From: Chryseobacterium sp. ISL-80
Lineage (GTDB): Bacteria; Bacillota; Bacilli; Bacillales; Cytobacillaceae
Direction: 5' to 3'
Length of the DNA stretch: 64,000 nucleotides
NCBI GenBank assembly: GCA_018613055.1
Contig: JAGGQZ010000017.1
Span: forward strand, 97,572 to 161,571
Below, one piece after another: positions 1 to 64,000 of this stretch; the first letter of the stretch is position 1, and each line of letters opens with the position of its first letter. Under the pieces are notes generated by a model. That model had not been told where the DNA came from, did no database searches, and saw only the letters and a list, made by a program, of their open reading frames with translations. A program made the translations under genes and the position numbers.

Positions 1-45
1 GTCTTTACGGCTCAGTCTCACCTTTTTAGACAGGCCCATTTCCGG

Positions 46-190
46 TTTATTGGCGCAGTTCACAACTTTATTGGCGATTCTCACTGTTTTATTGGCGATT
101 TTTTAATTTTATTGGCGATTCTCACAGGTATTTTGGCGAAAATAAATTTTTATTGGCGAACTGGTAAAAATGCGTCTTTTTTTCCAATTG
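46..190 (+). repeat. 20-bp-period TTGGCGA array with terminal hairpin
   Basis: Six copies of an ATTGGCG core start at 49, 70, 91, 111, 132 and 152, so the spacing is 20-21 bp. The last core runs into GCGAACTGG (156-164), which partly pairs with CCAATTG (184-190) across a T-run. The same order of elements occurs at 27184-27356, 34974-35133 and 45775-45892. The array lies just past the 3' end of the pdaA-like gene. The function is unknown. Confidence 0.85.
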
Positions 191-222
191 AAAAATCCCC
201 GCAACCTTAAATTTGCAGGGAT
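191..222 (-). terminator. terminator of the pdaA-like gene
   Basis: An inverted repeat (ATCCCCGCAA at 195-204 with TTGCAGGGAT at 213-222) is followed on the minus strand by a T-run. It sits 8 bp past the stop codon of the deacetylase gene. Confidence 0.75.
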
Positions 223-229
223 CAAACAA

Positions 230-1039
230 TCAGTACAGCATTGGATCCTTCATGCCGCCTTTTTTAAGCATTAATTCATCAAGGTTTTTGAATTGATAGC
301 CTTGTTCTTTCAAATCCCTGATTACCTTTCCTAGGGCGTCTGCGTTGTCTTTCGAAACTGTATGCAGAAGCAGGACTGCACCTGGATGGACTTGGGTCAT
401 GATTTTATCGTAGGCATATTGCGCGCCCTTTTGCTGGTCGGTATTCCAGTCAACGAAAGCAAGCGACCAGAATACATGGGTATAGCCGGCTTCTTTCGCG
501 ACCGCCATTGTCCTTTCGCTGAAAATCCCTCTTGGAGGACGCAGGTAGCTCATATGCTTCTTGCCTGTAATCCTTTCAGTTTCCGTGCGGACCATCTCAA
601 GTTCCTTCTTGATTTTTTCATCGCTGATTTGAGTCATGTCAGGATGATGCCAGGAGTGATTGCCGATAATATGGCCTTCATCCGCCATCCGCGCAACAAG
701 CTCTGGTGCACTCTCAAGATAATGTCCCGTAATGAAAAAAGCTGCAGGGACTTGTTCTTCTTTTAATACATCGAGAATTTTTGCGGTATAACCATTTTCA
801 TAGCCGTTATCGAAGGTCAGGTACAGATCCTTGGTATTTTTGTCCCCTTTATAGACAGCTCCATGATCCTCCAGAATGACCTCGAACATTCTTCCGGCAT
901 CGGCCTGTCTACCGTTCCGGCCCTTTTTGAAACCCCAGTGCAATGGCGAGTTCGAATTTTCCTCCGCGCCTGTCGCAGCCGGCAGGGCAATCAACAGCAG
1001 CATCGCGGACGCAAGCATTATCTTAACAAACGTTTTCAT
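230..1039 (-). CDS. pdaA: PdaA-like polysaccharide (peptidoglycan) deacetylase
   Basis: A 269-residue secreted NodB-fold deacetylase. Residues 1-24 are a signal peptide ending near ATGAEE. The family signature is clear: TFDNGYENG carries the catalytic Asp and metal Asp in the PdaA-type NDG context, HSWHHP supplies the zinc histidines, RPPRG is motif 3 and LLLHT holds the catalytic His. PdaA deacetylates N-acetylmuramic acid before muramic delta-lactam forms in spore cortex, and the length and motifs fit it better than a chitin deacetylase. The start has GGAGG seven bases upstream. In B. subtilis pdaA is yfjS, in the same region as the yfk genes that follow here, which supports the call. Confidence 0.88.
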   Translation of the reverse strand: MKTFVKIMLASAMLLLIALPAATGAEENSNSPLHWGFKKGRNGRQADAGRMFEVILEDHGAVYKGDKNTKDLYLTFDNGYENGYTAKILDVLKEEQVPAAFFITGHYLESAPELVARMADEGHIIGNHSWHHPDMTQISDEKIKKELEMVRTETERITGKKHMSYLRPPRGIFSERTMAVAKEAGYTHVFWSLAFVDWNTDQQKGAQYAYDKIMTQVHPGAVLLLHTVSKDNADALGKVIRDLKEQGYQFKNLDELMLKKGGMKDPMLY

Positions 1040-1149
1040 GATGTTCCTCCATTGATGTTTTTCCTTAGTGTTTGCCAGCAGGAGAAAATAATTCTACAAA
1101 TCAGGGGGGAACTTTCGAGTGTATGTGGGCTATAATCAGCAATCGAATA

Positions 1150-1187
1150 AAAAAGAGTCTCGCTGCAATTTCAGCGAGACTCCTCTT
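1150..1187 (-). terminator. terminator of the fumarase gene
   Basis: A perfect 11-bp stem (GAGTCTCGCTG at 1155-1165 with CAGCGAGACTC at 1172-1182) has a 6-nt loop and a T-run on the minus strand. It lies just past the fumarase stop codon. Confidence 0.9.
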
Positions 1188-1191
1188 ATTT

Positions 1192-2745
1192 TTACTTATA
1201 AACTCGATCAGCGAATTGCGCCAATTTTTCAAGGGATGATTTCTCAACATCTTCGTGCAGGCTGTTTCCGTGCGAATCCATGGTTACGACTGCGGTAAAG
1301 CCTTCGACATTGAGGTGCCACATTGCTTCAGGAATACCAAAGTTCATCAGGTCAACACCTTCGACAGATTTGATGCAGTCCGCATAATACTGGGCTGCGC
1401 CGCCGATGGCATTCAGGTAAACTCCGCCATGCTCTTCCAAAGCAGCAAGCGTCTTCTTGCCCATTCCGCCTTTTCCGATGACAGCGCGGATGCCGAACTT
1501 CTTCATGATATCGCCCTGATAAGGCTCCTCGCGAATACTGGTTGTCGGTCCAGCAGCCTTCACATGCCAGTTTCCTTCTTCATCCTTCAGCATGACCGGT
1601 CCGCAGTGGTAGATAACCTGGCCATTCAAGTCGACTGGAGAATCGTGATCTGACAGATACTTATGGATTGCGTCACGGCCTGTGTACATCATGCCATTAA
1701 TCTGGACGACATCTCCGACCTTCAGCTCGCGGATTTGCTCTTCTGTGATAGGTGCGGTTAATGTGACAACATTCTGTTCTGCAGGCGCTTCAACCGCTGC
1801 AGCAATTTCCTGTGCAGCAGGCTGGGCGAAGTCGATCTTCTCTCCCTCCTGGTACATCCACTCCTGGATTTCACCGGTTTCAGGGTTTACCGCTACGCCA
1901 AGACGGCGATATGCCCAGCAGTTATACGCTACGGATACGTAAAAGCTTGCCGGAATGCGGTTCATGACACCGATTTTGCAGCCAAGAAGCGTTGTTTCGC
2001 CGCCAAAGCCCATTGTGCCGATTCCAAGCTTGTTGGCATTTTCCAATACATACTCTTCAAGATCACGGAGTTCTGGATGTGGATTGACATCATCTACAGT
2101 ACGGAATAATTGCTCTTTCGCAAGGTCATAACCAGAAGAACGGTCACCGCCAATGCCAACACCAATGAAGCCCGCGCTGCAGCCTTGTCCCTGAGCCTGA
2201 TAAACCGAATGCATGATGCATTTGCGGATTCCATCAAGATCGCGTCCTGCACGGCCGAGTCCTTCCAATTCTGCTGGAAGGCTGTATTGGATATTTTTAT
2301 TTTCACAGCCGCCGCCCTTTAAAATCAGGCGGGCGTCAATATAGTCTTTTTCCCATTGCTCGAACTTGATGACAGGAGTGCCGCCGCCAAGATTGTCGCC
2401 GCTGTTCTCACCTGTCAATGAATCAACGGAGTTCGGGCGCAGCTTGCCATCCTGCGTAGCCTGGGCAATCGCATTATAAATCGCCTTTTTCATCTCAAGC
2501 TGGTTTGCGCCTACAGGAGTTTTGATCTTAAAGGTTGGAAGACCAGTATCCTGGCAGATCGGCGATACATTATCATCCGCCATTTTAATGTTGTTCGTGA
2601 TTGTATCAAGGCTCATTGCTGAACGGGTTCCTGCGTTCTCGCGCTCCGCCGCCGCTTTGATGGCCCGGCGGACATCCTTAGGAAGGTTCGTGGATGTTTC
2701 AACAACCAACTGGTACATGCTTTCCTGGAACTTTTCGATATTCAT
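1192..2745 (-). CDS. fumA: class I fumarate hydratase (iron-sulfur type)
   Basis: A 517-residue class I fumarase, which interconverts fumarate and malate in the TCA cycle using a labile [4Fe-4S] cluster. The N-terminal alpha-type domain (about 1-290) contains the cluster cysteine contexts CQDTG, GGGCENKN and GQGCSAGFIG. The C-terminal beta-type domain (about 325-517) contains KAAGPTTSIRE and the GKGGMGKKT motif. Both domains lie in one chain, as in single-polypeptide bacterial enzymes. Many Bacillus species carry the iron-free class II enzyme fumC instead, so this may be a second or alternative fumarase. The gene is monocistronic, with its own terminator and a repeat-bearing upstream region. 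Confidence 0.93.
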   Translation of the reverse strand: MNIEKFQESMYQLVVETSTNLPKDVRRAIKAAAERENAGTRSAMSLDTITNNIKMADDNVSPICQDTGLPTFKIKTPVGANQLEMKKAIYNAIAQATQDGKLRPNSVDSLTGENSGDNLGGGTPVIKFEQWEKDYIDARLILKGGGCENKNIQYSLPAELEGLGRAGRDLDGIRKCIMHSVYQAQGQGCSAGFIGVGIGGDRSSGYDLAKEQLFRTVDDVNPHPELRDLEEYVLENANKLGIGTMGFGGETTLLGCKIGVMNRIPASFYVSVAYNCWAYRRLGVAVNPETGEIQEWMYQEGEKIDFAQPAAQEIAAAVEAPAEQNVVTLTAPITEEQIRELKVGDVVQINGMMYTGRDAIHKYLSDHDSPVDLNGQVIYHCGPVMLKDEEGNWHVKAAGPTTSIREEPYQGDIMKKFGIRAVIGKGGMGKKTLAALEEHGGVYLNAIGGAAQYYADCIKSVEGVDLMNFGIPEAMWHLNVEGFTAVVTMDSHGNSLHEDVEKSSLEKLAQFADRVYK

Positions 2746-2871
2746 CTTTCTACCCCTCTCCCCATGTTTGCTGTCTCTTTATATGTGAAAATTTTATAAC
2801 AATTTCTCCGATATCATTATACTCCTATCATCCATCTATTTAAAGATGAAAGTGGAATCGTTTACAAACAG

Positions 2872-3037
2872 AAAAGCGGAAGCGCCTTGGTCAGCCCCGA
2901 CAAGCGCTGGAGGGCCTGCCCGTGAAGTCGCTCTTTGACTTCATGGGCAGGACCGAAGCGTCTCGAGGGGCTAGGCGCTGGAGCTGGACAGAGAAAAGCA
3001 GAAGCGCCCTGGTCAGTCCCGACAAGCGGCCAGCATA
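2872..3037. repeat. interspersed palindromic element, one and a half copies
   Basis: A block with arms of the type AAGCGCCTTGG and AGGCGCTGGAGCTGGA. In the middle is a hairpin: CCTGCCC (2915-2921) and TGAAGTC pair with GACTTCA and GGGCAGG (2945-2951). A second, partial left end begins at about 2995. The same element occurs at 12010-12187, with a remnant at 60584-60626. It resembles the non-coding palindromic elements scattered in Bacillus genomes. This stretch and the fumarase promoter fill the gap before the next gene. Confidence 0.85.
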
Positions 3038-3064
3038 AAAAAGAGACCTCATATAAAAGGTCCC

Positions 3065-3250
3065 TTACAAATCGCGATTTTTGAATTCACGGCATTTGGC
3101 ATCCATTTCTTCGACGATCTGGATCATGCGGTCGATATCCTCCAGCTCCGTTTCTTCCGGATCAATTGCTTCAAGCAGTTCAGCAAACATATCCAAACGC
3201 TGCTTCAGGAATACTACCTGTGTATTTTTATCATTTATCTGACTTCCCAC
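3065..3250 (-). CDS. SE1561 family small protein
   Basis: A 61-residue acidic, helical protein of unknown function. The core (DPEETELEDIDRMIQI, then EMDAKCREFK) matches the small SE1561-type proteins of Bacillus and Staphylococcus as I recall them. The frame is open further upstream to 3307, but a GTG at 3250 has AAAGGAG seven bases before it, and starting there gives the usual family length. No membrane segment or signal peptide is visible. It stands alone, with the DUF421 gene divergent next to it. Confidence 0.7.
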   Translation of the reverse strand: MGSQINDKNTQVVFLKQRLDMFAELLEAIDPEETELEDIDRMIQIVEEMDAKCREFKNRDL

Positions 3251-3430
3251 TATTCTCGCTCCTTTCACTACCGTTAACATCCTACCGAAAAATGGGCAAT
3301 TGTGCAATATATATCAGAATGCGTGCTGTTTTAGGGAGTTTTGAAAACCCAATTGCTATTGGGTAGTATTCCCCCTTCCCAATATGTTTGCACAGGCTTT
3401 TTCAGGAAAAAACATATAAGGGGTGATAAA

Positions 3431-3934
3431 ATGCTATTTAATTCTTGGGATGCTGTCTGGCGTACCCTTATTGTCGGGATCCTTGCATATGCCGCACTTG
3501 TTCTTTTATTGCGAGTTTCCGGTAAACGCACGCTGTCCAAAATGAATGCTTTCGACCTGGTCGTCACGGTCGCACTTGGTTCTACCCTGGCGACAATCCT
3601 TTTGAATAAAAAAGTCGCACTTGTTGAGGGAGTTTCAGCATTCTTTATTTTAATTGCCCTGCAATATATTGTAGCATGGCTGTCAGTACGTTCAGACGGT
3701 TTCAAAAAGCTGATTAAATCGGAGCCGCAATTGTTATTTTACCGCGGGAATTTCTTAAAGGAAAAAATCATCAAAGAACGTGTTTTGGAGGTGGAAATCC
3801 TTCAGGCAGCGCGTTCCAGCGGCATCAATTCAATGGACCAGGTGGAAGCAGTTGTTCTTGAAACAGATGGCAGCATTTCCGTGATCAAAAAATCGGACTC
3901 AGAAACGGATACTCTTGCAAGTGTGGATCAATAA
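3431..3934 (+). CDS. DUF421 family membrane protein (YetF-like)
   Basis: A 167-residue protein. Residues about 12-85 form three hydrophobic segments, and the remainder is a cytosolic DUF421 domain with the typical stretches SEPQLLFYRGNFLKE and EILQAARSSGI. DUF421 (YetF) proteins are poorly understood Bacillus membrane proteins, several of them linked to sporulation. The ATG at 3431 is preferred over an upstream start because AAGGGGTG lies just before it and the protein then begins with a usual N-terminus. It is shorter than the roughly 220-residue B. subtilis relatives, having a reduced C-terminal part. Confidence 0.82.
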   Translation: MLFNSWDAVWRTLIVGILAYAALVLLLRVSGKRTLSKMNAFDLVVTVALGSTLATILLNKKVALVEGVSAFFILIALQYIVAWLSVRSDGFKKLIKSEPQLLFYRGNFLKEKIIKERVLEVEILQAARSSGINSMDQVEAVVLETDGSISVIKKSDSETDTLASVDQ

Positions 3935-3966
3935 AAAAGCAGGCTGAAATTTTTCAGCCTGCTTTT
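3934..3966. terminator. bidirectional terminator
   Basis: The inverted repeat AAAAGCAGGCTGAA / TTCAGCCTGCTTTT has a tiny loop. It separates the DUF421 gene from the convergent Ggt gene, with T-runs on both strands. Confidence 0.9.
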
Positions 3967-3972
3967 TGGTTC

Positions 3973-5658
3973 CTATTCATCCAGTCCTGTCGCTTTGCCT
4001 TCCCGGCTGGAATCGGCAGCTCCATGAAGGACACCTTTTTCACGATCGAATTTGATAGCCTGGACATTTCCAAGCGGGAATGGTCCATCGGCGAATTCAA
4101 AGCCCTTTGATTCCATTTCACCTTTTGCTTCCATACTGATCCCCGACTCCCAGCCAATCAACGGGCCGGTACTATTAAAGATTCTCGGCTCCTCGATTGC
4201 CTCTTTCAGGTCCATGCCAAAATCGAGAACATTGACAATCGTCTGGAATACGGAGCCGACAATGGTTGGACCGCCTGGCGATCCCAAAGTCAATACAGGC
4301 TCATCGTCCTTGAAGACAATGGTAGGCGTCTTGCAGCTGACAGGCCGTTTTCCTGGCTGGATTTCATTCAGGCCGCCCGGAATGGCATCAAAATCTGTCA
4401 GCTCATTATTTAAAACAAACCCATGATCCTTGACCATGATTCCTGAACCGAACGGGTGCTCAACGGTAGAAGTGCAAGCAACGATATTGCCCCACTTGTC
4501 CGTTACCGTGAAATGAGTCGTTTCGCTTCTCTCTCTTTCAGCCTCAAAAGGCTGGCGGACGATATTAATCTCATTACCATCTCCATAAACCCATGGATTT
4601 CCAAAATCAATTGCATCGTTCCTTCGTTCCCAATTAATCAATTTCCGGCGCTCTGCAAGGTACTCCTCACTCAGCATTCCTTTTAACGGTATATCCCCAA
4701 ACTCCGGATCACCGGAAAAGGCAATTTTGTCGGAAAAAGCGATCCTCATCGCTTCTGTGAACAGGTAATACTTTTCCCAAGATTTCACATCATATTTGCT
4801 GAGGTCAAAGCCTTCAAGTATCTTTAAAATTTGCAGCATCGTGGTTCCGCCGGCACTTGGCATATTGGAAGAAGCAATTTTATAACCTCGATAAGTTCCC
4901 CAAACAGGTTCATCAATGGAAATTTCATAATCTTTTAAATCTGACATCTCCATGATTCCGCCAAGTTCCTTTAGCGTAGAGATAATAGCTTCGCCGATTT
5001 CTCCTTCATAAAAAGCTTCGATGCCATCACGCTGTAGGATGCGGAACGTCTTTGCCAGATGCTCCTTCTGGTATACGTCACCTTCTTTAAGCGACTTTCC
5101 GCCTGGCATAAATAATTCCCTTGCATGGTCACCGAGTCGATAATCGAAGGTATTAAGACTTTCTTCCATAATCCAGTTGACCTCTACACCTTTTTCTGCA
5201 GCCTGGGCAGCAGGTTCGATTAATTCGGCAAGCGGTTTTGTTCCATATTCCTTCCTCGCCGCTTCCATCGCTTTCAAAATACCTGGAACCCCGACACCTA
5301 TAGCATGAGTAGACCGCTTTTTAAACGGAATGACTTCGCCTTTTTCATCTAAAAAAAGCTCAGGGTGCGCGGCTTTCGGTGCTCTTGTATGACCATCGAA
5401 AATTTTCGTAGTCTTGCTTTCTGCATGATAAACCATGAAAAATCCGCTGCCGCCAATGCCTGTCATCATCGGTTCCCCGACATTCAGGCCGAATTGGATC
5501 GCGATCGCTGCATCGATTGCGTTCCCGCCGTCACGAAGTATTTTTTCCGCGGCATTCGTTGCTATAGGGTGCGCTGAAGCAGCCATCGCGATTTTCCCCG
5601 TTGCAGTTTCTCTATCATAATCACACCTGTCAGAGCGTGGTTTAAATTGCTTATCCAT
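3973..5658 (-). CDS. ywrD: gamma-glutamyltransferase, cytosolic YwrD-like
   Basis: A 561-residue Ntn-hydrolase of the gamma-glutamyltranspeptidase family, which cleaves or transfers the gamma-glutamyl group of glutathione-like substrates. The autoprocessing site and nucleophile is the first Thr of ETTHFTV, near residue 380. Other motifs are GGSGFFMV near the N-terminus, PSAGGTTMLQ, and GSPGGPTIVG in the small subunit. No signal peptide is visible, unlike secreted Bacillus Ggt and like B. subtilis YwrD. Two ATGs are possible; the one at 5658 has AGGAGG eight bases upstream, whereas the ATG at 5664 is too close to it. Confidence 0.9.
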   Translation of the reverse strand: MDKQFKPRSDRCDYDRETATGKIAMAASAHPIATNAAEKILRDGGNAIDAAIAIQFGLNVGEPMMTGIGGSGFFMVYHAESKTTKIFDGHTRAPKAAHPELFLDEKGEVIPFKKRSTHAIGVGVPGILKAMEAARKEYGTKPLAELIEPAAQAAEKGVEVNWIMEESLNTFDYRLGDHARELFMPGGKSLKEGDVYQKEHLAKTFRILQRDGIEAFYEGEIGEAIISTLKELGGIMEMSDLKDYEISIDEPVWGTYRGYKIASSNMPSAGGTTMLQILKILEGFDLSKYDVKSWEKYYLFTEAMRIAFSDKIAFSGDPEFGDIPLKGMLSEEYLAERRKLINWERRNDAIDFGNPWVYGDGNEINIVRQPFEAERERSETTHFTVTDKWGNIVACTSTVEHPFGSGIMVKDHGFVLNNELTDFDAIPGGLNEIQPGKRPVSCKTPTIVFKDDEPVLTLGSPGGPTIVGSVFQTIVNVLDFGMDLKEAIEEPRIFNSTGPLIGWESGISMEAKGEMESKGFEFADGPFPLGNVQAIKFDREKGVLHGAADSSREGKATGLDE

Positions 5659-5747
5659 TGACATATCCTCCTAAATTAACTGACTGTACTAGTTAATACC
5701 CTCGTAACTAAATAAAGAAACAAGCAAATATATGGGAAGGTTGACAG

Positions 5748-5780
5748 CAAAAAGCCAGTCCTTTTCCAGGACTGGCTTTA
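5748..5780 (-). terminator. terminator of the YtxH-like stress gene
   Basis: A 9-bp stem, AGCCAGTCC (5753-5761) with GGACTGGCT (5769-5777), is followed by a T-run on the minus strand. Confidence 0.85.
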
Positions 5781-5793
5781 GTATTCGCTTTAA

Positions 5794-6597
5794 TTAGCGA
5801 TTGTTATCATTTTTTTGGTTTTCCGGAGATACCGTGAAGGCGTTAGATGTATTTCCCAGCCCTGTTGTATCAGACGGCTTGCTTTCCATGCCTGTTGCAT
5901 ACGCATCAGCAGCTTGGTTTGAGCCTGAGTTAAAAGAACCTGAGTTAGAAGAACCGGATTCAGTTGCAGAATTGACCACCGGGTTGTCCATTGCGGTTGC
6001 TCCTGCTTCCTTCACTTTTGATCCTACTTCCTTCAGCTCATCCTTGGCATCCATCACTGTCTGCACTACGTCTGATGAATTGGACTTCGCCTCATTCATC
6101 TTGCTGAATACATCATCATTCAGGCGCTGGTAAAGGTTTTGCGCATCACTAATCGCTTCTTTTAAAATGCTGGAAGCTTCCCTGAAGCTGCTCATCATTT
6201 GTTCCTTCACATCAGAAGGATTGTTCTTTACTTCGCTGATGACATTCATGGATGTATCTTTGGCGTTGACGGCCTTGTCCTTCACTTTCGTGCGAGTGTT
6301 GGAGTCAAGCATTGCCATTGCTCCGCCGATTGCGGCTCCAATCAGCACACCCTTCATCAGCTTGCCGTTTGAAGAAGACTTTGAACTGCTGGAATTGTCA
6401 AATGAATAGCTGTTTGAGTAGCCGCCCATGGATGAATTGTTTGAATATCCATTTCCCGAATTTGTGCTTGCGTAAGTTGTTGTTCCAGTTGTAGTATCGT
6501 AGGATGCATTCTCCGTTGAAGAGTACATACTGTTGTTCAAGTTTGAATTGTTGCCCATTGGATTTTGGTTGTTGTTAGAAAGAATATTGTCAGACAT
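5794..6597 (-). CDS. Asn/Ser-rich YtxH-like stress protein
   Basis: A 267-residue protein in three parts. Residues 1-77 are low-complexity and rich in Asn, Ser, Gly and Tyr. A glycine-rich hydrophobic segment follows (GVLIGAAIGGAMAML, about 84-98). Then comes a helical region (about 100-210) and a second Ser/Gly/Asn-rich tail. The middle resembles the YtxH and GvpP-type domain of Bacillus stress proteins. A good sigma-B promoter lies upstream (6648-6673), so general stress control is likely. The disordered tails and the small glycine-zipper membrane segment suggest a membrane-associated protein, but no biochemical role can be assigned. Confidence 0.75.
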   Translation of the reverse strand: MSDNILSNNNQNPMGNNSNLNNSMYSSTENASYDTTTGTTTYASTNSGNGYSNNSSMGGYSNSYSFDNSSSSKSSSNGKLMKGVLIGAAIGGAMAMLDSNTRTKVKDKAVNAKDTSMNVISEVKNNPSDVKEQMMSSFREASSILKEAISDAQNLYQRLNDDVFSKMNEAKSNSSDVVQTVMDAKDELKEVGSKVKEAGATAMDNPVVNSATESGSSNSGSFNSGSNQAADAYATGMESKPSDTTGLGNTSNAFTVSPENQKNDNNR

Positions 6598-6647
6598 AAT
6601 CTATTTCCTCCTTAATTTTTGGTGAGTTAATTTGTTATGTCTATCTA

Positions 6648-6673
6648 ATTCCCGGCATGTACAGCAGTTAAAC
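6648..6673 (-). promoter_or_regulatory. sigma-B-type promoter
   Basis: On the minus strand GTTTAA (6673-6668) is followed after 14 bp by GGGAAT (6653-6648). This matches the Bacillus sigma-B consensus GTTTAA-N12-14-GGGWAW. It lies about 50 bp before the YtxH-like gene. Confidence 0.8.
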
Positions 6674-6721
6674 AGGATATATCTGCCTTTTGTCAAGAGG
6701 AAAAAATTACTAGCCATCAAT

Positions 6722-6754
6722 AAAAAAAGCCTGGCTTCTTTTCAGAAAGCCAGG
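6722..6754 (-). terminator. terminator of yfkD
   Basis: The stem CCTGGCTT (6730-6737) with AAGCCAGG (6747-6754) is followed by a seven-base T-run on the minus strand. Confidence 0.8.
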
Positions 6755-6800
6755 TTCATTACCTGGTTTCTTTTAGACACCAGGCGTCTTTTATTAAAAA

Positions 6801-7634
6801 TTATCTCGGCCGTTCACTGGAAACGAATCCAAAGCTGACATGGTCCTGAACCGGTATCCATGCTCCAATCCCCTGTGAAACAACATTTTTGACAACGATG
6901 AATTTCTTGCTGCCTTTTAGCATCAAGTATACTTCGCCATATGTGACCTTGCCTTTTTCATTGATTGCTGGTGCATAGGCATAAAGATAACCGAGACGCT
7001 TCGGCTGGATATTGTAGATATGGTCTTTTTTCGTACCGGCTCCGACAATCGTTTCAAACGCAAGCGGCAGACCTGATTTCTTTGCTGCTTGTAACAGCAT
7101 CATTTTCTGTACATCCTCGGCATTTTTGATTTTCGCCGTTAAACCGCCCTTCACAACTTTTTGCTGCTCTTGAACATAATGGATTTGATAAATAGCATTC
7201 CCGCCACGATTGTCAAAATAATTCGTATTGATTTTCTGGAATTCCCAGTTCGGCGAGGTCTCTTGCGACTCATAATTCAACGGCCACTCACCAAGGTAAA
7301 CAATCGCCCGGTAGCCGATCGCGAATGGAGTGCTGTTAATGGATGTTTCATTCAGCATCCGTATCAAATCAGGATTCTCGATCTTCACCTTCGACGTTTT
7401 AATCAAATTCTTGGTCAGCTCACTTGGCTGGAGGAAAGGCAGGTCTTCAGTCGGGTTCGGATACGTATTATCCTTCGTGATATTCATGACTGAATTCGGA
7501 ATCACATACTTCGTATTTTCCGCCTGCTTCGGCTGAGGAGCTTTTTTCGCCTTCCCTTCCTCAGCAAACCCAACCGCTAAAATAGACATCATGAACACCA
7601 TCGTCATAACAAGGATAGCTGCTACTTTTTTCAT
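6801..7634 (-). CDS. yfkD: YfkD family secreted protein
   Basis: A 277-residue exported protein of unknown function. Residues 1-24 are a signal peptide (hydrophobic core IMSILAVG, cleavage near GFAEE) followed by a Lys/Pro-rich linker. The remainder is a soluble extracytoplasmic domain with the stretches VPNSVMNITKDN and PFLQPSELTKNLI. Length, signal and sequence fit B. subtilis YfkD. In B. subtilis yfkD is next to yfkE (chaA); here the two are separated only by a YczE-type gene and a repeat array, so the order is conserved. It has its own terminator. Confidence 0.8.
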   Translation of the reverse strand: MKKVAAILVMTMVFMMSILAVGFAEEGKAKKAPQPKQAENTKYVIPNSVMNITKDNTYPNPTEDLPFLQPSELTKNLIKTSKVKIENPDLIRMLNETSINSTPFAIGYRAIVYLGEWPLNYESQETSPNWEFQKINTNYFDNRGGNAIYQIHYVQEQQKVVKGGLTAKIKNAEDVQKMMLLQAAKKSGLPLAFETIVGAGTKKDHIYNIQPKRLGYLYAYAPAINEKGKVTYGEVYLMLKGSKKFIVVKNVVSQGIGAWIPVQDHVSFGFVSSERPR

Positions 7635-7726
7635 CGGTGTATACTCCTTTCACTACAGGAAACTTTTAAGTTTGTTCATAGTGTTTTCGGAGTTCCGCCT
7701 CTTTATCCAAAGTTTGTTGAAAAAAA

Positions 7727-7755
7727 AGAGGCTCTGCCAGATGAGCAGAACCTCA
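7727..7755 (-). terminator. terminator of the YczE-like gene
   Basis: The stem GAGGCTCTGC (7728-7737) with GCAGAACCTC (7745-7754) is followed by a T-run on the minus strand. Confidence 0.85.
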
Positions 7756-7772
7756 GGAATTATATGAAAGAA

Positions 7773-8390
7773 CTAACGCGCCGATGTAAGCAGCTTATTA
7801 TATAATTTCTCACAATAAGGATAGAACAATTGAATCAACGGCCCGATTGCGAATGTCACAATCAACGTCCCAATCCCGATCGGTCCCTTGAAGATGAACG
7901 CCGCCGACAGAGCAATCACCTCACCAAGCGTCTTCGCTGCCATTAAGTTCAGATTGAATCGTTCCCTTAATGCCATCATGAAGTTGTCAATCGGAATCAA
8001 CGGGAATCTCGGCTGCAGATAGACCGCCAGACCGAAGCTCAACGCCACCATCCCGAGAAGGAATACCCCAAACTGCTTCCCATAACCGGATACCAACATA
8101 TCATCGAACACTCGCAATAACCAGAAATCAATCAGCAGCCCCGTGATAAGCAGCGTAATGATTGCAGCAATATCCGGGCGTCTTTTTACCAGGGAGGCAT
8201 TGAGGAAAATCATGATGATCCCGACAATGACAACCCAGCTGCCAGGCGTCAGTCCCACCGTCTTCGAAAGACCCACATTGAGCGCATCCCACGCGCCCGT
8301 CCCCAAATTCGCTTTAATCGTCATCGATATACCAAATGATAAGATGATTAATCCAATGATAAAAAATAAAGTGCGATAAACAAAAGCCAT
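7773..8390 (-). CDS. YczE/YitT-type integral membrane protein
   Basis: A 205-residue membrane protein with about five hydrophobic segments, belonging to the COG2364 (YczE/YyaS/YitT) group of unknown function. Recognisable stretches are IKANLGTGAWDALNVGLS near the N-terminus and PIDNFMMALRERF in the middle. The frame extends to an ATG at 8429, but that codon is part of the GGACATTT repeat and has no ribosome site. The ATG at 8390 has AAGGAG about ten bases upstream and gives the normal family N-terminus (MAFVYRTLFF), so it is chosen. Confidence 0.8.
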   Translation of the reverse strand: MAFVYRTLFFIIGLIILSFGISMTIKANLGTGAWDALNVGLSKTVGLTPGSWVVIVGIIMIFLNASLVKRRPDIAAIITLLITGLLIDFWLLRVFDDMLVSGYGKQFGVFLLGMVALSFGLAVYLQPRFPLIPIDNFMMALRERFNLNLMAAKTLGEVIALSAAFIFKGPIGIGTLIVTFAIGPLIQLFYPYCEKLYNKLLTSAR

Positions 8391-8421
8391 ATTCCGTATT
8401 CTCCTTCTATTGAACCTGCTA

Positions 8422-8979
8422 TTGGACATTTTGATTGCTCCCAGGCTCTGAAATGTCCTTTAAACTGCTTTTCTTGGACATTTTGGCTGTTCCAACGCTT
8501 CGAAATGTCCTTTAAACCGCTTTTCTTGGACATTTTGGCTGCTACAACGCTCCGAAATGTCCTTTAAACTGCTTTTCTTGGACATTTTTGTGGCTCCAAC
8601 GCTCGGAAATGTCCTTTAAACTGCTTTCTTGGACATTTTGATTGCTCCAACACTCCGAAATGTCCTTTAAACTGCTTTTCTTGGACATTTTGGCTGCTAC
8701 AACGCTCCGAAATGTCCTTTAAACCGCTTTTCTTGGACATTTTGATTGCTTCAACACTCCGAAATGTCCTTTAAACCGCTTTTCTTGGACATTTTGGCTG
8801 CTACAACGCTCGGAAATGTCCTTTAAACTGCTTTTCTTGGACATTGTGATTGCTTCAACACTCCGAAATGTCCTTTAAACTGCTTTTCTTGGACATTTTT
8901 GTGGCTCCAACACTCCGAAATATCCTTTAAACTGCTTTACTTGGACATTTTGACTTTGCCTTGCCTCATAATGTCCATG
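8422..8979. repeat. 52-bp tandem hairpin array A, 11 units
   Basis: Eleven units, with GGACA starting at 8424, 8476, 8528, 8580, 8631, 8683, 8735, 8787, 8839, 8891 and 8943. The period is 52 bp, with one 51-bp step. Each unit has GGACATTT and, 30 bp downstream, AAATGTCC, with a variable 19-bp centre and the linker TTTAAACTGCTTTTCTT. The last unit is degenerate. The array fills the gap between the YczE-like gene and chaA. Since 52 is not a multiple of three, it is not a repeated peptide. Arrays at 15368-15590, 53070-53370 and 63440-64000 share the geometry. Confidence 0.95.
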
Positions 8980-9040
8980 AAAAACTCTATAGTTGATAAA
9001 TCCTCGTTGTTCCAGGGTGAAGCTTGTTCTTTTTACAGCG

Positions 9041-9073
9041 AAAAAAGAACCCTGTCCTCTCGGAACAGAGTTC
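9041..9073 (-). terminator. terminator of chaA
   Basis: GAACCCTGT (9047-9055) pairs with ACAGAGTTC (9065-9073) apart from one mismatch, and a six-base T-run follows on the minus strand. Confidence 0.7.
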
Positions 9074-9088
9074 ATTAGTTCTATTATA

Positions 9089-10150
9089 TTAAAGCAGGTA
9101 AAATCCAATTCCCATTATAACATAGGCACCTAAAAGTGTAAGCCCTTCAAACCAGTTTGTTTCACCGTCGTTGGCAATGCTGATGGCAAGGAGCACGGCA
9201 ACTGCCATCGAAACCATTTCTGGCATTGAGAATACCAGTGGCATACTCGTTTCAAACATCAACGAAACTAACACGAGAACGGGTGCCACAAACATAGCCA
9301 CCTGCAAAGTCGATCCCACGGCAATTTCAACCGCGACGTCCATTTTGTTTTTGTAAGCCATGATGATAGCGGAGGCGTGCTCGGCTGCATTACCGACGAT
9401 CGCAACGATAATGACCCCGATAAATAATTCAGACCAGCCAAAAGATTCACCGACAGTCTCGAAGGTGTGAACAAGATTCTCGGCAACGTAGGCAACTGCA
9501 ACGGTTGCTGCAAGCAAAATCGTAATTGCTTTGCCCTTGCTCCATTCTGGTTCTTCCTCGTGGTGCTCGGTTCCAGCCTCATTTTTTGGCTGATAAACGC
9601 CTCGGTGGGTGACAAGCTTAAAAAATAGTGCAGCAAGATACAGCGCAATCAGGATAATCGAGATCCCGACACTCAGGCTGAGCGTCCTGCTTTCGTTCAT
9701 ATCCATCGCAAATACTTCAGGAATGACGAAGGCCACAATGACAGCAAAAATCAAAAGAGCCGAATTATGTCTGGCGTCATGCACGTTGAAGTGCTGCCGT
9801 TTGAACTTCAGTCCTCCAACAAAAAAGGATAATCCGGCTACAAGCAGGAGGTTGCCTAACACGGACCCTGTCAGCGAGGCTAGTACAACCCCAATCAGCC
9901 CCGCTTTTAATGCAAAAATGGAAATGATCAATTCCACCGCATTGCCGAAGGTCGCATTCAGCAAGCCGCCAATCCTCGGCCCCGTTACAATTGCCAGACT
10001 TTCTGTTGCCCGGCCCATATAGCTGGCCAGGGCTATAATCGTCAAACAGTAAATGATAAACAACAAAACGCTCGACCAATGCATTAGAGTTCCGATAACA
10101 GATAACGGAACACCGATGAAGGTTAAAATCATAAAAATCTTATTCGCCAT
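9089..10150 (-). CDS. chaA: calcium/proton antiporter (CaCA family)
   Basis: A 353-residue integral membrane exchanger that moves Ca2+ out against protons. Both alpha-repeat signatures are present: GNAVELIISIFALK in the first half and GNAAEHASAIIMAYK in the second, each with the transport glutamate. About eleven hydrophobic segments are seen, with an acidic His/Glu loop (EHHEEEPEW) in the middle, as is usual in CAX proteins. It matches B. subtilis ChaA (YfkE) in size and position next to yfkD. The start has AAAGGAT nine bases upstream. The gene is transcribed alone and ends at its own terminator. Confidence 0.93.
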   Translation of the reverse strand: MANKIFMILTFIGVPLSVIGTLMHWSSVLLFIIYCLTIIALASYMGRATESLAIVTGPRIGGLLNATFGNAVELIISIFALKAGLIGVVLASLTGSVLGNLLLVAGLSFFVGGLKFKRQHFNVHDARHNSALLIFAVIVAFVIPEVFAMDMNESRTLSLSVGISIILIALYLAALFFKLVTHRGVYQPKNEAGTEHHEEEPEWSKGKAITILLAATVAVAYVAENLVHTFETVGESFGWSELFIGVIIVAIVGNAAEHASAIIMAYKNKMDVAVEIAVGSTLQVAMFVAPVLVLVSLMFETSMPLVFSMPEMVSMAVAVLLAISIANDGETNWFEGLTLLGAYVIMGIGFYLL

Positions 10151-10294
10151 AGTTAATCCTTTCTATGTAGCTTTTATTGTTTTTTCAATATCTGTACCCC
10201 TTTTTGTTCATTGTTAGTCACTTTATGCAAAAGTCCATAAATGAATGAAGGTAATTGCGAAGAAAAAACAAAACCAAGGAAAGGTGACTACTCA

Positions 10295-10678
10295 TTATAC
10301 GATTTCAAACGTTTCTTCAACCTCGATGCTCCCAACCACAGATTGGACCATCGAGCAGTTTTTCCTTGTCAGCACCATTGCTTTCTCGATTTTCTTTTCA
10401 TCGAGATTGCTTCCGGCAATGCGAAAATGGACGGTGATTTTGCTGACTCGGTTTGCTTCTTCTTCAACTCGTTCAGCTTCCGCCGTGATGTGGATATCCT
10501 CGATTTCCATCCTCATTTTCTCCAGAACCTTGCGCAGGACGCCGCCGCTGCAGACCGCTACTGAAGAAACGAGCAATTGGTAAGGCCTGAATCCATATTC
10601 ATCATCCCCGGCAATGTCCAGTCTTCCAAAACCTGTTTCTGTATAAAAACCAACCTCTGGCTTCATTTTAAATTCCAT
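10295..10678 (-). CDS. OsmC family protein
   Basis: A 127-residue OsmC/Ohr-fold protein. Members are thiol-dependent peroxidases or related redox proteins. Two cysteines sit in the expected places: SSVAVCSGG in the first half and LTRKNCSMVQS near the C-terminus. FRPYQLLVSSVA is typical of the short OsmC-like subgroup in Bacillus rather than true OhrA. A strong AAGGAG site precedes the ATG. It is monocistronic. The actual substrate cannot be read from the sequence. The 144-bp gap before chaA contains nothing I can name. Confidence 0.85.
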   Translation of the reverse strand: MEFKMKPEVGFYTETGFGRLDIAGDDEYGFRPYQLLVSSVAVCSGGVLRKVLEKMRMEIEDIHITAEAERVEEEANRVSKITVHFRIAGSNLDEKKIEKAMVLTRKNCSMVQSVVGSIEVEETFEIV

Positions 10679-10827
10679 TTGACTCTCTCCTTTTTAACTA
10701 GAAATATTTCCCTGACACAAAGAAGATTACACTATTTTACCTGTAATTAAAAATAAAAAAACATTGCACATAAAAATTTATATCGTTAACATCAAAAGAG
10801 TATCAATACTCAGGGAGATTTTGAATC

Positions 10828-12006
10828 ATGAATCTAAGCATAAAACTTCGTTTCTGGATCCTCGTCAGCATCGTTGCCATCTCGGGATTTTCCCAGGGGA
10901 TGCTGCTGCCATTGATTGCGATCATCTTTGAACAGGATGGCGTGTCATCATCGATGAATGGCTTGCACGCGACAGGATTGTATATTGGCATCTTGATTGC
11001 TTCACCGCTGATGGAAGCGCCGCTGCGCAGATTCGGCTACAAGCCGATCATTCTTATCGGCGGCTTACTCGTTGCGGTTTCGCTGGCATTCTTTCCTTTA
11101 TGGAAATCGTTCTGGTTCTGGTTTATCTTAAGGCTTGCCATCGGGATTGGCGACCATATGCTCCATTTTGCCACCCAGACATGGATTACATCCTTTTCGG
11201 AAAAAGAGCGGATCGGAAGGAATATTTCAATCTATGGATTATTTTTCGGGCTGGGATTCGCAGCTGGCCCATTGATGATCGGGCTTGTAAAAATAAATAC
11301 TGCTCTGCCATTCATCCTTTCATCTGCCATCAGCCTTGCTGCCTGGCTTACGGTGTGGCTGCTGAAAAATGAACGGCCTGAACATGACACTGACAGTACT
11401 TCTTTCTTCGGTACCATGAAGAGGTTCGGAAAGGTGTTTAAATACGCCTGGGTCGCTTTCCTTCCTCCCTTCGGCTATGGATTTTTGGAAGCAAGCCTTA
11501 ACGGAAACTTCCCGGTGTACGCGATGAGATCTGGAATCGGTGTCGACGCAGTCGCTCTCCTGCTTCCCGCCTTTGCCATTGGCGGCATCCTCTCACAGCT
11601 TCCACTTGGGATTTTGAGTGATAAGCTCGGGCGGCGAAATGTATTGATAACCGTTACCCTGTCCGGCTTCATCTCTATTACCGCAGCCGGTTTGCTGGAG
11701 AATTCGACGATCGGTCTGCTGATCTGTTTCTTTTTAGCCGGGACGCTTGTGGGATCAACTTTTTCGCTTGGAATCAGTTATATGGCCGACCTGCTGCCAA
11801 AGTCGCTTCTTCCGGCAGGCAACCTGATGTGCGGCATTTTCTTCAGTTTCGGCAGCATCAGCGGCCCGTTCATTGGAGGACTGGCCATCCAATGGCTGAA
11901 AGGCATTAGCTTCTTTTATGTTATCAGCACGATGCTGCTGTTGATTTTCATCGCACTGGTCGCCGTCCGACATGACGCGTCTGAACAGCAGGCAAAATCT
12001 GCATAA
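10828..12006 (+). CDS. MFS transporter, YfkF-like
   Basis: A 392-residue twelve-helix major facilitator. After the second helix is EAPLRRFGYKPIILIG and, in the equivalent loop of the second half, LSDKLGRRNVL, the MFS loop signature. It resembles putative drug-efflux carriers of Bacillus. In B. subtilis, yfkF lies directly after chaA (yfkE) and encodes a protein of nearly the same length, so this is probably its counterpart, though here the OsmC gene intervenes. The substrate is unknown. GGGAGA precedes the ATG. The transcript probably ends at the terminator near 12247-12284. Confidence 0.82.
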   Translation: MNLSIKLRFWILVSIVAISGFSQGMLLPLIAIIFEQDGVSSSMNGLHATGLYIGILIASPLMEAPLRRFGYKPIILIGGLLVAVSLAFFPLWKSFWFWFILRLAIGIGDHMLHFATQTWITSFSEKERIGRNISIYGLFFGLGFAAGPLMIGLVKINTALPFILSSAISLAAWLTVWLLKNERPEHDTDSTSFFGTMKRFGKVFKYAWVAFLPPFGYGFLEASLNGNFPVYAMRSGIGVDAVALLLPAFAIGGILSQLPLGILSDKLGRRNVLITVTLSGFISITAAGLLENSTIGLLICFFLAGTLVGSTFSLGISYMADLLPKSLLPAGNLMCGIFFSFGSISGPFIGGLAIQWLKGISFFYVISTMLLLIFIALVAVRHDASEQQAKSA

Positions 12007-12009
12007 TAA

Positions 12010-12187
12010 CAAAAAGCGCAAGTGCCTCGTTTAGCCCCGACAAGCGCTCGAGGACCTTACAGTGAAGTCGTTCTTTGACTTCATTGGCAGGATCGAAGCG
12101 TCTCGAGCTGCTCAAAGCTAACGCTTATCGCAAGATACTCGAAGAAGCCAACTCGGTGAGGAAAACTGGCTAGGCGCTGGAGCTGGA
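12010..12187. repeat. interspersed palindromic element, longer copy
   Basis: The same family as 2872-3037: AGCCCCGACAAGCGCT near the left end, the central GTGAAGTC/GACTTCA hairpin, and GGCGCTGGAGCTGGA at the right end. About 60 extra bases lie between the hairpin and the right arm. It is non-coding and lies between the convergent MFS and DMT transporter genes. Confidence 0.85.
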
Positions 12188-12245
12188 TTAAGACAACCAT
12201 ACTAATTATCCACACCTAATTAATCTAATAATTCCTGTACAACGA

Positions 12246-12284
12246 GAAACAGCCTCCCTATTTGGCAGGGAGGCTGTTTTTTTT
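12246..12284 (+). terminator. terminator overlapping the DMT gene 3' end
   Basis: AAACAGCCTCCC (12247-12258) pairs with GGGAGGCTGTTT (12268-12279), followed by Ts on the plus strand. It ends plus-strand transcription coming from the MFS gene and includes the last codons of the convergent gene. Confidence 0.85.
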
Positions 12285-13196
12285 ACGGGCTGGCCGGTTC
12301 ACAATAACGATTCCGGCCACCACCAGGACTAATCCGGCTATAACAAAATAATGGAGCGCTTCACCAAGGAGCATCGATGATAAAAGGACGCCGAATACCG
12401 GCACCATGAACAGGTATAATGATACTTTTCCAACCTGATTGTACTTCATGACATTGTTCCATAAGATGAATCCTGTAGCAGACAGGAAAGCCAGATAGAT
12501 GAGCATCAACCCGGACTTGAGGTCAAAATCGAATGGAACCAGTCCGACAGTGAAAGCACCGATCGCAATCAATCCCAAAGAACCAAGGATCATCTGGTAG
12601 GCCGTCAAGTAAATGACCTCCATTTTCGCACTTCCCTGTTTTGCCAGGATATTGCCGTACGCACCAGCCAGCATCGCGCCCATAAGCAGGATTTCCCCGA
12701 TGCCAAAGTGGATTTCATATTCACCATTTGGCCAGTTCGCAAAAATGACCCCAGTGAAGCCGATCATCAAACCGGCGACCTTCAAACGGCTCATCCTGTC
12801 GTCAGGATACAGGAAATGTGCCAGCAAGATCTGGAAGAAGGACGTCGTGCCGGCGATAATCGATCCCTGGATCCCCGTTGAGTAGCTAAGTCCGATGTAA
12901 AACAGGACATATTGAAGGAATGTCTGAAACAGACCTATTTTTAAAAGAGGCTTTGTCGTTTCTGTCCTGAATTTCATATTCCTTTTTAAAAACAGGAACA
13001 AAATCAGGATCAGCAGCCCCGCAAGCAGGAACCGGTAGCCCGCAAACAGCATTTGCTCGCCGATTTCATCCGGCTTGATGTCCAGGCTTGCGTAGCTCAA
13101 TTTTATAAAAGGGAACGCACTTCCCCAGAGGAAGGTTGCCCCTGCTGCTGACACAACAATGCCAAGCGGATGGGTAAAAAAGTCTTTAGTTGTCAT
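12258..13196 (-). CDS. DMT superfamily (EamA) transporter
   Basis: A 312-residue membrane protein with ten hydrophobic segments arranged as two EamA repeats (about 15-150 and 165-300). WGSAFPFIKLSY in the first helix is the usual EamA start. Such carriers export metabolites or amino acids, but the substrate is unknown. AGGAG lies seven bases before the ATG. It is divergent from the metal ATPase gene, and its stop codon lies inside the convergent terminator stem. Confidence 0.85.
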   Translation of the reverse strand: MTTKDFFTHPLGIVVSAAGATFLWGSAFPFIKLSYASLDIKPDEIGEQMLFAGYRFLLAGLLILILFLFLKRNMKFRTETTKPLLKIGLFQTFLQYVLFYIGLSYSTGIQGSIIAGTTSFFQILLAHFLYPDDRMSRLKVAGLMIGFTGVIFANWPNGEYEIHFGIGEILLMGAMLAGAYGNILAKQGSAKMEVIYLTAYQMILGSLGLIAIGAFTVGLVPFDFDLKSGLMLIYLAFLSATGFILWNNVMKYNQVGKVSLYLFMVPVFGVLLSSMLLGEALHYFVIAGLVLVVAGIVIVNRPARKKNSLPAK

Positions 13197-13271
13197 CTAT
13201 CTTTCTCCTTAGACTATCGCATAATTCTTTCAAAAGCATATAGTGTATGGTAACATAATAGTGAACACAAT

Positions 13272-13355
13272 ATGTATCTTTTGCTCTGGCTTTTTGCTGT
13301 CACCGTTCCGGTGGCAGCTTTCGTATTTTTTAAGGGTAATGATGGTGATTATTAA
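13272..13355 (+). CDS. possible 27-codon hydrophobic leader peptide
   Basis: An open frame in the leader of the metal ATPase gene. It begins MYLLLWLFAV, continues with a hydrophobic Pro/Val/Ala-rich stretch and ends KGNDGDY. It could be a small single-span membrane peptide or an attenuator-type leader, because the hairpin at 13296-13318 lies inside it. The ribosome site is weak, so it may be fortuitous. Confidence 0.35.
   Translation: MYLLLWLFAVTVPVAAFVFFKGNDGDY
13296..13332 (+). terminator. terminator-like hairpin in the ATPase leader
   Basis: GCTGTCACCG (13296-13305) pairs with CGGTGGCAGC (13309-13318) with one G-T pair and a 3-nt loop, then TTTCGTATTTTTT follows. No complete plus-strand gene ends here, so premature termination (attenuation) of the ATPase transcript is possible. 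Confidence 0.5.
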
Positions 13356-13388
13356 TATCAATTAGAGATGTCAAAGGAGGAGAAAAGG

Positions 13389-15308
13389 ATGGCACAGGGA
13401 GCTAATGCAATTGCGAAACAAAACAGTGTTCCAGAAGGGGATTTCATCGGAAAAATCAAGCCTCACGCAGAGCTGATTGCCGCCAGCATCAGCGGGGTCC
13501 TGATTGCGGCCGGCTGGATCCTAAGCAAAGGAGATTCACAGACAGCGTCGGTCATCGCTTTTATCCTGGCCTATGTAATCGGCGGCTTCGCCAAAGCGAA
13601 GGAAGGCATCGAAGCGACAATCGAAGAAAAAGAATTGAATGTTGAAATGCTGATGATTTTTGCAGCAATCGGCTCGGCCATCATTGGTTATTGGACAGAA
13701 GGCGCGATTTTGATTTTCATTTTTGCGATGAGCGGAGCGCTTGAAACATATACGATGAACAAAAGCCATAAGGAAATCTCCTCATTGATGGAACTGCAGC
13801 CAGAGGAAGCATTGAGAATCACAAATGGTGTCGAAACGAAAGTTCATGTTTCCGAGCTGGAAATCGGCGATTTAATTTTAGTCAAACCGGGGGAAAGGAT
13901 TCCCTCCGACGGCAAAATAGCCAGGGGCCAGACAACGATTGACCAGGCTGCGATCACCGGAGAATCCATCCCTGTATCAAAGGATGCCGGAGATGATGTT
14001 TTCGCAGGCACTGTAAACCTGACAGGTTCCCTGACAGTTGAAATTACCAAACCAAACGATGAAACACTATTCCAGAAGATCATCCAGCTTGTCCAGAATG
14101 CACAGAGCGAAAAATCCCCGTCACAGCTGTTCATTGAACGATTTGAAGGGACTTATGTAAAAGTCGTGCTCGCCGTCGTAGTGCTGATGATGTTTGTTCC
14201 CCACTTCCTGTTGGGATGGAGCTGGACAGAAACGTTTTACAGGGCGATGATCCTTCTGGTTGTCGCCTCGCCATGTGCCCTGGTAGCCTCAATCATGCCG
14301 GCCACGTTATCAGCGATTTCGAACGGGGCGAAGCATGGAATATTGTTCAAAGGCGGCGTCCACCTGGAGAATCTCAGCCACCTTAAAGCCATTGCCTTCG
14401 ATAAAACAGGCACACTCACGAAGGGTAAACCGGAAGTGACGGATGTGATCGTGGCTGACGGTCTGGACCGTGATGATGTTTTGCTTAAAGCCGCATCGAT
14501 CGAGAGCCACTCCAACCATCCACTGGCAAATGCGATCGTGAAATATGCGAGGGATGCTCTTGGCAGGGAGCTTGTGCATCCTGAAAGCATCGAGGATGTT
14601 TCCGGATGGGGCGTTAAAGCTCATTTCGAAAACGAAGATTGGAGGATCGGAAAAGCCGACTTTGTCGGCAGGCCTGCTGCTGAAGCCTTCTCTGGAGGCG
14701 CAGCAGTGCAACTTGCTTCCGAAGGCAAGACTATCGTTTTCATTGAGCGGAACGGTTTGCTTGCCGGACTGATCGCCCTCAAGGATGTGGTCCGGGAAGA
14801 AACGAAACAGGCCATCGATTTGTTGAAATCAGAAGGCATCTATACAGTCATGCTGACAGGCGACAGCAAAAATACCGCAAAAGCCATTGCTGCTGAGAGC
14901 CATGTCGAAGGCTATATCGCAGAATGCCTTCCGGAAACGAAAGTTCAGGAATTGAAGAAGCTGAAAGAAGACCACGGCCAGGTCGCCATGGTCGGAGATG
15001 GCATCAATGACGCGCCGGCGCTCGCAACAGCCAATGTCGGGATCGCCATGGGAGAAGGCTCAGATGTAGCTCTTGAAACAGCAGACGTCGTCCTGATGAA
15101 AAACGACCTGCCGAAAATCGCCGAAGCCATCAACCTGTCGCGCCGGATGAACCGCATCGTCAAACAAAATATCGTGTTTTCGATTTTAGTGATCATGGTC
15201 CTGATCGCCTCGAACTTCCTGCAGTTCCTCGACCTGCCATACGGCGTCATCGGGCACGAAGGAAGCACGATCCTTGTTATATTGAATAGCTTGAGGTTGC
15301 TGAAATAA
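13389..15308 (+). CDS. zosA: ZosA-like heavy-metal P1B-type ATPase
   Basis: A 639-residue P-type ATPase for a soft divalent metal such as Zn2+. Motifs in order: TGES in the actuator domain, SPCAL in the metal-binding helix (SPC instead of CPC), DKTGTLTKG with the phosphorylated Asp, SHPLA-type HP motif (SNHPLANAI), GDGINDAPAL hinge, and the C-terminal HEGSTILVILNSLRLL. There is no N-terminal HMA domain. Length and SPC motif match B. subtilis ZosA (YkvW), a zinc uptake ATPase, but substrate and direction are inferred. The ATG at 13389 is chosen because AAAGGAGG lies eight bases upstream; the earlier ATG at 13368 would put that site inside the gene. Confidence 0.88.
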   Translation: MAQGANAIAKQNSVPEGDFIGKIKPHAELIAASISGVLIAAGWILSKGDSQTASVIAFILAYVIGGFAKAKEGIEATIEEKELNVEMLMIFAAIGSAIIGYWTEGAILIFIFAMSGALETYTMNKSHKEISSLMELQPEEALRITNGVETKVHVSELEIGDLILVKPGERIPSDGKIARGQTTIDQAAITGESIPVSKDAGDDVFAGTVNLTGSLTVEITKPNDETLFQKIIQLVQNAQSEKSPSQLFIERFEGTYVKVVLAVVVLMMFVPHFLLGWSWTETFYRAMILLVVASPCALVASIMPATLSAISNGAKHGILFKGGVHLENLSHLKAIAFDKTGTLTKGKPEVTDVIVADGLDRDDVLLKAASIESHSNHPLANAIVKYARDALGRELVHPESIEDVSGWGVKAHFENEDWRIGKADFVGRPAAEAFSGGAAVQLASEGKTIVFIERNGLLAGLIALKDVVREETKQAIDLLKSEGIYTVMLTGDSKNTAKAIAAESHVEGYIAECLPETKVQELKKLKEDHGQVAMVGDGINDAPALATANVGIAMGEGSDVALETADVVLMKNDLPKIAEAINLSRRMNRIVKQNIVFSILVIMVLIASNFLQFLDLPYGVIGHEGSTILVILNSLRLLK

Positions 15309-15313
15309 AGATG

Positions 15314-15351
15314 ACTCCCGCTCGGATTTCGGATCCGGCGGGAGTTTTTTT
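15314..15351 (+). terminator. terminator of the ATPase gene
   Basis: ACTCCCG (15314-15320) pairs with CGGGAGT (15339-15345) and a run of Ts follows. Confidence 0.85.
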
Positions 15352-15367
15352 GATGTCTTGTTATGTA

Positions 15368-15590
15368 ATGGACACTTTTCTGTGCATTTCATCGATTTCT
15401 GTTCATCATCACCCTTATTGACGGACACTTTCTTATGCATTTCTTCCATTTTTGTCCGTCATCGCCCTTATGACGGACACTTTTCCTTTCGTTTCTTCGA
15501 TTTCTGTCCGTCATCACCCTCGTGACGGACACTTTTCCTTGGGTATCATCGATTTCTGTCCGTCATCGCCTTCATGATGGACACTATCCC
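15368..15590. repeat. 52-bp tandem hairpin array C, 5 units
   Basis: GGACA starts at 15370, 15423, 15475, 15527 and 15579, spaced 53, 52, 52 and 52 bp. The central units have GACGGACA pairing with TGTCCGTC and pyrimidine-rich centres. The first has a degenerate right arm and the last has only the left arm. The xGACA to TGTCx outer span is 35 bp, as in array A. It fills the gap between the ATPase terminator and the small gene at 15670. Confidence 0.93.
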
Positions 15591-15639
15591 CGAAACTCGA
15601 TCTCCTGCTGTCGATCATTCTCGATTTCCACCCAAAGGT

Positions 15640-15668
15640 AAAGCGCCCTCCGATTGGGGGCGCTTGTT
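15640..15668 (-). terminator. possible terminator of the 34-codon gene
   Basis: AAGCGCCC and GGGCGCTT form a stem past the stop codon. The minus-strand T-run is short, so this is a weak call. Confidence 0.5.
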
Positions 15669-15669
15669 G

Positions 15670-15774
15670 TTAGTGATATCCGTTGGATCCGTTTGCTGAG
15701 CCTGATGTTTTTTGGCTGTGGTTGCTTTTGCCTTTTTGCTTGGTGCTTCCGTCTTTTTTCGTCTTCTTTGTCAT
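15670..15774 (-). CDS. 34-residue Lys/Ser/Gln-rich small protein
   Basis: An ATG at 15774 with AGGGGG about eight bases upstream opens a 34-codon frame. The product begins MTKKTKKDGSTKQKG and ends NGYH. It is very basic and hydrophilic, with no hydrophobic segment. Size and composition recall minor small acid-soluble spore proteins, but I cannot match it to a named one. It sits on the same strand as, and downstream of, the yfkH-like operon, and is followed by a GC-rich hairpin. An overlapping 96-codon frame on the same strand has no ribosome site and is rejected. Confidence 0.6.
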   Translation of the reverse strand: MTKKTKKDGSTKQKGKSNHSQKTSGSANGSNGYH

Positions 15775-15873
15775 CCTGAATTCCCCCTGTTATAAAAAGT
15801 GAGGAGCATGCCTCTTCTTTATCCTTTACTAAAACTGCGAACGTTACAGAGGTAATTTCAGGAGTCAATGACA

Positions 15874-16689
15874 TTAGCAGCCGGCTTTCTTTTCACTAAA
15901 ATAGGCATTGATCTCCCCGCCAATGATAATGATATATGCTGACAAATAGAGCCAGATCATCAGGACGATGATCGCCCCGATGCTTCCGTACGTAGCGGTG
16001 TAGGAAGCGAAGTTGCTGACATAGTAGGAGAATCCAAGTGATACGAGCACCCATCCACCAGTCGCAAAAACGGATCCAGGCAATCCGCTTATGCAGGTCA
16101 GCTTTTTATTTGGTGCGATCCAGTACAACCCGAGAAAAACAATAAAAAGGATCAAGATACTGATCAGCCATCGTAACATATTCCAGACGTAGACGAATTC
16201 TTCCTTCAGACCGAAATTCGCAAACAGCCAGCTGCCGATCTCTTTTCCGAATACCGGCAAAAGCAGCGCGACGAGGAAAACAAAAATCATTCCGAACGTC
16301 AAAAAAATGGCCATTAACCGGCTGACAATAAATGATCTTGTTTCCTCTACCCGATAGGCTCGGTTAAAGGCCCTTACAATTGCATTGATTCCATTGGAAG
16401 CAGACCAAATAGTCGCGAGCAATCCGAAAGACAACAACTTTCCGTCTTTTTTCATGATATCCTCAAGGCTGTTTTTGATCAGGTCCATCGATTCACCTGG
16501 AGCATAATCATCAAAAAAACCGAGGATATCCATTTCAGAGATTGGCAAATATGGAACCAATGTGACCAGAAAGATCAAAAGCGGAAACAAGGAAAGCAAA
16601 AAAAAGTACGCAAGCTGAGCAGCAAGTGCCGGAACATCGTCCTCCTGTATCCTGTGCCACATTTGCCTGAAAAATGATATATCAATCAT
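15874..16689 (-). CDS. yfkH: YihY/BrkB family membrane protein (YfkH-like)
   Basis: A 271-residue protein with six hydrophobic segments of the YihY family (once mislabelled RNase BN). Typical stretches are DDVPALAAQLAYFFLLSLFP near the N-terminus, ATIWSASNGINAIVRAFNRA in the middle and YGSIGAIIVLMIWLYLSAY near the end. The function is unknown. It matches B. subtilis YfkH in length and neighbourhood (yfkK is nearby). The upstream YtxH gene is 52 bp away on the same strand, so the two probably form an operon. GAGGTGA precedes the ATG. Confidence 0.87.
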   Translation of the reverse strand: MIDISFFRQMWHRIQEDDVPALAAQLAYFFLLSLFPLLIFLVTLVPYLPISEMDILGFFDDYAPGESMDLIKNSLEDIMKKDGKLLSFGLLATIWSASNGINAIVRAFNRAYRVEETRSFIVSRLMAIFLTFGMIFVFLVALLLPVFGKEIGSWLFANFGLKEEFVYVWNMLRWLISILILFIVFLGLYWIAPNKKLTCISGLPGSVFATGGWVLVSLGFSYYVSNFASYTATYGSIGAIIVLMIWLYLSAYIIIIGGEINAYFSEKKAGC

Positions 16690-16741
16690 TGATTCACCTC
16701 TTTTTTGGCTTCCGTGCTCCAGCTACTGATCAGCCTATCCA

Positions 16742-17104
16742 TCATTCTTGTCCATCTATATGCTGCTTTGTATCTCCTGATGCTGCTATTTTCCTCAATG
16801 ACTCTTTTGTCCCTTTTACCAATTCGGTAATCTGGGGCGGCACATCCTTAATCTCTTCGACCTTTTCCGTTATAAAGGCGACGTCCTCTGTTACTTGTTC
16901 CACTGTTGTCCGGACTTTATTCACTGTTTCTTTCATATCTTCAATGAATTCATTTGGATGTTTAACAACATAAGTAACTCCGCTCGATACCTTGCTGAAA
17001 TCCTCCTTTACCGCCTGGCGCGTTGATTTTTCCAGAAGGCTGACCGCCCCCCCGGCTAATGCACCTAAAAACATACCCATCCAAAACTTATTCGAACTGC
17101 CCAT
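16742..17104 (-). CDS. YtxH domain protein
   Basis: A 120-residue protein with a short glycine-rich membrane segment near the N-terminus (WMGMFLGALAGGAVSLL) followed by an amphipathic helical region, as in YtxH-domain proteins. The open frame extends to 17158, but ATG 17104 has AGGAGG seven bases upstream. It precedes the yfkH-like gene, probably in the same transcript, and may be a membrane-associated stress protein. It is the second YtxH-like protein in the window. Confidence 0.75.
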   Translation of the reverse strand: MGSSNKFWMGMFLGALAGGAVSLLEKSTRQAVKEDFSKVSSGVTYVVKHPNEFIEDMKETVNKVRTTVEQVTEDVAFITEKVEEIKDVPPQITELVKGTKESLRKIAASGDTKQHIDGQE

Positions 17105-17312
17105 TTTTCTCCTCCTAATATCTTGCATCTGATTTTGCAGACCATACTTGCCTGCCACCTACCTAACATTTTCCACGATAGACATCACTTCATGCAAGCT
17201 CACAGAAAAAAATTTCAAATAATCCTGAAAAGGTATAACTTTTTAAAGACCGTCAAACGCCTTTGGAACAGGGATACAGCTGTAATTCAAAGATTTACCT
17301 GATGGATATCGC

Positions 17313-17341
17313 TTGACTCAAGATAATTATCAGAATATTCT
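17313..17341 (+). promoter_or_regulatory. sigma-A promoter with embedded CodY box
   Basis: TTGACT (17313-17318) and TATTCT (17336-17341) are spaced by 17 bp. Between and over them lies AATTATCAGAATATT (17325-17339), which differs at two of 15 positions from the CodY consensus AATTTTCWGAAAATT. It lies 44 bp before the alanine symporter start. Confidence 0.75.
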
Positions 17342-17384
17342 TGTTAGAGAACATTTTCTTAAGATAATTATAAGGGGGCGCACT

Positions 17385-18740
17385 ATGACATTTGAAGATT
17401 GGATTGGAAAAATTAGCGGCTGGGTTTGGGGTCCCCCTCTCCTGATTTTGCTTGTCGGGACTGGAATCTACCTGACCATCCGCATTGGCTTTCTGCAGAT
17501 GAGGCTGCTGCCTTACTCACTTAAGCTTGCTTTTTCGAAAAAACAGGATCAGCGGTCTGACGGGGATATTTCTCATTTTCAGGCTTTGATGACGGCACTT
17601 GCCGCGACAGTCGGTACTGGTAATATTGCCGGCGTCGCAACGGCGATTTTCACAGGCGGACCTGGCGCCGTGTTCTGGATGTGGATTACGGCCTTTTTCG
17701 GAATGGCCACAAAATATGCGGAAGCTGTTTTGGCTGTTAAATACCGTGTTGAGGACAAGGATGGCGAGATGTCCGGCGGTCCGATGTATTATCTTGAACG
17801 TGGTCTTGGGCAAAAATGGCTCGGCGTTTTATTTGCTCTATTTGGCGCGATTGCAGCTTTTGGAATCGGAAACCTGGTTCAGTCGAATTCAGTAGCCAGC
17901 GTCGTACAGTCGACCTTTTCAGTGCCTACGTGGATTACAGGTCTAGTCTTGACGATCTTTACTGCTCTTGTCCTGATTGGCGGCATCAAGAGCATCGGGA
18001 AGGTGACAGCCCTGTTTGTACCTGTGATGGCAGGGTTCTACCTCATCGCGGGTCTTGTCGTCATGATCATGAACTTTGATCTTGTACCGGCCGCTATTGG
18101 ACTTATTTTTACAGATGCATTCACAGGGGAAGCCGTTGCCGGCGGTGCCCTCGGAACTGTCATTCGGATGGGCGTTGCCCGCGGTGTATTCTCGAACGAA
18201 GCTGGTCTTGGTTCCGCACCGATCGCTGCAGCTGCAGCCAAGACGGATTTGCCTGGGCGCCAGGCACTTGTATCGATGACCCAGGTGTTCATCGATACAA
18301 TCGTCATCTGCTCAATCACGGGAATCACCATCGTCATGGGCGGCTTGTATACGGGCGATACGACGGCAGCTGACCTGACCTCAGCTACCTTTGACAAGTT
18401 CCTTGGCCAGTCAGGTTCTGTAATTGTGGCGATTGGGCTGTTGTTCTTCGCTTCATCAACAATCATCGGCTGGTCTTATTATGGGGAAAAATGCTTCTCC
18501 TATCTCTTCAGCAAAAATGTTATTTTGTACTACCGCATCGCATTTGTCGCTGCTGTGTTCGTCGGCGCGATTTCCCAGCTTGAAATCGTTTGGGGTGTCG
18601 CCGATGTGATGAATGGCCTGATGGCCTTCCCGAACCTGATTGGACTCCTTGGATTGTCCGGCGTTGTTGTCGTTGAAACAAGGAAAATATTGAACACGAT
18701 CAAGGAAGAGAAAAACGAGGAAAAATCGTTAAGTGCGTAA
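17385..18740 (+). CDS. alsT: sodium:alanine symporter family protein
   Basis: A 451-residue amino-acid symporter of the AGCS family, about 10-11 helices. Signatures: DGDISHFQALMTALAATVGT with GNIAGVATAI, then GGPGAVFWMW, SGGPMYYLERGLG and FSNEAGLGSAPIAAAAA. These carriers take up alanine or glycine (some glutamine) with Na+. The ATG at 17385 has AAGGGGG seven bases upstream; the more upstream frame (from 17313) overlaps the promoter. A CodY box over the promoter predicts repression when branched-chain amino acids and GTP are plentiful. A terminator follows. Confidence 0.9.
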   Translation: MTFEDWIGKISGWVWGPPLLILLVGTGIYLTIRIGFLQMRLLPYSLKLAFSKKQDQRSDGDISHFQALMTALAATVGTGNIAGVATAIFTGGPGAVFWMWITAFFGMATKYAEAVLAVKYRVEDKDGEMSGGPMYYLERGLGQKWLGVLFALFGAIAAFGIGNLVQSNSVASVVQSTFSVPTWITGLVLTIFTALVLIGGIKSIGKVTALFVPVMAGFYLIAGLVVMIMNFDLVPAAIGLIFTDAFTGEAVAGGALGTVIRMGVARGVFSNEAGLGSAPIAAAAAKTDLPGRQALVSMTQVFIDTIVICSITGITIVMGGLYTGDTTAADLTSATFDKFLGQSGSVIVAIGLLFFASSTIIGWSYYGEKCFSYLFSKNVILYYRIAFVAAVFVGAISQLEIVWGVADVMNGLMAFPNLIGLLGLSGVVVVETRKILNTIKEEKNEEKSLSA

Positions 18741-18744
18741 TGAT

Positions 18745-18790
18745 AAATCCGGTGTCAACTGGCGCCGGATTTGTAATTGACTTTTTTTAA
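18745..18790 (+). terminator. terminator of the alanine symporter gene
   Basis: AAATCCGG (18745-18752) pairs with CCGGATTT (18765-18772). A T-run follows after a short gap. Confidence 0.7.
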
Positions 18791-18803
18791 CGGACATGGA
18801 AAG

Positions 18804-18819
18804 ATGGTTGTACAACCAT
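18804..18819. promoter_or_regulatory. perfect 16-bp palindrome before yfkK
   Basis: ATGGTTGTACAACCAT is a perfect inverted repeat 17 bp before the yfkK start. It may be an operator or an RNA hairpin near the ribosome site. The binding factor is unknown. Confidence 0.45.
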
Positions 18820-18835
18820 TGAAAGGATGAACGGA

Positions 18836-19060
18836 GTGGACTTAACAAAAAATTCCCCTGAAAACGTTGATTACATGATTGAAAAAATCAAGGAAAAATT
18901 GAATGTCATGAACCTCGGTGCAATCAAGTCGACACATTTTGACGGCGAGATGTATGAAGAACTGAAGGAAATCTATGATATGATTATGCGGAAAAACACC
19001 TTCAGCCCGAATGAAATGCAGGCAATCGCCGAAGAGTTAGGCAACTTGAGAAAACAGTAA
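18836..19060 (+). CDS. yfkK: UPF0435 (DUF1128) protein YfkK
   Basis: A 74-residue soluble helical protein of unknown function, matching the YfkK family: MDLTKNSPENVDYM, EMYEELKEIYDMIM and AIAEELGNLRK. I choose GTG at 18836 because AAAGGATGA lies about six bases upstream and the product then begins as B. subtilis YfkK does. The ATG at 18827 would have no proper ribosome site. It is monocistronic, with a palindrome just upstream and a terminator just downstream. Confidence 0.87.
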   Translation: MDLTKNSPENVDYMIEKIKEKLNVMNLGAIKSTHFDGEMYEELKEIYDMIMRKNTFSPNEMQAIAEELGNLRKQ

Positions 19061-19065
19061 TTGGA

Positions 19066-19100
19066 GCAGGCACTGGCTATGAAACGGTGCCTGTTTTTTT
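19066..19100 (+). terminator. terminator of yfkK
   Basis: CAGGCAC (19067-19073) pairs with GTGCCTG (19087-19093), followed by seven or more Ts. Confidence 0.85.
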
Positions 19101-19190
19101 ATTCTGAGAAAAATGTCAAAACTTTTTTGTTTCCACTGCGCATATATTGTTATACGATAGTGTTATTACTTTTCAAGGGGAGTGAGAACC

Positions 19191-19505
19191 GTGAAAAAGC
19201 TGACTATGTCCGCGCTCAGCCTGTTTATCCTGTTTTTACTTGCTCACGGAACCCTTCCTGCACAAAAAAACCTAGCAGTAGACGCCAAATCAAAAGTCAC
19301 TCTTCCCATGGAACAAGTCCATGAACAACTGCCAGGTCCTGATTTGGATGATAAAAAAGTCCTTTTCATCCTGAATGTATTCGTTCTTATTATTTCAACT
19401 ATCACTTTCACACAAATTAATCACTGGGTAACAAAATTCGGAAGCCAATTTTCATTCTTGACGGCAGTCTTTTTCCAATCGAATTATGTGATTAAGTCTC
19501 CTTGA
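19191..19505 (+). CDS. small membrane protein of unknown function
   Basis: A 104-residue protein that I do not recognise. Residues about 4-20 form a hydrophobic signal or anchor segment, a polar stretch of about 35 residues follows, and a second hydrophobic segment (KVLFILNVFVLIIST) lies near 58-75. The GTG at 19191 has a good AAGGGGAGTGAG site. A 38-residue membrane peptide gene follows 32 bp downstream, so the two may be co-transcribed. No motif suggests a role. Confidence 0.6.
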   Translation: MKKLTMSALSLFILFLLAHGTLPAQKNLAVDAKSKVTLPMEQVHEQLPGPDLDDKKVLFILNVFVLIISTITFTQINHWVTKFGSQFSFLTAVFFQSNYVIKSP

Positions 19506-19537
19506 TGACCAAATTAAAAAATCAAGGAGGAATGGAT

Positions 19538-19654
19538 ATGTGGTTTCGATTTTTAATGATTGGGTTCTTTTCCCTGACAGCGTTCAGCTTCATGTTTTAT
19601 CAGGGTGTTGAATTTTATCAAGCATTCATAGATTTGTTCAAACAGAATAAGTAA
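19538..19654 (+). CDS. 38-residue membrane peptide
   Basis: ATG at 19538 with AAGGAGG seven bases upstream. The product begins MWFRFLMIGFFSLTAFSFMF, a single hydrophobic helix, and ends in a short polar tail (DLFKQNK). The site and terminator make expression likely. The family is not recognised. It follows the 104-residue membrane protein gene closely. Confidence 0.65.
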   Translation: MWFRFLMIGFFSLTAFSFMFYQGVEFYQAFIDLFKQNK

Positions 19655-19668
19655 ATATTCGATATAAG

Positions 19669-19698
19669 GAAACGGTCCCCCATTTGGAGGACCGTTTC
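19669..19698. terminator. bidirectional terminator
   Basis: GAAACGGTCC (19669-19678) pairs perfectly with GGACCGTTTC (19689-19698). It lies between the small peptide gene and the convergent reductase operon. Confidence 0.8.
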
Positions 19699-19703
19699 TT
19701 CGT

Positions 19704-20288
19704 TTATGCTGCCTCCACCCAGTCTTCACTCATCACTTCTGCATAAAAGCTGAGGAACTCCTTAAAGAATGGAAGGGTAATTTTCATTTCTGCGTTGTCG
19801 AGCAATGGCTTCAAGACTGGCTTGATGAATCTGGCCAGCATCTCTGCTTCTATTTCTTCAAGCTGCTGCAGGTAATCCTGGTTACCTTCTTGCTCTGCCT
19901 TGATTTCTCCCTGTAAAATCGAGCTCATGAATGCGGTCATGCTGCCGAAGTGATCTGGCAGCCGATCCTGCTCGAGCGGGAAGTAAAAGGCTGTTCTTTC
20001 ATAAATGCCAATCAAGCACAGAAGGTCATGCCTGCGGGCTTCTTCATCTTCAGTTTTTTTTGTATACGATGAAAAATAAGGGGAGACAAAGTGATCTCCC
20101 GGTATGAAAAAGTGATTGTCATACCAGAGCTGCACTTCATCCCGATTGTACAGGGAATGAAATGAGAGCTCCTTACGCATTCCTTCAGGAACATCATTCA
20201 TGAATGCTTCATAGGTATCCCAGTCCCCAAGCCAGATGCTTGTCATGATATTCGCAATCGCCAGCTTTCCATATCGTTCTTCCATCAT
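19704..20288 (-). CDS. TorD/DmsD-type molybdoenzyme chaperone
   Basis: A 194-residue all-helical protein of the TorD family. These cytosolic chaperones bind the twin-arginine signal of a molybdopterin oxidoreductase, help insert the cofactor and hold the enzyme back from export until it is folded. The family core motif, an aromatic-Pro-x-x-His-x-x-Pro-Tyr stretch, is present as FFIPGDHFVSPYFSSY. It is the last gene of the tatA-B-C-A operon, 52 bp after the catalytic subunit it most likely serves. ATG 20288 is preferred over GTG 20297 because AAAGGTGG would otherwise overlap the start. Confidence 0.87.
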   Translation of the reverse strand: MMEERYGKLAIANIMTSIWLGDWDTYEAFMNDVPEGMRKELSFHSLYNRDEVQLWYDNHFFIPGDHFVSPYFSSYTKKTEDEEARRHDLLCLIGIYERTAFYFPLEQDRLPDHFGSMTAFMSSILQGEIKAEQEGNQDYLQQLEEIEAEMLARFIKPVLKPLLDNAEMKITLPFFKEFLSFYAEVMSEDWVEAA

Positions 20289-20339
20289 TGTCTCCACCTT
20301 TACTTTAAAAGAAATTTCAGGGCTACCACCCCAATAATA

Positions 20340-23300
20340 TTAAGCTTTTTCCACATCTACGAATACGTCCTGCTGTGCCGGGCCGCCGACTAAAAGGTCA
20401 GCAAGGAAGCCCTCAAAATAGCTGCCATCCCTTTCCGACAGGGCATTTACTGAGAATCCGAGTCCCCTCGGTTTCGCGTAACCTGACTCTTCATGAAGCG
20501 GCTTGTTGAACTGGTACGGTGTATGGCCATATTTTCCTGCTGGTTCAATTGTTTTTCCGTCGATCTTCACCGGGTTTGAACCATATGCAGTATGGCCAAA
20601 ACTGAAGTTCGCTCCGACAACACCCGGCTTGATACCTGGAGTGACGAGCGCCCTGCCTTTTACTTTCGCACTGTTGGAAGAGATATAAATTTCATCGTCG
20701 GTCTTGATTCCTTTTTTCTTCGCATCAATTGGATTGATCCACACATAGTTTTCCGGCTTGATTTCACGAAGCCAGGCGTTGCCCTCGGTTCGGTGCGTTG
20801 CCATTGTTCTCGATTTCCAGTTGATAAACTGCAATGGCTTATTTGGCTTGTAAACCTTGCCGTCATATGTCTTGATTTCCTCTGCTACCGGAACACCTTC
20901 AAAAAAGTTGCCTGTGTAGGCGCTCTTGAAGCCTGCTGCTTTTTCATCATAAAAGTAAACCTGGTTTGCCCACTGATATTTGATTTTGTTGCCGACATAT
21001 TCATCACCGGCAGCTTCAAAGCGGCCGCCACGGTTTAGTACATAGACGACTTTTTTCCATTCTTCCGATTTGACGGCATTTTTCAGCTTCTGGATTTCGA
21101 AGTATTTACCGAGCGCCTTCCTCCTTGCTTTTTCAAAAATCGCCAGCTCTTCAGCATTCGCATCCTTCACTGGCTTCTGGCCATCAAAAGCGATGTTGGC
21201 GATCCGTTTTAAATAGTAATCTTCTGGAGTGTTTAGCGCCGAGCCATCCGCAAAAGCGTTTTCCCCTACTCCCGGCAATCCCATGCCTTTCAAAAGATCA
21301 ATGTAAACCTGTTCTGTTGGGCGGGCGTCAGGCACAACGCGTGTTACAGGCTGAATGACCCCTGCAAACTTATGCTTTAGGATCGGGAAAATATCCTCTG
21401 TATTCCAGGTTTCAAGGTAAGCAAGGTCTGGAAGGATAAAGTCAGCAAACTTGGAAGTTTCGCCAATCATCGTATCGGAAGCGACAACCAGTTCAACGAC
21501 TTTTGGATCCTTAATGAATTTTGCCTGCATGTCAGAGCGAGGCGAATTCACGACCGGAGATGTCCTGTTAATCAGCAATGCCCGGATTTTGTAAGGGTAT
21601 CCTTCTGCTGAACTAGGAAGGACATCATGAATCAGGTTTCCTCCAAACGGATACCATGGCCTTTTCGCAGGATAGCCATCCTTTTGGAACAAGGATGTCT
21701 TTTCATATGGTGTCTTTTGCCTTGTAATCGGGATTCCCCAGCCATTATTTGCGTTCGGAACTGTTATCAGATCATAGCGACCTTCAAAAGGCTTGAACTT
21801 CGCTCCTAATACAGTGTCTCCCCCTTTCCAGTCGTGATTTCCAACAAGATGGTTCAACATATTGATCGCACGGACATTGTAATAGCCATTTGTATGCATT
21901 GCTGGACCGCGGTAAGAATGGATACCCACTTTCTTGCCGTGTGACGTGAATTCACGGGCAATCTGGATGATCTGATCGACAGGGACGTCTGCAAGCTTTG
22001 CGTACTCGTCCATTGTTTTTTCCATTACCTTGTCTTTATAAATGGCGAATACTGATTTCACTTTCATTCCATTAATCGTTGTATCAACATCGATTTTGCC
22101 ATTTTTTGCTTTATTATGGGGAACTGGTTTTCCATTCTCAATAACTATAAATTCCTCGCCGCCGATGCCAAGATCCTTGGCACGGACGAATGGGCGTTTC
22201 TTATCGCCAACGTTTACAAGGAAGGAAGCATCGCTCCATGTTGTTTCATCGTCCAGATTTGCTGCTTGCTGGTTAGGGTTGCTCAGATAAGTCGTATCAT
22301 GACGGTTGTTCTCGATGATCCAGCGTCCCATTGCCAAAGCAAGCGCACCATCTCCTCCTGGCTTAATTGGTACCCAGAGATGCGCTTTTTCAGCTGTCTT
22401 GCTGAAACGCGGGTCGATTACGACTACTTTCATTCCACGATCGATGGCATGCGTGATTTGTGGCGCGAATGTGGTAGGGCCACGGTTGGCAACCATTGGG
22501 TTTGCTCCCCAGATGATGACCATTTCAGCATTCTCATAGTCAGGAATCATCCGTTTCTTAGCTTTCTCGGTGTCATGCGAACGAGAATTCCCGACGGCAC
22601 TCATAACACCGCAGACTCCACCATGATCATAATAATTTGCTGTTCCAAGACTTCCAAGCGCAAGGCGTGAGATAAAATCACGTCTATGTCCTGCCATGAT
22701 GGCAATCTGGTTGGATTTTGGCCCAAAGTCAGGATGGTTTGTATCAATCAATACTTCCTTGTACTTTTTATCGAATTCAGCTTTGGTCATTTCGCCAGCT
22801 TTCAGTTTCTCCCAGTCAGCCATGACCGCTGCTTCCGGTACGTACTTCCACAATTCTTTCAAACCTGGAGTGCGAAGATCCTTGCTGCCCTCGAGGATTT
22901 CCTTATAAGCCTGTTCCCAGCTGACCGTTTTCCAGACACCGCTGCCCCGCTCGCCGACACGTTTGAGCGGCTTCTGGATCCTGAATGCATCATAGTTAGT
23001 CTGGATGCCAGCCTGGCCTTTAAGACATGTTCTGCCTCCGCGGAATCCCCGTCCCATTTTCGCAACATCGCCTGTACCTTTAACTGCCTGGGCTACCGGT
23101 GTATCGTAATTGATATGACCGTACGGAACCATATTCATCGGACTGTACTGGTTGCCGGCAATTTTCCGGACAATGGAGGAATAGGCTCCGCCCGCTGCCC
23201 CAGCTGTGATGTATGTTTTAATGGTACAAATCGTATTGCACTGCTGGCATGACGTAAAGATGACATCTTCTGCTGTATAATCCTGATAATCGGTGCCGGT

Positions 23301-23438
23301 TCCATGTGGTTCATCCGTCCAGACACCGCCCATGACCTGCTTGATTGGCCCTACGAATGCCGGACCGACAAACGCGACTGCACTCAGCGTACCGAGCGCT
23401 TTTAAAAATCCACGCCGTTTCATTGGTTTATTTTCCAT
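20340..23438 (-). CDS. Tat-exported molybdopterin oxidoreductase catalytic subunit (TtrA/SrdA-like)
   Basis: A 1032-residue DMSO-reductase-family enzyme. The N-terminus has a twin-arginine signal (KRRGFLKALG, then a hydrophobic stretch), so the mature enzyme acts outside the membrane. Cysteines 64, 67, 71 and 138 form the [4Fe-4S] site (C-x2-C-x3-C-xn-C). Cys276 in DHGGVCGVMS is the probable molybdenum ligand. The length of over 1000 residues is typical of tetrathionate-reductase-like TtrA. The order B-C-A matches Salmonella ttrBCA and the srdBCA selenate reductase operon of Bacillus selenatarsenatis. The substrate (tetrathionate, selenate, polysulfide, arsenate) cannot be decided here. It overlaps the membrane subunit gene by 11 bp. 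Confidence 0.85.
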   Translation of the reverse strand: MENKPMKRRGFLKALGTLSAVAFVGPAFVGPIKQVMGGVWTDEPHGTGTDYQDYTAEDVIFTSCQQCNTICTIKTYITAGAAGGAYSSIVRKIAGNQYSPMNMVPYGHINYDTPVAQAVKGTGDVAKMGRGFRGGRTCLKGQAGIQTNYDAFRIQKPLKRVGERGSGVWKTVSWEQAYKEILEGSKDLRTPGLKELWKYVPEAAVMADWEKLKAGEMTKAEFDKKYKEVLIDTNHPDFGPKSNQIAIMAGHRRDFISRLALGSLGTANYYDHGGVCGVMSAVGNSRSHDTEKAKKRMIPDYENAEMVIIWGANPMVANRGPTTFAPQITHAIDRGMKVVVIDPRFSKTAEKAHLWVPIKPGGDGALALAMGRWIIENNRHDTTYLSNPNQQAANLDDETTWSDASFLVNVGDKKRPFVRAKDLGIGGEEFIVIENGKPVPHNKAKNGKIDVDTTINGMKVKSVFAIYKDKVMEKTMDEYAKLADVPVDQIIQIAREFTSHGKKVGIHSYRGPAMHTNGYYNVRAINMLNHLVGNHDWKGGDTVLGAKFKPFEGRYDLITVPNANNGWGIPITRQKTPYEKTSLFQKDGYPAKRPWYPFGGNLIHDVLPSSAEGYPYKIRALLINRTSPVVNSPRSDMQAKFIKDPKVVELVVASDTMIGETSKFADFILPDLAYLETWNTEDIFPILKHKFAGVIQPVTRVVPDARPTEQVYIDLLKGMGLPGVGENAFADGSALNTPEDYYLKRIANIAFDGQKPVKDANAEELAIFEKARRKALGKYFEIQKLKNAVKSEEWKKVVYVLNRGGRFEAAGDEYVGNKIKYQWANQVYFYDEKAAGFKSAYTGNFFEGVPVAEEIKTYDGKVYKPNKPLQFINWKSRTMATHRTEGNAWLREIKPENYVWINPIDAKKKGIKTDDEIYISSNSAKVKGRALVTPGIKPGVVGANFSFGHTAYGSNPVKIDGKTIEPAGKYGHTPYQFNKPLHEESGYAKPRGLGFSVNALSERDGSYFEGFLADLLVGGPAQQDVFVDVEKA

Positions 23439-24720
23439 TATGGCTCACCTCGTCAGAAGTTTCTTCGATTGGCAGCAGAAGCTCGCCGAATGAATAGATT
23501 AACAGTCCCATCGCGACGACGCCGACGCTGACCATCCATTCCCTGATTGTTGGCGCGTAATTGCCCCAGGGCAGTTCGTGGAAAACTGGCACGACAAGCG
23601 GCGGAACAACAATGTTGAAGCGTACGCCGATGATGCCGATGACGATCAGGACAGCTGCTGCAAGCAGAGCATTGACGTTCTGGCTTGTTTTTTTCCAAAA
23701 AACAATCGTGATTGGGATGACGGCTCCAAGGAACATTTGCACGAACCAGAACGACCACGCTTTCTCGCTGGCCATCATCGTTGCCAGCGTATCAAGGTGT
23801 TCTGCCTCAAGTCCGTACCAGCCAATCAGATATTCATAGAATTGTAGGCCAAGGTCAATGATCAGGAACCCGACCATCAATTTTGCGAGCGATACAATCA
23901 TGTTTTTATCTATTTCCTGCTTCTGGACTTTTTTCTTGATGATATACATCGCTAAAAGCAATGCTGTTCCGGATACCATTGCCGATACGACGAAAATGAT
24001 TGGGAAAAGAGCTGTATGCCAGGCCGGACGTGCTTTTACGACAGCGAAAATCGTTCCTGTTCCGCCGTGCACCCCGAGAATCGCCAGCGGGATCCCGATT
24101 GTACCGAGGATTTTCATCCACATATGGTCACGCTTTTTCGTCGCTGCATTGATAGTCGCGTTTTTGAAGGTGATGAATCTTGCGATAAAACCTTTCAATG
24201 AGTTTGTTTTTGCCGCCCGAACGAGGTCTTCCCTCATCGCGATATAAAGCTCAACTGTTAACAGCCCAATATACACCAGATAAAAGTGGACTTCCCAGGC
24301 AAGCGGCGAAGTGACATTCCAGTAGATGATTGCGTTGAGCAGCCGCTCCGGACGCCCAAGATCCATCAGGACAAAGGTCAATGCGACGATCATACAGACA
24401 ATCGCGGTGAAAAGTGCTGCCTTTCCGACACGCTCGTATTCTTCCATCCCGAAAACGTAGATCAGGGTCGACAGCAGGAATGAACCCGCGCTGAGGCCGA
24501 CGAAGAAAATGTAAAAAGCGATCCAGGCTCCCCAAGGGGTAATGCTTGATAGATTCGTAGCCGCCAGTCCGGTGAAGAAGCGTTCCACGATGAAATACCC
24601 GCCGATCAAAAAGGCTACAGTCAGGGCTGAAATCCATATTTTAAAAGCTTTTGACACAGTGACATTAATTTTCGTTTTAGATGTGCTTTTCTCTTTTAAA
24701 TCAACAGCAAGATTGGCCAT
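23428..24720 (-). CDS. NrfD/PsrC-type membrane subunit (TtrC/SrdC-like)
   Basis: A 430-residue integral membrane protein with about nine hydrophobic segments, of the NrfD/PsrC family. Such subunits anchor the reductase and oxidise menaquinol, passing electrons to the Fe-S subunit. Typical stretches are WGAWIAFYIFFVGLSAGSFL in the N-terminal part and SPLAWEVHFYLVYIGLL. It lies between the Fe-S subunit gene (12-bp gap) and the catalytic subunit gene (11-bp overlap), so the three are surely co-transcribed. The basic loops are expected to face the cytoplasm. Confidence 0.87.
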   Translation of the reverse strand: MANLAVDLKEKSTSKTKINVTVSKAFKIWISALTVAFLIGGYFIVERFFTGLAATNLSSITPWGAWIAFYIFFVGLSAGSFLLSTLIYVFGMEEYERVGKAALFTAIVCMIVALTFVLMDLGRPERLLNAIIYWNVTSPLAWEVHFYLVYIGLLTVELYIAMREDLVRAAKTNSLKGFIARFITFKNATINAATKKRDHMWMKILGTIGIPLAILGVHGGTGTIFAVVKARPAWHTALFPIIFVVSAMVSGTALLLAMYIIKKKVQKQEIDKNMIVSLAKLMVGFLIIDLGLQFYEYLIGWYGLEAEHLDTLATMMASEKAWSFWFVQMFLGAVIPITIVFWKKTSQNVNALLAAAVLIVIGIIGVRFNIVVPPLVVPVFHELPWGNYAPTIREWMVSVGVVAMGLLIYSFGELLLPIEETSDEVSHNGK

Positions 24721-24732
24721 CGCCAGTCCCTC

Positions 24733-25620
24733 CTATCTTAAGTAAATGACGTTCGGATGTGTTCCAAGCTCTTCCTTCAGGCGGAATGCTCTTGGACTTG
24801 CAGCAAGCTTCGATACCACACTGTTCGGGTCGCTGATGTCACCGAAGAAGCGAGCATCGCCAATGCACGTTTCCACGCATGCCGGCTCTTCGCCTCTTTG
24901 CAGGCGGTGGAAGCAGAAGCTGCATTTACGGACCGTGCCGATTGGTGTCTTGCCTTTTTCGCGGTTGCCGCGTTCAACGCCGTATTCAGGACTGGTCACA
25001 TCGTTATATCCCTGCATTTCCTGTTCGTAACTTTCTCCGAAATCAAAGGAACGAGCGCCATAAGGACAGGCAACGACGCAGTAACGGCAGCCGATGCAGC
25101 GGTCATTATCGATTGCGACAATCCCGTTTTCCATTTTATAAGTCGCCCTTGTCGGACAAACCTGGGCACATGCCGGCTTGTCACACTGCATACACGGCCT
25201 TGGCAGGTTGACGGCCTTGATGTTCGGAAACTCACCTTCAAGCGATTCCATGACGACATTGTAGGAAATGCCCGGCGGCGTCCTGTTTTCTGCCTTGCAG
25301 CTGACGGTACACGTATCGCAGCCAACGCACTTTTTCAAGTCGATGACCATCGCCCATTTCGGGCCGTCCCCATTCCTGATGTCTGGCCCTTCTCCTGAAG
25401 CGTAGTAGTTGCCAAATTCTTTAGTAAGCGATGAAGAGTAGATTTTATGGAAGTCTTCAATTTTCAGTTTGCCGCTGATGACCTTCCTGGCATCGCGTGC
25501 CATGTTCAAGCCCAATTCTGTGTCATACTGTGATTCATCCATTTCCTTCTTTGCGTCTGGCAGCATCTTGTCGACGATTTTATCGTAATCTACCTTTTTC
25601 TCATTTGAAAAAAGACCCAT
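24733..25620 (-). CDS. four-cluster ferredoxin-type electron transfer subunit (TtrB/SrdB-like)
   Basis: A 295-residue Fe-S protein of the DmsB/PsrB/TtrB type. Four cysteine groups are visible: CVGCDTCTVSC, CMQCDKPACAQVCPT, CIGCRYCVVACPYGA and CSFCFHR..CVETC, consistent with four [4Fe-4S] clusters. It carries electrons from the membrane subunit to the molybdenum subunit. The N-terminal 70 residues are an acidic/basic extension with no obvious export signal, so it probably crosses with the catalytic subunit. It is the second gene of the operon, 24 bp after tatA. Confidence 0.88.
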   Translation of the reverse strand: MGLFSNEKKVDYDKIVDKMLPDAKKEMDESQYDTELGLNMARDARKVISGKLKIEDFHKIYSSSLTKEFGNYYASGEGPDIRNGDGPKWAMVIDLKKCVGCDTCTVSCKAENRTPPGISYNVVMESLEGEFPNIKAVNLPRPCMQCDKPACAQVCPTRATYKMENGIVAIDNDRCIGCRYCVVACPYGARSFDFGESYEQEMQGYNDVTSPEYGVERGNREKGKTPIGTVRKCSFCFHRLQRGEEPACVETCIGDARFFGDISDPNSVVSKLAASPRAFRLKEELGTHPNVIYLR

Positions 25621-25644
25621 TTTACGTCACCTCTTTTTATGCGT

Positions 25645-25845
25645 TTAGATTTCTTTTTTGATTTCTTTAATGTCATCCACGATGTCGTCAGTGATATCAC
25701 TAGTCAGCTCACGCGTCGACTTCTTGAATTCCTTCAGCGTCTGGCCGAACGCCCTGCCGATCTCAGGCAGCTTTTTCGGGCCGAAAATGATCAACGCCAA
25801 AGTAAGGATTAAAATCAAACCAGGAACACCAATATTGGATAGCAT
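25645..25845 (-). CDS. tatA: TatA-type twin-arginine translocase component
   Basis: A 66-residue TatA protein: one N-terminal membrane helix ([17 protein letters not shown]), the hinge motif [14 protein letters not shown], and an amphipathic helix with an acidic/basic tail. TatA forms the protein-conducting element of the Tat system. It is the first gene of the reductase operon, whose catalytic subunit has a Tat signal, so it is probably dedicated to that cargo, like the PhoD-linked tatA of B. subtilis. No tatC is present in the window, so the receptor must come from elsewhere. GGAAGTGG lies before the ATG. Confidence 0.92.
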
Positions 25846-25885
25846 GTCGCCACTTCCTTTTTTATTTTTTCTTGCCTATTTATAA

Positions 25886-25902
25886 TGCAAGCTGCGTGCC
25901 AA
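25886..25902 (-). promoter_or_regulatory. consensus sigma-54 (-24/-12) promoter
   Basis: On the minus strand TTGGCACGCAGCTTGCA matches the sigma-54 consensus YTGGCACGNNNNTTGCW at every fixed position. It lies 40 bp before tatA, so the transcript should begin near 25876. It points to activator-dependent expression of the whole tatA-B-C-A-torD operon. Confidence 0.93.
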
Positions 25903-25989
25903 CTTTTTTGGCATGGGGTGTTTTAGGGTGAATGGGTGCTGCGATTCCTTGGGAGAGTAAGACTGTGGCATTCGTGACACTTCTGTGAA

Positions 25990-26036
25990 CAAGAAAAAGC
26001 GGCTGGAACGAGGTTCGTGCTCGCTGACAGCCGCTA
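25990..26036 (-). terminator. terminator of the NERD gene
   Basis: On the minus strand AGCGGCTG pairs with CAGCCGCT around a long loop and is followed by TTTTTCTT. It isolates the NERD gene from the sigma-54 promoter downstream. Confidence 0.75.
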
Positions 26037-26042
26037 GTATGT

Positions 26043-26091
26043 GTGCCATTTTGTCATGATGATGCAATTTTGGCATATGACATTTTGGCAT
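26043..26091. promoter_or_regulatory. three 15-bp dyad boxes, probable upstream activator sites
   Basis: GTGCCATTTTGTCAT (26043-26057), ATGCAATTTTGGCAT (26062-26076) and ATGACATTTTGGCAT (26077-26091) share the pattern RTGnCATTTTGnCAT (with one mismatch in the second box) and are near-palindromic. A shortened fourth copy lies at 26103-26114. They are about 170-210 bp upstream of the predicted sigma-54 start, where NtrC-family activators bind. The nearby response regulator is the obvious candidate. Confidence 0.75.
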
Positions 26092-26132
26092 GGTGTGCAG
26101 GAATGACATGGCACACACTTTAGTGAGTTTAA

Positions 26133-27116
26133 TTAATCCCATAAAGGAAAATCCTTTTTCGGTCTGTAGACTGTTCCTTTTTTAGAGCCAGAGATGTCCA
26201 GTTCCATTGATGTGAGCAGCCTCTTGGCTTGGTGAATGGAAGGAATGTTGAGGAAGTTGCTGAACTGCCTGCTTGTAATATGAGGACCAAAAATTAAAAA
26301 GTAATCTTTGAGAGCAGCAATATGGGCATCTTTCGAAAGATGTCCGCATTGTTTACATACCCAGCTACCGTGAATTTTCTCCATGCCTAGAAGGCCGCAA
26401 TCTGGACATTGAACACCTATTTGAATTTTATCCATAGGTAAATTCATTGACTGAATGTCAGGAATATAGGGCACATGGCTTTTCAAAAGGAGTTTTACAA
26501 TTTTCTTTACTTCTTTTTGCGATAAATATTCTTTATTGTACTTCTCGGAAATGGATTGGATTTTGTAGGAAACAGCAGGCGTTTTGCAAACCCTATTGGC
26601 TACCTCCGTACTATTGGCAGGATTCCTGATGATAGCCTGGGAGTTGCTCACTGAAACAAGGAATTCAATTGGTGGAGGGGAAAATTGATTCTTCATCAAG
26701 AAGGATTTAAGTTGAGAAGCCTGGATTTTCGTTTGCAGGATTGGGTCCTGGTACACTTTTTCGAATCCATTCAATGTTTGAAGCAAATAGTTGAATTCCG
26801 GATTAAAATCCAGGACTCCAGCGTAATTTTTCGAATCAATGGGAAGTAAGAATGTGTTTGAAATTAGCAGGGAATCAATTTGGAAGTGGGTATTATTGTG
26901 GGGAATCCTTAAATCATGTAAAATCTTGAGATTTGTATGGTCAATTTGCGAAAGATAGTAGTCTAGTTCCTTTTCACCTTTATACCCAGCTAATTTTCTG
27001 GATAATTTGTTCTCTAATTCGATTTGGCGCTGGTGATTTAAGGTAAACCGCTTTAGAATTACCTTTAAAATAGTAATTTCTTTTGGAAATTCACGTTTTT
27101 TTTCAATCAAGTACAT
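26133..27116 (-). CDS. NERD domain protein with C-terminal zinc ribbon
   Basis: A 327-residue protein. Residues about 40-150 form a NERD (nuclease-related) domain with GYKGEKELDYYL, FQIDSLLIS and PIDSKNYAG carrying the restriction-fold Asp and Lys. Residues about 240-265 form a zinc ribbon (CPDCGLLG and CKQCG). The C-terminal part looks like a small helical domain. NERD proteins are thought to process nucleic acid, but the role is unproven. The gene appears more AT-rich than its neighbours and sits between the sensor operon and the reductase operon, so it may have been inserted. ATG 27116 follows AAGGGGTG; the frame also allows GTG 27119. Confidence 0.82.
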   Translation of the reverse strand: MYLIEKKREFPKEITILKVILKRFTLNHQRQIELENKLSRKLAGYKGEKELDYYLSQIDHTNLKILHDLRIPHNNTHFQIDSLLISNTFLLPIDSKNYAGVLDFNPEFNYLLQTLNGFEKVYQDPILQTKIQASQLKSFLMKNQFSPPPIEFLVSVSNSQAIIRNPANSTEVANRVCKTPAVSYKIQSISEKYNKEYLSQKEVKKIVKLLLKSHVPYIPDIQSMNLPMDKIQIGVQCPDCGLLGMEKIHGSWVCKQCGHLSKDAHIAALKDYFLIFGPHITSRQFSNFLNIPSIHQAKRLLTSMELDISGSKKGTVYRPKKDFPLWD

Positions 27117-27183
27117 CACCCCTTTATTTTTTTCTTTAAAACAGTTCTATTTCACCTATTAAATCTCCTCTTTTGTGTTCGAT

Positions 27184-27356
27184 AAAATTTTTATAGCGAA
27201 AATCAGATTTTTATAGCGATTTTTTTAGTTTTATAGCGGAAAAATCTATTTTATAGCGATATTTCATTTTTTATAGCGATATTTCATTTTTTATAGCGAA
27301 AATAAAAATATTATAGCGAACTGGAAATTCCGCGCGTTTTTTTCCAGTTCGCCTCC
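27184..27356 (+). repeat. 20-bp-period TATAGCGA array with terminal hairpin
   Basis: TATAGCG starts at 27192, 27212, 27232, 27252, 27272, 27292 and 27312, an exact 20-bp period over seven units. The last unit continues into GCGAACTGGAAA, which pairs with TTTCCAGTTCGC around a GC-rich centre. The hairpin lies next to the 3' end of the response regulator gene. It is non-coding. Confidence 0.95.
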
Positions 27357-27366
27357 CCCATATAAA

Positions 27367-28707
27367 CTAATCTTTCAAATCATATTGATCAATCTTCCTG
27401 TAAAGGTTCCGCACGCTGATGCCGAGCACGTAGGCAGCCTTCGTTTTATTCCAGTTCATCTGCTTCAGGGCGTTTTCGATGTGGACTTTTTCGACCTCTT
27501 CCAGTGAGCAGAGCCTGGCTGTCCCTCCAACGGGAGCAGCACCAACCGCAATCTGTTTCGGCAAAAGCAAATCGTCGGATTCAATCAGGCTGCCCTTCGA
27601 CAAGAGCACGCCGCGTTCAATCAAATGGCTGAGTTCGCGTACATTTCCCGGAAAATCATATTGCTCCAGTGCGGCAAATGCTTCGGCGGACAACTGCTTC
27701 GACGGGTCTTTCGTCCTCGCGATAAAATGCTCAATCAATGCATGCAAATCGCCTTTCCGTTCACGCAGCGGCGGAATCGTCAGCTTGACGACATTCAACC
27801 GGTAAAATAGATCCTCACGGAAACGCCCCTCGGCGACTTCTTTTTCCATGTCGCGGTTTGTGGCAGCGACGACTCGCACGGTCACATGGCGTTCGCGGAC
27901 ATCGCCGACACGCCGGAATTCACCTGTTTCGAGGAAACGCAGCAATTTTACCTGAAGCGCCAGCGGCATTTCGCCAAGCTCATCCAAAAACAGTGTTCCG
28001 CCCTTTGCCGCTTCTACGAGGCCTTTCTTATCCTGGCTCGCTCCGGTAAAAGCTCCGCGTGAGTGACCGAACAACTCACTTTCCAAAAGGTGTTCAGGCA
28101 GCGCACCCGAATTCACTGGCACAAATGGCTCATCAGCTCGGCAGCTCCAGTAATGAAGCGCCTTCGCAAACAACTCCTTCCCGGTGCCGCTCTCGCCCTC
28201 GATCAGGACAGGTACGTCACTATCGGCAATCCGCCGCGTCATCTCGAGCACTTCTTTAAAATTGGCACTGTCACCGATGATGTTGAATTCATTATGCTGG
28301 GCGATGATTTTCTTCATCGAATCATTTTTCTCTTTAAGCGACTTATTTTCAGCAGCCTTGCCTATCGTCAATTCCAGTTCAGATAGATTATAAGGCTTGG
28401 TGATATAATCGAAGGCGCCAACTTTCATCGCTTCAATGGCGGTATCAATCGTCCCGTGCCCGGTCAGGATCAGCACCTCGATATCAGGCTGAATTTTCTT
28501 CGTTTCTTTTAACAGCTCGATGCCATCCATGCCAGGAAGTCTGATATCATAAACGCCGATGTCGTATTCATTCTTTTTCACGAGTTTGAGGGCATCCTCT
28601 GCCGTATCCGCGCTGTCCACATCGAACCCCTTACGCTTCAGCCGTCTCACCAATAGTTCCAGCAAATCATGTTCATCATCAACGACTAATAATCTTGTTG
28701 CTGACAT
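27367..28707 (-). CDS. sigma-54-dependent response regulator
   Basis: A 446-residue NtrC-family activator. The receiver domain (1-120) has Asp54 as phosphoacceptor and Lys104 in TKPY. The AAA+ domain (about 142-380) has Walker A GESGTGKE (171-178), the sigma-54 contact loop GAFTGA (218-223) and GGTLFLDELGEM as Walker B. The C-terminal Fis-type helix-turn-helix (about 400-446) binds DNA. It overlaps the upstream histidine kinase gene by 29 bp, which implies coupled translation. The only strong sigma-54 promoter I found in the window drives the nearby reductase operon, so it is the likely target. Confidence 0.93.
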   Translation of the reverse strand: MSATRLLVVDDEHDLLELLVRRLKRKGFDVDSADTAEDALKLVKKNEYDIGVYDIRLPGMDGIELLKETKKIQPDIEVLILTGHGTIDTAIEAMKVGAFDYITKPYNLSELELTIGKAAENKSLKEKNDSMKKIIAQHNEFNIIGDSANFKEVLEMTRRIADSDVPVLIEGESGTGKELFAKALHYWSCRADEPFVPVNSGALPEHLLESELFGHSRGAFTGASQDKKGLVEAAKGGTLFLDELGEMPLALQVKLLRFLETGEFRRVGDVRERHVTVRVVAATNRDMEKEVAEGRFREDLFYRLNVVKLTIPPLRERKGDLHALIEHFIARTKDPSKQLSAEAFAALEQYDFPGNVRELSHLIERGVLLSKGSLIESDDLLLPKQIAVGAAPVGGTARLCSLEEVEKVHIENALKQMNWNKTKAAYVLGISVRNLYRKIDQYDLKD

Positions 28708-30883
28708 CGTAGCCCACCTCCATTGTTTCTAGTCCAGAGTACCGGTTGTCATCTGTTTGCTGTCTGGAAAATCCTCGTCTTTCTTCCCCTGAATGGTCTT
28801 CAACATCGATTCCTGCTTGCCGTTCTGCCGGCAGCTGGATTTCCACCGTTGTTCCTTCCTCCGGTTTGCTGTCAATTCTGATTATCCCGCCGAATTGCTG
28901 GATGATGCCATAGCAGACGGACAGTCCAAGTCCTGTTCCTTTGCCGATCGGCTTCGTCGTGAAGAATGGATCGAACAATTTATCCATCGCTTCGGGAGGG
29001 ATTCCATGGCCGCTGTCGGTCACTTTGATGGAAACCTGCGCCTCAGCATCAACCGAAGCGGAGACGACCAGCCTTCCTTCGCTTTCCATCGCATCGACTG
29101 CATTGTTGATCAGGTTGACGATGACTTGCATCAGTTTTTGTCCATCGCCGGTCACCATTGGCAGCGAATCAGGGACTAGTAGTTCAAGCTGGATCCGCTG
29201 CTTTTTCAGCTGGTGCTCGACAAGGCTGATGCTGCTTTCAATGATTTCCCTGACCCTTATATGATCTTCTGTCCAATCGTTCTTCCTCGAAAAATTGAGC
29301 AGATTCCCGGTGATCTTTTTGCAGCGTTCGGTATTCTCCTTGATTTTGCGAAGATAGTGCTCCATCTCATCCTCATCCAGATCTTCGTCGCCAGCCTGGA
29401 TTCGATCAATCAAATCCTCCGCATACACATTGATTGTTGCAAGCGGATTGTTGACTTCGTGCGCGAAGCTCGACGCCATGATGCCAAGCGCGCTCAGTTT
29501 ATCGGTCTGGATCATCGTTTCCTCCATTTGTTTTTGCTCGGTGATGTCCTCGAGCACGACAAGGAATTCACCTTCTTCCTCAATCGCGTGATTCAGCGGA
29601 AACACCCTGTGCCTGAAAATCCGCTCGCCATTTGGACCATCCTTGAACTTCATGACTTCATCAGCGATTTTATCCAGGTCCGGACAGGTAATCGGACAGT
29701 TGAGGCATGGCGTATTCTCTCCGCCAATCACTGCGTAACAAGGAAGCGTCAGCCGGTCTTCTTTTAGCCAGCCTTTTAAAATCGGATTCATCCAGGTAAT
29801 CCTGTATTCCTTTGTCACAAGCGCCAGTCCTGCACCAATCCCGTTCACCACGACATCGAGCCTTTCCTTTTCCTGCTCAAGCAATCTTGATTTTTCGAGC
29901 AGCTCCTTGCTCATGTCATTGAAAGAATCGGCCAGTTTCCCGAGCTCATCGGTGCGTCTCATTTTCACAGGACTGATTTTACGTCCTTGCTTTAAATTGT
30001 TCATTTCCCGGTCAATCGCAACGATCGGCCTTGTAAAATAAAGGCCCGCCCCTACACTGATCAGACTCACGATCAAGATCAAAAGGGCGACAGCACCTAT
30101 GCCGCTTTGCAATATCCTATTGATGGGAGCAAACGCGGTCGTTTTCGGCTGCTCCATCACGAGGACCCAGTTCAAGTCCTCAATTTTGGCTGTCACGCCA
30201 ATCTCATCCTGGCCGCCAGAAGGCTGTTTTTGCCAGATCTTGCTGTAATCCTGATGGGCGATGACACGTTCCTTATCATCAACCAGATAGATATAGGAAG
30301 CATGATCCTGGCGCATGGAAGAGATTTTCCCGATGATTTTTTGGAGCTGGACTACGACCCCTATCGCTTTTTTCGTGTCATTTTCATAAAATGGGATCGC
30401 CAGTTTCATGACCGGCTGGCCATATTGGTTAAATTCTACCGGGCCATATACCTTATCGCGAGTCTGCAATTGGAACCACATATCATCCGTGAACCAGCGT
30501 TCCATGCTTCCCGCGATATTAAGGTCATAGCGGGACACTCGTTTTTCGACAAAACCTTTATCATCCGCAATGATGACCTCCTCGACAGATTCGCTTTGCT
30601 GCAAAAGCTCATATAACGCACTTTGCTTTTTATCTAATAGATTGAGAGAAGCAAGGACCTGGATCCGCTGAAATGTCTGGCTGAATTCAAACTCAATTTC
30701 ACGGGACAAATTCTCAAGCACCAGATGCTGTTTTTCCATGATCCGCGTTTCCAGATCCGCTTTTACAAAAGAATAGTAAAACAAGCTGATAAGCAGCAGC
30801 GGAATCGTCGACATGGCCACTCCAAACACAAGGACCTTATTCCGGATCGTCTGCGATTGCAAAAAAAAGGTCATCGCTTTCAT
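28679..30883 (-). CDS. membrane sensor histidine kinase with extracytoplasmic sensor and PAS domain
   Basis: A 734-residue sensor kinase. Two membrane helices (about 15-36 and 266-290) enclose a Cache-like extracytoplasmic domain. HAMP follows (about 290-345), then a PAS domain (about 355-465), HisKA with FAHEVNNPLATIN (phospho-His) and HATPase with NLINNAVDAM, GHGIPP and GTGLGLSVCYGI. The PAS domain contains the cysteine cluster CYAVIGGENTPCLNCPITC, often seen in redox-related sensor kinases. Gene order with a binding protein upstream (4-bp overlap) and a sigma-54 activator downstream suggests that the binding protein presents a ligand to it. Confidence 0.9.
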   Translation of the reverse strand: MKAMTFFLQSQTIRNKVLVFGVAMSTIPLLLISLFYYSFVKADLETRIMEKQHLVLENLSREIEFEFSQTFQRIQVLASLNLLDKKQSALYELLQQSESVEEVIIADDKGFVEKRVSRYDLNIAGSMERWFTDDMWFQLQTRDKVYGPVEFNQYGQPVMKLAIPFYENDTKKAIGVVVQLQKIIGKISSMRQDHASYIYLVDDKERVIAHQDYSKIWQKQPSGGQDEIGVTAKIEDLNWVLVMEQPKTTAFAPINRILQSGIGAVALLILIVSLISVGAGLYFTRPIVAIDREMNNLKQGRKISPVKMRRTDELGKLADSFNDMSKELLEKSRLLEQEKERLDVVVNGIGAGLALVTKEYRITWMNPILKGWLKEDRLTLPCYAVIGGENTPCLNCPITCPDLDKIADEVMKFKDGPNGERIFRHRVFPLNHAIEEEGEFLVVLEDITEQKQMEETMIQTDKLSALGIMASSFAHEVNNPLATINVYAEDLIDRIQAGDEDLDEDEMEHYLRKIKENTERCKKITGNLLNFSRKNDWTEDHIRVREIIESSISLVEHQLKKQRIQLELLVPDSLPMVTGDGQKLMQVIVNLINNAVDAMESEGRLVVSASVDAEAQVSIKVTDSGHGIPPEAMDKLFDPFFTTKPIGKGTGLGLSVCYGIIQQFGGIIRIDSKPEEGTTVEIQLPAERQAGIDVEDHSGEERRGFSRQQTDDNRYSGLETMEVGYDVSNKIISR

Positions 30884-31902
30884 TGATCCCGGCCTCCTTG
30901 CACTTCAGGATGGATCAGCTCTGCTAACTTCAGCAAATCGTCATTATAATTGACTCCAAGTGCATCCTTAGTCTGCTGGTTGATGACAAAACGGATGCCA
31001 TCCGGCAGTTCCACTGGAAGTTCTCCCGGCTTGTTTCCCTGAAGAATCAAGCTGACAAATCTTGCCGCCTGGTAGCCTTGTGAATGAAAGCTGGATCCGT
31101 AGCTTGCCAGGAGCCCCTTTTCCGCTTCAAAATCATATAATCCCATGGCGGGAATTTTTTTCTCTTGAGTCAGCCTGACAATGTCATCTGTGAGCGATTC
31201 AATCCTGAAACTGGGCAGAATCAGGATCGCCTCCCCACCCTTAACCGTTTTCCACAATGTATCCAGGCATTCCTTCGAGCTTGCATCGCATGGGGATATC
31301 TCGACGCCCAGTGCCTGGGCAGCAATCCTTGTTTCTTTAAGGCTTAATTTACTGACGTCAATCTTGCTATCATAAATAACATGCACCCTTTCAATTTTCT
31401 GAACCAGTGATGTCAGCATTTCAAGTCGTTTTCCCGAGATACTGGCATGATAGTTATTGATTCCGGTAAAAAGCCCGCCTGGTGACTTGTAATCCTTTAT
31501 CAGGCCTAGTTCCTTCGGTGCGGCAACACCAGCAAAAACAACAGGGATTTTAATCTTCCCCTTATCCAGCTTTTCCTTTAGGCGCTGGGATTCGATCGCT
31601 CCAAGGGTAACAATTAAATCCGGTTCATTTTTAAGAAGATCATCGACTTGCTTATCAAGCAGCTTTTCATCATCATCCGCATTCTTTACGGTAAAATGGA
31701 TATCCTTGTCGCTGTAACCTAGATCCTTAAGCCCGTTTTCCAGTCCAGTGAACTTTTCAAGGCGATTTTCCCCGATCATCAGGACCCCAATTTCCGCTGG
31801 CCCATCACCCTTGAATCCAAGAAAAGCATATATAATAGCCGAAACGGCAACCGTCGTCAGGAAAAAGAAATACCACTTTGTTTTCACGTTCACCGCCCCC
31901 AT
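30880..31902 (-). CDS. ABC-type substrate-binding protein (PF04392-like), sensor-linked
   Basis: A 340-residue periplasmic-binding-fold protein. Residues about 10-30 form one membrane anchor (FFFLTTVAVSAIIYAFLGF); there is no lipobox. The remainder resembles the ABC_sub_bind family, with PDLIVTLGAIESQRLKE, IPVVFAGVAAPKELGLI and IPAMGLYDFEAEKGLLASYG. No permease or ATPase gene is adjacent. The gene overlaps the histidine kinase gene by 4 bp (ATGA), so it most likely acts as the extracytoplasmic ligand detector of that sensor rather than in transport. The ligand could be an electron acceptor, but this is only an inference from the nearby reductase operon. Confidence 0.85.
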   Translation of the reverse strand: MGAVNVKTKWYFFFLTTVAVSAIIYAFLGFKGDGPAEIGVLMIGENRLEKFTGLENGLKDLGYSDKDIHFTVKNADDDEKLLDKQVDDLLKNEPDLIVTLGAIESQRLKEKLDKGKIKIPVVFAGVAAPKELGLIKDYKSPGGLFTGINNYHASISGKRLEMLTSLVQKIERVHVIYDSKIDVSKLSLKETRIAAQALGVEISPCDASSKECLDTLWKTVKGGEAILILPSFRIESLTDDIVRLTQEKKIPAMGLYDFEAEKGLLASYGSSFHSQGYQAARFVSLILQGNKPGELPVELPDGIRFVINQQTKDALGVNYNDDLLKLAELIHPEVQGGRDQ

Positions 31903-31977
31903 TTTCCGTATTCACTTCCACTATAACGGAAAAAGCAATGTAGCCATCTTGCAAAAAAGGATAATTTTATGAACATA

Positions 31978-32014
31978 AAAAACGGTCCCCCTCTATTCGA
32001 GGAGAACCTGATTT
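31978..32014 (-). terminator. terminator of gnd
   Basis: On the minus strand GGTTCTCCTCG pairs imperfectly with AGAGGGGGACC and is followed by GTTTTTTAT. Confidence 0.7.
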
Positions 32015-32021
32015 CTAGTTT

Positions 32022-32918
32022 TTACTTCTTTTCAACTGCATGTCCGCCGAATTCGTTCCTTAATGCCGCGACAACTTTTCCTGTAAAAGTATCGTCTTCA
32101 AGTGAACGGTAGCGCATCATCAGTGAAAGCGCGATGACTGGTGCTGCTGTTTGAAGATCAAGGGCAGTTTCGACTGTCCATTTTCCTTCGCCTGATGAAT
32201 GCATGACGCCTTTGATGCTTTCAAGCTTTGGCTCTTTGGAGAAAGCATTTTCCATCAGTTCCATCAGCCAACTGCGGATGACGGAACCGTGGTTCCAGAC
32301 GCGTGACACTTCTTTGTAGTCGTAATCAAACGGGCTCTTCTCAAGGATTTCGAAGCCCTCGGCGATTGCCTGCATCATTCCGTATTCGATACCATTGTGG
32401 ACCATCTTCAGGAAGTGGCCGCTTCCAACTTTACCAGTGTAAAGATACCCTTTTTCAATTGAGATGTCTTTAAAGATTGGCTCAACATGGGCAAAAACCT
32501 CTGCGTCGCCGCCGATCATTGTGCAGGCACCATTGCGTGCGCCTTCCATTCCGCCGCTTGTTCCAACATCTATAAAGTGGATGCCTGAAGCAGACAGCTT
32601 TTCTGCACGTCTTAACGTATCCTTATAGTTGGAGTTTCCGCCATCAATCAGGATGTCGCCTTCTTCCAGATATGGTGTGAACTTCTCGATTACCTGGTCG
32701 ATCAAATCGCCAGCAGGAATCATCAGCCAGATCACGCGCGGCTTTGGCAGCATGTCTGCCATTGCCTTATAATCGGCTGCAATCTCAGCGCCTTCAGATT
32801 TGATTTTCTGCATTGCCTCTTCATTTATATCGTTCGCCACAACTTCATGGCCGTTTTCCATCAGGTTCAATACTAAGTTATAGCCCATTTTCCCAAGGCC
32901 AACCATTCCTAGTTTCAC
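32022..32918 (-). CDS. gnd: 6-phosphogluconate dehydrogenase, short YqeC type
   Basis: A 298-residue decarboxylating 6-phosphogluconate dehydrogenase of the short subfamily (B. subtilis YqeC, NAD-preferring), which makes ribulose 5-phosphate in the oxidative pentose phosphate path. The N-terminus has the nucleotide-binding MVGLGKMGYNL. Substrate-site stretches are DVGTSGGMEGARNGA and GSGHFLKMVHNGIEYGMMQA. An upstream ATG at 33023 would extend the protein with unlike sequence; GTG 32918 follows AAGGAG and gives the family N-terminus. The upstream RpiR regulator and a palindrome over the promoter suggest local control. Confidence 0.9.
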   Translation of the reverse strand: MKLGMVGLGKMGYNLVLNLMENGHEVVANDINEEAMQKIKSEGAEIAADYKAMADMLPKPRVIWLMIPAGDLIDQVIEKFTPYLEEGDILIDGGNSNYKDTLRRAEKLSASGIHFIDVGTSGGMEGARNGACTMIGGDAEVFAHVEPIFKDISIEKGYLYTGKVGSGHFLKMVHNGIEYGMMQAIAEGFEILEKSPFDYDYKEVSRVWNHGSVIRSWLMELMENAFSKEPKLESIKGVMHSSGEGKWTVETALDLQTAAPVIALSLMMRYRSLEDDTFTGKVVAALRNEFGGHAVEKK

Positions 32919-32981
32919 TTCGATGCACTCCTTTTTATGTAACTCTTTTCGTACAGCTTCGGCATAACGAATAAAGCTTGA

Positions 32982-33000
32982 TGATAATATGATATTATCA
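32982..33000. promoter_or_regulatory. perfect 19-bp palindrome over the gnd promoter
   Basis: TGATAATATGATATTATCA is a perfect dyad. On the minus strand the hexamer TTGTAT, a 17-bp spacer and TGATAAT form a fair sigma-A promoter whose -10 lies inside the palindrome. This is a probable operator for the RpiR-type regulator encoded just upstream. Confidence 0.7.
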
Positions 33001-33048
33001 AATATTTTTTCATATGTATACAAAAACGGAGAAAATTATTTTCATTCT

Positions 33049-33909
33049 TCAATATCTTTTAATGGAAATCGCTTCCCTGATTTTCTGCAGATTCCCCAAA
33101 GTTTGTTCCTGCCTGCGCACGGATACTGCCACGTGGAGCACATCAATCAGGCTTAACTGGACGAGTCTTGATGCCAGTGCCTCAGATCGAAAAAGTGTTT
33201 CGCGTGATGTGGTGTAGAGCACATAATCCGCTTCCTTCGACAATGGCGACTTGTAATGTCCGGTGATTGCGATGGTCGCTGCCCCGTTAGCTTTTGCTAT
33301 TTTCAATGCTTCTATGACATCTTTATTGCTGCCGCTATGCGAAATGCCGATTGCAGCATGCCCGGGACCAAGCAGCGCAGCGGAAATGATTTGCTGGTGT
33401 CCGTCGCTATGGGCATTGCAATGGATGCCTGTCCGCAGGAATTTATGATACGCATCAAGCGCAATCGCTGATGAGCCGCCTGATCCGTAAAAATCAATCC
33501 TTGAAGCCTGGACGAGAACCTCGATAATCTTCTCAAGGACTTTGGCATCCAGGAGATTCAGCGTTTCCTTCATCGCCTCGATATGCCCGGCGAACACTTT
33601 TTCCGCGAGCGTTACGACCTCATCTTCTTCCTTTATTTCTTCATGGATATTCTTGATTGGTTCAACGAGTTCACTAGCAAGGGCAATCTTGAAGGCTTGA
33701 TATCCTCTGAATCCAAGGCGTTTGCAAAAGCGGAAAATGGTTGCTTCGGCAACGGAGGCATACTCCGCAAACTCGGTGATCGAAAGGTGGATGATTTCCT
33801 CGGTGTTCTTCAATATATAATCTGCGACCGCCTTCTCCTTTGATGAAAGCGATGAGTAGATCGCTTTTATTTTAACGATGACATTTTGTCCATTCAGTTC
33901 ACTTGCCAT
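33049..33909 (-). CDS. MurR/RpiR family transcriptional regulator
   Basis: A 286-residue regulator with an N-terminal helix-turn-helix of the HTH_6 type (about 1-77; YASVAEATIFRFCKRLGF) and a C-terminal SIS sugar-phosphate-binding domain (about 110-250; DFYGSGGSSAIALDA and IGISHSGSNKDVIEA). Such proteins sense phosphosugars. It is encoded 130 bp upstream of gnd on the same strand and probably controls it through the palindrome at 32982-33000. ATG 33909 follows AAGGGGG; the upstream ATG at 33933 lacks a site. Confidence 0.88.
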   Translation of the reverse strand: MASELNGQNVIVKIKAIYSSLSSKEKAVADYILKNTEEIIHLSITEFAEYASVAEATIFRFCKRLGFRGYQAFKIALASELVEPIKNIHEEIKEEDEVVTLAEKVFAGHIEAMKETLNLLDAKVLEKIIEVLVQASRIDFYGSGGSSAIALDAYHKFLRTGIHCNAHSDGHQQIISAALLGPGHAAIGISHSGSNKDVIEALKIAKANGAATIAITGHYKSPLSKEADYVLYTTSRETLFRSEALASRLVQLSLIDVLHVAVSVRRQEQTLGNLQKIREAISIKRY

Positions 33910-33949
33910 TTTTTTGCCCCCTTTTCTGACCACTTTATTTTACCAAAGG

Positions 33950-33989
33950 ATTTTCATCATTATTTAAGAAAGATGAAAATTTTTTTCAT
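33950..33989. promoter_or_regulatory. inverted repeats upstream of the RpiR gene
   Basis: ATTTTCATC (33950-33958) pairs with GATGAAAAT (33972-33980). The right arm also forms ATGAAAATTTTTTTCAT (33973-33989), a palindrome with a 3-bp centre. It is a candidate autoregulatory operator. It differs from the palindrome at gnd. Confidence 0.55.
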
Positions 33990-34055
33990 GCTTAGCAAAA
34001 AGAAAGGACCGAATTTTGGTTCAGCCCCATGCACTAATTAATCTTATTCAGGTAA

Positions 34056-34083
34056 AAATGAACAACAAAGTGCTTGTTCATTT
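34056..34083 (-). terminator. terminator of map
   Basis: A perfect 10-bp stem, AAATGAACAA with TTGTTCATTT, is followed by Ts on the minus strand. Confidence 0.75.
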
Positions 34084-34094
34084 CGATACAGTTA

Positions 34095-34844
34095 TTAATC
34101 CTGATCCGTTAAAATAATCGGACCATCCTTTGTGATCGCGATTGTGTGCTCATACTGCGCAGATAGTGTGCCGTCAACCGTTCTTGCTGTCCACCCGTTT
34201 GAGTCCATTTTCGTCGGCCATTCTCCGACATTGACCATCGGTTCGATCGTGAACACCATGCCTTCCTTGAGTCTTGGCCCCTTGCCTGGCAGGCCATAGT
34301 GCGGGATATCGGGCTTTTCGTGAATGACAGAGCCGATTCCGTGGCCGATGAATTCGCGCACAACCGAAAAACCTTCCGCTTCAACATAGGATTGGATCGC
34401 ATGGCCGATATCGCCAACCCGGTTACCCGGTACGGAAGCAGCAATCCCGCGATATAAGGCCTCTCTCGTCACATCCAACAGCTTTTGTGACTGCTCGCTG
34501 ATTTCCCCTACAGCATAGCTCCAGGCCGAATCGGCAAGGGCACCGTTCAGGTTGACGACCATGTCAATCGTCACGATGTCTCCCTCTGTCAAAGCCTCTT
34601 TCCGCGGAAAACCGTGGCAAACCTCATCATTGATGCTTGCACAAGTTGCATATTGATAATTGCGGTAGCCCTTTTGCTCGGGTGTGGCTCCATGCTTTTT
34701 TAAGTAATCCTCAACAAACTGGTCAATTTCCCAGGTCGTCACCCCTGGTTTGATGATCTTGCGAAGCTCTTTATGCACAGAAGCAAGCAATTTTCCAGCT
34801 TCCTTCATGTTTTCAATCTCTCGAGCTGATTTTAAAACAATCAT
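34095..34844 (-). CDS. map: type I methionine aminopeptidase (YflG-like)
   Basis: A 249-residue metal-dependent methionyl aminopeptidase, which removes the initiator Met from nascent proteins. Ligand and substrate residues are in HGFPRKEALTEGDIVTIDM, LADSAWSYAVG, EFIGHGIGSVIHEKP (catalytic His), FTIEPM and YEHTIAITKDG. Length and sequence fit the second Bacillus enzyme MapB (YflG), not the ribosomal-operon copy. In B. subtilis yflG is close to the yfk genes found in this window. ATG 34844 follows GGGAGATGA and begins MIVLKSAREIE; the frame upstream to 34865 is rejected. Confidence 0.9.
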   Translation of the reverse strand: MIVLKSAREIENMKEAGKLLASVHKELRKIIKPGVTTWEIDQFVEDYLKKHGATPEQKGYRNYQYATCASINDEVCHGFPRKEALTEGDIVTIDMVVNLNGALADSAWSYAVGEISEQSQKLLDVTREALYRGIAASVPGNRVGDIGHAIQSYVEAEGFSVVREFIGHGIGSVIHEKPDIPHYGLPGKGPRLKEGMVFTIEPMVNVGEWPTKMDSNGWTARTVDGTLSAQYEHTIAITKDGPIILTDQD

Positions 34845-34973
34845 TCCGTCATCTCCCTGATTCATTTCATCCTCTATATTATCTTATACATAAAATTTCG
34901 CAAAATGAACCAATTTAACACAAGGTAAAAGCAATAGCATCACAGAAAAATCACTTTTAACGGTATAATTCTT

Positions 34974-35133
34974 TATAGGGAGAATCTTATTTTTATAGCG
35001 ACTTTTTCGTTTTTTAGCGAGTTTTTCATTTATATAGCGAGTTTCTCGTTAATATAGCGACTTTTTCATTTTTATAGCGAGTTTCACCTTTTTATAGCGA
35101 ATTGGAAATTATCCGCGTTTTTTCCCAGTTTGC
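34974..35133 (+). repeat. 20-bp-period TATAGCGA array with terminal hairpin
   Basis: TATAGCG-type cores begin at 34994, 35013, 35033, 35053, 35073 and 35093, with a degenerate one (TATAGGG) near 34975. The last runs into GCGAATTGGAAA and, after a GC-rich spacer, CCCAGTTTGC. The hairpin end is next to the 3' end of yfkM. It occupies most of the gap before map. Confidence 0.92.
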
Positions 35134-35141
35134 ACACACAA

Positions 35142-35172
35142 TAAAAAACCCTTCTGCCTCTGCAAAAGGGTT
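35142..35172 (-). terminator. terminator of yfkM
   Basis: AACCCTT (35147-35153) pairs with AAGGGTT (35166-35172), followed by a T-run on the minus strand. Confidence 0.8.
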
Positions 35173-35179
35173 CTTACTA

Positions 35180-35698
35180 TTATTTTTCCAGCACTTTAAG
35201 CGCTTCGCGATTAAACGCTGGAATATCCTTCGGTTCTCTGCTTGTCACAAGCTGGTTGCAGCAGACAACGACTTCCTTGTCCTGGTATTTCGCTCCGGCA
35301 TATTCCATGTCGACACGGATGGACTTATAGCCAGTCGCCCCTCTGCCTTCTAGTGTCTTGGCTGTCAATAACAGCTGCGGGCCATGGCAAATCGCGAATA
35401 CTGGGTTCTTTTCATCCATGAAATACTTGGCGAATTGGACGAAGCGGTCATCCTCGCGCAGCTGGTCCGGAGAAAAGCCGCCAGGTATGAATAGTGCATC
35501 GAAATCTTCCGGCTTGACGTTGTCGATGCTTTCATCAATTTTGACCTCGGCTTTGCCCTGCTTGCCTTTTACCGTCTTCCCTTTTTCCTTTTCAATTGTC
35601 ATAACCTCATGTCCAGCTTCTGTAAAAGCACGGGAAGGCTCAAGATATTCTACGTCTTCAAATAAATCGGTTATTAAACAGGCGATTTTTTTACCCAT
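35180..35698 (-). CDS. yfkM: DJ-1/PfpI family general stress protein (YfkM-like)
   Basis: A 172-residue DJ-1/PfpI protein. FAICHGPQLL carries the reactive nucleophile-elbow Cys, and LFIPGGFSPDQLRED the acidic partner region. Members are deglycases, chaperones or proteases; B. subtilis YfkM (GSP18) has this length and is sigma-B dependent. A GTTTTG-N13-GGGAAG promoter-like element at 35739-35763 fits sigma-B control here as well. It is monocistronic, with its own terminator and a repeat array directly downstream. Confidence 0.9.
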   Translation of the reverse strand: MGKKIACLITDLFEDVEYLEPSRAFTEAGHEVMTIEKEKGKTVKGKQGKAEVKIDESIDNVKPEDFDALFIPGGFSPDQLREDDRFVQFAKYFMDEKNPVFAICHGPQLLLTAKTLEGRGATGYKSIRVDMEYAGAKYQDKEVVVCCNQLVTSREPKDIPAFNREALKVLEK

Positions 35699-35738
35699 AT
35701 ATTCAACATCTCCTTTTATAAATTCTCCACTATTAAAT

Positions 35739-35763
35739 CTTCCCTGTCTGCCGCAGACAAAAC
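35739..35763 (-). promoter_or_regulatory. probable sigma-B promoter of yfkM
   Basis: On the minus strand GTTTTG (35763-35758), 13 bp, then GGGAAG (35744-35739). It departs from the sigma-B consensus at three positions but sits at the right distance before a known sigma-B-type gene. Confidence 0.5.
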
Positions 35764-35900
35764 ATCCGAAAACACTTCCACTTTTTAGAATAAAAAAGTG
35801 TAAATAGACCTATCTTAAATCGATAGCAAAAAAATGATTTTATCTTGGCGTAATTCGTCTATAATTTATTTAGGACATCTATAGGGAGAGAAGGAGCACC

Positions 35901-36176
35901 ATGAAATTTGGATATATCAATGTAATGGAAGAAGTGGTTTCCACTCTTGTCAATGTGTTGATGATGAGCCCGGATTACCAGACTTTCTGCAATTGCCAGA
36001 AATGCCGGAATGATATCATCGCTATCAGCCTGAACACTCTTCCAAGCCACTATGTCACTACGGAAGACGGCCGCAAGATGGTTTTTGAACAGCTTAACAC
36101 CCAGGATAACAGGACCTGGATCAATAAACGAATCATCAGCGCCATCCATCTTGTCGGAAAATACCCGAAACACTAA
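35901..36176 (+). CDS. comFB: late competence ComFB family protein
   Basis: A 91-residue ComFB-domain protein: NVMEEVVSTLVNVLMMS, then the cysteine group FCNCQKCRNDIIAISLN and LPSHYVTTE, followed by a variable C-terminus. B. subtilis comFB lies between comFA and comFC in the competence operon. Here it stands alone, so it is a ComFB-like paralogue whose role is unknown; some ComFB-type proteins bind cyclic dinucleotides. AGAAGGAG precedes the ATG, and the GC-rich terminator follows at once. Confidence 0.85.
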   Translation: MKFGYINVMEEVVSTLVNVLMMSPDYQTFCNCQKCRNDIIAISLNTLPSHYVTTEDGRKMVFEQLNTQDNRTWINKRIISAIHLVGKYPKH

Positions 36177-36236
36177 TAAAAGCTGCCTAATGACAGCCTG
36201 GTCACCCGGGCCTGTCAATGGCAGCTTTTTTTTATA
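36177..36236 (+). terminator. terminator of comFB
   Basis: AAAGCTGCC pairs with GGCAGCTTT around an inner hairpin (GACAG..CTGTC), followed by about eight Ts. It overlaps the last codon of treR. Confidence 0.85.
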
Positions 36237-36957
36237 TGTTCTGGGTATCCATACGTCGGGCGAAATCCACGAACCGGAACTTGTCGGGGCGGTGCCTTGA
36301 CTCGGTATACTGGAAAAGGGTCGCATCATCGAAATAAATATAGTTTTTCACGATGACAATCGCATGGAATCCTTCCATATCCAGAAGCTCCAGATCCTCT
36401 GCATTTGGTTCCTCAACCGTAAATTCCTTTTTGGCAAAACTAATTTTTTTATCCAGGTCCTGTTCAATATACTCAAAAATCGAATTCTCACATTTCTGGC
36501 GTGACAGCCCAGGCACATGCCTTTCGACGATAAAATCCTTATCGAGGATGACTCGTTCTTCATCAATATGCCTGACTCTCTTCACCTTCCAGATCATCTC
36601 GTCATTATCAACATTCAATTCTCTGGCAATGTCCCGTCCTGCCTGTTCGAGAAGGAACTCATCCACCGTTGTTTTCGCTTTGCCGCCCATATTTTTAGCC
36701 AGTTCTTTAAAACTGATCAACCCGGAGATTGGAAACTGGTGCCTTTTTAAATCGAGCACGAGTGAGCCTTTGCCGCGGATTTTTTGGATGAAGCCATTTT
36801 GCGCGAGAAGATTCAGTGCTTTGCGGATGGTTTCGCGCGATGTTTGATACATATCCGCAAATTCATTTTCAGATGGCAAAATTGTTCTGGCAGGATAATG
36901 TCCCTCCTGGATTTGTTTGGCGATCTCTTCATAAATCAATAAATACTTTTTCTGCAT
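36232..36957 (-). CDS. treR: GntR family trehalose operon repressor TreR
   Basis: A 241-residue GntR/HutC-type repressor. The N-terminal winged helix (about 5-72) has LPSENEFADMYQTSRETIRK and IQKIRGKGSLVLD; the UTRA effector domain (about 90-235) has FPISGLISFKELA and, at the end, LFQYTESRHRPDKFRFVDFA. This agrees closely with B. subtilis TreR, which responds to trehalose-6-phosphate. No treP or treA lies next to it in this window, so it works at a distance or has lost its local targets. ATG 36957 is preferred; the upstream extension to 36990 is unlike the family. Confidence 0.9.
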   Translation of the reverse strand: MQKKYLLIYEEIAKQIQEGHYPARTILPSENEFADMYQTSRETIRKALNLLAQNGFIQKIRGKGSLVLDLKRHQFPISGLISFKELAKNMGGKAKTTVDEFLLEQAGRDIARELNVDNDEMIWKVKRVRHIDEERVILDKDFIVERHVPGLSRQKCENSIFEYIEQDLDKKISFAKKEFTVEEPNAEDLELLDMEGFHAIVIVKNYIYFDDATLFQYTESRHRPDKFRFVDFARRMDTQNI

Positions 36958-37144
36958 ATCATCACCCGTACCTTGTCTGATTGCTACCATTTTACCTTTT
37001 TTTCGATTAAAAGAATATAATGAACTATCCTGTCTGCATTTTATAAAAATTTACCGTAAAACTGCCGATAACTATAGTGACTATTTTTTTCCCAACCTTT
37101 TGATAAAAAAAACACCACAAAAATCGAGAAGATTGTTTATAATT

Positions 37145-37172
37145 GTTCTGTAAGGTGTTCTTAATATGGAAC
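37145..37172. promoter_or_regulatory. SinR-like half-sites before the first sinR gene
   Basis: GTTCTGT (37145-37151) and GTTCTTA (37157-37163) are direct copies 12 bp apart, with an opposed GGAAC at 37168-37172. They resemble the SinR operator GTTCTYT. They lie about 60-80 bp before the start codon and suggest autoregulation. Confidence 0.5.
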
Positions 37173-37227
37173 TATTTTATCAGATTTGTTATGATATAAC
37201 TATAAATAGACAAGGTGTGTGGATACT

Positions 37228-37548
37228 GTGATTGGTGAACGCGTCAAAAAACTTCGACAAGAAAAAAGAATGTCCCTATCCGAGTTGGCTGAGCAAGCTG
37301 GCGTTGCAAAATCCTATTTAAGCTCTTTGGAACGGAACCTGCAAACGAATCCATCCATTCAATTTCTTGAAAAGATCGCTGGAGTCCTGAATGTTCCAGT
37401 TGATCAGTTGATCCATGAACAAGTCGATAAGGAGAATATTGATTCTGACTGGGTTAATCTTGTGAAAGAAGCAATGGATTCCGGAATCAGCAAGGACCAG
37501 TTCCGTGAATTTCTGGAGTTCAACAAATGGAGACTAAACAATAAATAA
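37228..37548 (+). CDS. sinR: SinR-like biofilm/sporulation regulator
   Basis: A 106-residue protein with an N-terminal Xre-type helix-turn-helix (MIGERVKKLR, then LSELAEQAGVAKSYLSSLER and NPSIQFLEKIAGVLNV) and a C-terminal SinI-type dimerisation helix pair (DSDWVNLVKEAMDSGISKDQ, then FREFLEFNKW). This matches B. subtilis SinR throughout, including the anti-repressor interface. GTG 37228 is chosen: it follows AAGGTGTG and gives the SinR N-terminus. It is not next to the tapA-sipW-tasA operon here. A terminator follows directly, and a minus-strand sinI gene is 100 bp away. Confidence 0.9.
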   Translation: MIGERVKKLRQEKRMSLSELAEQAGVAKSYLSSLERNLQTNPSIQFLEKIAGVLNVPVDQLIHEQVDKENIDSDWVNLVKEAMDSGISKDQFREFLEFNKWRLNNK

Positions 37549-37553
37549 TTTGT

Positions 37554-37584
37554 AAGGGACAGCCTGCCCGCTGTCCCTTTTTTT
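37554..37584 (+). terminator. terminator of sinR
   Basis: AAGGGACAGC pairs with GCTGTCCCTT, followed by seven Ts. Confidence 0.9.
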
Positions 37585-37651
37585 CGCAAAATAAAAAGCA
37601 CCTCTGTAATGAGCTGCCCGATTATTTGACGATGTTCTATGTATGATTGCT

Positions 37652-37780
37652 TTATTCCTGTCCGCTTGTCATTAAAAACTTCCTGATTTCCTCTTTATTT
37701 ATTCCCATCTCCAATGCTTCCATTATTAGCTGCATCCATTCTGTATCCAGTTCTTCGAAAATTACCTGTTCTTTAATCAA
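37652..37780 (-). CDS. sinI: SinI-like anti-repressor, 42 residues
   Basis: A short gene with a TTG start at 37780 and GGGGGG about six bases upstream. The product has LDTEWMQLIMEALEMGIN followed by KEEIRKFLMTSG, which is the SinI dimerisation pattern (DQEWVELMVEA and SPEEIRKYL in B. subtilis). SinI binds SinR through this same helix pair and frees its operators. It lies on the opposite strand from both SinR-like genes and between them. The small size and TTG start make it easy to miss in annotation. Confidence 0.82.
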   Translation of the reverse strand: MIKEQVIFEELDTEWMQLIMEALEMGINKEEIRKFLMTSGQE

Positions 37781-37801
37781 GTTCTTCCCCCCAAAATACA
37801 G

Positions 37802-37996
37802 TTAGTATTCCAGGCAGTCCGGCCATCTTAGCACTTTATACCTTAGATCCGTGACTTTGCGTCCTGACTTTTCAACCAGTTTGCCTTTTTCTGATTCTTT
37901 TTTCTTAACTCCCAATGTCATTGTACCTTGTTCTATATATTTAACATGTAAGTATTTGTCGGCGATTCCCTGTAAATATCCTTCTTTTTCTTCCAA
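37802..37996 (-). CDS. possible 64-residue Lys-rich protein
   Basis: An open frame with a TTG start on the same strand as sinI and 21 bp before it. The product is hydrophilic, with a Lys/Glu-rich centre and RWPDCLEY at the end. There is no clear ribosome site and no family I recognise. It may be a remnant or not expressed. Confidence 0.3.
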   Translation of the reverse strand: MEEKEGYLQGIADKYLHVKYIEQGTMTLGVKKKESEKGKLVEKSGRKVTDLRYKVLRWPDCLEY

Positions 37997-38104
37997 ACAA
38001 TTACAAAATCATAGGCTAAAACCTTATTTTTCTGAAAATTTAAATCATTTTACTGATGTTTTTTGTCGCATTCTATCTCTAATTGTTGAACTCTTTTTTT
38101 AAAA

Positions 38105-38320
38105 TCACCCCCATAAATCTGCTGATGGGCCCTTAGACAGTGAAGTTTGTGGATAAGCAGGCCTTTTCCAGCGATGCTTTATAGCCACTTTTTCAAGGCT
38201 GATGGCATTGAAAAACGGGTACCTTGTTAAATCATTGCCGCAAACCGGACATAGCCATTCACCCTGTTCACTGCTGCTAAACGAGGGACGTTTGCATCGA
38301 TCGCAGTTTTTTCTGTACAT
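38105..38320 (-). CDS. small zinc-ribbon protein
   Basis: A 71-residue protein with two Cys pairs, CDRCKR and CPVCGN, about 20 residues apart, making a zinc ribbon near the N-terminus, and a basic Trp/Pro-containing C-terminus. ATG 38320 has AAGGAGG eight bases upstream; the frame is open further upstream to 38383, but that part lacks a site. It is divergent from the second SinR-like gene, and the AAAGAAC/GTTCTTT inverted repeat lies between them. The family is not recognised. Confidence 0.65.
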   Translation of the reverse strand: MYRKNCDRCKRPSFSSSEQGEWLCPVCGNDLTRYPFFNAISLEKVAIKHRWKRPAYPQTSLSKGPSADLWG

Positions 38321-38412
38321 GCCATTTGCCTCCTTCACATTGACATTCCAATACTCCATTCGAGTATAGTTCAGAGGAACCATTTTTGAAAAAGTCCATA
38401 ATAAGGCGAATT

Positions 38413-38449
38413 TTCTTAAAAAAGAACAAAAATCGTTCTTTTTTAAGAA
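38413..38449. promoter_or_regulatory. 15-bp perfect inverted repeat containing SinR-type sites
   Basis: TTCTTAAAAAAGAAC (38413-38427) and its exact complement GTTCTTTTTTAAGAA (38435-38449) flank 7 bases. Each arm has GTTCTTT, which fits the SinR operator GTTCTYT, in opposed orientation. It lies between two divergent genes, so it is more likely an operator than a terminator. Confidence 0.65.
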
Positions 38450-38538
38450 ATATCTCCGATTATCACACTATTTCGTGTTTTTTAAAGAATATAATTGTTC
38501 GTTATAATGAATATAGTTGATTATAAGGAGATAACCAG

Positions 38539-38880
38539 ATGAAGGTTGGAGAGAAGATTAAAAGATTGCGATTGGAAAGAAACTATTCTATTACCGAACT
38601 TTCTCAAAAAGCGAATGTTTCCAAGTCCTACCTCAGTTATATCGAAAGAGGCATTCAGGAAAATCCATCGCTTCAGGTTTTATCACGACTTGCCCACAAT
38701 CTGGATACGTCTGTGGAAAACCTGATGGGGCAACAAACAAAAAGGACTGATCCGGTCTCCTTTGATGAGGAATGGATCGGACTTGTTGACGAAGCAATAA
38801 AAAATGGGATCAGCAAAGAAGACTTTTCCTATTATCTTGATTTCATGAAATTCAAGAGCCATAGCGAAAAAGAAAAATAA
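38539..38880 (+). CDS. second SinR/SlrR-like regulator
   Basis: A 113-residue paralogue of the sinR product, with the helix-turn-helix ITELSQKANVSKSYLSYIER and the C-terminal SinI-type domain FDEEWIGLVDEAIKNGISKE. B. subtilis has SinR and SlrR as such a pair, which form mixed dimers. This copy may be the SlrR-like partner. Start ATG 38539 has AAGGAG eight bases upstream. The SinR-type inverted repeat at 38413-38449 lies about 100 bp upstream. Confidence 0.83.
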   Translation: MKVGEKIKRLRLERNYSITELSQKANVSKSYLSYIERGIQENPSLQVLSRLAHNLDTSVENLMGQQTKRTDPVSFDEEWIGLVDEAIKNGISKEDFSYYLDFMKFKSHSEKEK

Positions 38881-38932
38881 CGAGTACTATAGAATACCAT
38901 TCAAGGCTGCATATTAGACCTACTTTTTCAAA

Positions 38933-38956
38933 CAAAAAAACCAGCCTTAAAGGCTG
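38933..38956 (-). terminator. terminator of psuG
   Basis: AGCCTT (38943-38948) pairs with AAGGCT (38950-38955), followed by seven Ts on the minus strand. It overlaps the last codons of psuG. Confidence 0.7.
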
Positions 38957-39873
38957 ATTCTTTGTTTACAGAGACTGGCGGCAATCTTCGCTCCCACCCT
39001 GGCATTGTTCTTGACAAGCGCGATATTGGCAACAAGGCTCTTTCCTTCCGTAAGTTCTTTAACCTTACCCAGCAGGAACGGAGTCACCTGCTTTCCGCCA
39101 ATCTGTTTTTCTTTGGCTTCTGAAAGCGCCTTTTCAATCACTCCAGCTATGAAACTCTCTTCCATTGCATCTTCTTCAGGAATCGGGTTGGCAACGACGA
39201 TTCCGCCATCGAGCCCCAAATCCCATTTGGTTCTGATCATATCTGCGACAGATTCGGGCGTATCAAGGCGGAAGTTGACATTGTATGGGCTTGTCCGTGT
39301 ATAAAACGCTGGCAGTGAATCGGTGCAATAGCCAACAACAGGTACACCCTGGGTTTCAAGATACTCAAGAGTCAACCCGAGGTCCAGGATTGACTTGGCG
39401 CCTGCACACACAACAGCTACATTTGTTTTCGCCAGTTCCTGCAGGTCGGCAGAAATGTCCATCGTTGTCTCCGCTTCACGGTGCACACCGCCAATCCCTC
39501 CGGTAACAAATACCTCTATATTTGCCAGTTCTGCGCAAATCATTGTGGCAGCTACTGTTGTTGCTCCATTTTTCCCGGTTGATAAAAGATACGCCATGTC
39601 GCGTCTGCTGGCTTTTTCGACAGTGCTGCTCTGGCCCAGGTATTCCAGTTCATCATCCGAGAGGCCGATTTTAATTTTCCCATCGAGAATGGCAATCGTT
39701 GCTGGAACTGCCCCATTTTCACGGATAATCTGCTCTACCTCCCTTGCTGTCTGGACATTCTGTGGATAAGGCATCCCATGTGATATAATCGTAGATTCCA
39801 GCGCAACGACCGGTTTACCCGTGTTCTTCGCTTCTATTACTTCCTGTGAAAATTCAAGCCACTTTTCCAGCAT
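38947..39873 (-). CDS. psuG: pseudouridine-5'-phosphate glycosidase
   Basis: A 308-residue enzyme that splits pseudouridine 5'-phosphate reversibly into uracil and ribose 5-phosphate. Family stretches are [62 protein letters not shown] and [19 protein letters not shown]. It lies 12 bp after the kinase gene, so the two steps of pseudouridine catabolism are encoded together. No nucleoside transporter is adjacent. Confidence 0.93.
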
Positions 39874-39885
39874 GCTGTACCTCGC

Positions 39886-40983
39886 TTATTTAAAGTTTTG
39901 TTTAAACGTTTCGAGTAACTGTTTATTATTCAAAATCGGGTTCACCGTTTCGATCGATTGCAATGTAAGAATCGAACAAGCCATCCCAATCTTGCAAGCA
40001 TCCTCCGTCGGAATTCCATTCAGATGGGCATAGATGATCCCGGCCACGAGCGAATCGCCCGCTCCAGTCACATCGATGACGGAAATTGCTGGCGGAATCA
40101 GGACTCCTGCTTCGCCTTTTGCTGTAAAATAGATCAATCCTTTATCACCGCGGCTAATGACAACCTTTTCGACACCTTTATGTATGATGATCTCTGCCGC
40201 TCTGAAAAAGTCGCCTTCGTTTTCAATTTTGATGCCGGAAATCGCTTCCGCTTCCTCTCTATTGGCAATCAGCCAGGTAACCCCCCGCAGTTCGCGAGGC
40301 AATTTCTTCGCTTTTGGTGATGAAACAGGTGTGATGCAAAGCTGGATGTTTTCCCTGCGGCATCGCTCGATGATCCGCCCCAGCACATCTGCCGGGAAAT
40401 TGGTATCCAGCATGATGAAATCCGAGGAAGCAAAATAACCCCATTTGCGATCGATGAATTCCGGAGTGATAGAATCATAGATTGACATCTCGGCTAAAGC
40501 GATGGTCATTTCCCCATCATGGTCCAGGACTGCCGTATAGGCTCCGGTAGACTGGCCATTGATGACCTCGGACGGAGCGACATCGACGAACGCCCTTGTG
40601 TATTCCACCAGCCAGTGGCCTTCATGGTCATCACCAACCACTGTCAGCACACTGACATCATTCCCGAGCCTCCCTAGATTCTCGGCAATATTTCTGGCAA
40701 CCCCCCCGCATGACTTCGAGCTCTCAGCCGGATTCGAAGTGCCCAGCTCCAGCTCGCCTTTCGCCCATATTTTACGGTCTACATTTGCACCGCCCACACA
40801 TAGCACTTGACGTCTCTCTGGCAAAATATAGGCTCTCCCCATAATTTTCCCCTTCTTTGTTAAGGAGAAGATATGGCCGGCAACTGCATCACCCGGTACA
40901 TCCGCCTTCGCGGCAAGATCAATCAGTGAAATGAACGGATCCTCTTTTATCAGTTTTAAAATAAGAGCCTCTATTTCGTTCAT
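39886..40983 (-). CDS. psuK: pseudouridine kinase with N-terminal helix-turn-helix
   Basis: A 365-residue PfkB-family sugar kinase, fused at residues about 1-55 to a winged-helix-like domain (ILKLIKEDPFISLIDLAAKA). The kinase part has VGGANVDRKIWAKGE, CGGVARNIAENLGRLG and the ATP-site motif DVTGAGDSLVAGI with the catalytic Asp. It phosphorylates pseudouridine for PsuG, encoded just downstream. The fused domain may let it regulate its own operon, but that is unproven. ATG 40983 follows GGGGTG; the GTG at 40992 is less likely. Confidence 0.9.
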   Translation of the reverse strand: MNEIEALILKLIKEDPFISLIDLAAKADVPGDAVAGHIFSLTKKGKIMGRAYILPERRQVLCVGGANVDRKIWAKGELELGTSNPAESSKSCGGVARNIAENLGRLGNDVSVLTVVGDDHEGHWLVEYTRAFVDVAPSEVINGQSTGAYTAVLDHDGEMTIALAEMSIYDSITPEFIDRKWGYFASSDFIMLDTNFPADVLGRIIERCRRENIQLCITPVSSPKAKKLPRELRGVTWLIANREEAEAISGIKIENEGDFFRAAEIIIHKGVEKVVISRGDKGLIYFTAKGEAGVLIPPAISVIDVTGAGDSLVAGIIYAHLNGIPTEDACKIGMACSILTLQSIETVNPILNNKQLLETFKQNFK

Positions 40984-41232
40984 GTCGCGCACCCCGCTAT
41001 TTCCAAAATATTGCTATCAACTAAATCTTAAACCTTTATCCGAATATACTCAACATTATTAAAATTCAATTACATTTCACAGCTTCATAGTTCGTGGTAT
41101 TCCCCCGCTTTTAAAATTTCTGTCATAAAATCGTCAAAAAAAACCGCTGCATATCACTTTTTCCCCACGGTTTTTTCGCATTTTAATCACAACTCCCTGA
41201 TAGGATTAAAATCGATCAAAGGAGGAGATTGT

Positions 41233-41934
41233 ATGAAGAAATTTCTTGCTGCCATGATGGCAATTTTATTGACGATAATCGTTTCGGCCTGCGGTGATGA
41301 CTCTGCCAAAAACAAGCCAATGGATGACCAGGATACCGCGGCGACAGAAATGAACCATGAAGAGGATACAGCCGATGCTCACGCAGACGGCCCACATGAG
41401 CCAGGAACGGACGATGTCTGTGCTTTCTGCAATATGAAGGTATATACGGAAGCAGATCCGATGGGTGTTTTCACGGCACAGGCGAAGACCAAAGACGGTG
41501 ACTATGTGTTCTTCGATGATTCCGGATGCCTTTTGAATACACCTAGACGGGATGAAGTTGAGTTCGAAGAAAAATGGGTGCGTGACTACCTGACTTCAGA
41601 ATGGATTGATGCAGATGCCGCCATCCCTGTCAAAGCCGATATTAAAACACCGATGAAATATGGCTATGCTTTCTTCAAAGATCAAGAAAGCGCCGAGAAA
41701 TTCATCGCAGAAAACAGCGATAAAAACGCGATGATGGCTTCATGGGAGCAAATTGATAAGATAGCGAATGAAAGATATATGAAGAAAATGAAGATGAACT
41801 CAGACAGCATGAATAAGGATAGCGAAAACCATATGGAAGAAATGAATAAAGATAGCGAAAACCATATGGAAGACATGAATAAAGATAGCGAAAATAATAT
41901 GATGGACAGCGACAAAGAGGAGAGCGGTCATTGA
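41233..41934 (+). CDS. NosL-like lipoprotein with Met/His C-terminal repeats
   Basis: A 233-residue lipoprotein: signal peptide with lipobox VSAC, a His/Asp/Glu-rich linker, then a NosL domain with the copper-site pattern DVCAFCNMKVY. The C-terminal 35 residues contain three near-perfect 11-residue repeats of the type MNKDSENHMEE, giving Met and His at regular spacing, which suggests extra Cu(I) binding. NosL delivers copper to nitrous oxide reductase. The gene is convergent with the nosDLYF cluster and separated from it by a terminator. AAAGGAGGAG precedes the ATG. Confidence 0.88.
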   Translation: MKKFLAAMMAILLTIIVSACGDDSAKNKPMDDQDTAATEMNHEEDTADAHADGPHEPGTDDVCAFCNMKVYTEADPMGVFTAQAKTKDGDYVFFDDSGCLLNTPRRDEVEFEEKWVRDYLTSEWIDADAAIPVKADIKTPMKYGYAFFKDQESAEKFIAENSDKNAMMASWEQIDKIANERYMKKMKMNSDSMNKDSENHMEEMNKDSENHMEDMNKDSENNMMDSDKEESGH

Positions 41935-42003
41935 TAAGTTTTTCCTGTAGCTGCCTAAATGCATAGAATGCTAACGCTTCGATAAGAAAGCCTTGATCAT
42001 ACC

Positions 42004-42039
42004 AAAAAACTCCCGGTACCATATTACCGGGAGTTTTCT
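42004..42039. terminator. bidirectional terminator
   Basis: AACTCCCGGTA and TACCGGGAGTT form a GC-rich stem with T-runs on both sides, between the convergent NosL-like gene and nosF. Confidence 0.88.
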
Positions 42040-42076
42040 TATTCACCATTGCCGTATTGGGCCGGCTGAAGGAATG

Positions 42077-42793
42077 CTAATTGAAAAATACTTTTTCCAG
42101 CGGAAGATAGCTGCCATTATGATTTACTAGCGAATCTACGGTTTTGCAGACCTTCATCTGCCCTTCTTCCATGAAGGCAGCCCGGTCAGCCAGTTCCTCT
42201 ACAAGACTGAGAATATGGGTAGTAAAGAAGATCGTCTTCCCCTGCCGCTTCTCCTCCTGAATGATTTCCTTAAAACGGAACACCCAAAGTGGATCAAGAC
42301 CATTGGTCGGTTCGTCGAGAATCCTTAAAGGAACATCCGGGAGCAATGCCTGGGCCAGCGAAAGCCGCTGCTGCATGCCTTTTGAATATTGTTTGATCTG
42401 CATATGACGAACTTCAAATAAACCGACCTGGCGAAGTGCTTCATTCACTCTTCCATCACCGATGCCTCTTAATCTCGCAAAAAAAGTCAAAACTTCAAGA
42501 CCAGTCAATTGTCGCGGGAACAGCATTTCATCTGGCATATACGAAAACAGCTTTTTGAAATCCTGGCTTCGCGGGTCGACTTCACTTCCCTCCAACAAAA
42601 CCTTCCCATTGGTCGGCTTCATGATACCTGTCAGCATCTTGATCAACGTACTTTTGCCAGCACCATTTCCGCCGCAAAGAGCGAAGATTTCCGGCTTATT
42701 GATGGCAAAGCTGATATCAGCAACCTTTTTTGTATCACTGTAATGCTTGGCCAGTGCTTCAATCCTGATCCATTCATCATTCATCTGCAGCAC
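42077..42793 (-). CDS. nosF: NosF-like ABC transporter ATPase
   Basis: A 238-residue ATP-binding subunit: Walker A GGNGAGKSTL, signature YSKGMQQRLSLAQAL, Walker B LRILDEPTNGLDPL and the switch TTHILSLVEEL. With NosY and NosD it forms the system that supports copper-site assembly of nitrous oxide reductase at the cell surface. It overlaps nosY by 17 bp and is the last gene of the nosD-nosL-nosY-nosF operon. The role is inferred from its neighbours, since the ATPase alone would be called a generic ABC-2 type. Confidence 0.87.
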   Translation of the reverse strand: MLQMNDEWIRIEALAKHYSDTKKVADISFAINKPEIFALCGGNGAGKSTLIKMLTGIMKPTNGKVLLEGSEVDPRSQDFKKLFSYMPDEMLFPRQLTGLEVLTFFARLRGIGDGRVNEALRQVGLFEVRHMQIKQYSKGMQQRLSLAQALLPDVPLRILDEPTNGLDPLWVFRFKEIIQEEKRQGKTIFFTTHILSLVEELADRAAFMEEGQMKVCKTVDSLVNHNGSYLPLEKVFFN

Positions 42794-43610
42794 CCCTTTT
42801 CAGCCTGCGTACGGAAAAAATCACCGGCAAAACCATCCAGAGCAAGACAGCAAAAATAAACAACATTTTGCCTGTCATGCCATCCGCCCAGATGGTCAAA
42901 TCATATAATCGCGGTCCGAATACCGAGGCGCCATCAAGCGAAAGGATCGACTGAACCCTGATCAGTTCTACAGGGTTCAGGAAAATCGACACTGTCAGCA
43001 TCGGCAGCAACCATTGCTTCAATAAAAGCAGGCTCAAACCCATAATGATGAATTCATAGAACAGGACCAGGAATGCCCAGACAATCAAACTGATGCCGAG
43101 CGCCTGAAATCTTGATTTGGCAATGATCCCGATCACCATCGCCAGTGACAGAAAAATCGCCGCTAGCAATAAGGAATAGAGATAAAATAATATCAGCAGC
43201 GATACAGAAACCCCTGCGCCTAAAAAGTAAATCACCAGCAGGGCTGTACCATATCCAAATGTCAGTACCGACCAGACGGCGACAAACAACCCTGCATATT
43301 TTCCGAGGATCACACTCCATGGTGTAACAGGATACGTCAGCAGCAGCATCAGCCCCCGGTCCTCCTTTTCACCCGACAGGAACAGGCTCCCGATCAAAAG
43401 CGAAAGCAGGGGGATCAGCAATAAATTAATATTCAGGAGGCTCGCTGTCATCCTATTGAAGCCATCAAAACCCGAGCCACCGGTATTCCCGAGGAACGCA
43501 ACCATGACAGCAAGTGATGAGAACAGCAAGCCAAAGCCTGCGAGCCAGTGGCTTCTCATCAACAAGGTCATCTGCTGCCTGGCAATATGCATCATTGCTC
43601 CCAGCTCCAC
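42777..43610 (-). CDS. nosY: NosY-like ABC transporter permease
   Basis: A 277-residue membrane protein with six hydrophobic segments of the ABC-2/NosY type. The stretch SGEKEDRGLMLLLTYPVTPW between helices 2 and 3 is typical of NosY-like permeases. It overlaps nosL by 19 bp and nosF by 17 bp, so the genes are translationally coupled. It presumably works with NosF and NosD in metal-site maturation outside the membrane. Confidence 0.85.
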   Translation of the reverse strand: MELGAMMHIARQQMTLLMRSHWLAGFGLLFSSLAVMVAFLGNTGGSGFDGFNRMTASLLNINLLLIPLLSLLIGSLFLSGEKEDRGLMLLLTYPVTPWSVILGKYAGLFVAVWSVLTFGYGTALLVIYFLGAGVSVSLLILFYLYSLLLAAIFLSLAMVIGIIAKSRFQALGISLIVWAFLVLFYEFIIMGLSLLLLKQWLLPMLTVSIFLNPVELIRVQSILSLDGASVFGPRLYDLTIWADGMTGKMLFIFAVLLWMVLPVIFSVRRLKRGAADE

Positions 43611-44053
43611 TCATGTTTTTTTAATAGCTTATAATCAAGCACTTCTCCCATGCCCTGTTCTTTTACATATTGTTCAGCACCCTCTTTGTCCTTGAAGCTG
43701 ACCACTCCATTAGCCATCGGGGTCCAGAAATCAGGATGGTACGCATGGAAAGCTTTTTCAAGTTCGACCCAATCACCCGTGTCAACATCTCGAACGTATT
43801 TTTTTGCAGCCTTTTCATCCTGAAGATCCGTTTCCCTCTCAAGAAACTCATCCATACAGCCAAGATCATCAAATTTATATATTTCACCATCAGCGGTAAC
43901 GACCTCAGTGGCATAGTGTTCATGGGCAATACCCATATTGCAGACCTCACATACATCAATTTCAGGGTTGATTTCTTCCGGTTCCATCGCATTATTGCTG
44001 CAGCCGGCAGCTGTTGCAGAAAACAGCAGTAATAAACCAAGCTTCTTGATCAT
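43592..44053 (-). CDS. nosL: NosL copper chaperone lipoprotein
   Basis: A 153-residue lipoprotein with lipobox AAGC and a NosL domain: DVCEVCNMGIAHEHYATEV holds the conserved Cys-x2-Cys-x-Met copper ligands, followed by DDLGCMDEFL and SFKDKEGAEQYV. It lies in the operon between nosD (4-bp overlap) and nosY. It has no Met-rich tail, unlike the second NosL-like protein encoded at 41233-41934. Confidence 0.9.
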   Translation of the reverse strand: MIKKLGLLLLFSATAAGCSNNAMEPEEINPEIDVCEVCNMGIAHEHYATEVVTADGEIYKFDDLGCMDEFLERETDLQDEKAAKKYVRDVDTGDWVELEKAFHAYHPDFWTPMANGVVSFKDKEGAEQYVKEQGMGEVLDYKLLKKHEWSWEQ

Positions 44054-45396
44054 CTGAAATTCCTTCCTTTCACAATGGCAAATAGCGATATCACAATAAA
44101 TACGATTCCAATCACTCCAGACCTCCAGTGGTCCCTATTCTGCTGTGCAGCAGAAGGTTGGATTTCTGCCGGTTCTATCAGCGGACGCGCATCATAAACC
44201 TCTGCCGATCCAAAGCTTGGAAATAAGGATTCCGCCTTTGTCCACAGCTTCACAGACGGACTTTCAAAAAAGAATTGCCAGTACGGTTGTTTGCGCAGAA
44301 TGCGGTCGTATAAAGAGCCAGCTTTGTAGGCCTCTTCACCAATACCATCGCCCGAAAGGTCAAAACTGCTGTAATCATCCCAGTAGTTTCCCTTCAATCC
44401 ATCATCAAGCCTCATGTCTTCCCCCGAAATCTTGGACTGGACAACATTGCCGATAAAATTGTTTTCAGCAAAAAGATTCTCTTTGTTTTCCCCCACGAAT
44501 TCAAGCCCAACCTGGTTGGCTCCAATCAGGTTCTTGTTGATCGATAGATTCACTCCGTTTTCCAATGACAGCCCCGTGCTGTTCCGCAACATTTCATTGC
44601 GCTCAACCAGGACATTCCTCGTTTCATAAATGAGTATGCCAAAACCCCGGACATGAAAGTGATCGGTTACCCTGTTCTCAAGGAAGGTGATATTTGCTGA
44701 ATCCATTACCATGAACCCTGTCACATTCTTTTCGATATGGTTCCTCTCTGCAGAAATGTCTTCACTGAACATGAAGTGCATTCCATATCGTGACTCACTG
44801 ACATGGTTTCCTGTTACTTTGATATGTTCCGTAAAGTCATAATAAATTCCATCCTGGACAGCGGCAATTTCATTCTTTTTCAGCAAATGGCCGCCACCCT
44901 TGAACATGTGGATCCCGTTTCCACGCTTCGAAAAATGGGATTCATAACTGGTTATGCTGTTTTCCAGCACCTGATTATCCCTGCTGTTCGTGATGTAAAT
45001 TCCGTTATGGACATCTTTCAATATATTGTTTTCAATGATATTTCCGTCAGCTTTCTGAATGAAAATCCCGCTGTCCTCCTGGCCTGAACCGCAATTTTGA
45101 ATCATCAGTCCTTTAACGGTGACACCAGGTGCGGCGATTTCAATGACATTGCCCTTTCCCCCGCCATCAATTATTGCTCCTTGTTCTCCTATCAAGGTCA
45201 TTCGCTTATTGATCACGATATTTTCCTTATAGGTACCAGGAAAAATTGTGAGGGTATCTCCTGCTTCAGCCTGGTCAATCGCACTTTGGATCGATAGGCC
45301 ATCCTCCACTTTAAGATCCTTGGCGCTGGCAGCATCAGGCACAAGCCAAAGTAGCAAAAATATGATAAACCAAATTGGCCATGGCAGCCTGTGCAT
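44050..45396 (-). CDS. nosD: NosD right-handed beta-helix maturation protein
   Basis: A 448-residue exported protein. A signal peptide (WFIIFLLLWLVPDAASA) is followed by a parallel beta-helix with many NNxI/NxI turns (IENNILKDVHNGIYITNS and similar) over residues about 40-360, then a C-terminal membrane helix (SGVIGIVFIVISLFAIVKG) that anchors it. NosD is needed for copper-site maturation of nitrous oxide reductase. ATG 45396 follows a long GGGAGGGGGG site. It is the first gene of the operon. No nosZ gene is present in the window. Confidence 0.9.
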   Translation of the reverse strand: MHRLPWPIWFIIFLLLWLVPDAASAKDLKVEDGLSIQSAIDQAEAGDTLTIFPGTYKENIVINKRMTLIGEQGAIIDGGGKGNVIEIAAPGVTVKGLMIQNCGSGQEDSGIFIQKADGNIIENNILKDVHNGIYITNSRDNQVLENSITSYESHFSKRGNGIHMFKGGGHLLKKNEIAAVQDGIYYDFTEHIKVTGNHVSESRYGMHFMFSEDISAERNHIEKNVTGFMVMDSANITFLENRVTDHFHVRGFGILIYETRNVLVERNEMLRNSTGLSLENGVNLSINKNLIGANQVGLEFVGENKENLFAENNFIGNVVQSKISGEDMRLDDGLKGNYWDDYSSFDLSGDGIGEEAYKAGSLYDRILRKQPYWQFFFESPSVKLWTKAESLFPSFGSAEVYDARPLIEPAEIQPSAAQQNRDHWRSGVIGIVFIVISLFAIVKGRNFR

Positions 45397-45638
45397 ACTG
45401 CCTCCCCCCTCCCGGAAAAGTTTCTCATTTAAAACTAGCAAATAAATGTGATGAAATCTTGAAATATATGTTGGGAAACGTTGAAGTCTCTATCGAGTTT
45501 TTTAGGGGTGATTATTGAGCAAATACAGATTCAGATGTTTATTTTCAGAATTATCTAAAATTAGTTATGTCTATTTTGTGACAATTACAATATAATGTAA
45601 GTAATATGTATATCTGATTAATCCAGGAGGTTATGAAC

Positions 45639-45752
45639 ATGACGATAGTTCATATACTGAACTTCTCCATTCCGATTGTCATGATGCTTGTGATTGGCGT
45701 CGCAGTCGATAAGATGTGCCAGCCAGATCCACCAGGCAAGGAAGCCGAGTAA
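45639..45752 (+). CDS. 37-residue single-span membrane peptide
   Basis: ATG 45639 has AGGAGG eight bases upstream. The product is a single hydrophobic helix (NFSIPIVMMLVIGVAVDKM) with a Cys and a polar tail (CQPDPPGKEAE). A fair TATAAT -10 lies upstream, and a terminator hairpin follows directly. It is divergent from nosD. The family is not recognised. Confidence 0.65.
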   Translation: MTIVHILNFSIPIVMMLVIGVAVDKMCQPDPPGKEAE

Positions 45753-45776
45753 TGAAAGGTCCGGCTTCTTTTTTTA
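45741..45776 (+). terminator. terminator of the 37-codon gene
   Basis: GAAGCCG (45741-45747) pairs with CGGCTTC (45762-45768), followed by seven Ts. The stem includes the last codons of the gene. Confidence 0.8.
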
Positions 45777-45892
45777 TTGGATTTTCCGTTTGTTTTCCAA
45801 TTCGCTATAAAAATCAAATTTTCGCTATATAAAATGGATTTTCGCTATAATAATTATTTTTTCGCTATAAAACATAAATTTTCGCTATAAAA
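45775..45892 (-). repeat. 20-bp-period TATAGCGA array, reverse orientation
   Basis: CGCTATA starts at 45803, 45823, 45843, 45863 and 45883, an exact 20-bp period. Read on the minus strand it gives TATAGCGA units ending in GCGAATTGGA, which pairs with TCCAAT near 45775-45780. As in the other arrays, the hairpin end faces the 3' end of a gene (the 37-codon gene). Confidence 0.93.
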
Positions 45893-45926
45893 CCTTCTGT
45901 TCGGATAAGTCGTATCCCTATAAAAC

Positions 45927-45966
45927 GCAAAAAGAGCAAGATTCTCGATTGAATCTTGCTCTTTTT
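45927..45966. terminator. bidirectional terminator
   Basis: AAAGAGCAAGATT (45931-45943) pairs perfectly with AATCTTGCTCTTT (45952-45964), with runs of A and T outside. Confidence 0.9.
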
Positions 45967-45967
45967 A

Positions 45968-47185
45968 CTAGTTTTCGATTGCAGGTGGAGTTGTTTTTAC
46001 AAAAATTCGGTTGCCCTGGACGAAAAACAGGATACTGCCAAGCACAGCCAGGGAGATGAACATAAATAAGATGGTCCCGCCTGTTTCTTTCAATAAGTAT
46101 CCTCCCGCAATCGGTCCAAGGAAATGGCCGATTTTCCGGAATTGTGCCGCTCCGAAATATGTCCCCCTCAGTTCATCCGTTGCCAGCTGATCGACCAGAT
46201 AACTGCTTGATGGGAAGATGAGTATCTCTCCAACTGTTATGAAGACAATTGCCGTGATGCCAGTGAACCAGCCGGATACAAAGCCAAATGTCAGCATTCC
46301 CAATGACAGGAAGACCGCACCGGCCATCATCACCTGCATCGTTTTGAATCTTTCCGCGAAGTGGCTGATTGGCATTTGCAGCAGGACGACCAGGACTGCA
46401 TTGATGGAAAGCATCACGGAATACACAAATACTCCGTTCGCAATGGACGATTCTAGATATTGCGGTACATTGGATTCCATCTGCGAATACCCGAAGTTAA
46501 TGATGATGGTTCCCAATATTAAATATCTCAATGCCTTATCTTTGCCGATGATTTTTAATGAACTGGCTATCGTCACCTTGCTTGCCCCTTCACCTGCCGG
46601 GTTGCCCAAATCAAATTTTTTCATCATCAGTGCAAGGATCAATACATAAATGAAATACATGATCCCCGTCACCATGAAAGCTGATTTAGCTGAAACCACA
46701 GCCAGATAGGCACCAAGCAATGGACCGACAGATGCTCCAATATTGATGGCCGTATATCTGAGTGAAAAGGCCCTCATCCGCTTGCGTTTTTCCGTCAAAT
46801 CGGCAATCAGTGCCTGGCCGGTCGGTTCAAAAAATGACCCGCTCAAGCCATTCAATGCGTTCAGGATGATGAACCAGCCCGGTGTATCAGCAATCATGAA
46901 GCCAAAATAGACAAGCGACATCGCGAACAATGAACCGATCATTACCGGCTTACGGCCATATCTGTCTGACAAATGGCCGCCCAGAAAGCCCCCGATTACA
47001 CCAGACAATGGACTGATCCCAATTGTCAATCCAATCAATACAGGATGCAAATCCAGATTCCGAGATAGGTAGATGGCCAGGAACGGCAGGGTTGCGAACG
47101 CAGACCCCCTTGCAAGGACAGTCCCCCCCAGCAGTACCCATACAATCGGGTGAAATTGGCGGTAATAGTTTTTTAGTTTATTCAT
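45968..47185 (-). CDS. MFS transporter (DHA1-like)
   Basis: A 405-residue twelve-helix carrier. The MFS loop motif is GGHLSDRYGRKPVMIG after helix 2; FEPTGQALIADLTEKRKRM and YTAINIGASVGPLLGAYL in helix 4-5 are typical of drug:proton antiporters. The substrate is unknown. The gene is monocistronic between two strong terminators. Confidence 0.88.
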   Translation of the reverse strand: MNKLKNYYRQFHPIVWVLLGGTVLARGSAFATLPFLAIYLSRNLDLHPVLIGLTIGISPLSGVIGGFLGGHLSDRYGRKPVMIGSLFAMSLVYFGFMIADTPGWFIILNALNGLSGSFFEPTGQALIADLTEKRKRMRAFSLRYTAINIGASVGPLLGAYLAVVSAKSAFMVTGIMYFIYVLILALMMKKFDLGNPAGEGASKVTIASSLKIIGKDKALRYLILGTIIINFGYSQMESNVPQYLESSIANGVFVYSVMLSINAVLVVLLQMPISHFAERFKTMQVMMAGAVFLSLGMLTFGFVSGWFTGITAIVFITVGEILIFPSSSYLVDQLATDELRGTYFGAAQFRKIGHFLGPIAGGYLLKETGGTILFMFISLAVLGSILFFVQGNRIFVKTTPPAIEN

Positions 47186-47257
47186 TTCTTTTTACCTCGG
47201 AAAGTTAGATTCCTAAATCATAGCAAATATCCAATATTATGAAAATACCCCCTAAAT

Positions 47258-47293
47258 AAAAAACCGCCGCCATTTTGTCTGGCAGCGGTTTTG
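47258..47293 (-). terminator. terminator of motAB
   Basis: AAAACCGCTGCC pairs with GGCGGCGGTTTT with a loop of about ten bases, followed by Ts on the minus strand. Confidence 0.85.
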
Positions 47294-47294
47294 T

Positions 47295-48068
47295 TTATTG
47301 ACCCGGATTATTGCTTGTACGCGGAAGGATTAGGATTTCTACCCGGCGGTTCCTTGCCTTGCCTTCTGCTGTGTCATTCGTCGCGACTGGCTGGAACTCA
47401 CCAAATCCTTTTGCGCTGAACCAGCGAGGGTCAAGCTGTTCATTCTTCAAAATGATTTTCATGAATTCCACAGCCCTCATGACGCTCAGTTCCCAGTTCG
47501 ATTCATATCTCGCGGTCCTGATTGGCACATTATCTGTGTGCCCGCTGATAATGATATTCCGAGGCGGCTCCATGATCAGCAGGTCCGCGATTTCATTTGC
47601 GATATTGATATCTGATGAACGGACCTCTGCCCTTCCCGACTGAAACAGGACATTGTCACGGATCGTCAGCAGCAGTCCTTCATCCGTCAGTTTCGTATTC
47701 AGCTTGTCTGTCAGCTTTTTCTCATCTATATAGGAGTTGACCTTCTGCTGGAGAGCCATGAGCTCCATCTGGTCTTTGGCTGCATCAGCCTTGTCTTCAT
47801 CATTCTTTTCAACATCTTCCTTACGTTCGTCAGGCGACTCCATCTGTCCTTCCGGCATCGGACTCTGGAATTCGAACACACCGGTTCCTCCAGAAAATAC
47901 ATCATTGAAGGCCTTGGAAAGTTGCTGGAACTTGACGGCATCAACCGAACTCATCGCGAACAGGACGATGAACAATGCAAGCAGGAGCGTAAGCAGGTCC
48001 GCATACGGGATCAGCCAGGACTCATCCATATGTTCCTCGTGATGCTTCTTCTTCCTTTTCCTACTCAT
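47295..48068 (-). CDS. motB: flagellar motor stator protein MotB
   Basis: A 257-residue stator subunit: a basic N-terminus, one membrane helix with the proton-carrying Asp24 in PYADLLTLLLALFIVLFA, a plug/linker rich in Glu and Lys, then an OmpA-like peptidoglycan-binding domain (about 140-245; ISGHTDNVPIRTARYESNWE and RNRRVEILI). It overlaps motA by 8 bp. Sequence agrees with B. subtilis MotB rather than the sodium-type MotS. Confidence 0.92.
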   Translation of the reverse strand: MSRKRKKKHHEEHMDESWLIPYADLLTLLLALFIVLFAMSSVDAVKFQQLSKAFNDVFSGGTGVFEFQSPMPEGQMESPDERKEDVEKNDEDKADAAKDQMELMALQQKVNSYIDEKKLTDKLNTKLTDEGLLLTIRDNVLFQSGRAEVRSSDINIANEIADLLIMEPPRNIIISGHTDNVPIRTARYESNWELSVMRAVEFMKIILKNEQLDPRWFSAKGFGEFQPVATNDTAEGKARNRRVEILILPRTSNNPGQ

Positions 48069-48855
48069 CCTTCGTCACGTCGCTTTCTTCGAGGATCAGT
48101 TTCCGTTCGCCAGCTGGCAGATAGGAAGCAAGCTTCTGCTCGATCACCCTCGGCGCTTCGCCTTCAAGGATTGATAGAATGCCTTCAATCATCATGTATT
48201 TCACTTGTGCTTCCTGTTTTGATTTGCGCTTTAACTTATTGGCGAATGGGTGCCATAACACATAACCAGTGAAAATCCCCAATAACGTCGCCACGAACGC
48301 AGCACTGATCGCCCTTCCAAGCTCATCGGTATTGTCCATATGGCTCAGTGCGGCAATCAGACCAACTACAGCACCTAGAACCCCGAGAGTCGGCGCATAC
48401 GTACCTGCCTGGGTGAAAATGGCCGCACCTGACAAGTGGCGTTCCTCCATCGCTTCAACCTCTTCTGTTAAAACGTCCCTGATGTAGTCAGCACTCTGTC
48501 CATCCACAGCAAGCGATAGGCCATTTTTCAAAAATTCATCATCGATTTCACTTGTTTTCGCTTCGAGCGCCAGCAAGCCTTCCTTTCTGGCAAGCTGTGC
48601 CCATTCAGAAAACAGGCGGATCAATGACGGCAAATCTGCACTTTCCTGTTCCTTAAACAGGATTTTAAACAACTTGGGCACTTTCTTCAGTTCTCCTGCC
48701 GGAAAGGCGATAGATACCGCCGCAACAGTACCCACGATTATGATTAAGAAAGCTGCCGGATTCACGAGCGCATTGACACTTACACCCTTCAACACCATCC
48801 CGACTCCGACTGCAATGATGGCTAATATGACACCAATGATCGACGACTTATCCAT
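48061..48855 (-). CDS. motA: flagellar motor stator protein MotA
   Basis: A 264-residue stator subunit with four membrane helices and a large cytosolic loop between helices 2 and 3 (LFKEQESADLPSLIRLFSEW and similar) that meets the rotor. GTYAPTLGVLGAVVGLIAAL and LGRAISAAFVATLLGIFTGY carry the Pro and Thr residues near the ion path. It forms the proton channel with MotB, encoded just downstream. The operon is far from the main flagellar cluster, as is usual in Bacillus. Confidence 0.92.
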   Translation of the reverse strand: MDKSSIIGVILAIIAVGVGMVLKGVSVNALVNPAAFLIIIVGTVAAVSIAFPAGELKKVPKLFKILFKEQESADLPSLIRLFSEWAQLARKEGLLALEAKTSEIDDEFLKNGLSLAVDGQSADYIRDVLTEEVEAMEERHLSGAAIFTQAGTYAPTLGVLGAVVGLIAALSHMDNTDELGRAISAAFVATLLGIFTGYVLWHPFANKLKRKSKQEAQVKYMMIEGILSILEGEAPRVIEQKLASYLPAGERKLILEESDVTKDE

Positions 48856-49057
48856 GTACGACTCCCCTGTCTGCTTTACTTCTATTTCTGTCTCTAGTTT
48901 TTAACTGTCATAATATCTCTTTTTATTTCGACCTATTTTTAAAAATCTTAAGTGATTTAGCAATCAAAAATAAATTTTAGCCAAGCAATTAAGATTGTGA
49001 ATTTCTATGCCGATATAACTTAAGCAAAGACAATTGATTAGTTGAGGAGGATTTTAC

Positions 49058-50539
49058 GTGGAGGCTATTGAAAATCTCCGCAGGCAGGATACAAGAAAGA
49101 AGAACGTCTTGATGCTAAGCACTTATTCGGTATCCTTGATTGCGACTGCTGCCTATACACTGATTGAAAAAGAACCATTCATTAAAACGATGGTATATGT
49201 AAGTGAATTATCATTTTTCATCCTGTTTTTCCTGATTTTCCAGCTATGGCTTAAGAAAGAGGCTCTTTTCCCTTATGCCGCATTTGCTGCTATTTTCGCC
49301 CACCATTTCATCTATATCGGAATGTTTGGCGGCAACGGGGCATTCTTGCTGGTGCTGATCTTCCTGGCCGTCTTCTCCGCCATCCATTTCAACTTGAAAA
49401 TCTTTATTACCGGTTATAGCCTGGGTTTGGTGGCCGTAATCATGAACACCTTGCTGGCCACAGAAAACCAGGACTTTCTAAGCACCACCTTCGCGGCCAT
49501 CCTGCTCTGTTATATTTTAATGGGTGCGGTATTGTTCGTGTTGATCCGCTTAAACAGGAATTCCTTTCACTCTCTGGAAGCCTTTCTCGCGGAATCTGAA
49601 AATGAAAAAGCACGGAAAGAACAGCACAGTGCCCTGCTTCATAGCGAGCTGCTCGTCGTAACGGAGAGTCTGGGTAAAATCAATGAACAAATCCAGACCC
49701 ATCTGTCATCACAAACAGAAATGAAAATCGCCGTAAATGAAATTTCTGCCGGAAGCCAGGTCCAGACAGAACAAATCAATCAAATTTCTGAGAATGCCGA
49801 AATGACAAAGCAAAGAATGGATGAAATGTCCGAAATGTCTGTCTTGCTTTCAGATAATACTTTACAGGCTGCCAAAGCGACAGAAAGCGGTTCTGGAAAA
49901 ATAAGCGAGCTGCAGGGTGATATGAAAGAGCTTGCCGCTTCTATTTCCGAATTGAGCCAGACATTCTCGATGCTGACGAAGAAAATCGAAGAAACGAATG
50001 GATTCATCGTCAACATCCGTAACATCACCGATCAGACGAATCTCCTTGCACTCAATGCTTCGATTGAAGCGGCACGTGCTGGCGAGGCTGGCAAAGGCTT
50101 CTCCGTCGTGGCCAATGAAATTCGCAAGCTGGCGGAAATGACGAAAGAAACTGCCATCCAGATTACCGAAAACCTAACTTCCGTGAATGAAACAAACTCA
50201 GCAGCACTGGAAAAAATGAATGACAGCAGTGAAAAGCTGGCAGAAAGCCGCACCGCTGTCGAGGAAGTATCAGGTTTCTTCGCAGATGTGAGTTGTACAT
50301 TGCAAGTTCTGACAAATCAATTCAGTCAATTCGAATTGATGGTTGGCGATGTCCAGAATCAGACAGGCGATGTCGAAGCATCGACACGTGAGCTGGCTGC
50401 AATCATCGAGCAGGCAACTGCCGGTCTTGAAGAAATGAATGCAACCATCGAAACACTGAACGATGACAACCAGACAATTGCCGCCTACGTCAGCCAGACG
50501 GCCGCTGCAGCTGAAAAAATCGAGAAACTTGGTGCGTAA
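49058..50539 (+). CDS. methyl-accepting chemotaxis protein with polytopic N-terminus
   Basis: A 493-residue chemoreceptor. Residues about 20-175 contain six hydrophobic segments in place of the usual periplasmic sensor, so it probably senses something in or at the membrane. There is no clear HAMP. The signalling domain (about 200-490) has the hairpin tip [20 protein letters not shown] and flanking coiled coil. The GTG start has GAGGAGG seven bases upstream. It is divergent from motAB, which fits a motility context. Confidence 0.9.
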
Positions 50540-50597
50540 GAGCATTAGATCCAGTGCATCAAGATTACACAATGAAAAATAACCTTTAATAACAAAA

Positions 50598-50637
50598 ATG
50601 GCCAGGCTGGATTTCTCCGCCTGGCCATTTACTTATA
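50598..50637. terminator. terminator between the chemoreceptor and DUF1992 genes
   Basis: AATGGCCAGG pairs with CCTGGCCATT around a 13-base loop. A T-run is present mainly on the minus strand. Confidence 0.8.
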
Positions 50638-51007
50638 ATAGTTTCTTTTCTATTTTCTGCTCGTAATTCTTAAACAATGAGGAATTTGTCCTGGCACCCC
50701 TGCTGGACATGATTTTATTGTACTTCAGCAGCTTGGCGCTGAGTTCCTGGTTCAGCCTGTTTTTCTCTTCCGGATTTTCACAGGTTCGGATCAGGTCCTC
50801 GATTGTCATCACTTCCTGCCTGAGCCTCTGTTCTTCTGGTGAAAAACCAGCGTTTTTCAGCATCTTGTACGCCATTCTAAGATTTTCCGGCACAGCTGAT
50901 AAATCTTCCAGATTCAACGGTTTCCCGTAGCCTGGCAGGTTTTCAAACTCTCCATCCTTATAAGCACGCTTGATACGATCCTCCGAAACCACCATTGAAA
51001 AATCCAT
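50633..51007 (-). CDS. DUF1992 family protein
   Basis: A 124-residue basic, helical protein. The core (SEDRIKRAYKDGEFENLPGY, GKPLNLED and PENLRMAYKMLKNAGF) is the DUF1992 signature, found in DnaJ-related proteins across bacteria and in human DNAJC28. No J domain is present here. The function is unknown. ATG 51007 has GGAG eight bases upstream; GTG 51016 is less likely. Confidence 0.85.
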   Translation of the reverse strand: MDFSMVVSEDRIKRAYKDGEFENLPGYGKPLNLEDLSAVPENLRMAYKMLKNAGFSPEEQRLRQEVMTIEDLIRTCENPEEKNRLNQELSAKLLKYNKIMSSRGARTNSSLFKNYEQKIEKKLL

Positions 51008-51182
51008 CTGAACCACTCCAGTCCATTAAATTCAACATTACTACTATTAGTATATAACTTTTATCCATTTTTTTCTAATTTAAGTATTTGGAAATAAGAT
51101 TTTATCGCGTTAAAGGTTTAGAGAGTCAGCAAGCAGGCTATTAAATAGTTAAAAAATTACATATCAAGGGAGTGTTCATTAA

Positions 51183-52994
51183 ATGAATTTTGGGGGAATT
51201 GCTTTCACTCTAATTTCGGCTGCCTTTTTCATGGGTCTGGTAGCCTGGTATTCCTACATAAAAACGAAAGGTGAGGTTAGTGATTCAGCAGGTTATTTCC
51301 TCGCTGGACGCGGACTGACCGGCGGTTTCATTGCCGGTTCCCTCCTGCTTACCAATCTATCAGCTGAACAGCTGGTCGGATTAAATGGCCAGGCTTACCG
51401 CACCAACCTGTCAAACATGGCGTGGGAGGTTACAGCTGCTTTTGCAATCATAATCATGGCCACCTACCTTCTGCCAAAATACCTCGGGGGCAACTTCACT
51501 ACCCTTCCCGAGTTTCTGAGCAAGCGGTTTGATGAAGGCGTGAGACAATACACTGTCCTCCTGTTCATGCTCGGCTACATACTCGTGACGGCACCTTCCA
51601 TGCTTTATTCTGGTGCACTCGCTGTCCTGCAGCTTTTCAATGTCCCTGAACTGTTTGGCATTTCTTACGTAGCATCCGTTTGGATTGTCATCTGGATCAT
51701 CGGCATCATAGGCGCCATCTATGCGATTTTCGGCGGACTCAAAGCAGTAGCGGTTTCGGATACTTTAAATGGTGTCGGCTTGATCATCATCGGGCTGCTC
51801 GTTCCGATCCTTGGGTTGATTGCATTGGGGGACGGCAGTATCGGCGATGGCATGAAACAAATCGCAACTACGGACACCGAAAAAATGAACTCAATCGGGA
51901 CTAAACAGGATTCCGTGCCTTTTGGGACCATTTTTACCGGCATGATTTTTGCCAATCTGTTCTACTGGGCCTCAAACCAATATGTCATCCAGAGAACCCT
52001 TGGCGCAAAGAGCCTCGCTGAGGGACAGAAGGGTGTCTTAATCTCCGGATTTTACAAGCTGCTTGTGCCGTTGACCATGATGATTCCCGGAGTAATTGCT
52101 TTCCACATGTATGGAGGCGGACTGAAATCGGTGGATCTCGCCTATCCGACATTGATTTCCGATGTCCTGCCGAAATGGATGTCAGGCTTTTTCCTGGCCG
52201 TCCTCCTTGGTGCCGTCCTGAGCTCGTTCAATTCATTATTGAACAGTGCGGCAACGATGTTCGCGCTCGATATCTATAAAGCGCGCTTTAATCGGGATGC
52301 AGATGACGCCAAATTAATTTCCGTAAGCAAAATCGCCGGCACGCTGCTGGCAGTCATTTCATTATGTATTGCACCATTATTGATGAACGCGCCTGAAGGC
52401 TTATGGGACCTGATCAGGAGATTCACAGGCTTTTTCAATATCCCGATCATCGCCATCCTGCTTGTCGGCATCTTCTCAAAACGAATACCGGCACTGGCAG
52501 CAAAAGTCGTGATCATTTTCCATGTCATCACCTACTATATGCTTGTCTGGGGAACCCAGCATCTGTTCGATTATGCTGTTCCAATCCACTTCATTCATAT
52601 ATACGCAATTCTGTTCGTGGCTGAAGTCGCCATCATGGTCGGAATTGGAATCTGGAAGCCAAGAGTGACACCATATACCTTCCACTCAGAAGCAGCCGTT
52701 GACATGGTACCATGGAAATACACATTGCCAGTATCCGTGATCCTGCTTGCATTCGTTGCCGTCACTTACGTTGTGTTTTCCCCGATCGGATTAGCGTACG
52801 ACGGCGGTTATGTATCCACCGCATTTTGGCCGATCATTGCAGGTATCGTCGCAGTCACAGCCATTCTATCCTTTGCTGCCATAAAAAAATGGAACAGATC
52901 TTATGCCAGCTACCTGCAACAAGAAAATACGGTGATTGAAAGAGAGATCAGTACCAACGCAAATTTGAAAACTACGATTACGGACTTATCATAA
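51183..52994 (+). CDS. sodium:solute symporter family transporter (SSS)
   Basis: A 603-residue SLC5-type symporter with about 14-15 hydrophobic segments. Family stretches are YFLAGRGLTGGFIAGSLLLT, NLSAEQLVGLNGQAY, AIYAIFGGLKAVAVSDTLNG and LGAVLSSFNSLLNSAATMFA, which carry the sodium site region. It resembles the SglT/glucose-galactose group, but the substrate cannot be told. GGGAG precedes the ATG. A strong terminator follows. Confidence 0.9.
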   Translation: MNFGGIAFTLISAAFFMGLVAWYSYIKTKGEVSDSAGYFLAGRGLTGGFIAGSLLLTNLSAEQLVGLNGQAYRTNLSNMAWEVTAAFAIIIMATYLLPKYLGGNFTTLPEFLSKRFDEGVRQYTVLLFMLGYILVTAPSMLYSGALAVLQLFNVPELFGISYVASVWIVIWIIGIIGAIYAIFGGLKAVAVSDTLNGVGLIIIGLLVPILGLIALGDGSIGDGMKQIATTDTEKMNSIGTKQDSVPFGTIFTGMIFANLFYWASNQYVIQRTLGAKSLAEGQKGVLISGFYKLLVPLTMMIPGVIAFHMYGGGLKSVDLAYPTLISDVLPKWMSGFFLAVLLGAVLSSFNSLLNSAATMFALDIYKARFNRDADDAKLISVSKIAGTLLAVISLCIAPLLMNAPEGLWDLIRRFTGFFNIPIIAILLVGIFSKRIPALAAKVVIIFHVITYYMLVWGTQHLFDYAVPIHFIHIYAILFVAEVAIMVGIGIWKPRVTPYTFHSEAAVDMVPWKYTLPVSVILLAFVAVTYVVFSPIGLAYDGGYVSTAFWPIIAGIVAVTAILSFAAIKKWNRSYASYLQQENTVIEREISTNANLKTTITDLS

Positions 52995-52999
52995 ACACG

Positions 53000-53034
53000 G
53001 GACCTATTAGAGTGAATCTAATAGGTCCTTTTTA
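53000..53034 (+). terminator. terminator of the symporter gene
   Basis: GGACCTATTAGA pairs with TCTAATAGGTCC around a short loop, followed by five Ts. Confidence 0.9.
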
Positions 53035-53069
53035 TGCTGTTTTCACCGTTATATCCTCGGTTCATTTTA

Positions 53070-53370
53070 TTGCACATTTTGGGGCTGGGGTTTATTTGAG
53101 TTGACTAGGAAACTGCTTTTATTAGACATTTTGGAGCGGAGCTTTGTCTGAAATGTCCAGGAAACCGTTTTTATTAGACAGTTCGGAGTGGAACCGTGTC
53201 TGAAATGTCCAAGAAACTGCTTTTACTAGACATTTTAGTCTGGAGCTTTGTTCGAAATGTCCAGGAAACTGCTTTTATTAGACAGTTCGGAGTGGAACCG
53301 TGTCTGAAATGTCCAAGAAACTGCTTTTACTAGACATTTTAGTCTGGAACTTTGTTCGAAATGTCCAGGA
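53070..53370. repeat. 52-bp tandem hairpin array B, 6 units
   Basis: AGACA starts at 53124, 53176, 53228, 53280 and 53332, exactly 52 bp apart. A degenerate unit begins in register at 53072 (GCACATTTTG). Units have AGACATTT or AGACAGTT and, 30 bp on, AATGTCC. They alternate between two variants. The linker AAACTGCTTTTA resembles that of array A. It fills the gap between the convergent symporter and cydB genes. Confidence 0.93.
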
Positions 53371-53426
53371 AACTCTCTTTAATCCTAAACCCATGAATCC
53401 CTTCTTAGATCACTTCCCTCAAAGAG

Positions 53427-53453
53427 AAGGCGTCTGGTTAACCCAGACGCCTC
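53427..53453 (-). terminator. probable terminator of cydAB
   Basis: GGCGTCTGG (53429-53437) pairs with CCAGACGCC (53443-53451). The T-rich tail on the minus strand is interrupted. Confidence 0.65.
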
Positions 53454-53455
53454 CA

Positions 53456-54484
53456 TTATTGGTATCCTTTTGCATTCTCTTTGATGATTTTATCTTTGAA
53501 CAATGTGTAGCTCCATGATTGGTAGGCAAGGATGATTGGCACGAAGATGATTGCGACGATGAACATGATTGTCAGGTTGAGTTTGCTTCCTGCGGCGTCA
53601 AATAGACTGACACTGTAGGAGCTGTCAATTCTTGATGGCAGCATGTTCGGGAACATCCCGATGAATCCGAACGCCATTTTTGTGAATATGGTTACGCACA
53701 CTGAAGTGAACGCATAGCCGATTTTCTTTTTAAAGATAAAGTAAGCCGAAGCAATCATCGCGGCCAATGCGAGAATCGGCACGATCCAAAGGACTGGATG
53801 CTCTGTGTAGTTATCCAGCAATGGCGTCCGGTTCACCGTTGCCAGGAAGAAAAGTGACAACATTGCTGGCGCCACTCCTGCCAACACTCGCGAAATCCTG
53901 TAAGCCCGCACTGCGGTTTGTCCTGATGTTTTTAATTGAATCCATAATGATCCAGATAAAAGGAACAGAGAAACAAACAGTAATCCTCCTAAAATCCCGT
54001 ATCCGTTGAGAAGGCTGAACAGATTCCCTTCGTAGCCATTTGCTCCGATCATCAGTCCGCGATACAAATTGGCAAAGGTCACCCCAAACAAGAAAGCGAT
54101 CAGGAAGCTTCCGGCAAAAAAGCTCCATTTACAGGCTACCTGCCATATCGGGTTGTCATCCTTATGCATGAATTCGAGCCCGACCGCCCTGATGAACAAA
54201 GCAATCAATACAAGGAACAACGGAGTGTACAAAAAGCTGAACATGTCCGCATAGACGGCCGGGAATGCCGCGAAGGTCGCACCTCCGGCGGTAATCAGCC
54301 AGACCTCATTCCCGCCCCAGAACGGTCCGACTGCTTCCTGGAGCTGGTTTCGTTCCTGGCGGTTTTTCGCAGTGAAAGGCAATAGCATCCCTGTTCCGAG
54401 CGTGTATCCGTCAAGAATGAAATAAACGGTCCAGATCAAGCCCCAAAGCCCGAACCAGATAATCGCAAGTGTATCATGAGACAT
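53456..54484 (-). CDS. cydB: cytochrome bd ubiquinol/menaquinol oxidase subunit II
   Basis: A 342-residue membrane protein with about nine hydrophobic segments, subunit II of the bd-type oxidase. FGLWGLIWTVYFILDGYTLG at the start, GPFWGGNEVWLITAGGATFA and FPNMLPS near the end are family hallmarks. It overlaps cydA by 11 bp. In B. subtilis cydAB is followed by cydCD, but here a terminator and repeat array come next, so the assembly ABC transporter must be elsewhere or absent. Confidence 0.93.
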   Translation of the reverse strand: MSHDTLAIIWFGLWGLIWTVYFILDGYTLGTGMLLPFTAKNRQERNQLQEAVGPFWGGNEVWLITAGGATFAAFPAVYADMFSFLYTPLFLVLIALFIRAVGLEFMHKDDNPIWQVACKWSFFAGSFLIAFLFGVTFANLYRGLMIGANGYEGNLFSLLNGYGILGGLLFVSLFLLSGSLWIQLKTSGQTAVRAYRISRVLAGVAPAMLSLFFLATVNRTPLLDNYTEHPVLWIVPILALAAMIASAYFIFKKKIGYAFTSVCVTIFTKMAFGFIGMFPNMLPSRIDSSYSVSLFDAAGSKLNLTIMFIVAIIFVPIILAYQSWSYTLFKDKIIKENAKGYQ

Positions 54485-55826
54485 GCTTCACGCCTCCTTC
54501 AAGACCAAATTGGACCTCTGATTCCGGTCCTTTTTTTGCGTATTTTATGATCAAATAGACATCCGCGATCAGCAGAACGGTGTAGAAAATGACGAGCGCT
54601 GCCAGCGAAAAGACGACTTGCGATACAGCAATAGGAGACACTCCTTCTGATGTCTTCATCAATCCATAAACCACCCATGGCTGTCGTCCTGCTTCTGCCA
54701 CCATCCAGCCAGCATTGATTGCAAGGTATGGAAGAAGCACGGAGTAAAGGACAAGTTTCAAATATCTCGGTGAGTTCTCCAGTTTATTTTTCCGGTACAA
54801 ATACAATCCGTACCACGATACAGCAAGGAAAAAGACGCCGAGCGCGACCATCACCCTGAAGGCGTAAAATACCAGTTCAACATTTGGCCGTTCATCCTTC
54901 GCTATATCATTAAGTCCTGTTACCTCGCCATCGAAGGAATTCGTGTAAAAAAAGCTGCCAAGCTTAGGAATGCTGATTGCTTCGAAAGCATTCCTCTCAT
55001 TTTCCTGATCAGGAATCTGGATGAGATGGAATGGCATGGCCTTCTGGGTTTCCCAGACTGCTTCCATCGCCGCTCCTTTGGCCGGCTGCATTTGAGCTGC
55101 GAATACCCCGGATTGATGGCCGATGAATGGAGTCAGCGTCGCAGAGAAAAGTGCCATTGCCAGCCCGTATTTGAAAGATTTTTTATAAAATGCTGTTTCA
55201 TTTTTCCTCAGTAGATGATAGGCACTAATGGCCATCATGAAAAATGCGCCGACAATGTAGGCACTGACGACTGTATGTACGAACATATACCATGCATAAG
55301 GATTGGTGACGAGCTCTGCGAAGCTGTTCAGCTCTACACGGCCATTTTTCAGGACATAGCCGACCGGATTTTGCATGAAACCATTTGCCGTGATGATCCA
55401 GAGTGCGGAGAGATTCGTGCCGAGCGCAACCATCCAAATTGAGATCGCCCTCATCTTCGGCGAAAACTTATCCTTGCCGAACAGCCAGATGCCCATGAAG
55501 GTCGATTCAAGGAAAAAAGCAACCAGTGCTTCAATCGCGAGCGGTGAACCGAAAATATCCCCCATGTACTTCGAATACTCAGACCAGTTCGTCCCAAATT
55601 GGAACTCCATCGTAATGCCCGTGATGACCCCAAGAACAAAGTTGATTGCGAACAGCCTTCCCCAATAATCCGCCATCCGTTTATAGGTCTGGTCAAGGGT
55701 ACGGGCATACTTCGTCTCCATGATGGCAACAAGAATGACAAGCCCAAGCGTCAGCGGCACAAACAAGAAATGATAAAACACGGTGACAGCAAACTGGATC
55801 CGGCTTAAAATCAAGACCTCATCCAT
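54474..55826 (-). CDS. cydA: cytochrome bd oxidase subunit I
   Basis: A 450-residue membrane subunit carrying the haems. FAVTVFYHFLFVPLTLGLVI with the N-terminal haem-ligand His, GITMEFQFGTNW, and GWMVAEAGRQPW with FHLIQIPDQENE from the quinol-binding loop are conserved. The Q-loop is of the short type usual in Firmicutes. The oxidase works at low oxygen. A perfect TGTGA-N6-TCACA site lies 125 bp upstream, suggesting redox control. GGGAGG precedes the ATG. Confidence 0.94.
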   Translation of the reverse strand: MDEVLILSRIQFAVTVFYHFLFVPLTLGLVILVAIMETKYARTLDQTYKRMADYWGRLFAINFVLGVITGITMEFQFGTNWSEYSKYMGDIFGSPLAIEALVAFFLESTFMGIWLFGKDKFSPKMRAISIWMVALGTNLSALWIITANGFMQNPVGYVLKNGRVELNSFAELVTNPYAWYMFVHTVVSAYIVGAFFMMAISAYHLLRKNETAFYKKSFKYGLAMALFSATLTPFIGHQSGVFAAQMQPAKGAAMEAVWETQKAMPFHLIQIPDQENERNAFEAISIPKLGSFFYTNSFDGEVTGLNDIAKDERPNVELVFYAFRVMVALGVFFLAVSWYGLYLYRKNKLENSPRYLKLVLYSVLLPYLAINAGWMVAEAGRQPWVVYGLMKTSEGVSPIAVSQVVFSLAALVIFYTVLLIADVYLIIKYAKKGPESEVQFGLEGGVKHVS

Positions 55827-55950
55827 TTTTGGTTCCTCCCAAGTTTTTAGTTTGTGAAAAAGTTAACATACTCATAATTCTATTTTAAAAAAACTTTGTG
55901 AGTGATATTGAAGATTTTTGTAGATATTTTGTGACATTTTCCCTGTATTT

Positions 55951-55966
55951 TGTGATGCGCGTCACA
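55951..55966. promoter_or_regulatory. Fnr/Crp-type palindrome upstream of cydA
   Basis: TGTGATGCGCGTCACA is a perfect TGTGA-N6-TCACA. Two more TTTGTGA half-sites lie at about 55895 and 55929, between it and cydA. Fnr, Crp-like or Rex-type regulators are candidates. Confidence 0.65.
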
Positions 55967-55969
55967 GAC

Positions 55970-56000
55970 ATAAAAAAACAGGCCCTTTATCAAGGACCTA
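55970..56000 (-). terminator. terminator of the peroxiredoxin gene
   Basis: AGGTCCTT pairs with AAGGGCCT (one G-T) and is followed by seven Ts on the minus strand. Confidence 0.8.
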
Positions 56001-56006
56001 AACTCA

Positions 56007-56618
56007 TTAAATATTCCCGATATTCGATGGACTTGTACTGACTCCCTGCTGACCGGGCACCCAGTTCGCCGGTACCCCTTTTCCTGTTTGCTTCGCATAT
56101 TGCAGAGCCTGAAGAATCCTCAGATGTTCCGGGAGATTCCTCCCCACGTTTCCTGGATAAGTCAACTTGGCTCTAATAATACCCTCGGGATCAATGAATA
56201 CCGAAGTCCTGAAGCAGGCACCTGTCGTTTCATCTAGCACCCTATAGGCACGGCTGATGACCTGTGTCCTGTCACTAACCATAGGGAATGTCACATTTTT
56301 CAGTGATGGTGAGGTTTCTTTAAAGACGCGATGGCTGTAAACACTGTCCGTGCTGATGGACATCAGTTCTGCACCCATCGCCTTTATATATGGATAAATA
56401 GCGGCGACCGCCGCCAGCTCTGTCGGTCAGACAAAGGTGAAATCGCTCGGATAGAAAAATAAAATGACCCAATTTCCCCGATAATCCTCGAGATTGATTT
56501 TCTTGATATCACCATTGATAACGGCTTCTGCAGTAAATAATGGTGCCTGGTCGTCACGGTTCGCACAAAAAACAGTCGGGCATTGCACTATATCTTTGGC
56601 ATACAATTTTTCTTCCAT
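56007..56618 (-). CDS. selenocysteine peroxiredoxin (in-frame UGA at the peroxidatic site)
   Basis: A 203-residue AhpC/TSA peroxiredoxin if the UGA at 56429-56427 is read as selenocysteine (residue 64). The active site reads PSDFTFV-U-PTEL where the family has PxDFTFVCPTE. The other catalytic residues, Thr61 and Arg137 ([13 protein letters not shown]), are intact, as are downstream regions GNVGRN and PANWVPGQ. The usual resolving Cys before PANW is replaced by Val; Cys135 might substitute. It would reduce hydroperoxides or peroxynitrite using thiol donors. A SECIS-like hairpin follows the UGA. Without Sec insertion only a 63-residue fragment forms. The start has AAAGGAGGG. No selABCD is in the window. 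A disabled gene is the alternative, but there is no other damage. Confidence 0.85.
56399..56429 (-). promoter_or_regulatory. bacterial SECIS-like element directly after the UGA
   Basis: After the UGA (56429-56427) come ten bases, then UGGCGGC (56416-56410), the loop GGUC (56409-56406) and GCCGCUA (56405-56399). The seven-pair stem includes one G-U. The loop begins 17 nt after the UGA. In E. coli fdhF the SelB-bound apical loop is also GGUC, about 18 nt after the UGA. Confidence 0.75.
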
Positions 56619-56731
56619 ACCAGCGCCCTCCTTTCGTAAAATTTCTATCTATACAATCATATGCTGTTCATTTTTTATATTTCAGGTTCCCTCAGGAAAA
56701 ACTACATGAGACAAGAAAGGAGGGTTCACGA

Positions 56732-56896
56732 ATGAGCAGAGGAAAAGAGTTCAACCATAAGAAAAAAGGCCATCCAGGAGACTTGCCTGCAGGTGCACTA
56801 AAAGCAAAACGTCCTGAAACCGAAGCACAGGAAGACGAGGAATTCCTGGTTGTCCAAGAAGCTTTCAAAAATCGGATTGAGGAAGATGAAGTATAG
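56732..56896 (+). CDS. 54-residue charged small protein
   Basis: ATG 56732 has GGAGGG about eight bases upstream. The product begins MSRGKEFNHKKKGHPGD and continues with an acidic, helical second half (EDEEFLVVQEAF). It is hydrophilic with no membrane segment. The family is not recognised. A frame open upstream to 56540 is rejected because it runs antisense through the peroxiredoxin start. A good terminator follows. Confidence 0.65.
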   Translation: MSRGKEFNHKKKGHPGDLPAGALKAKRPETEAQEDEEFLVVQEAFKNRIEEDEV

Positions 56897-56901
56897 CTTA
56901 T

Positions 56902-56934
56902 TCTGGAACCTGGCGATCGCCGGGTTCTTTTTTT
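56902..56934 (+). terminator. terminator of the 54-codon gene
   Basis: GAACCTGGCG pairs with CGCCGGGTTC (one G-T), followed by about seven Ts. Confidence 0.85.
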
Positions 56935-57018
56935 GAAACTTTTTCCACATGAACATCGTATAGTTATCTATACACAATCTTTTCACACTCAGCACATTAA
57001 ATTTGGGGAGGAATAAAC

Positions 57019-57336
57019 ATGATCGTAAGCACTACATCGACACTGCAAGGCAAGGAAGTAGAACAATACATGGGGGTTGTTTCCGGAGAAGCAATAATGG
57101 GCGCGAATGTCGTGCGCGACTTTTTGGCAAGTGTCACCGATGTGATCGGCGGCAGGAGTTCCGCTTATGAAAACAAGCTTGCTGAAGGCCGTGAGATCGC
57201 GCTTCGCGAAATGGAGGACAAAGCCCGGCGCCTGGGTGCGAATGCGATTATCGGCGTAGACCTTGATTTTGAGACATTGCGTGAAGGCATGATGATGTGC
57301 ATCGCGACAGGAACTGCTGTCAGGATAAAGGAATAA
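57019..57336 (+). CDS. UPF0145 (YbjQ) family protein
   Basis: A 105-residue protein of the YbjQ/UPF0145 family: VVSGEAIMGANVVRDFLASV, then DVIGGRSSAYENKLAEGRE and ANAIIGVDLDFETL. Members form pentamers and are sometimes called heavy-metal-binding, but the function is not established. GGGGAGG precedes the ATG. It is monocistronic with its own terminator. Confidence 0.9.
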   Translation: MIVSTTSTLQGKEVEQYMGVVSGEAIMGANVVRDFLASVTDVIGGRSSAYENKLAEGREIALREMEDKARRLGANAIIGVDLDFETLREGMMMCIATGTAVRIKE

Positions 57337-57369
57337 GGTAGCAATTTTAATTCAGAAATATAGCTAATA

Positions 57370-57396
57370 GGACCAGGCAGGCGCCTGGTCCTTTTT
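57370..57396 (+). terminator. terminator of the ybjQ-like gene
   Basis: GGACCAGGC pairs with GCCTGGTCC around a 4-base loop, followed by Ts. Confidence 0.88.
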
Positions 57397-58291
57397 ATTT
57401 TTTAAAATTGGCGATGACCAGGCCATTTCCGACTACTGAGTCTCCTTGGCGCACAAAACCCAGTTTTTCATAAAGCTTAATCGCAGGCGTATTGGCTGCC
57501 CCGGTTGATACAATGATTTCATGGCATTCCTGCCGTTCAACCTCGGCCAGCAGCTTCCCTGCTATACCCCTGCGAAAAAAATCAGGATGGACCATCATCC
57601 GATGAATATCAAGCACTTCCCCTGACTTTTTATAGGAAACCGCCCCGGCCAGCACTCCTTCTATAAAATAGCCTATAAAGGTTTCGCCACAATTTTGCAG
57701 CTGTTCGAATGTTTCTTTCAACGGCGGGATTTCATCCGTGCCAATCAGGTCCGCTTCAATTCTGTATGACTTTTTCTGAAGATCAAGCACTTCAGCCGCT
57801 GCCATCACATTATTCAGTTCAATTTCCCTGATGACTGGCATGATTCCATAACCCTTTATTTTGTTTAAAATCAATTCCGGCCTTCCCTGGAGTGAAGGAA
57901 GTTTGTCCAATGCAAAAAAGCGCAGCTCCTTGCTTTCGCCATCGAGCATTTGCAGCTCTCCGTCCCAATCGGTGCAAGCATACAAACCAATCGCGTTATA
58001 AATTTCGTCGCCATTTGGATATTGAAAGTAATATTCCTCACCAGCAATTACATCCAATAACTTCAATGAATTCAGGCTCAGACCCGTTTCCTCATACAGT
58101 TCTCTGCAAGCTGTCTCTTCAAAACTCTCCCCAGGTTCCATCGCACCCCCGGGAATCCCCCACCTGCCCGTATCAGCTCGAAGCTGCAGCAGCACCTCAT
58201 ACTCTTTATTAAAAACAAGCACCGCAGAACCTGTCAGGATGAATGGCCGGCTGCCAATCAAGGCGCGGATTTCTCTAATATAATCGCTCAT
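57395..58291 (-). CDS. Nudix hydrolase - GNAT acetyltransferase fusion
   Basis: A 298-residue two-domain protein. Residues about 1-155 form a Nudix domain with the box GGAMEPGESFEETACRELYE followed by ETGL, the metal-binding motif for pyrophosphate bond cleavage. Residues about 160-298 form a GNAT domain with MMVHPDFFRRGIAGKLLAEV (acetyl-CoA site) and AIKLYEKLGFVRQG. Both signatures look intact, so the fusion may have two activities on related substrates. ATG 58291 is chosen since GGAGGAG lies before it; the ATG at 58303 would include that site. It is divergent from topB. Confidence 0.87.
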   Translation of the reverse strand: MSDYIREIRALIGSRPFILTGSAVLVFNKEYEVLLQLRADTGRWGIPGGAMEPGESFEETACRELYEETGLSLNSLKLLDVIAGEEYYFQYPNGDEIYNAIGLYACTDWDGELQMLDGESKELRFFALDKLPSLQGRPELILNKIKGYGIMPVIREIELNNVMAAAEVLDLQKKSYRIEADLIGTDEIPPLKETFEQLQNCGETFIGYFIEGVLAGAVSYKKSGEVLDIHRMMVHPDFFRRGIAGKLLAEVERQECHEIIVSTGAANTPAIKLYEKLGFVRQGDSVVGNGLVIANFKK

Positions 58292-58376
58292 GGTCTCCTC
58301 CATTACAAAAAATCTCCTTTTTCCATTATACTAAGTAAAGCATAAGCAAAACTGTTTTGTTTTGAAAGGAGCAATC

Positions 58377-60473
58377 ATGAAATCATTAGTCCTTGCAGAA
58401 AAACCAAGCGTAGCCCGCGAACTTGCGCGTGTGCTTGGCTGCAATAAAACGCATAAAAGTTATTTCGAAGGAAATCAATACATCGTCACCTGGGCACTCG
58501 GCCACTTGATCGAATTAAAAATGCCGGAGAACTACGATCCGAAGTATAAGGTCTGGAAGCTCGAAGAACTCCCAATCATCCCTGAAAAAATGGGGCTGAA
58601 GGTCATCAAGCAGACGAGCCATCAATACAAGGCAATTGAACATCTTGCTGAGCGCAAGGATATCGGGGAATTCATCATCGCGACCGATGCCGGACGTGAA
58701 GGTGAACTTGTGGCAAGATGGATCCTTCAGCGCATCAACTGGCGGAAGCCGATCAAGCGCTTGTGGATATCTTCCCAGACGGACCGCGCTATCAAGGAAG
58801 GTTTTAAAAACCTGAAACCCGGTAAGCAATATGAGGACTTGTACGAGTCGGCTGTCTGCCGTGCCGAGGCTGACTGGCTGATCGGACTGAATGTTTCACG
58901 GGCACTGACCACTAAGTATAAGGATCCTTTATCAGCTGGCCGCGTCCAGACTCCGACACTCGCAATGGTCCTTGAACGTGAGGATGAAATCAATAAATTC
59001 GTCCCTAAGGATTACTGGACCATCCAGGCAAAGGTTGGATCACTCAATGCTGAGTGGGACCATAAAGGCGAAAAGCGGATTTTTTCCCAGGAAAAAGCAG
59101 AGCAGATTAAACAGAAGCTATCCAATAAAAAAGCAGTGCTGAAGTCACTTGACCGCAAACAGAAGTCCGAACCGCAGCCGATGCCATATGACCTGACGGA
59201 ATTGCAGCGTGACGCCAATAAACGCTTTGGCTTCTCAGCAAAGAAAACTTCCAATGTGCTTCAGGGTTTGTATGAACAGCACAAGCTCGTCACCTACCCG
59301 AGGACAGACTCACGTTATTTGACGACCGACATGGAAGCAACGATGCTCGACCGCCTTCAGGGAATCATGTCAGGTTACCGGGATGAAGCGAAACCGGCAG
59401 TCGCCCAAAAAGGCAAAGTTCAGGCACGCCGTGTGTTCAATAACGAAAAAGTCACCGACCACCACGCCATCATCCCGACGGAGGAACGGCTTCATCTGGC
59501 AGACTTATCACCAGATGAACGGAAGCTGTACGATTTAATTGTCCGCCGGTTCCTGGCTTTATTTTACCCGGCCTACCAATACGAAGTTGTGCATGCAAGC
59601 TTCGAAGTTGAGGGTGAAACATTGTCAGCACGCGAAACGAACATCCTTGAGATCGGGTTTAAAAAGGTACTTGGCAAGGATGAGGATGACGCCGCAACTC
59701 AATCCCTTGGACATCTGGAAAAAGGCAAAAGCTACAATGTCGGCCAGGTGACTGTGAACAAAAAGATGACCGAGCCGCCGTTACGCTTGTCTGAATCAGA
59801 TATCCTTTCAAAAATGGAGAAATTCGGCCTCGGCACGCCGGCAACAAGGGCCGAAATCATCGAGCGCCTTATTTCATCGGAGGTCGTCGAACGCCAGAAC
59901 GGCCGCCTGTACTCAACCAAGAAAGGGAAACAGCTTCTCGATCTTGTCAACGATGAACTGACCTCCCCGGAACTGACAGCGAAATGGGAGAAAGAACTGG
60001 AGGAGATCGCTCGTGGCAAAAGCGATCCGAAGGCATTCAAAAAACGGATCCGCGAACAGACTTCCCTCCTTGTTTCCGAAATCAAGAAAAGTGACAAAAC
60101 ATACAGGGCCCATAACCTGACTGGCTCAAAATGTCCTGAATGCGGAGAGTTCATGAAGGAGCGTAAGACAAAAGAGGGACGCATCCTTGTCTGCTCAAGC
60201 CCCGAATGCAGCTTCCGCAAGCATAAGGACCCTAAACTGTCCCAGCGCCGCTGCCCGCAATGTCACAAGCGGATGGAAATCCATAACGGCAAGGCAGGCG
60301 CCTACTTCCAATGCCGCCGCTGCAATGTCGTTGAAAAAGCGGAGGACAAAAAGAAAAAAGGCGTAACCAAACGCGAGGAACGCAAACTGAAGGAAAAATA
60401 CGCCCCATCCCAGGAAAACTTCGGCACAAGTCTCGGAGATTTGCTTAAAGCAGCACTTGAGGATAAGGAATAG
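58377..60473 (+). CDS. topB: DNA topoisomerase III
   Basis: A 698-residue type IA topoisomerase. The TOPRIM domain has LVLAEKPSVARELA and the acidic ATDAGREGE. The catalytic Tyr is in LVTYPRTDSRYL. GRVQTPTLAMV and FGLGTPATRAEIIERL are further signatures. The C-terminus (about 585-650) has two zinc-ribbon modules (CPECGEFM, CSSPECSF, CPQCHKRM, CRRCNVV) and a Lys-rich tail. It decatenates DNA. ATG 58377 follows AAAGGAG; the upstream TTG is less likely. Confidence 0.94.
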   Translation: MKSLVLAEKPSVARELARVLGCNKTHKSYFEGNQYIVTWALGHLIELKMPENYDPKYKVWKLEELPIIPEKMGLKVIKQTSHQYKAIEHLAERKDIGEFIIATDAGREGELVARWILQRINWRKPIKRLWISSQTDRAIKEGFKNLKPGKQYEDLYESAVCRAEADWLIGLNVSRALTTKYKDPLSAGRVQTPTLAMVLEREDEINKFVPKDYWTIQAKVGSLNAEWDHKGEKRIFSQEKAEQIKQKLSNKKAVLKSLDRKQKSEPQPMPYDLTELQRDANKRFGFSAKKTSNVLQGLYEQHKLVTYPRTDSRYLTTDMEATMLDRLQGIMSGYRDEAKPAVAQKGKVQARRVFNNEKVTDHHAIIPTEERLHLADLSPDERKLYDLIVRRFLALFYPAYQYEVVHASFEVEGETLSARETNILEIGFKKVLGKDEDDAATQSLGHLEKGKSYNVGQVTVNKKMTEPPLRLSESDILSKMEKFGLGTPATRAEIIERLISSEVVERQNGRLYSTKKGKQLLDLVNDELTSPELTAKWEKELEEIARGKSDPKAFKKRIREQTSLLVSEIKKSDKTYRAHNLTGSKCPECGEFMKERKTKEGRILVCSSPECSFRKHKDPKLSQRRCPQCHKRMEIHNGKAGAYFQCRRCNVVEKAEDKKKKGVTKREERKLKEKYAPSQENFGTSLGDLLKAALEDKE

Positions 60474-60478
60474 TTTTA

Positions 60479-60512
60479 CAACAGCACCCTAATAAGGTGC
60501 TGTTCTTTATTT
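60479..60512 (+). terminator. terminator of topB
   Basis: ACAGCACC (60481-60488) pairs with GGTGCTGT (60496-60503), followed by a T-rich tail. Confidence 0.85.
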
Positions 60513-60583
60513 TCAATATGAAGGATTTAACTTGTAAAAAATTCCTTTGGAGTAGTATGATATTCGTTGGTTGTCATAAAGTC

Positions 60584-60626
60584 GGAATGCGCAAGATCCT
60601 CTAGGGACCAGGCGCTGACGCTAGAT
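60584..60626. repeat. remnant of the interspersed palindromic element
   Basis: GCGCAAGATCCTCTAGGGAC and AGGCGCTGACGCTAGA resemble the left side and right end of the elements at 2872-3037 and 12010-12187. The central hairpin is missing. Confidence 0.55.
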
Positions 60627-60657
60627 TATACTTTTAAGGAAACTAAGGAGAAGCATC

Positions 60658-61926
60658 ATGAGGATTAGAGATTGGGATCGAAACCTAAAGATTCGCCTGT
60701 TTGGCGAGGCGTTGATGAATATAACATTTTGGATGTTCTTCCCGTTTTTGACGATTTATTTTGCCGAAAGCTTTGGGAAGGACAAGGCCGGATTCCTGCT
60801 GATTTTTTCCCAGGTGTTCTCGGTATTCGCCAATTTGCTTGGGGGCTATACGGCAGACAGATTCGGCCGCAAGCGGATGATGGTGATTTCCGCATTCGGA
60901 CAGGGCATCGCGTTCCTTGTTTTTGCCTATGCGGTCTCACCGTGGTACACGTCACCAATGCTTGGATTTATCTGTTTTGCGCTTGTCGGCGTGTTCGGTT
61001 CCATCTACTGGCCGGCGAGCCAGGCGATGGTCGCAGATGTCGTCCCTGAAAAAGACCGAAGCAGTGTGTTCGCGATTTTTTATACACAGATCAATATCGC
61101 TGTCGTTGTCGGCCCGATCCTTGGAGCAATTTTTTACGTGAAATACCGGTTTGAATTGATGATCGCCGTGGCGATTATATCCATCCTGCTTGCGCTTGTC
61201 CTGGCAAAATGGACGCGTGAAACGGTTCCTGCTTCCGCTAAGCAGGCACGCGCTGAAAATGGAAAATGGTATGATTTCCTTAAAGAACAAATTGCCGACT
61301 ACAAGATCATCATTCAGGACAAAGTTTTCCTCATGTTCATCATTGCCGGGATTTTGGCAGCACAGACTTTCATGCAGCTCGATTTGTTATTCCCTGTTTA
61401 TACAAAGGAAATGGTGAATAATCAAACCGTTTTAGAACTGGGCAGCAAGGTGTTCACCGTGAATGGCGAGCAGGCCTTTGGTTTGATTCTTTCGGAGAAT
61501 GGATTGCTTGTCGCTCTCTTCACCGTTGCTGTCACTAAGTGGGTGACACGATTCCCTGAACGGAATGTATTTGTGTTGTCGTCGCTTGTTTACGCCGTCT
61601 CCATCCTTATGTTCGGCGCTACACACTGGATCTGGGGGTTGATTTTAGCAATGGCGGTCTTCACGCTGGCTGAGCTGATGACGGCCGGTTTACAGCAAAC
61701 CTTCATTTCGAATCTGGCACCCGAGAAAATGCGCGGCCAATATTTCGCAGCAGCCTCATTGCGCTATACCATCGGCCGGACGATCGCACCAATCAGCATC
61801 CCACTTACCGTGTGGATCGGTTATGGCTGGACCTTCACCATCCTGAGCGTACTTGCTGTTTTAAGCGCGGTGCTGTTCTGGGTGATGTTTCGGATGTATG
61901 AGAGCAGGAAGTCAGCTGGTGTTTAG
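60658..61926 (+). CDS. MFS transporter (MdtH/YttB-like)
   Basis: A 422-residue twelve-helix major facilitator. GGYTADRFGRKRMMVIS is the loop 2-3 motif, and YWPASQAMVADVVPEKDRSS and INIAVVVGPILGAI are typical of drug antiporters. An extra hydrophilic insertion (about 235-280) lies in the helix 7-8 region. The substrate is unknown. AAGGAGAAG precedes the ATG. A strong terminator follows. Confidence 0.87.
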   Translation: MRIRDWDRNLKIRLFGEALMNITFWMFFPFLTIYFAESFGKDKAGFLLIFSQVFSVFANLLGGYTADRFGRKRMMVISAFGQGIAFLVFAYAVSPWYTSPMLGFICFALVGVFGSIYWPASQAMVADVVPEKDRSSVFAIFYTQINIAVVVGPILGAIFYVKYRFELMIAVAIISILLALVLAKWTRETVPASAKQARAENGKWYDFLKEQIADYKIIIQDKVFLMFIIAGILAAQTFMQLDLLFPVYTKEMVNNQTVLELGSKVFTVNGEQAFGLILSENGLLVALFTVAVTKWVTRFPERNVFVLSSLVYAVSILMFGATHWIWGLILAMAVFTLAELMTAGLQQTFISNLAPEKMRGQYFAAASLRYTIGRTIAPISIPLTVWIGYGWTFTILSVLAVLSAVLFWVMFRMYESRKSAGV

Positions 61927-61936
61927 GAAGTGCTAA

Positions 61937-61974
61937 AAAACCATGCAGGGAATCTGGCCTGCATGGTTTTTTTC
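61937..61974 (+). terminator. terminator of the MFS gene
   Basis: AACCATGCAGG (61939-61949) pairs with CCTGCATGGTT (61958-61968), followed by seven Ts. Confidence 0.92.
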
Positions 61975-62111
61975 ATAGTGGGATATTAAAAAGCAGCTTT
62001 GTTGTTGATAATCAGCTCTCCCATTGTCTGCAAAAGTCGAATGTCTTAAGTTTCTTTTTTCCTGTGAAATCGTTACAATATAAAAGAAGATTCAGAAAAG
62101 GGGCGAAATAA

Positions 62112-63344
62112 ATGAGTGATTTCAAAACGAATTTAGAGAAATATGCAGACCTTGCTGTCAAGGTTGGCGTGAACATTCAGAAAGACCAGACGCTTGTCAT
62201 CAATACGACGATTGACTCTGCAGAGTTTGTCCGTCTTGTTGTAAAAAAGGCCTACGACGCAGGTGCTAAAAACGTCGTCGTGAACTGGAATGATGACGTG
62301 GTGAACAGGACGAAATACGACCTTGCACCCGATGAAGCATTCAACGAATATCCGGAATGGCGCGCACGTGAAATGGAAGACCTGGCTGAGAACGGTGCAG
62401 CTTTCATGTCGATCGTGTCTTCAAGTCCTGACTTGTTGAAGGGTGTAAAGTCCGAGCGCATCGCAAACTTCCAGAAAGCTGCTGGAACAGCACTTTCAAA
62501 ATACCGCAAATACATACAATCCGATAAGGTCAGCTGGACAGTTGTTGCTGCTCCTTCTGAAGGATGGGCAAAAATGGTGTTCCCTGAAGAGACTGCGGAA
62601 ACAGCCGTGCAAAAGCTTTGGGATGCTATTTTCAAGGCAGTCCGCGTGGATACTCCGGATCCGGTGGCTGCATGGAAAGAACATGACTCTTCCCTTCATG
62701 AAAAGGTTGATTACCTGAACGGCAAGCGTTATAAGAAGCTTCACTACAAAGCACCAGGCACAGACCTGACAGTCGAGCTTCCTGAGAAGCACATCTGGGT
62801 TGGAGCTGGCAGCGTCAACGAGCAGGGCAACGAGTTCATGGCAAACATGCCGACTGAAGAAGTCTTCTCTGTTCCATTGAAGACTGGCGTGAACGGCTAT
62901 GTTTCAAGCACGAAGCCACTTAGCTACGGCGGAAACATCATCGACAACTTCAAGCTGACTTTCGAAAACGGAAAAATTGTTGGCGTCGAAGCAGAAGAAG
63001 GCGAGGAAATCCTAAAGCAGCTCGTTGCGACAGATGAAGGATCACACTATCTTGGTGAAGTTGCCCTTGTACCATTCAACTCGCCAATCTCTCAATCAAA
63101 TGTGCTGTTCTTCAACACACTATTTGATGAAAATGCATCCAACCACTTCGCAATCGGCAGCGCTTATGCTTTCTGCGTAGAAGGCGGCAAGACAATGTCT
63201 TCCGAAGAACTGGCTGAAAACGGCTTAAACGAAAGCATCACGCACGTCGACTTCATGATCGGCTCCGATCAAATGGACATCGACGGCATCACAGCAGACG
63301 GAACCGCTGAACCAGTATTCCGTAATGGTGACTGGGCACTGTAA
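62112..63344 (+). CDS. pepS: M29 family aminopeptidase (AmpS/PepS)
   Basis: A 410-residue M29 metallo-aminopeptidase that trims N-terminal residues from peptides in the cytosol. Recognisable sites are NMPTEEVFSVPLKTGVNGYV (metal Glu region), EEGEEILKQLVATDEGSHYL, GEVALVPFNSPIS, NHFAIGSAY and THVDFMIGS, with the metal-binding Glu, His and Asp. AAAGGGGCG precedes the ATG. It is monocistronic, followed by a terminator and a long 52-bp repeat array. Confidence 0.92.
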   Translation: MSDFKTNLEKYADLAVKVGVNIQKDQTLVINTTIDSAEFVRLVVKKAYDAGAKNVVVNWNDDVVNRTKYDLAPDEAFNEYPEWRAREMEDLAENGAAFMSIVSSSPDLLKGVKSERIANFQKAAGTALSKYRKYIQSDKVSWTVVAAPSEGWAKMVFPEETAETAVQKLWDAIFKAVRVDTPDPVAAWKEHDSSLHEKVDYLNGKRYKKLHYKAPGTDLTVELPEKHIWVGAGSVNEQGNEFMANMPTEEVFSVPLKTGVNGYVSSTKPLSYGGNIIDNFKLTFENGKIVGVEAEEGEEILKQLVATDEGSHYLGEVALVPFNSPISQSNVLFFNTLFDENASNHFAIGSAYAFCVEGGKTMSSEELAENGLNESITHVDFMIGSDQMDIDGITADGTAEPVFRNGDWAL

Positions 63345-63365
63345 GATTGGTTTAATATTCACGGA

Positions 63366-63396
63366 AACAGCCGGACATTTTGTTCGGCTGTTTTAT
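63366..63396 (+). terminator. terminator of pepS
   Basis: AACAGCCG (63366-63373) pairs with CGGCTGTT (63385-63392), followed by Ts. Confidence 0.85.
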
Positions 63397-63439
63397 TGAT
63401 TGGGTTGGAATTTTATTGTGACACTTTTGAATTCCGCTC

Positions 63440-64000
63440 TGCTTCAGACAGCTTTTCTGCTTTTGCTCTCAAACTTGTCCGAACCTGGGGCTACTTCGGA
63501 CAGCTTTTCTGCTTTTGCCCTTCAACCTGTCCGAACTTGGATCTACTTCCGACAGCTTTTCTGCTTTCCCCCTCCAAGCTGTCCGAACTTGGGGCTGCTT
63601 CGGACAGCTTTTCTGCTTTTGCTCTCCAACCTGTCCGAACTTGGATCTGCTTCGGACAGCTTTTCTGCTTTTGCCCTTCAACCTGTCCGAACTTGGGGCT
63701 ACTTCGGACAACTTTCCCTCTTCTCTCATCAAACCTGTCAAAATCACAGGCTTTTCTTGACAGCTTCCCCTCTTCTCCCATCAAACCTGTCAAAATAACA
63801 AGCTTTTCTTGACAGCTTTCCCGCTACTCCCATCAAACCTGTCAAAATAACAAGCTTTTCTTGACAGCTTCCCCTCTTCTCCCATCAAACCTGTCAAAAT
63901 AACAAGCTTTTCTTGACAGCTTTCCCGCTACTCTCATCAAACCTGTCAAAATAACAAGCTTTTCTTGACAGCTTTCCCTCTACTCCCATCAAACCTGTCA
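63440..64000. repeat. 52-bp tandem hairpin array E/F, at least 11 units
   Basis: Units begin at 63442, 63494, 63546, 63598, 63650, 63702, 63754, 63806, 63858, 63910 and 63962, exactly 52 bp apart, and run off the window. The first five have CGGACAG-type left and CTGTCCG right arms. The sixth is a hybrid, and the rest have TTGACAG with CTGTCAA. The GACA to TGTC outer span is 35 bp throughout. Several frames through it are open by chance, but 52 is not divisible by three. Confidence 0.95.

Follow-up and report, generated by a model that had tools for sequence, protein, structure and literature searches.

A UGA-containing AhpC-type peroxiredoxin gene of Bacilli with a predicted selenocysteine at its catalytic position

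The reverse strand of the window (the whole stretch of 64,000 nucleotides that was analysed) carries a peroxiredoxin gene whose frame holds a single internal TGA and then runs on, with no further internal stop, to a terminal TAA (Table 1). The original prediction, made from the letters of the DNA, had joined two apparent fragments across this TGA into one frame, placed the UGA exactly on the catalytic cysteine codon and described Thr61, Arg137, the ribosome site and the terminator as intact, and closer analysis bears it out on each of these points. The peroxiredoxin PxxxTxxC site is made up of Pro57, Thr61 and residue 64, and Arg137 lies further on (in 57 aligned sequences Arg137 is invariant and Thr61 nearly so), more distant aligned loci have TGC or TGT at the codon in question, and both the Shine-Dalgarno-like element and the terminator-like hairpin are visible. 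Two genes lie downstream on the same strand. The first is similar to cydA, which encodes subunit I of cytochrome bd oxidase, with a score below the curated cut-off; the second is probably cydB, judged by its place and sequence. A functional link to these neighbours was considered and rejected: the cytochrome bd genes adjoin the peroxiredoxin gene in eight of nine near relatives (L028-L036, of which L032 is cut by a contig end), but the adjacency was not seen beyond them, the genes being absent beside it in L037-L039, and they are therefore not a conserved partner.

Table 1. Features of the locus and of the selenocysteine machinery (window positions unless a contig or locus is named)
Feature	Position	Strand	Description
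Peroxiredoxin gene	56007..56618	(-)	203 residues, predicted Sec at 64; TAA stop 56009-56007
In-frame TGA	56427..56429	(-)	codon 64, peroxidatic position, between DFTFV and PTEL
SECIS-like hairpin	56399..56416	(-)	UGGCGGC-GGUC-GCCGCUA; apical loop GGUC 56409-56406, 17 nt after UGA
Shine-Dalgarno-like AAAGGAGG	56627..56634	(-)	upstream of ATG 56618; from sequence
Terminator-like hairpin, then T-run	55972..55999	(-)	from sequence and fold
Downstream genes	53456..55826	(-)	cydA-like and probable cydB
cydA-like gene	54474..55826	(-)	
Probable cydB	53456..54484	(-)	
selA	C13:50291-51676		562.9 bits, over curated cut-off
SelW-like Rdx gene	L023 1343-1110	(-)	own genome C13, head-to-head with UGA-bearing selD
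selD	C13:52235-53161		399.5 bits, over curated cut-off; one in-frame TGA
selB	C13:254478-256340		372.5 bits, over cut-off
tRNA-Sec, anticodon TCA	C7:110238-110330		60.6 bits, over curated cut-off

The encoded protein matches Pfam AhpC-TSA with 121.2 bits, and its AlphaFold model, built on 57 sequences, has a mean pLDDT of 91.4 and finds human Prx3, human Prx2 and Salmonella AhpC among its top fold matches. It thus shows the fold, the PxxxTxxC/U motif and the arginine active site (Arg137) of the AhpC/Prx1 subfamily, and the 50 solved structures listed are 32-43% identical to it. Unlike AhpC, however, it bears a UGA (predicted Sec) in place of the cysteine and has GVPANW with no C-terminal resolving cysteine, which sets it apart from the typical 2-Cys peroxiredoxins. 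An ordinary Cys AhpC with EVCPAKW is also encoded in the same genome (L018).

The TGA recurs at the same codon in relatives. Among 66 named-genome loci, codon 64 is TGA in 12, which are all those at 57-94% identity (their record titles name Mesobacillus, Cytobacillus, Bacillus, Sporosarcina and Ammoniphilus), and the aligned codon is TGC or TGT in the remaining 54, at 25-43% identity; the homologue alignment proposed in the original prediction therefore separates close relatives with UGA from distant ones with Cys. Among the matches listed, a UGA orthologue at no less than 56% identity occurs in about half of the sampled family genomes (96 of 193, counted by hand from a match table that holds all but the weakest matches), and the gene is present in all 21 genomes of the same genus. 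Below these orthologues the family genomes show an identity gap down to at most 45%, where stop-free matches begin. A second stop (TAG or TAA) in five family rows (L146, L157, L158, L162 and L167) is the protein's own end or lies a few codons before it. In the set of 398 class genomes, matches reaching 54% identity occur in 15, every one with TGA (three of these genomes are shared with the family set), and the best stop-free match is 50% identical (G491); in weaker class matches with TGA at 41-45% identity, such as those of G469 and G505, the TGA may be the protein's own end. Among the matches listed in the 193 family or 398 class genomes, no Cys version at or above 54% identity was found. The in-frame UGA thus stands where homologues, including the AhpC of the same genome, have Cys, which is the pattern of a bacterial selenoprotein, and the presence of the same TGA at the same codon across relatives excludes a sequencing error or a private mutation.

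Both halves of the gene are under purifying selection and are maintained as one protein. dN/dS amounts to 0.04-0.08 after the UGA (six usable of eight pairs) and to 0.05-0.22 before it (five computable of eight), several pairs having saturated dS; the L035 pair yielded no dS after the UGA, and L108, in which a one-codon insertion after the UGA inflates the ungapped comparison, was left out. Further inactivating changes, which the original prediction had named as evidence against itself, were not found in relatives, and its judgement that more than random nonsense mutation is at work is upheld by the close named relatives and the family genomes alike. That a chance TGA has simply killed an AhpC-like gene is hence barely credible: translation with table 11 does give two fragments, and fragments of the part after the UGA abound in the databases, but the identical codon recurs throughout the family and class sets, selection persists after the UGA, the window gene has no other internal stop, and its start, ribosome site and terminator-like hairpin are all present.

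The database entries themselves are instructive. Among the matches listed (120 of 514 homologues), 87 are post-UGA fragments, 13 have Trp at the peroxidatic position (P0001, P0002, P0003, P0005 and nine further proteins) and 20 have Cys, so that most are either fragments or carry Trp at the active site, and many are annotated from a start directly after the UGA (136 aa). Judging from the protein sequences, the Trp homologues are probably gene calls made under a code in which TGA means Trp, and gene annotation apparently often splits the UGA protein in two.

The genome (4.75 Mb in 35 contigs, estimated to be 100% complete) is equipped to decode UGA as selenocysteine. The search for selA, selB, selD and tRNA-Sec by which the original prediction proposed to check itself returned all four over their cut-offs (Table 1). 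In-frame UGAs also stand at textbook Sec places in selD (KAG-U-GCK) and in a 78-residue SelW-like Rdx gene located between selA and selD (EFCMM-U-NYAPK), and of the six formate dehydrogenase alpha genes that exceed the cut-off, two carry a TGA at CNRT-U-HAPS (L126 on C5 and L127 on C13 of the same genome); the peroxiredoxin is therefore not the sole candidate selenoprotein here. Ordinary annotation would truncate both the SelW-like gene and selD at the UGA. Besides these two, C25 of this genome has a further Fdh-like match in which a TGA was noted (C25:24175-24927).

The distribution of the UGA gene follows that of the machinery. selA and tRNA-Sec were each found over cut-off in 172 of the 193 family genomes (the tRNA-Sec search used stricter filters than that for selA, and genomes below its cut-off were read off by hand), and the UGA gene occurs in none of the 21 genomes without selA over cut-off (Fisher p = 2.8e-7). 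By hand count, tRNA-Sec is over cut-off in 94 of the 96 genomes with the UGA gene; the exceptions are G079 and G161, whose assemblies are 66% and 85% complete; a selA match is present in each, with an internal TAG in the G161 match. Conversely, G179 and G183 (80-81% complete) have tRNA-Sec and no selA over cut-off, and all 19 genomes without either gene over cut-off also lack the UGA gene. One statement of the original prediction, that selenoproteins are uncommon in Bacillaceae, did not survive these counts: with the machinery in about nine of ten family genomes, the use of selenocysteine looks far broader than earlier assumed.

As judged from the alignment, the UGA is followed by a SECIS-like hairpin that is conserved and covaries. 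Its codons 69-73 rank 1, 2, 3, 6 and 4 for synonymous constraint among 97 conserved degenerate columns (computed on 32 distinct sequences), and not one of 200,000 five-column draws was as constrained. In 60 distinct sequences 99.2% of stem cells pair, and none of 500 shuffles did as well in pairing percentage, in covariation score or in the count of two-sided cells. Columns 18 and 27, both synonymous third positions, form G-C in 28 sequences, A-U in 25 and G-U in seven, and are never unpaired. At the level of whole stem pairs, only one of six shows two-sided change, a count equalled in 142 of the 500 shuffles, and the stem has no more pair types than the shuffles do. In the outer pair three cells fail to pair, and when the columns are slid by -3 or +3, 92% and 88% of cells, respectively, still pair. 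The window hairpin taken alone is unremarkable (566 of 5000 synonymous recodings are at least as stable, 114 of them with a GG apical loop); the case therefore rests on the comparison, and we rejected the stability of the single sequence as proof. An Rfam scan of 55700-57000 for a known SECIS family gave no match above gathering scores. The hairpin has the form that the accessible text of PMC1088965 gives as the rule for bacterial SECIS elements, in which a stem-loop whose small apical loop contains G closely follows the UGA.

Similar structures follow the other UGAs of the genome. GGUCU lies 18 nt downstream of the UGA in both UGA-bearing fdhA genes (spacing by hand count); the predicted fold of L127 has it as its loop, while in L126 it is flanked, by eye, by perfectly complementary arms but the minimum-energy fold adopts a different register. 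The folds after the UGAs of selD and the SelW-like gene have G-GUU-C and GUC at their apices. Among the 60 distinct peroxiredoxin rows, AGUU replaces the GGUC loop in two (L145 and L176), and the SelB of these genomes may read a different loop. The AGUU of these divergent UGA peroxiredoxins matches the loop in six of nine folds of PrxU, a selenoprotein family discussed below.

Taken together, the machinery genes, the conserved UGA and the conserved covarying hairpin support the selenoprotein reading of the original prediction, and it is very probable that the TGA is read as selenocysteine to give a 203-residue AhpC/Prx1-type peroxiredoxin with Sec as its peroxidatic residue. A different decoding of the UGA, either by near-cognate read-through with tRNA-Trp or by re-initiation to yield two polypeptides, would suit the 13 Trp homologues and the many proteins annotated from just after the UGA, both among the matches listed, yet we consider it very improbable. 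Trp is incapable of peroxidatic chemistry, the N-terminal piece left by re-initiation would stop just before its own catalytic residue, and neither version accounts for the co-occurrence of the gene with selA and tRNA-Sec or for the similar hairpins after the genome's other UGAs. Pseudogene, sequencing error and Trp read-through were all rejected on conservation and co-occurrence.

Selenocysteine peroxiredoxins are a known family, as the accessible parts of PMC1794560, PMC5029168 and PMC13188914 describe. The closest comparison is with PrxU, whose first description came from Eubacterium acidaminophilum (Soehling 2001, as cited in the available portions of PMC13188914 and PMC8533274). A search of 154 genomes returned nine PrxU over cut-off, all with TGA, and, like the window protein, these are AhpC-like, with TxxU and with PTEL directly after the UGA in all nine, and mostly lack the resolving cysteine (eight of nine); six of the nine fold into a hairpin after the UGA, with an AGUU loop (GGUC in the window gene). 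Filing the window protein under PrxU was rejected by score and tree position: it scores 169.6 bits against the PrxU model (NF040737), short of the cut-off of 270, and in a tree with PrxU the UGA proteins form one clade (support 99/99) that is split from PrxU with support 98/97, PrxU falling on the side of the ordinary Cys AhpC (the tree holds seven of the nine PrxU and 26 of the 45 UGA rows of a 57-sequence alignment, and was rooted at the midpoint for drawing). Nested inside the UGA clade (96/96, and 89/89 in a second tree) is P0013, a Cys form from Alteribacter with 51% identity, likely the result of a later change from Sec to Cys. Two adjacent UGA peroxiredoxin genes in genome G591, with FVUATEL and FVUPTEL (L207 1453-2670, reverse strand), fall outside the clade and nearest to it.

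The window protein also resembles other bacterial 'Prx, TxxU' Sec peroxiredoxins (assigned to COG1225 in PMC9312934 and PMC1088965 and to PF00578 in PMC13188914) in having Sec, predicted here, at the peroxidatic site; in their accessible parts, these three accounts name no AhpC-type Bacilli lineage. The Bacilli UGA clade is likewise not described in the accessible parts of PMC1794560, PMC5029168, PMC13188914, PMC9312934, PMC7409299, PMC1088965, PMC8533274, PMC2398784 and PMC5330540, and no description of it was found in the literature searched, which left out most subscription journals. What appears to be new is the AhpC-type Sec lineage itself, its breadth in Bacilli and its separation from PrxU.

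We infer Sec insertion, peroxidase activity and the reductant from sequence. SelA would use selenophosphate supplied by SelD to turn the serine carried by tRNA-Sec(UCA) into selenocysteine, and SelB would recognise the GGUC hairpin downstream of the UGA and deliver the charged tRNA. Seated in the usual peroxiredoxin pocket by Pro57, Thr61 and Arg137, the selenolate would reduce hydrogen peroxide or organic hydroperoxides and, by the expected chemistry, become a selenenic acid, which would then be reduced by an external thiol such as bacillithiol or thioredoxin in a one-Sec cycle. Such a cycle is most likely the mechanism because none of the copies read has the AhpC resolving-cysteine motif (0 of 88 UGA proteins, whose start codons were picked by script) and no other cysteine is conserved: of the 88, 49 have Cys18 and 34 have Cys13, no column is cysteine throughout, and 18 proteins are free of cysteine. 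The related sequences compared here are not independent of one another, and the 88 include near-copies. The window protein itself contains Cys13, Cys18 and Cys135, as would befit a Sec + Cys peroxidase in which N-terminal Cys18 or Cys13 is the resolving thiol and thioredoxin the reductant. This alternative, which likewise takes Sec to be inserted, is nonetheless unlikely, since residues that are nowhere universal, in a clade with cysteine-free members, cannot be its general mechanism; Cys18 and Cys13 could still assist resolving in some species. The resolving cysteine is also missing in most PrxU, and its absence is therefore not unique to the Bacilli clade. For the external-thiol cycle, bacillithiol, which cells of this host group presumably use, is a guess from the host group and the absent cysteines.

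More tentatively still, and with more doubt than confidence, the clade may represent a widespread lineage of one-Sec, bacillithiol-dependent selenoperoxidases of spore-forming Bacilli, cysteine-free in some species and overlooked because annotation splits the gene at the UGA. If true, this lineage would be a bacterial counterpart of the glutathione peroxidases in a different fold family. The clade also constitutes a natural experiment, with predicted Sec, no resolving cysteine, some species thiol-free and one apparent Cys revertant (P0013), whose position inside the clade indicates that Cys can serve; it opens to direct test the reason for selenium in peroxiredoxins and the nature of the reductant of a selenenic acid in cells that presumably use bacillithiol.

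Elsewhere in the window, four tandem arrays with a 52-base period were observed (8422-8976, 15368-15589, 53107-53374 and 63439-64000), with units that differ between arrays; the unit at 8422 has the inverted ends GGACATTT...AAATGTCC and that at 53107 the inverted ends AGACATTT...AAATGTCC. A dispersed short repeat, consisting of arrays of a 20-base unit with TTTTATAGCGA, occurs at 27182-27320, 34989-35100 and, on the reverse strand, 45801-45892.
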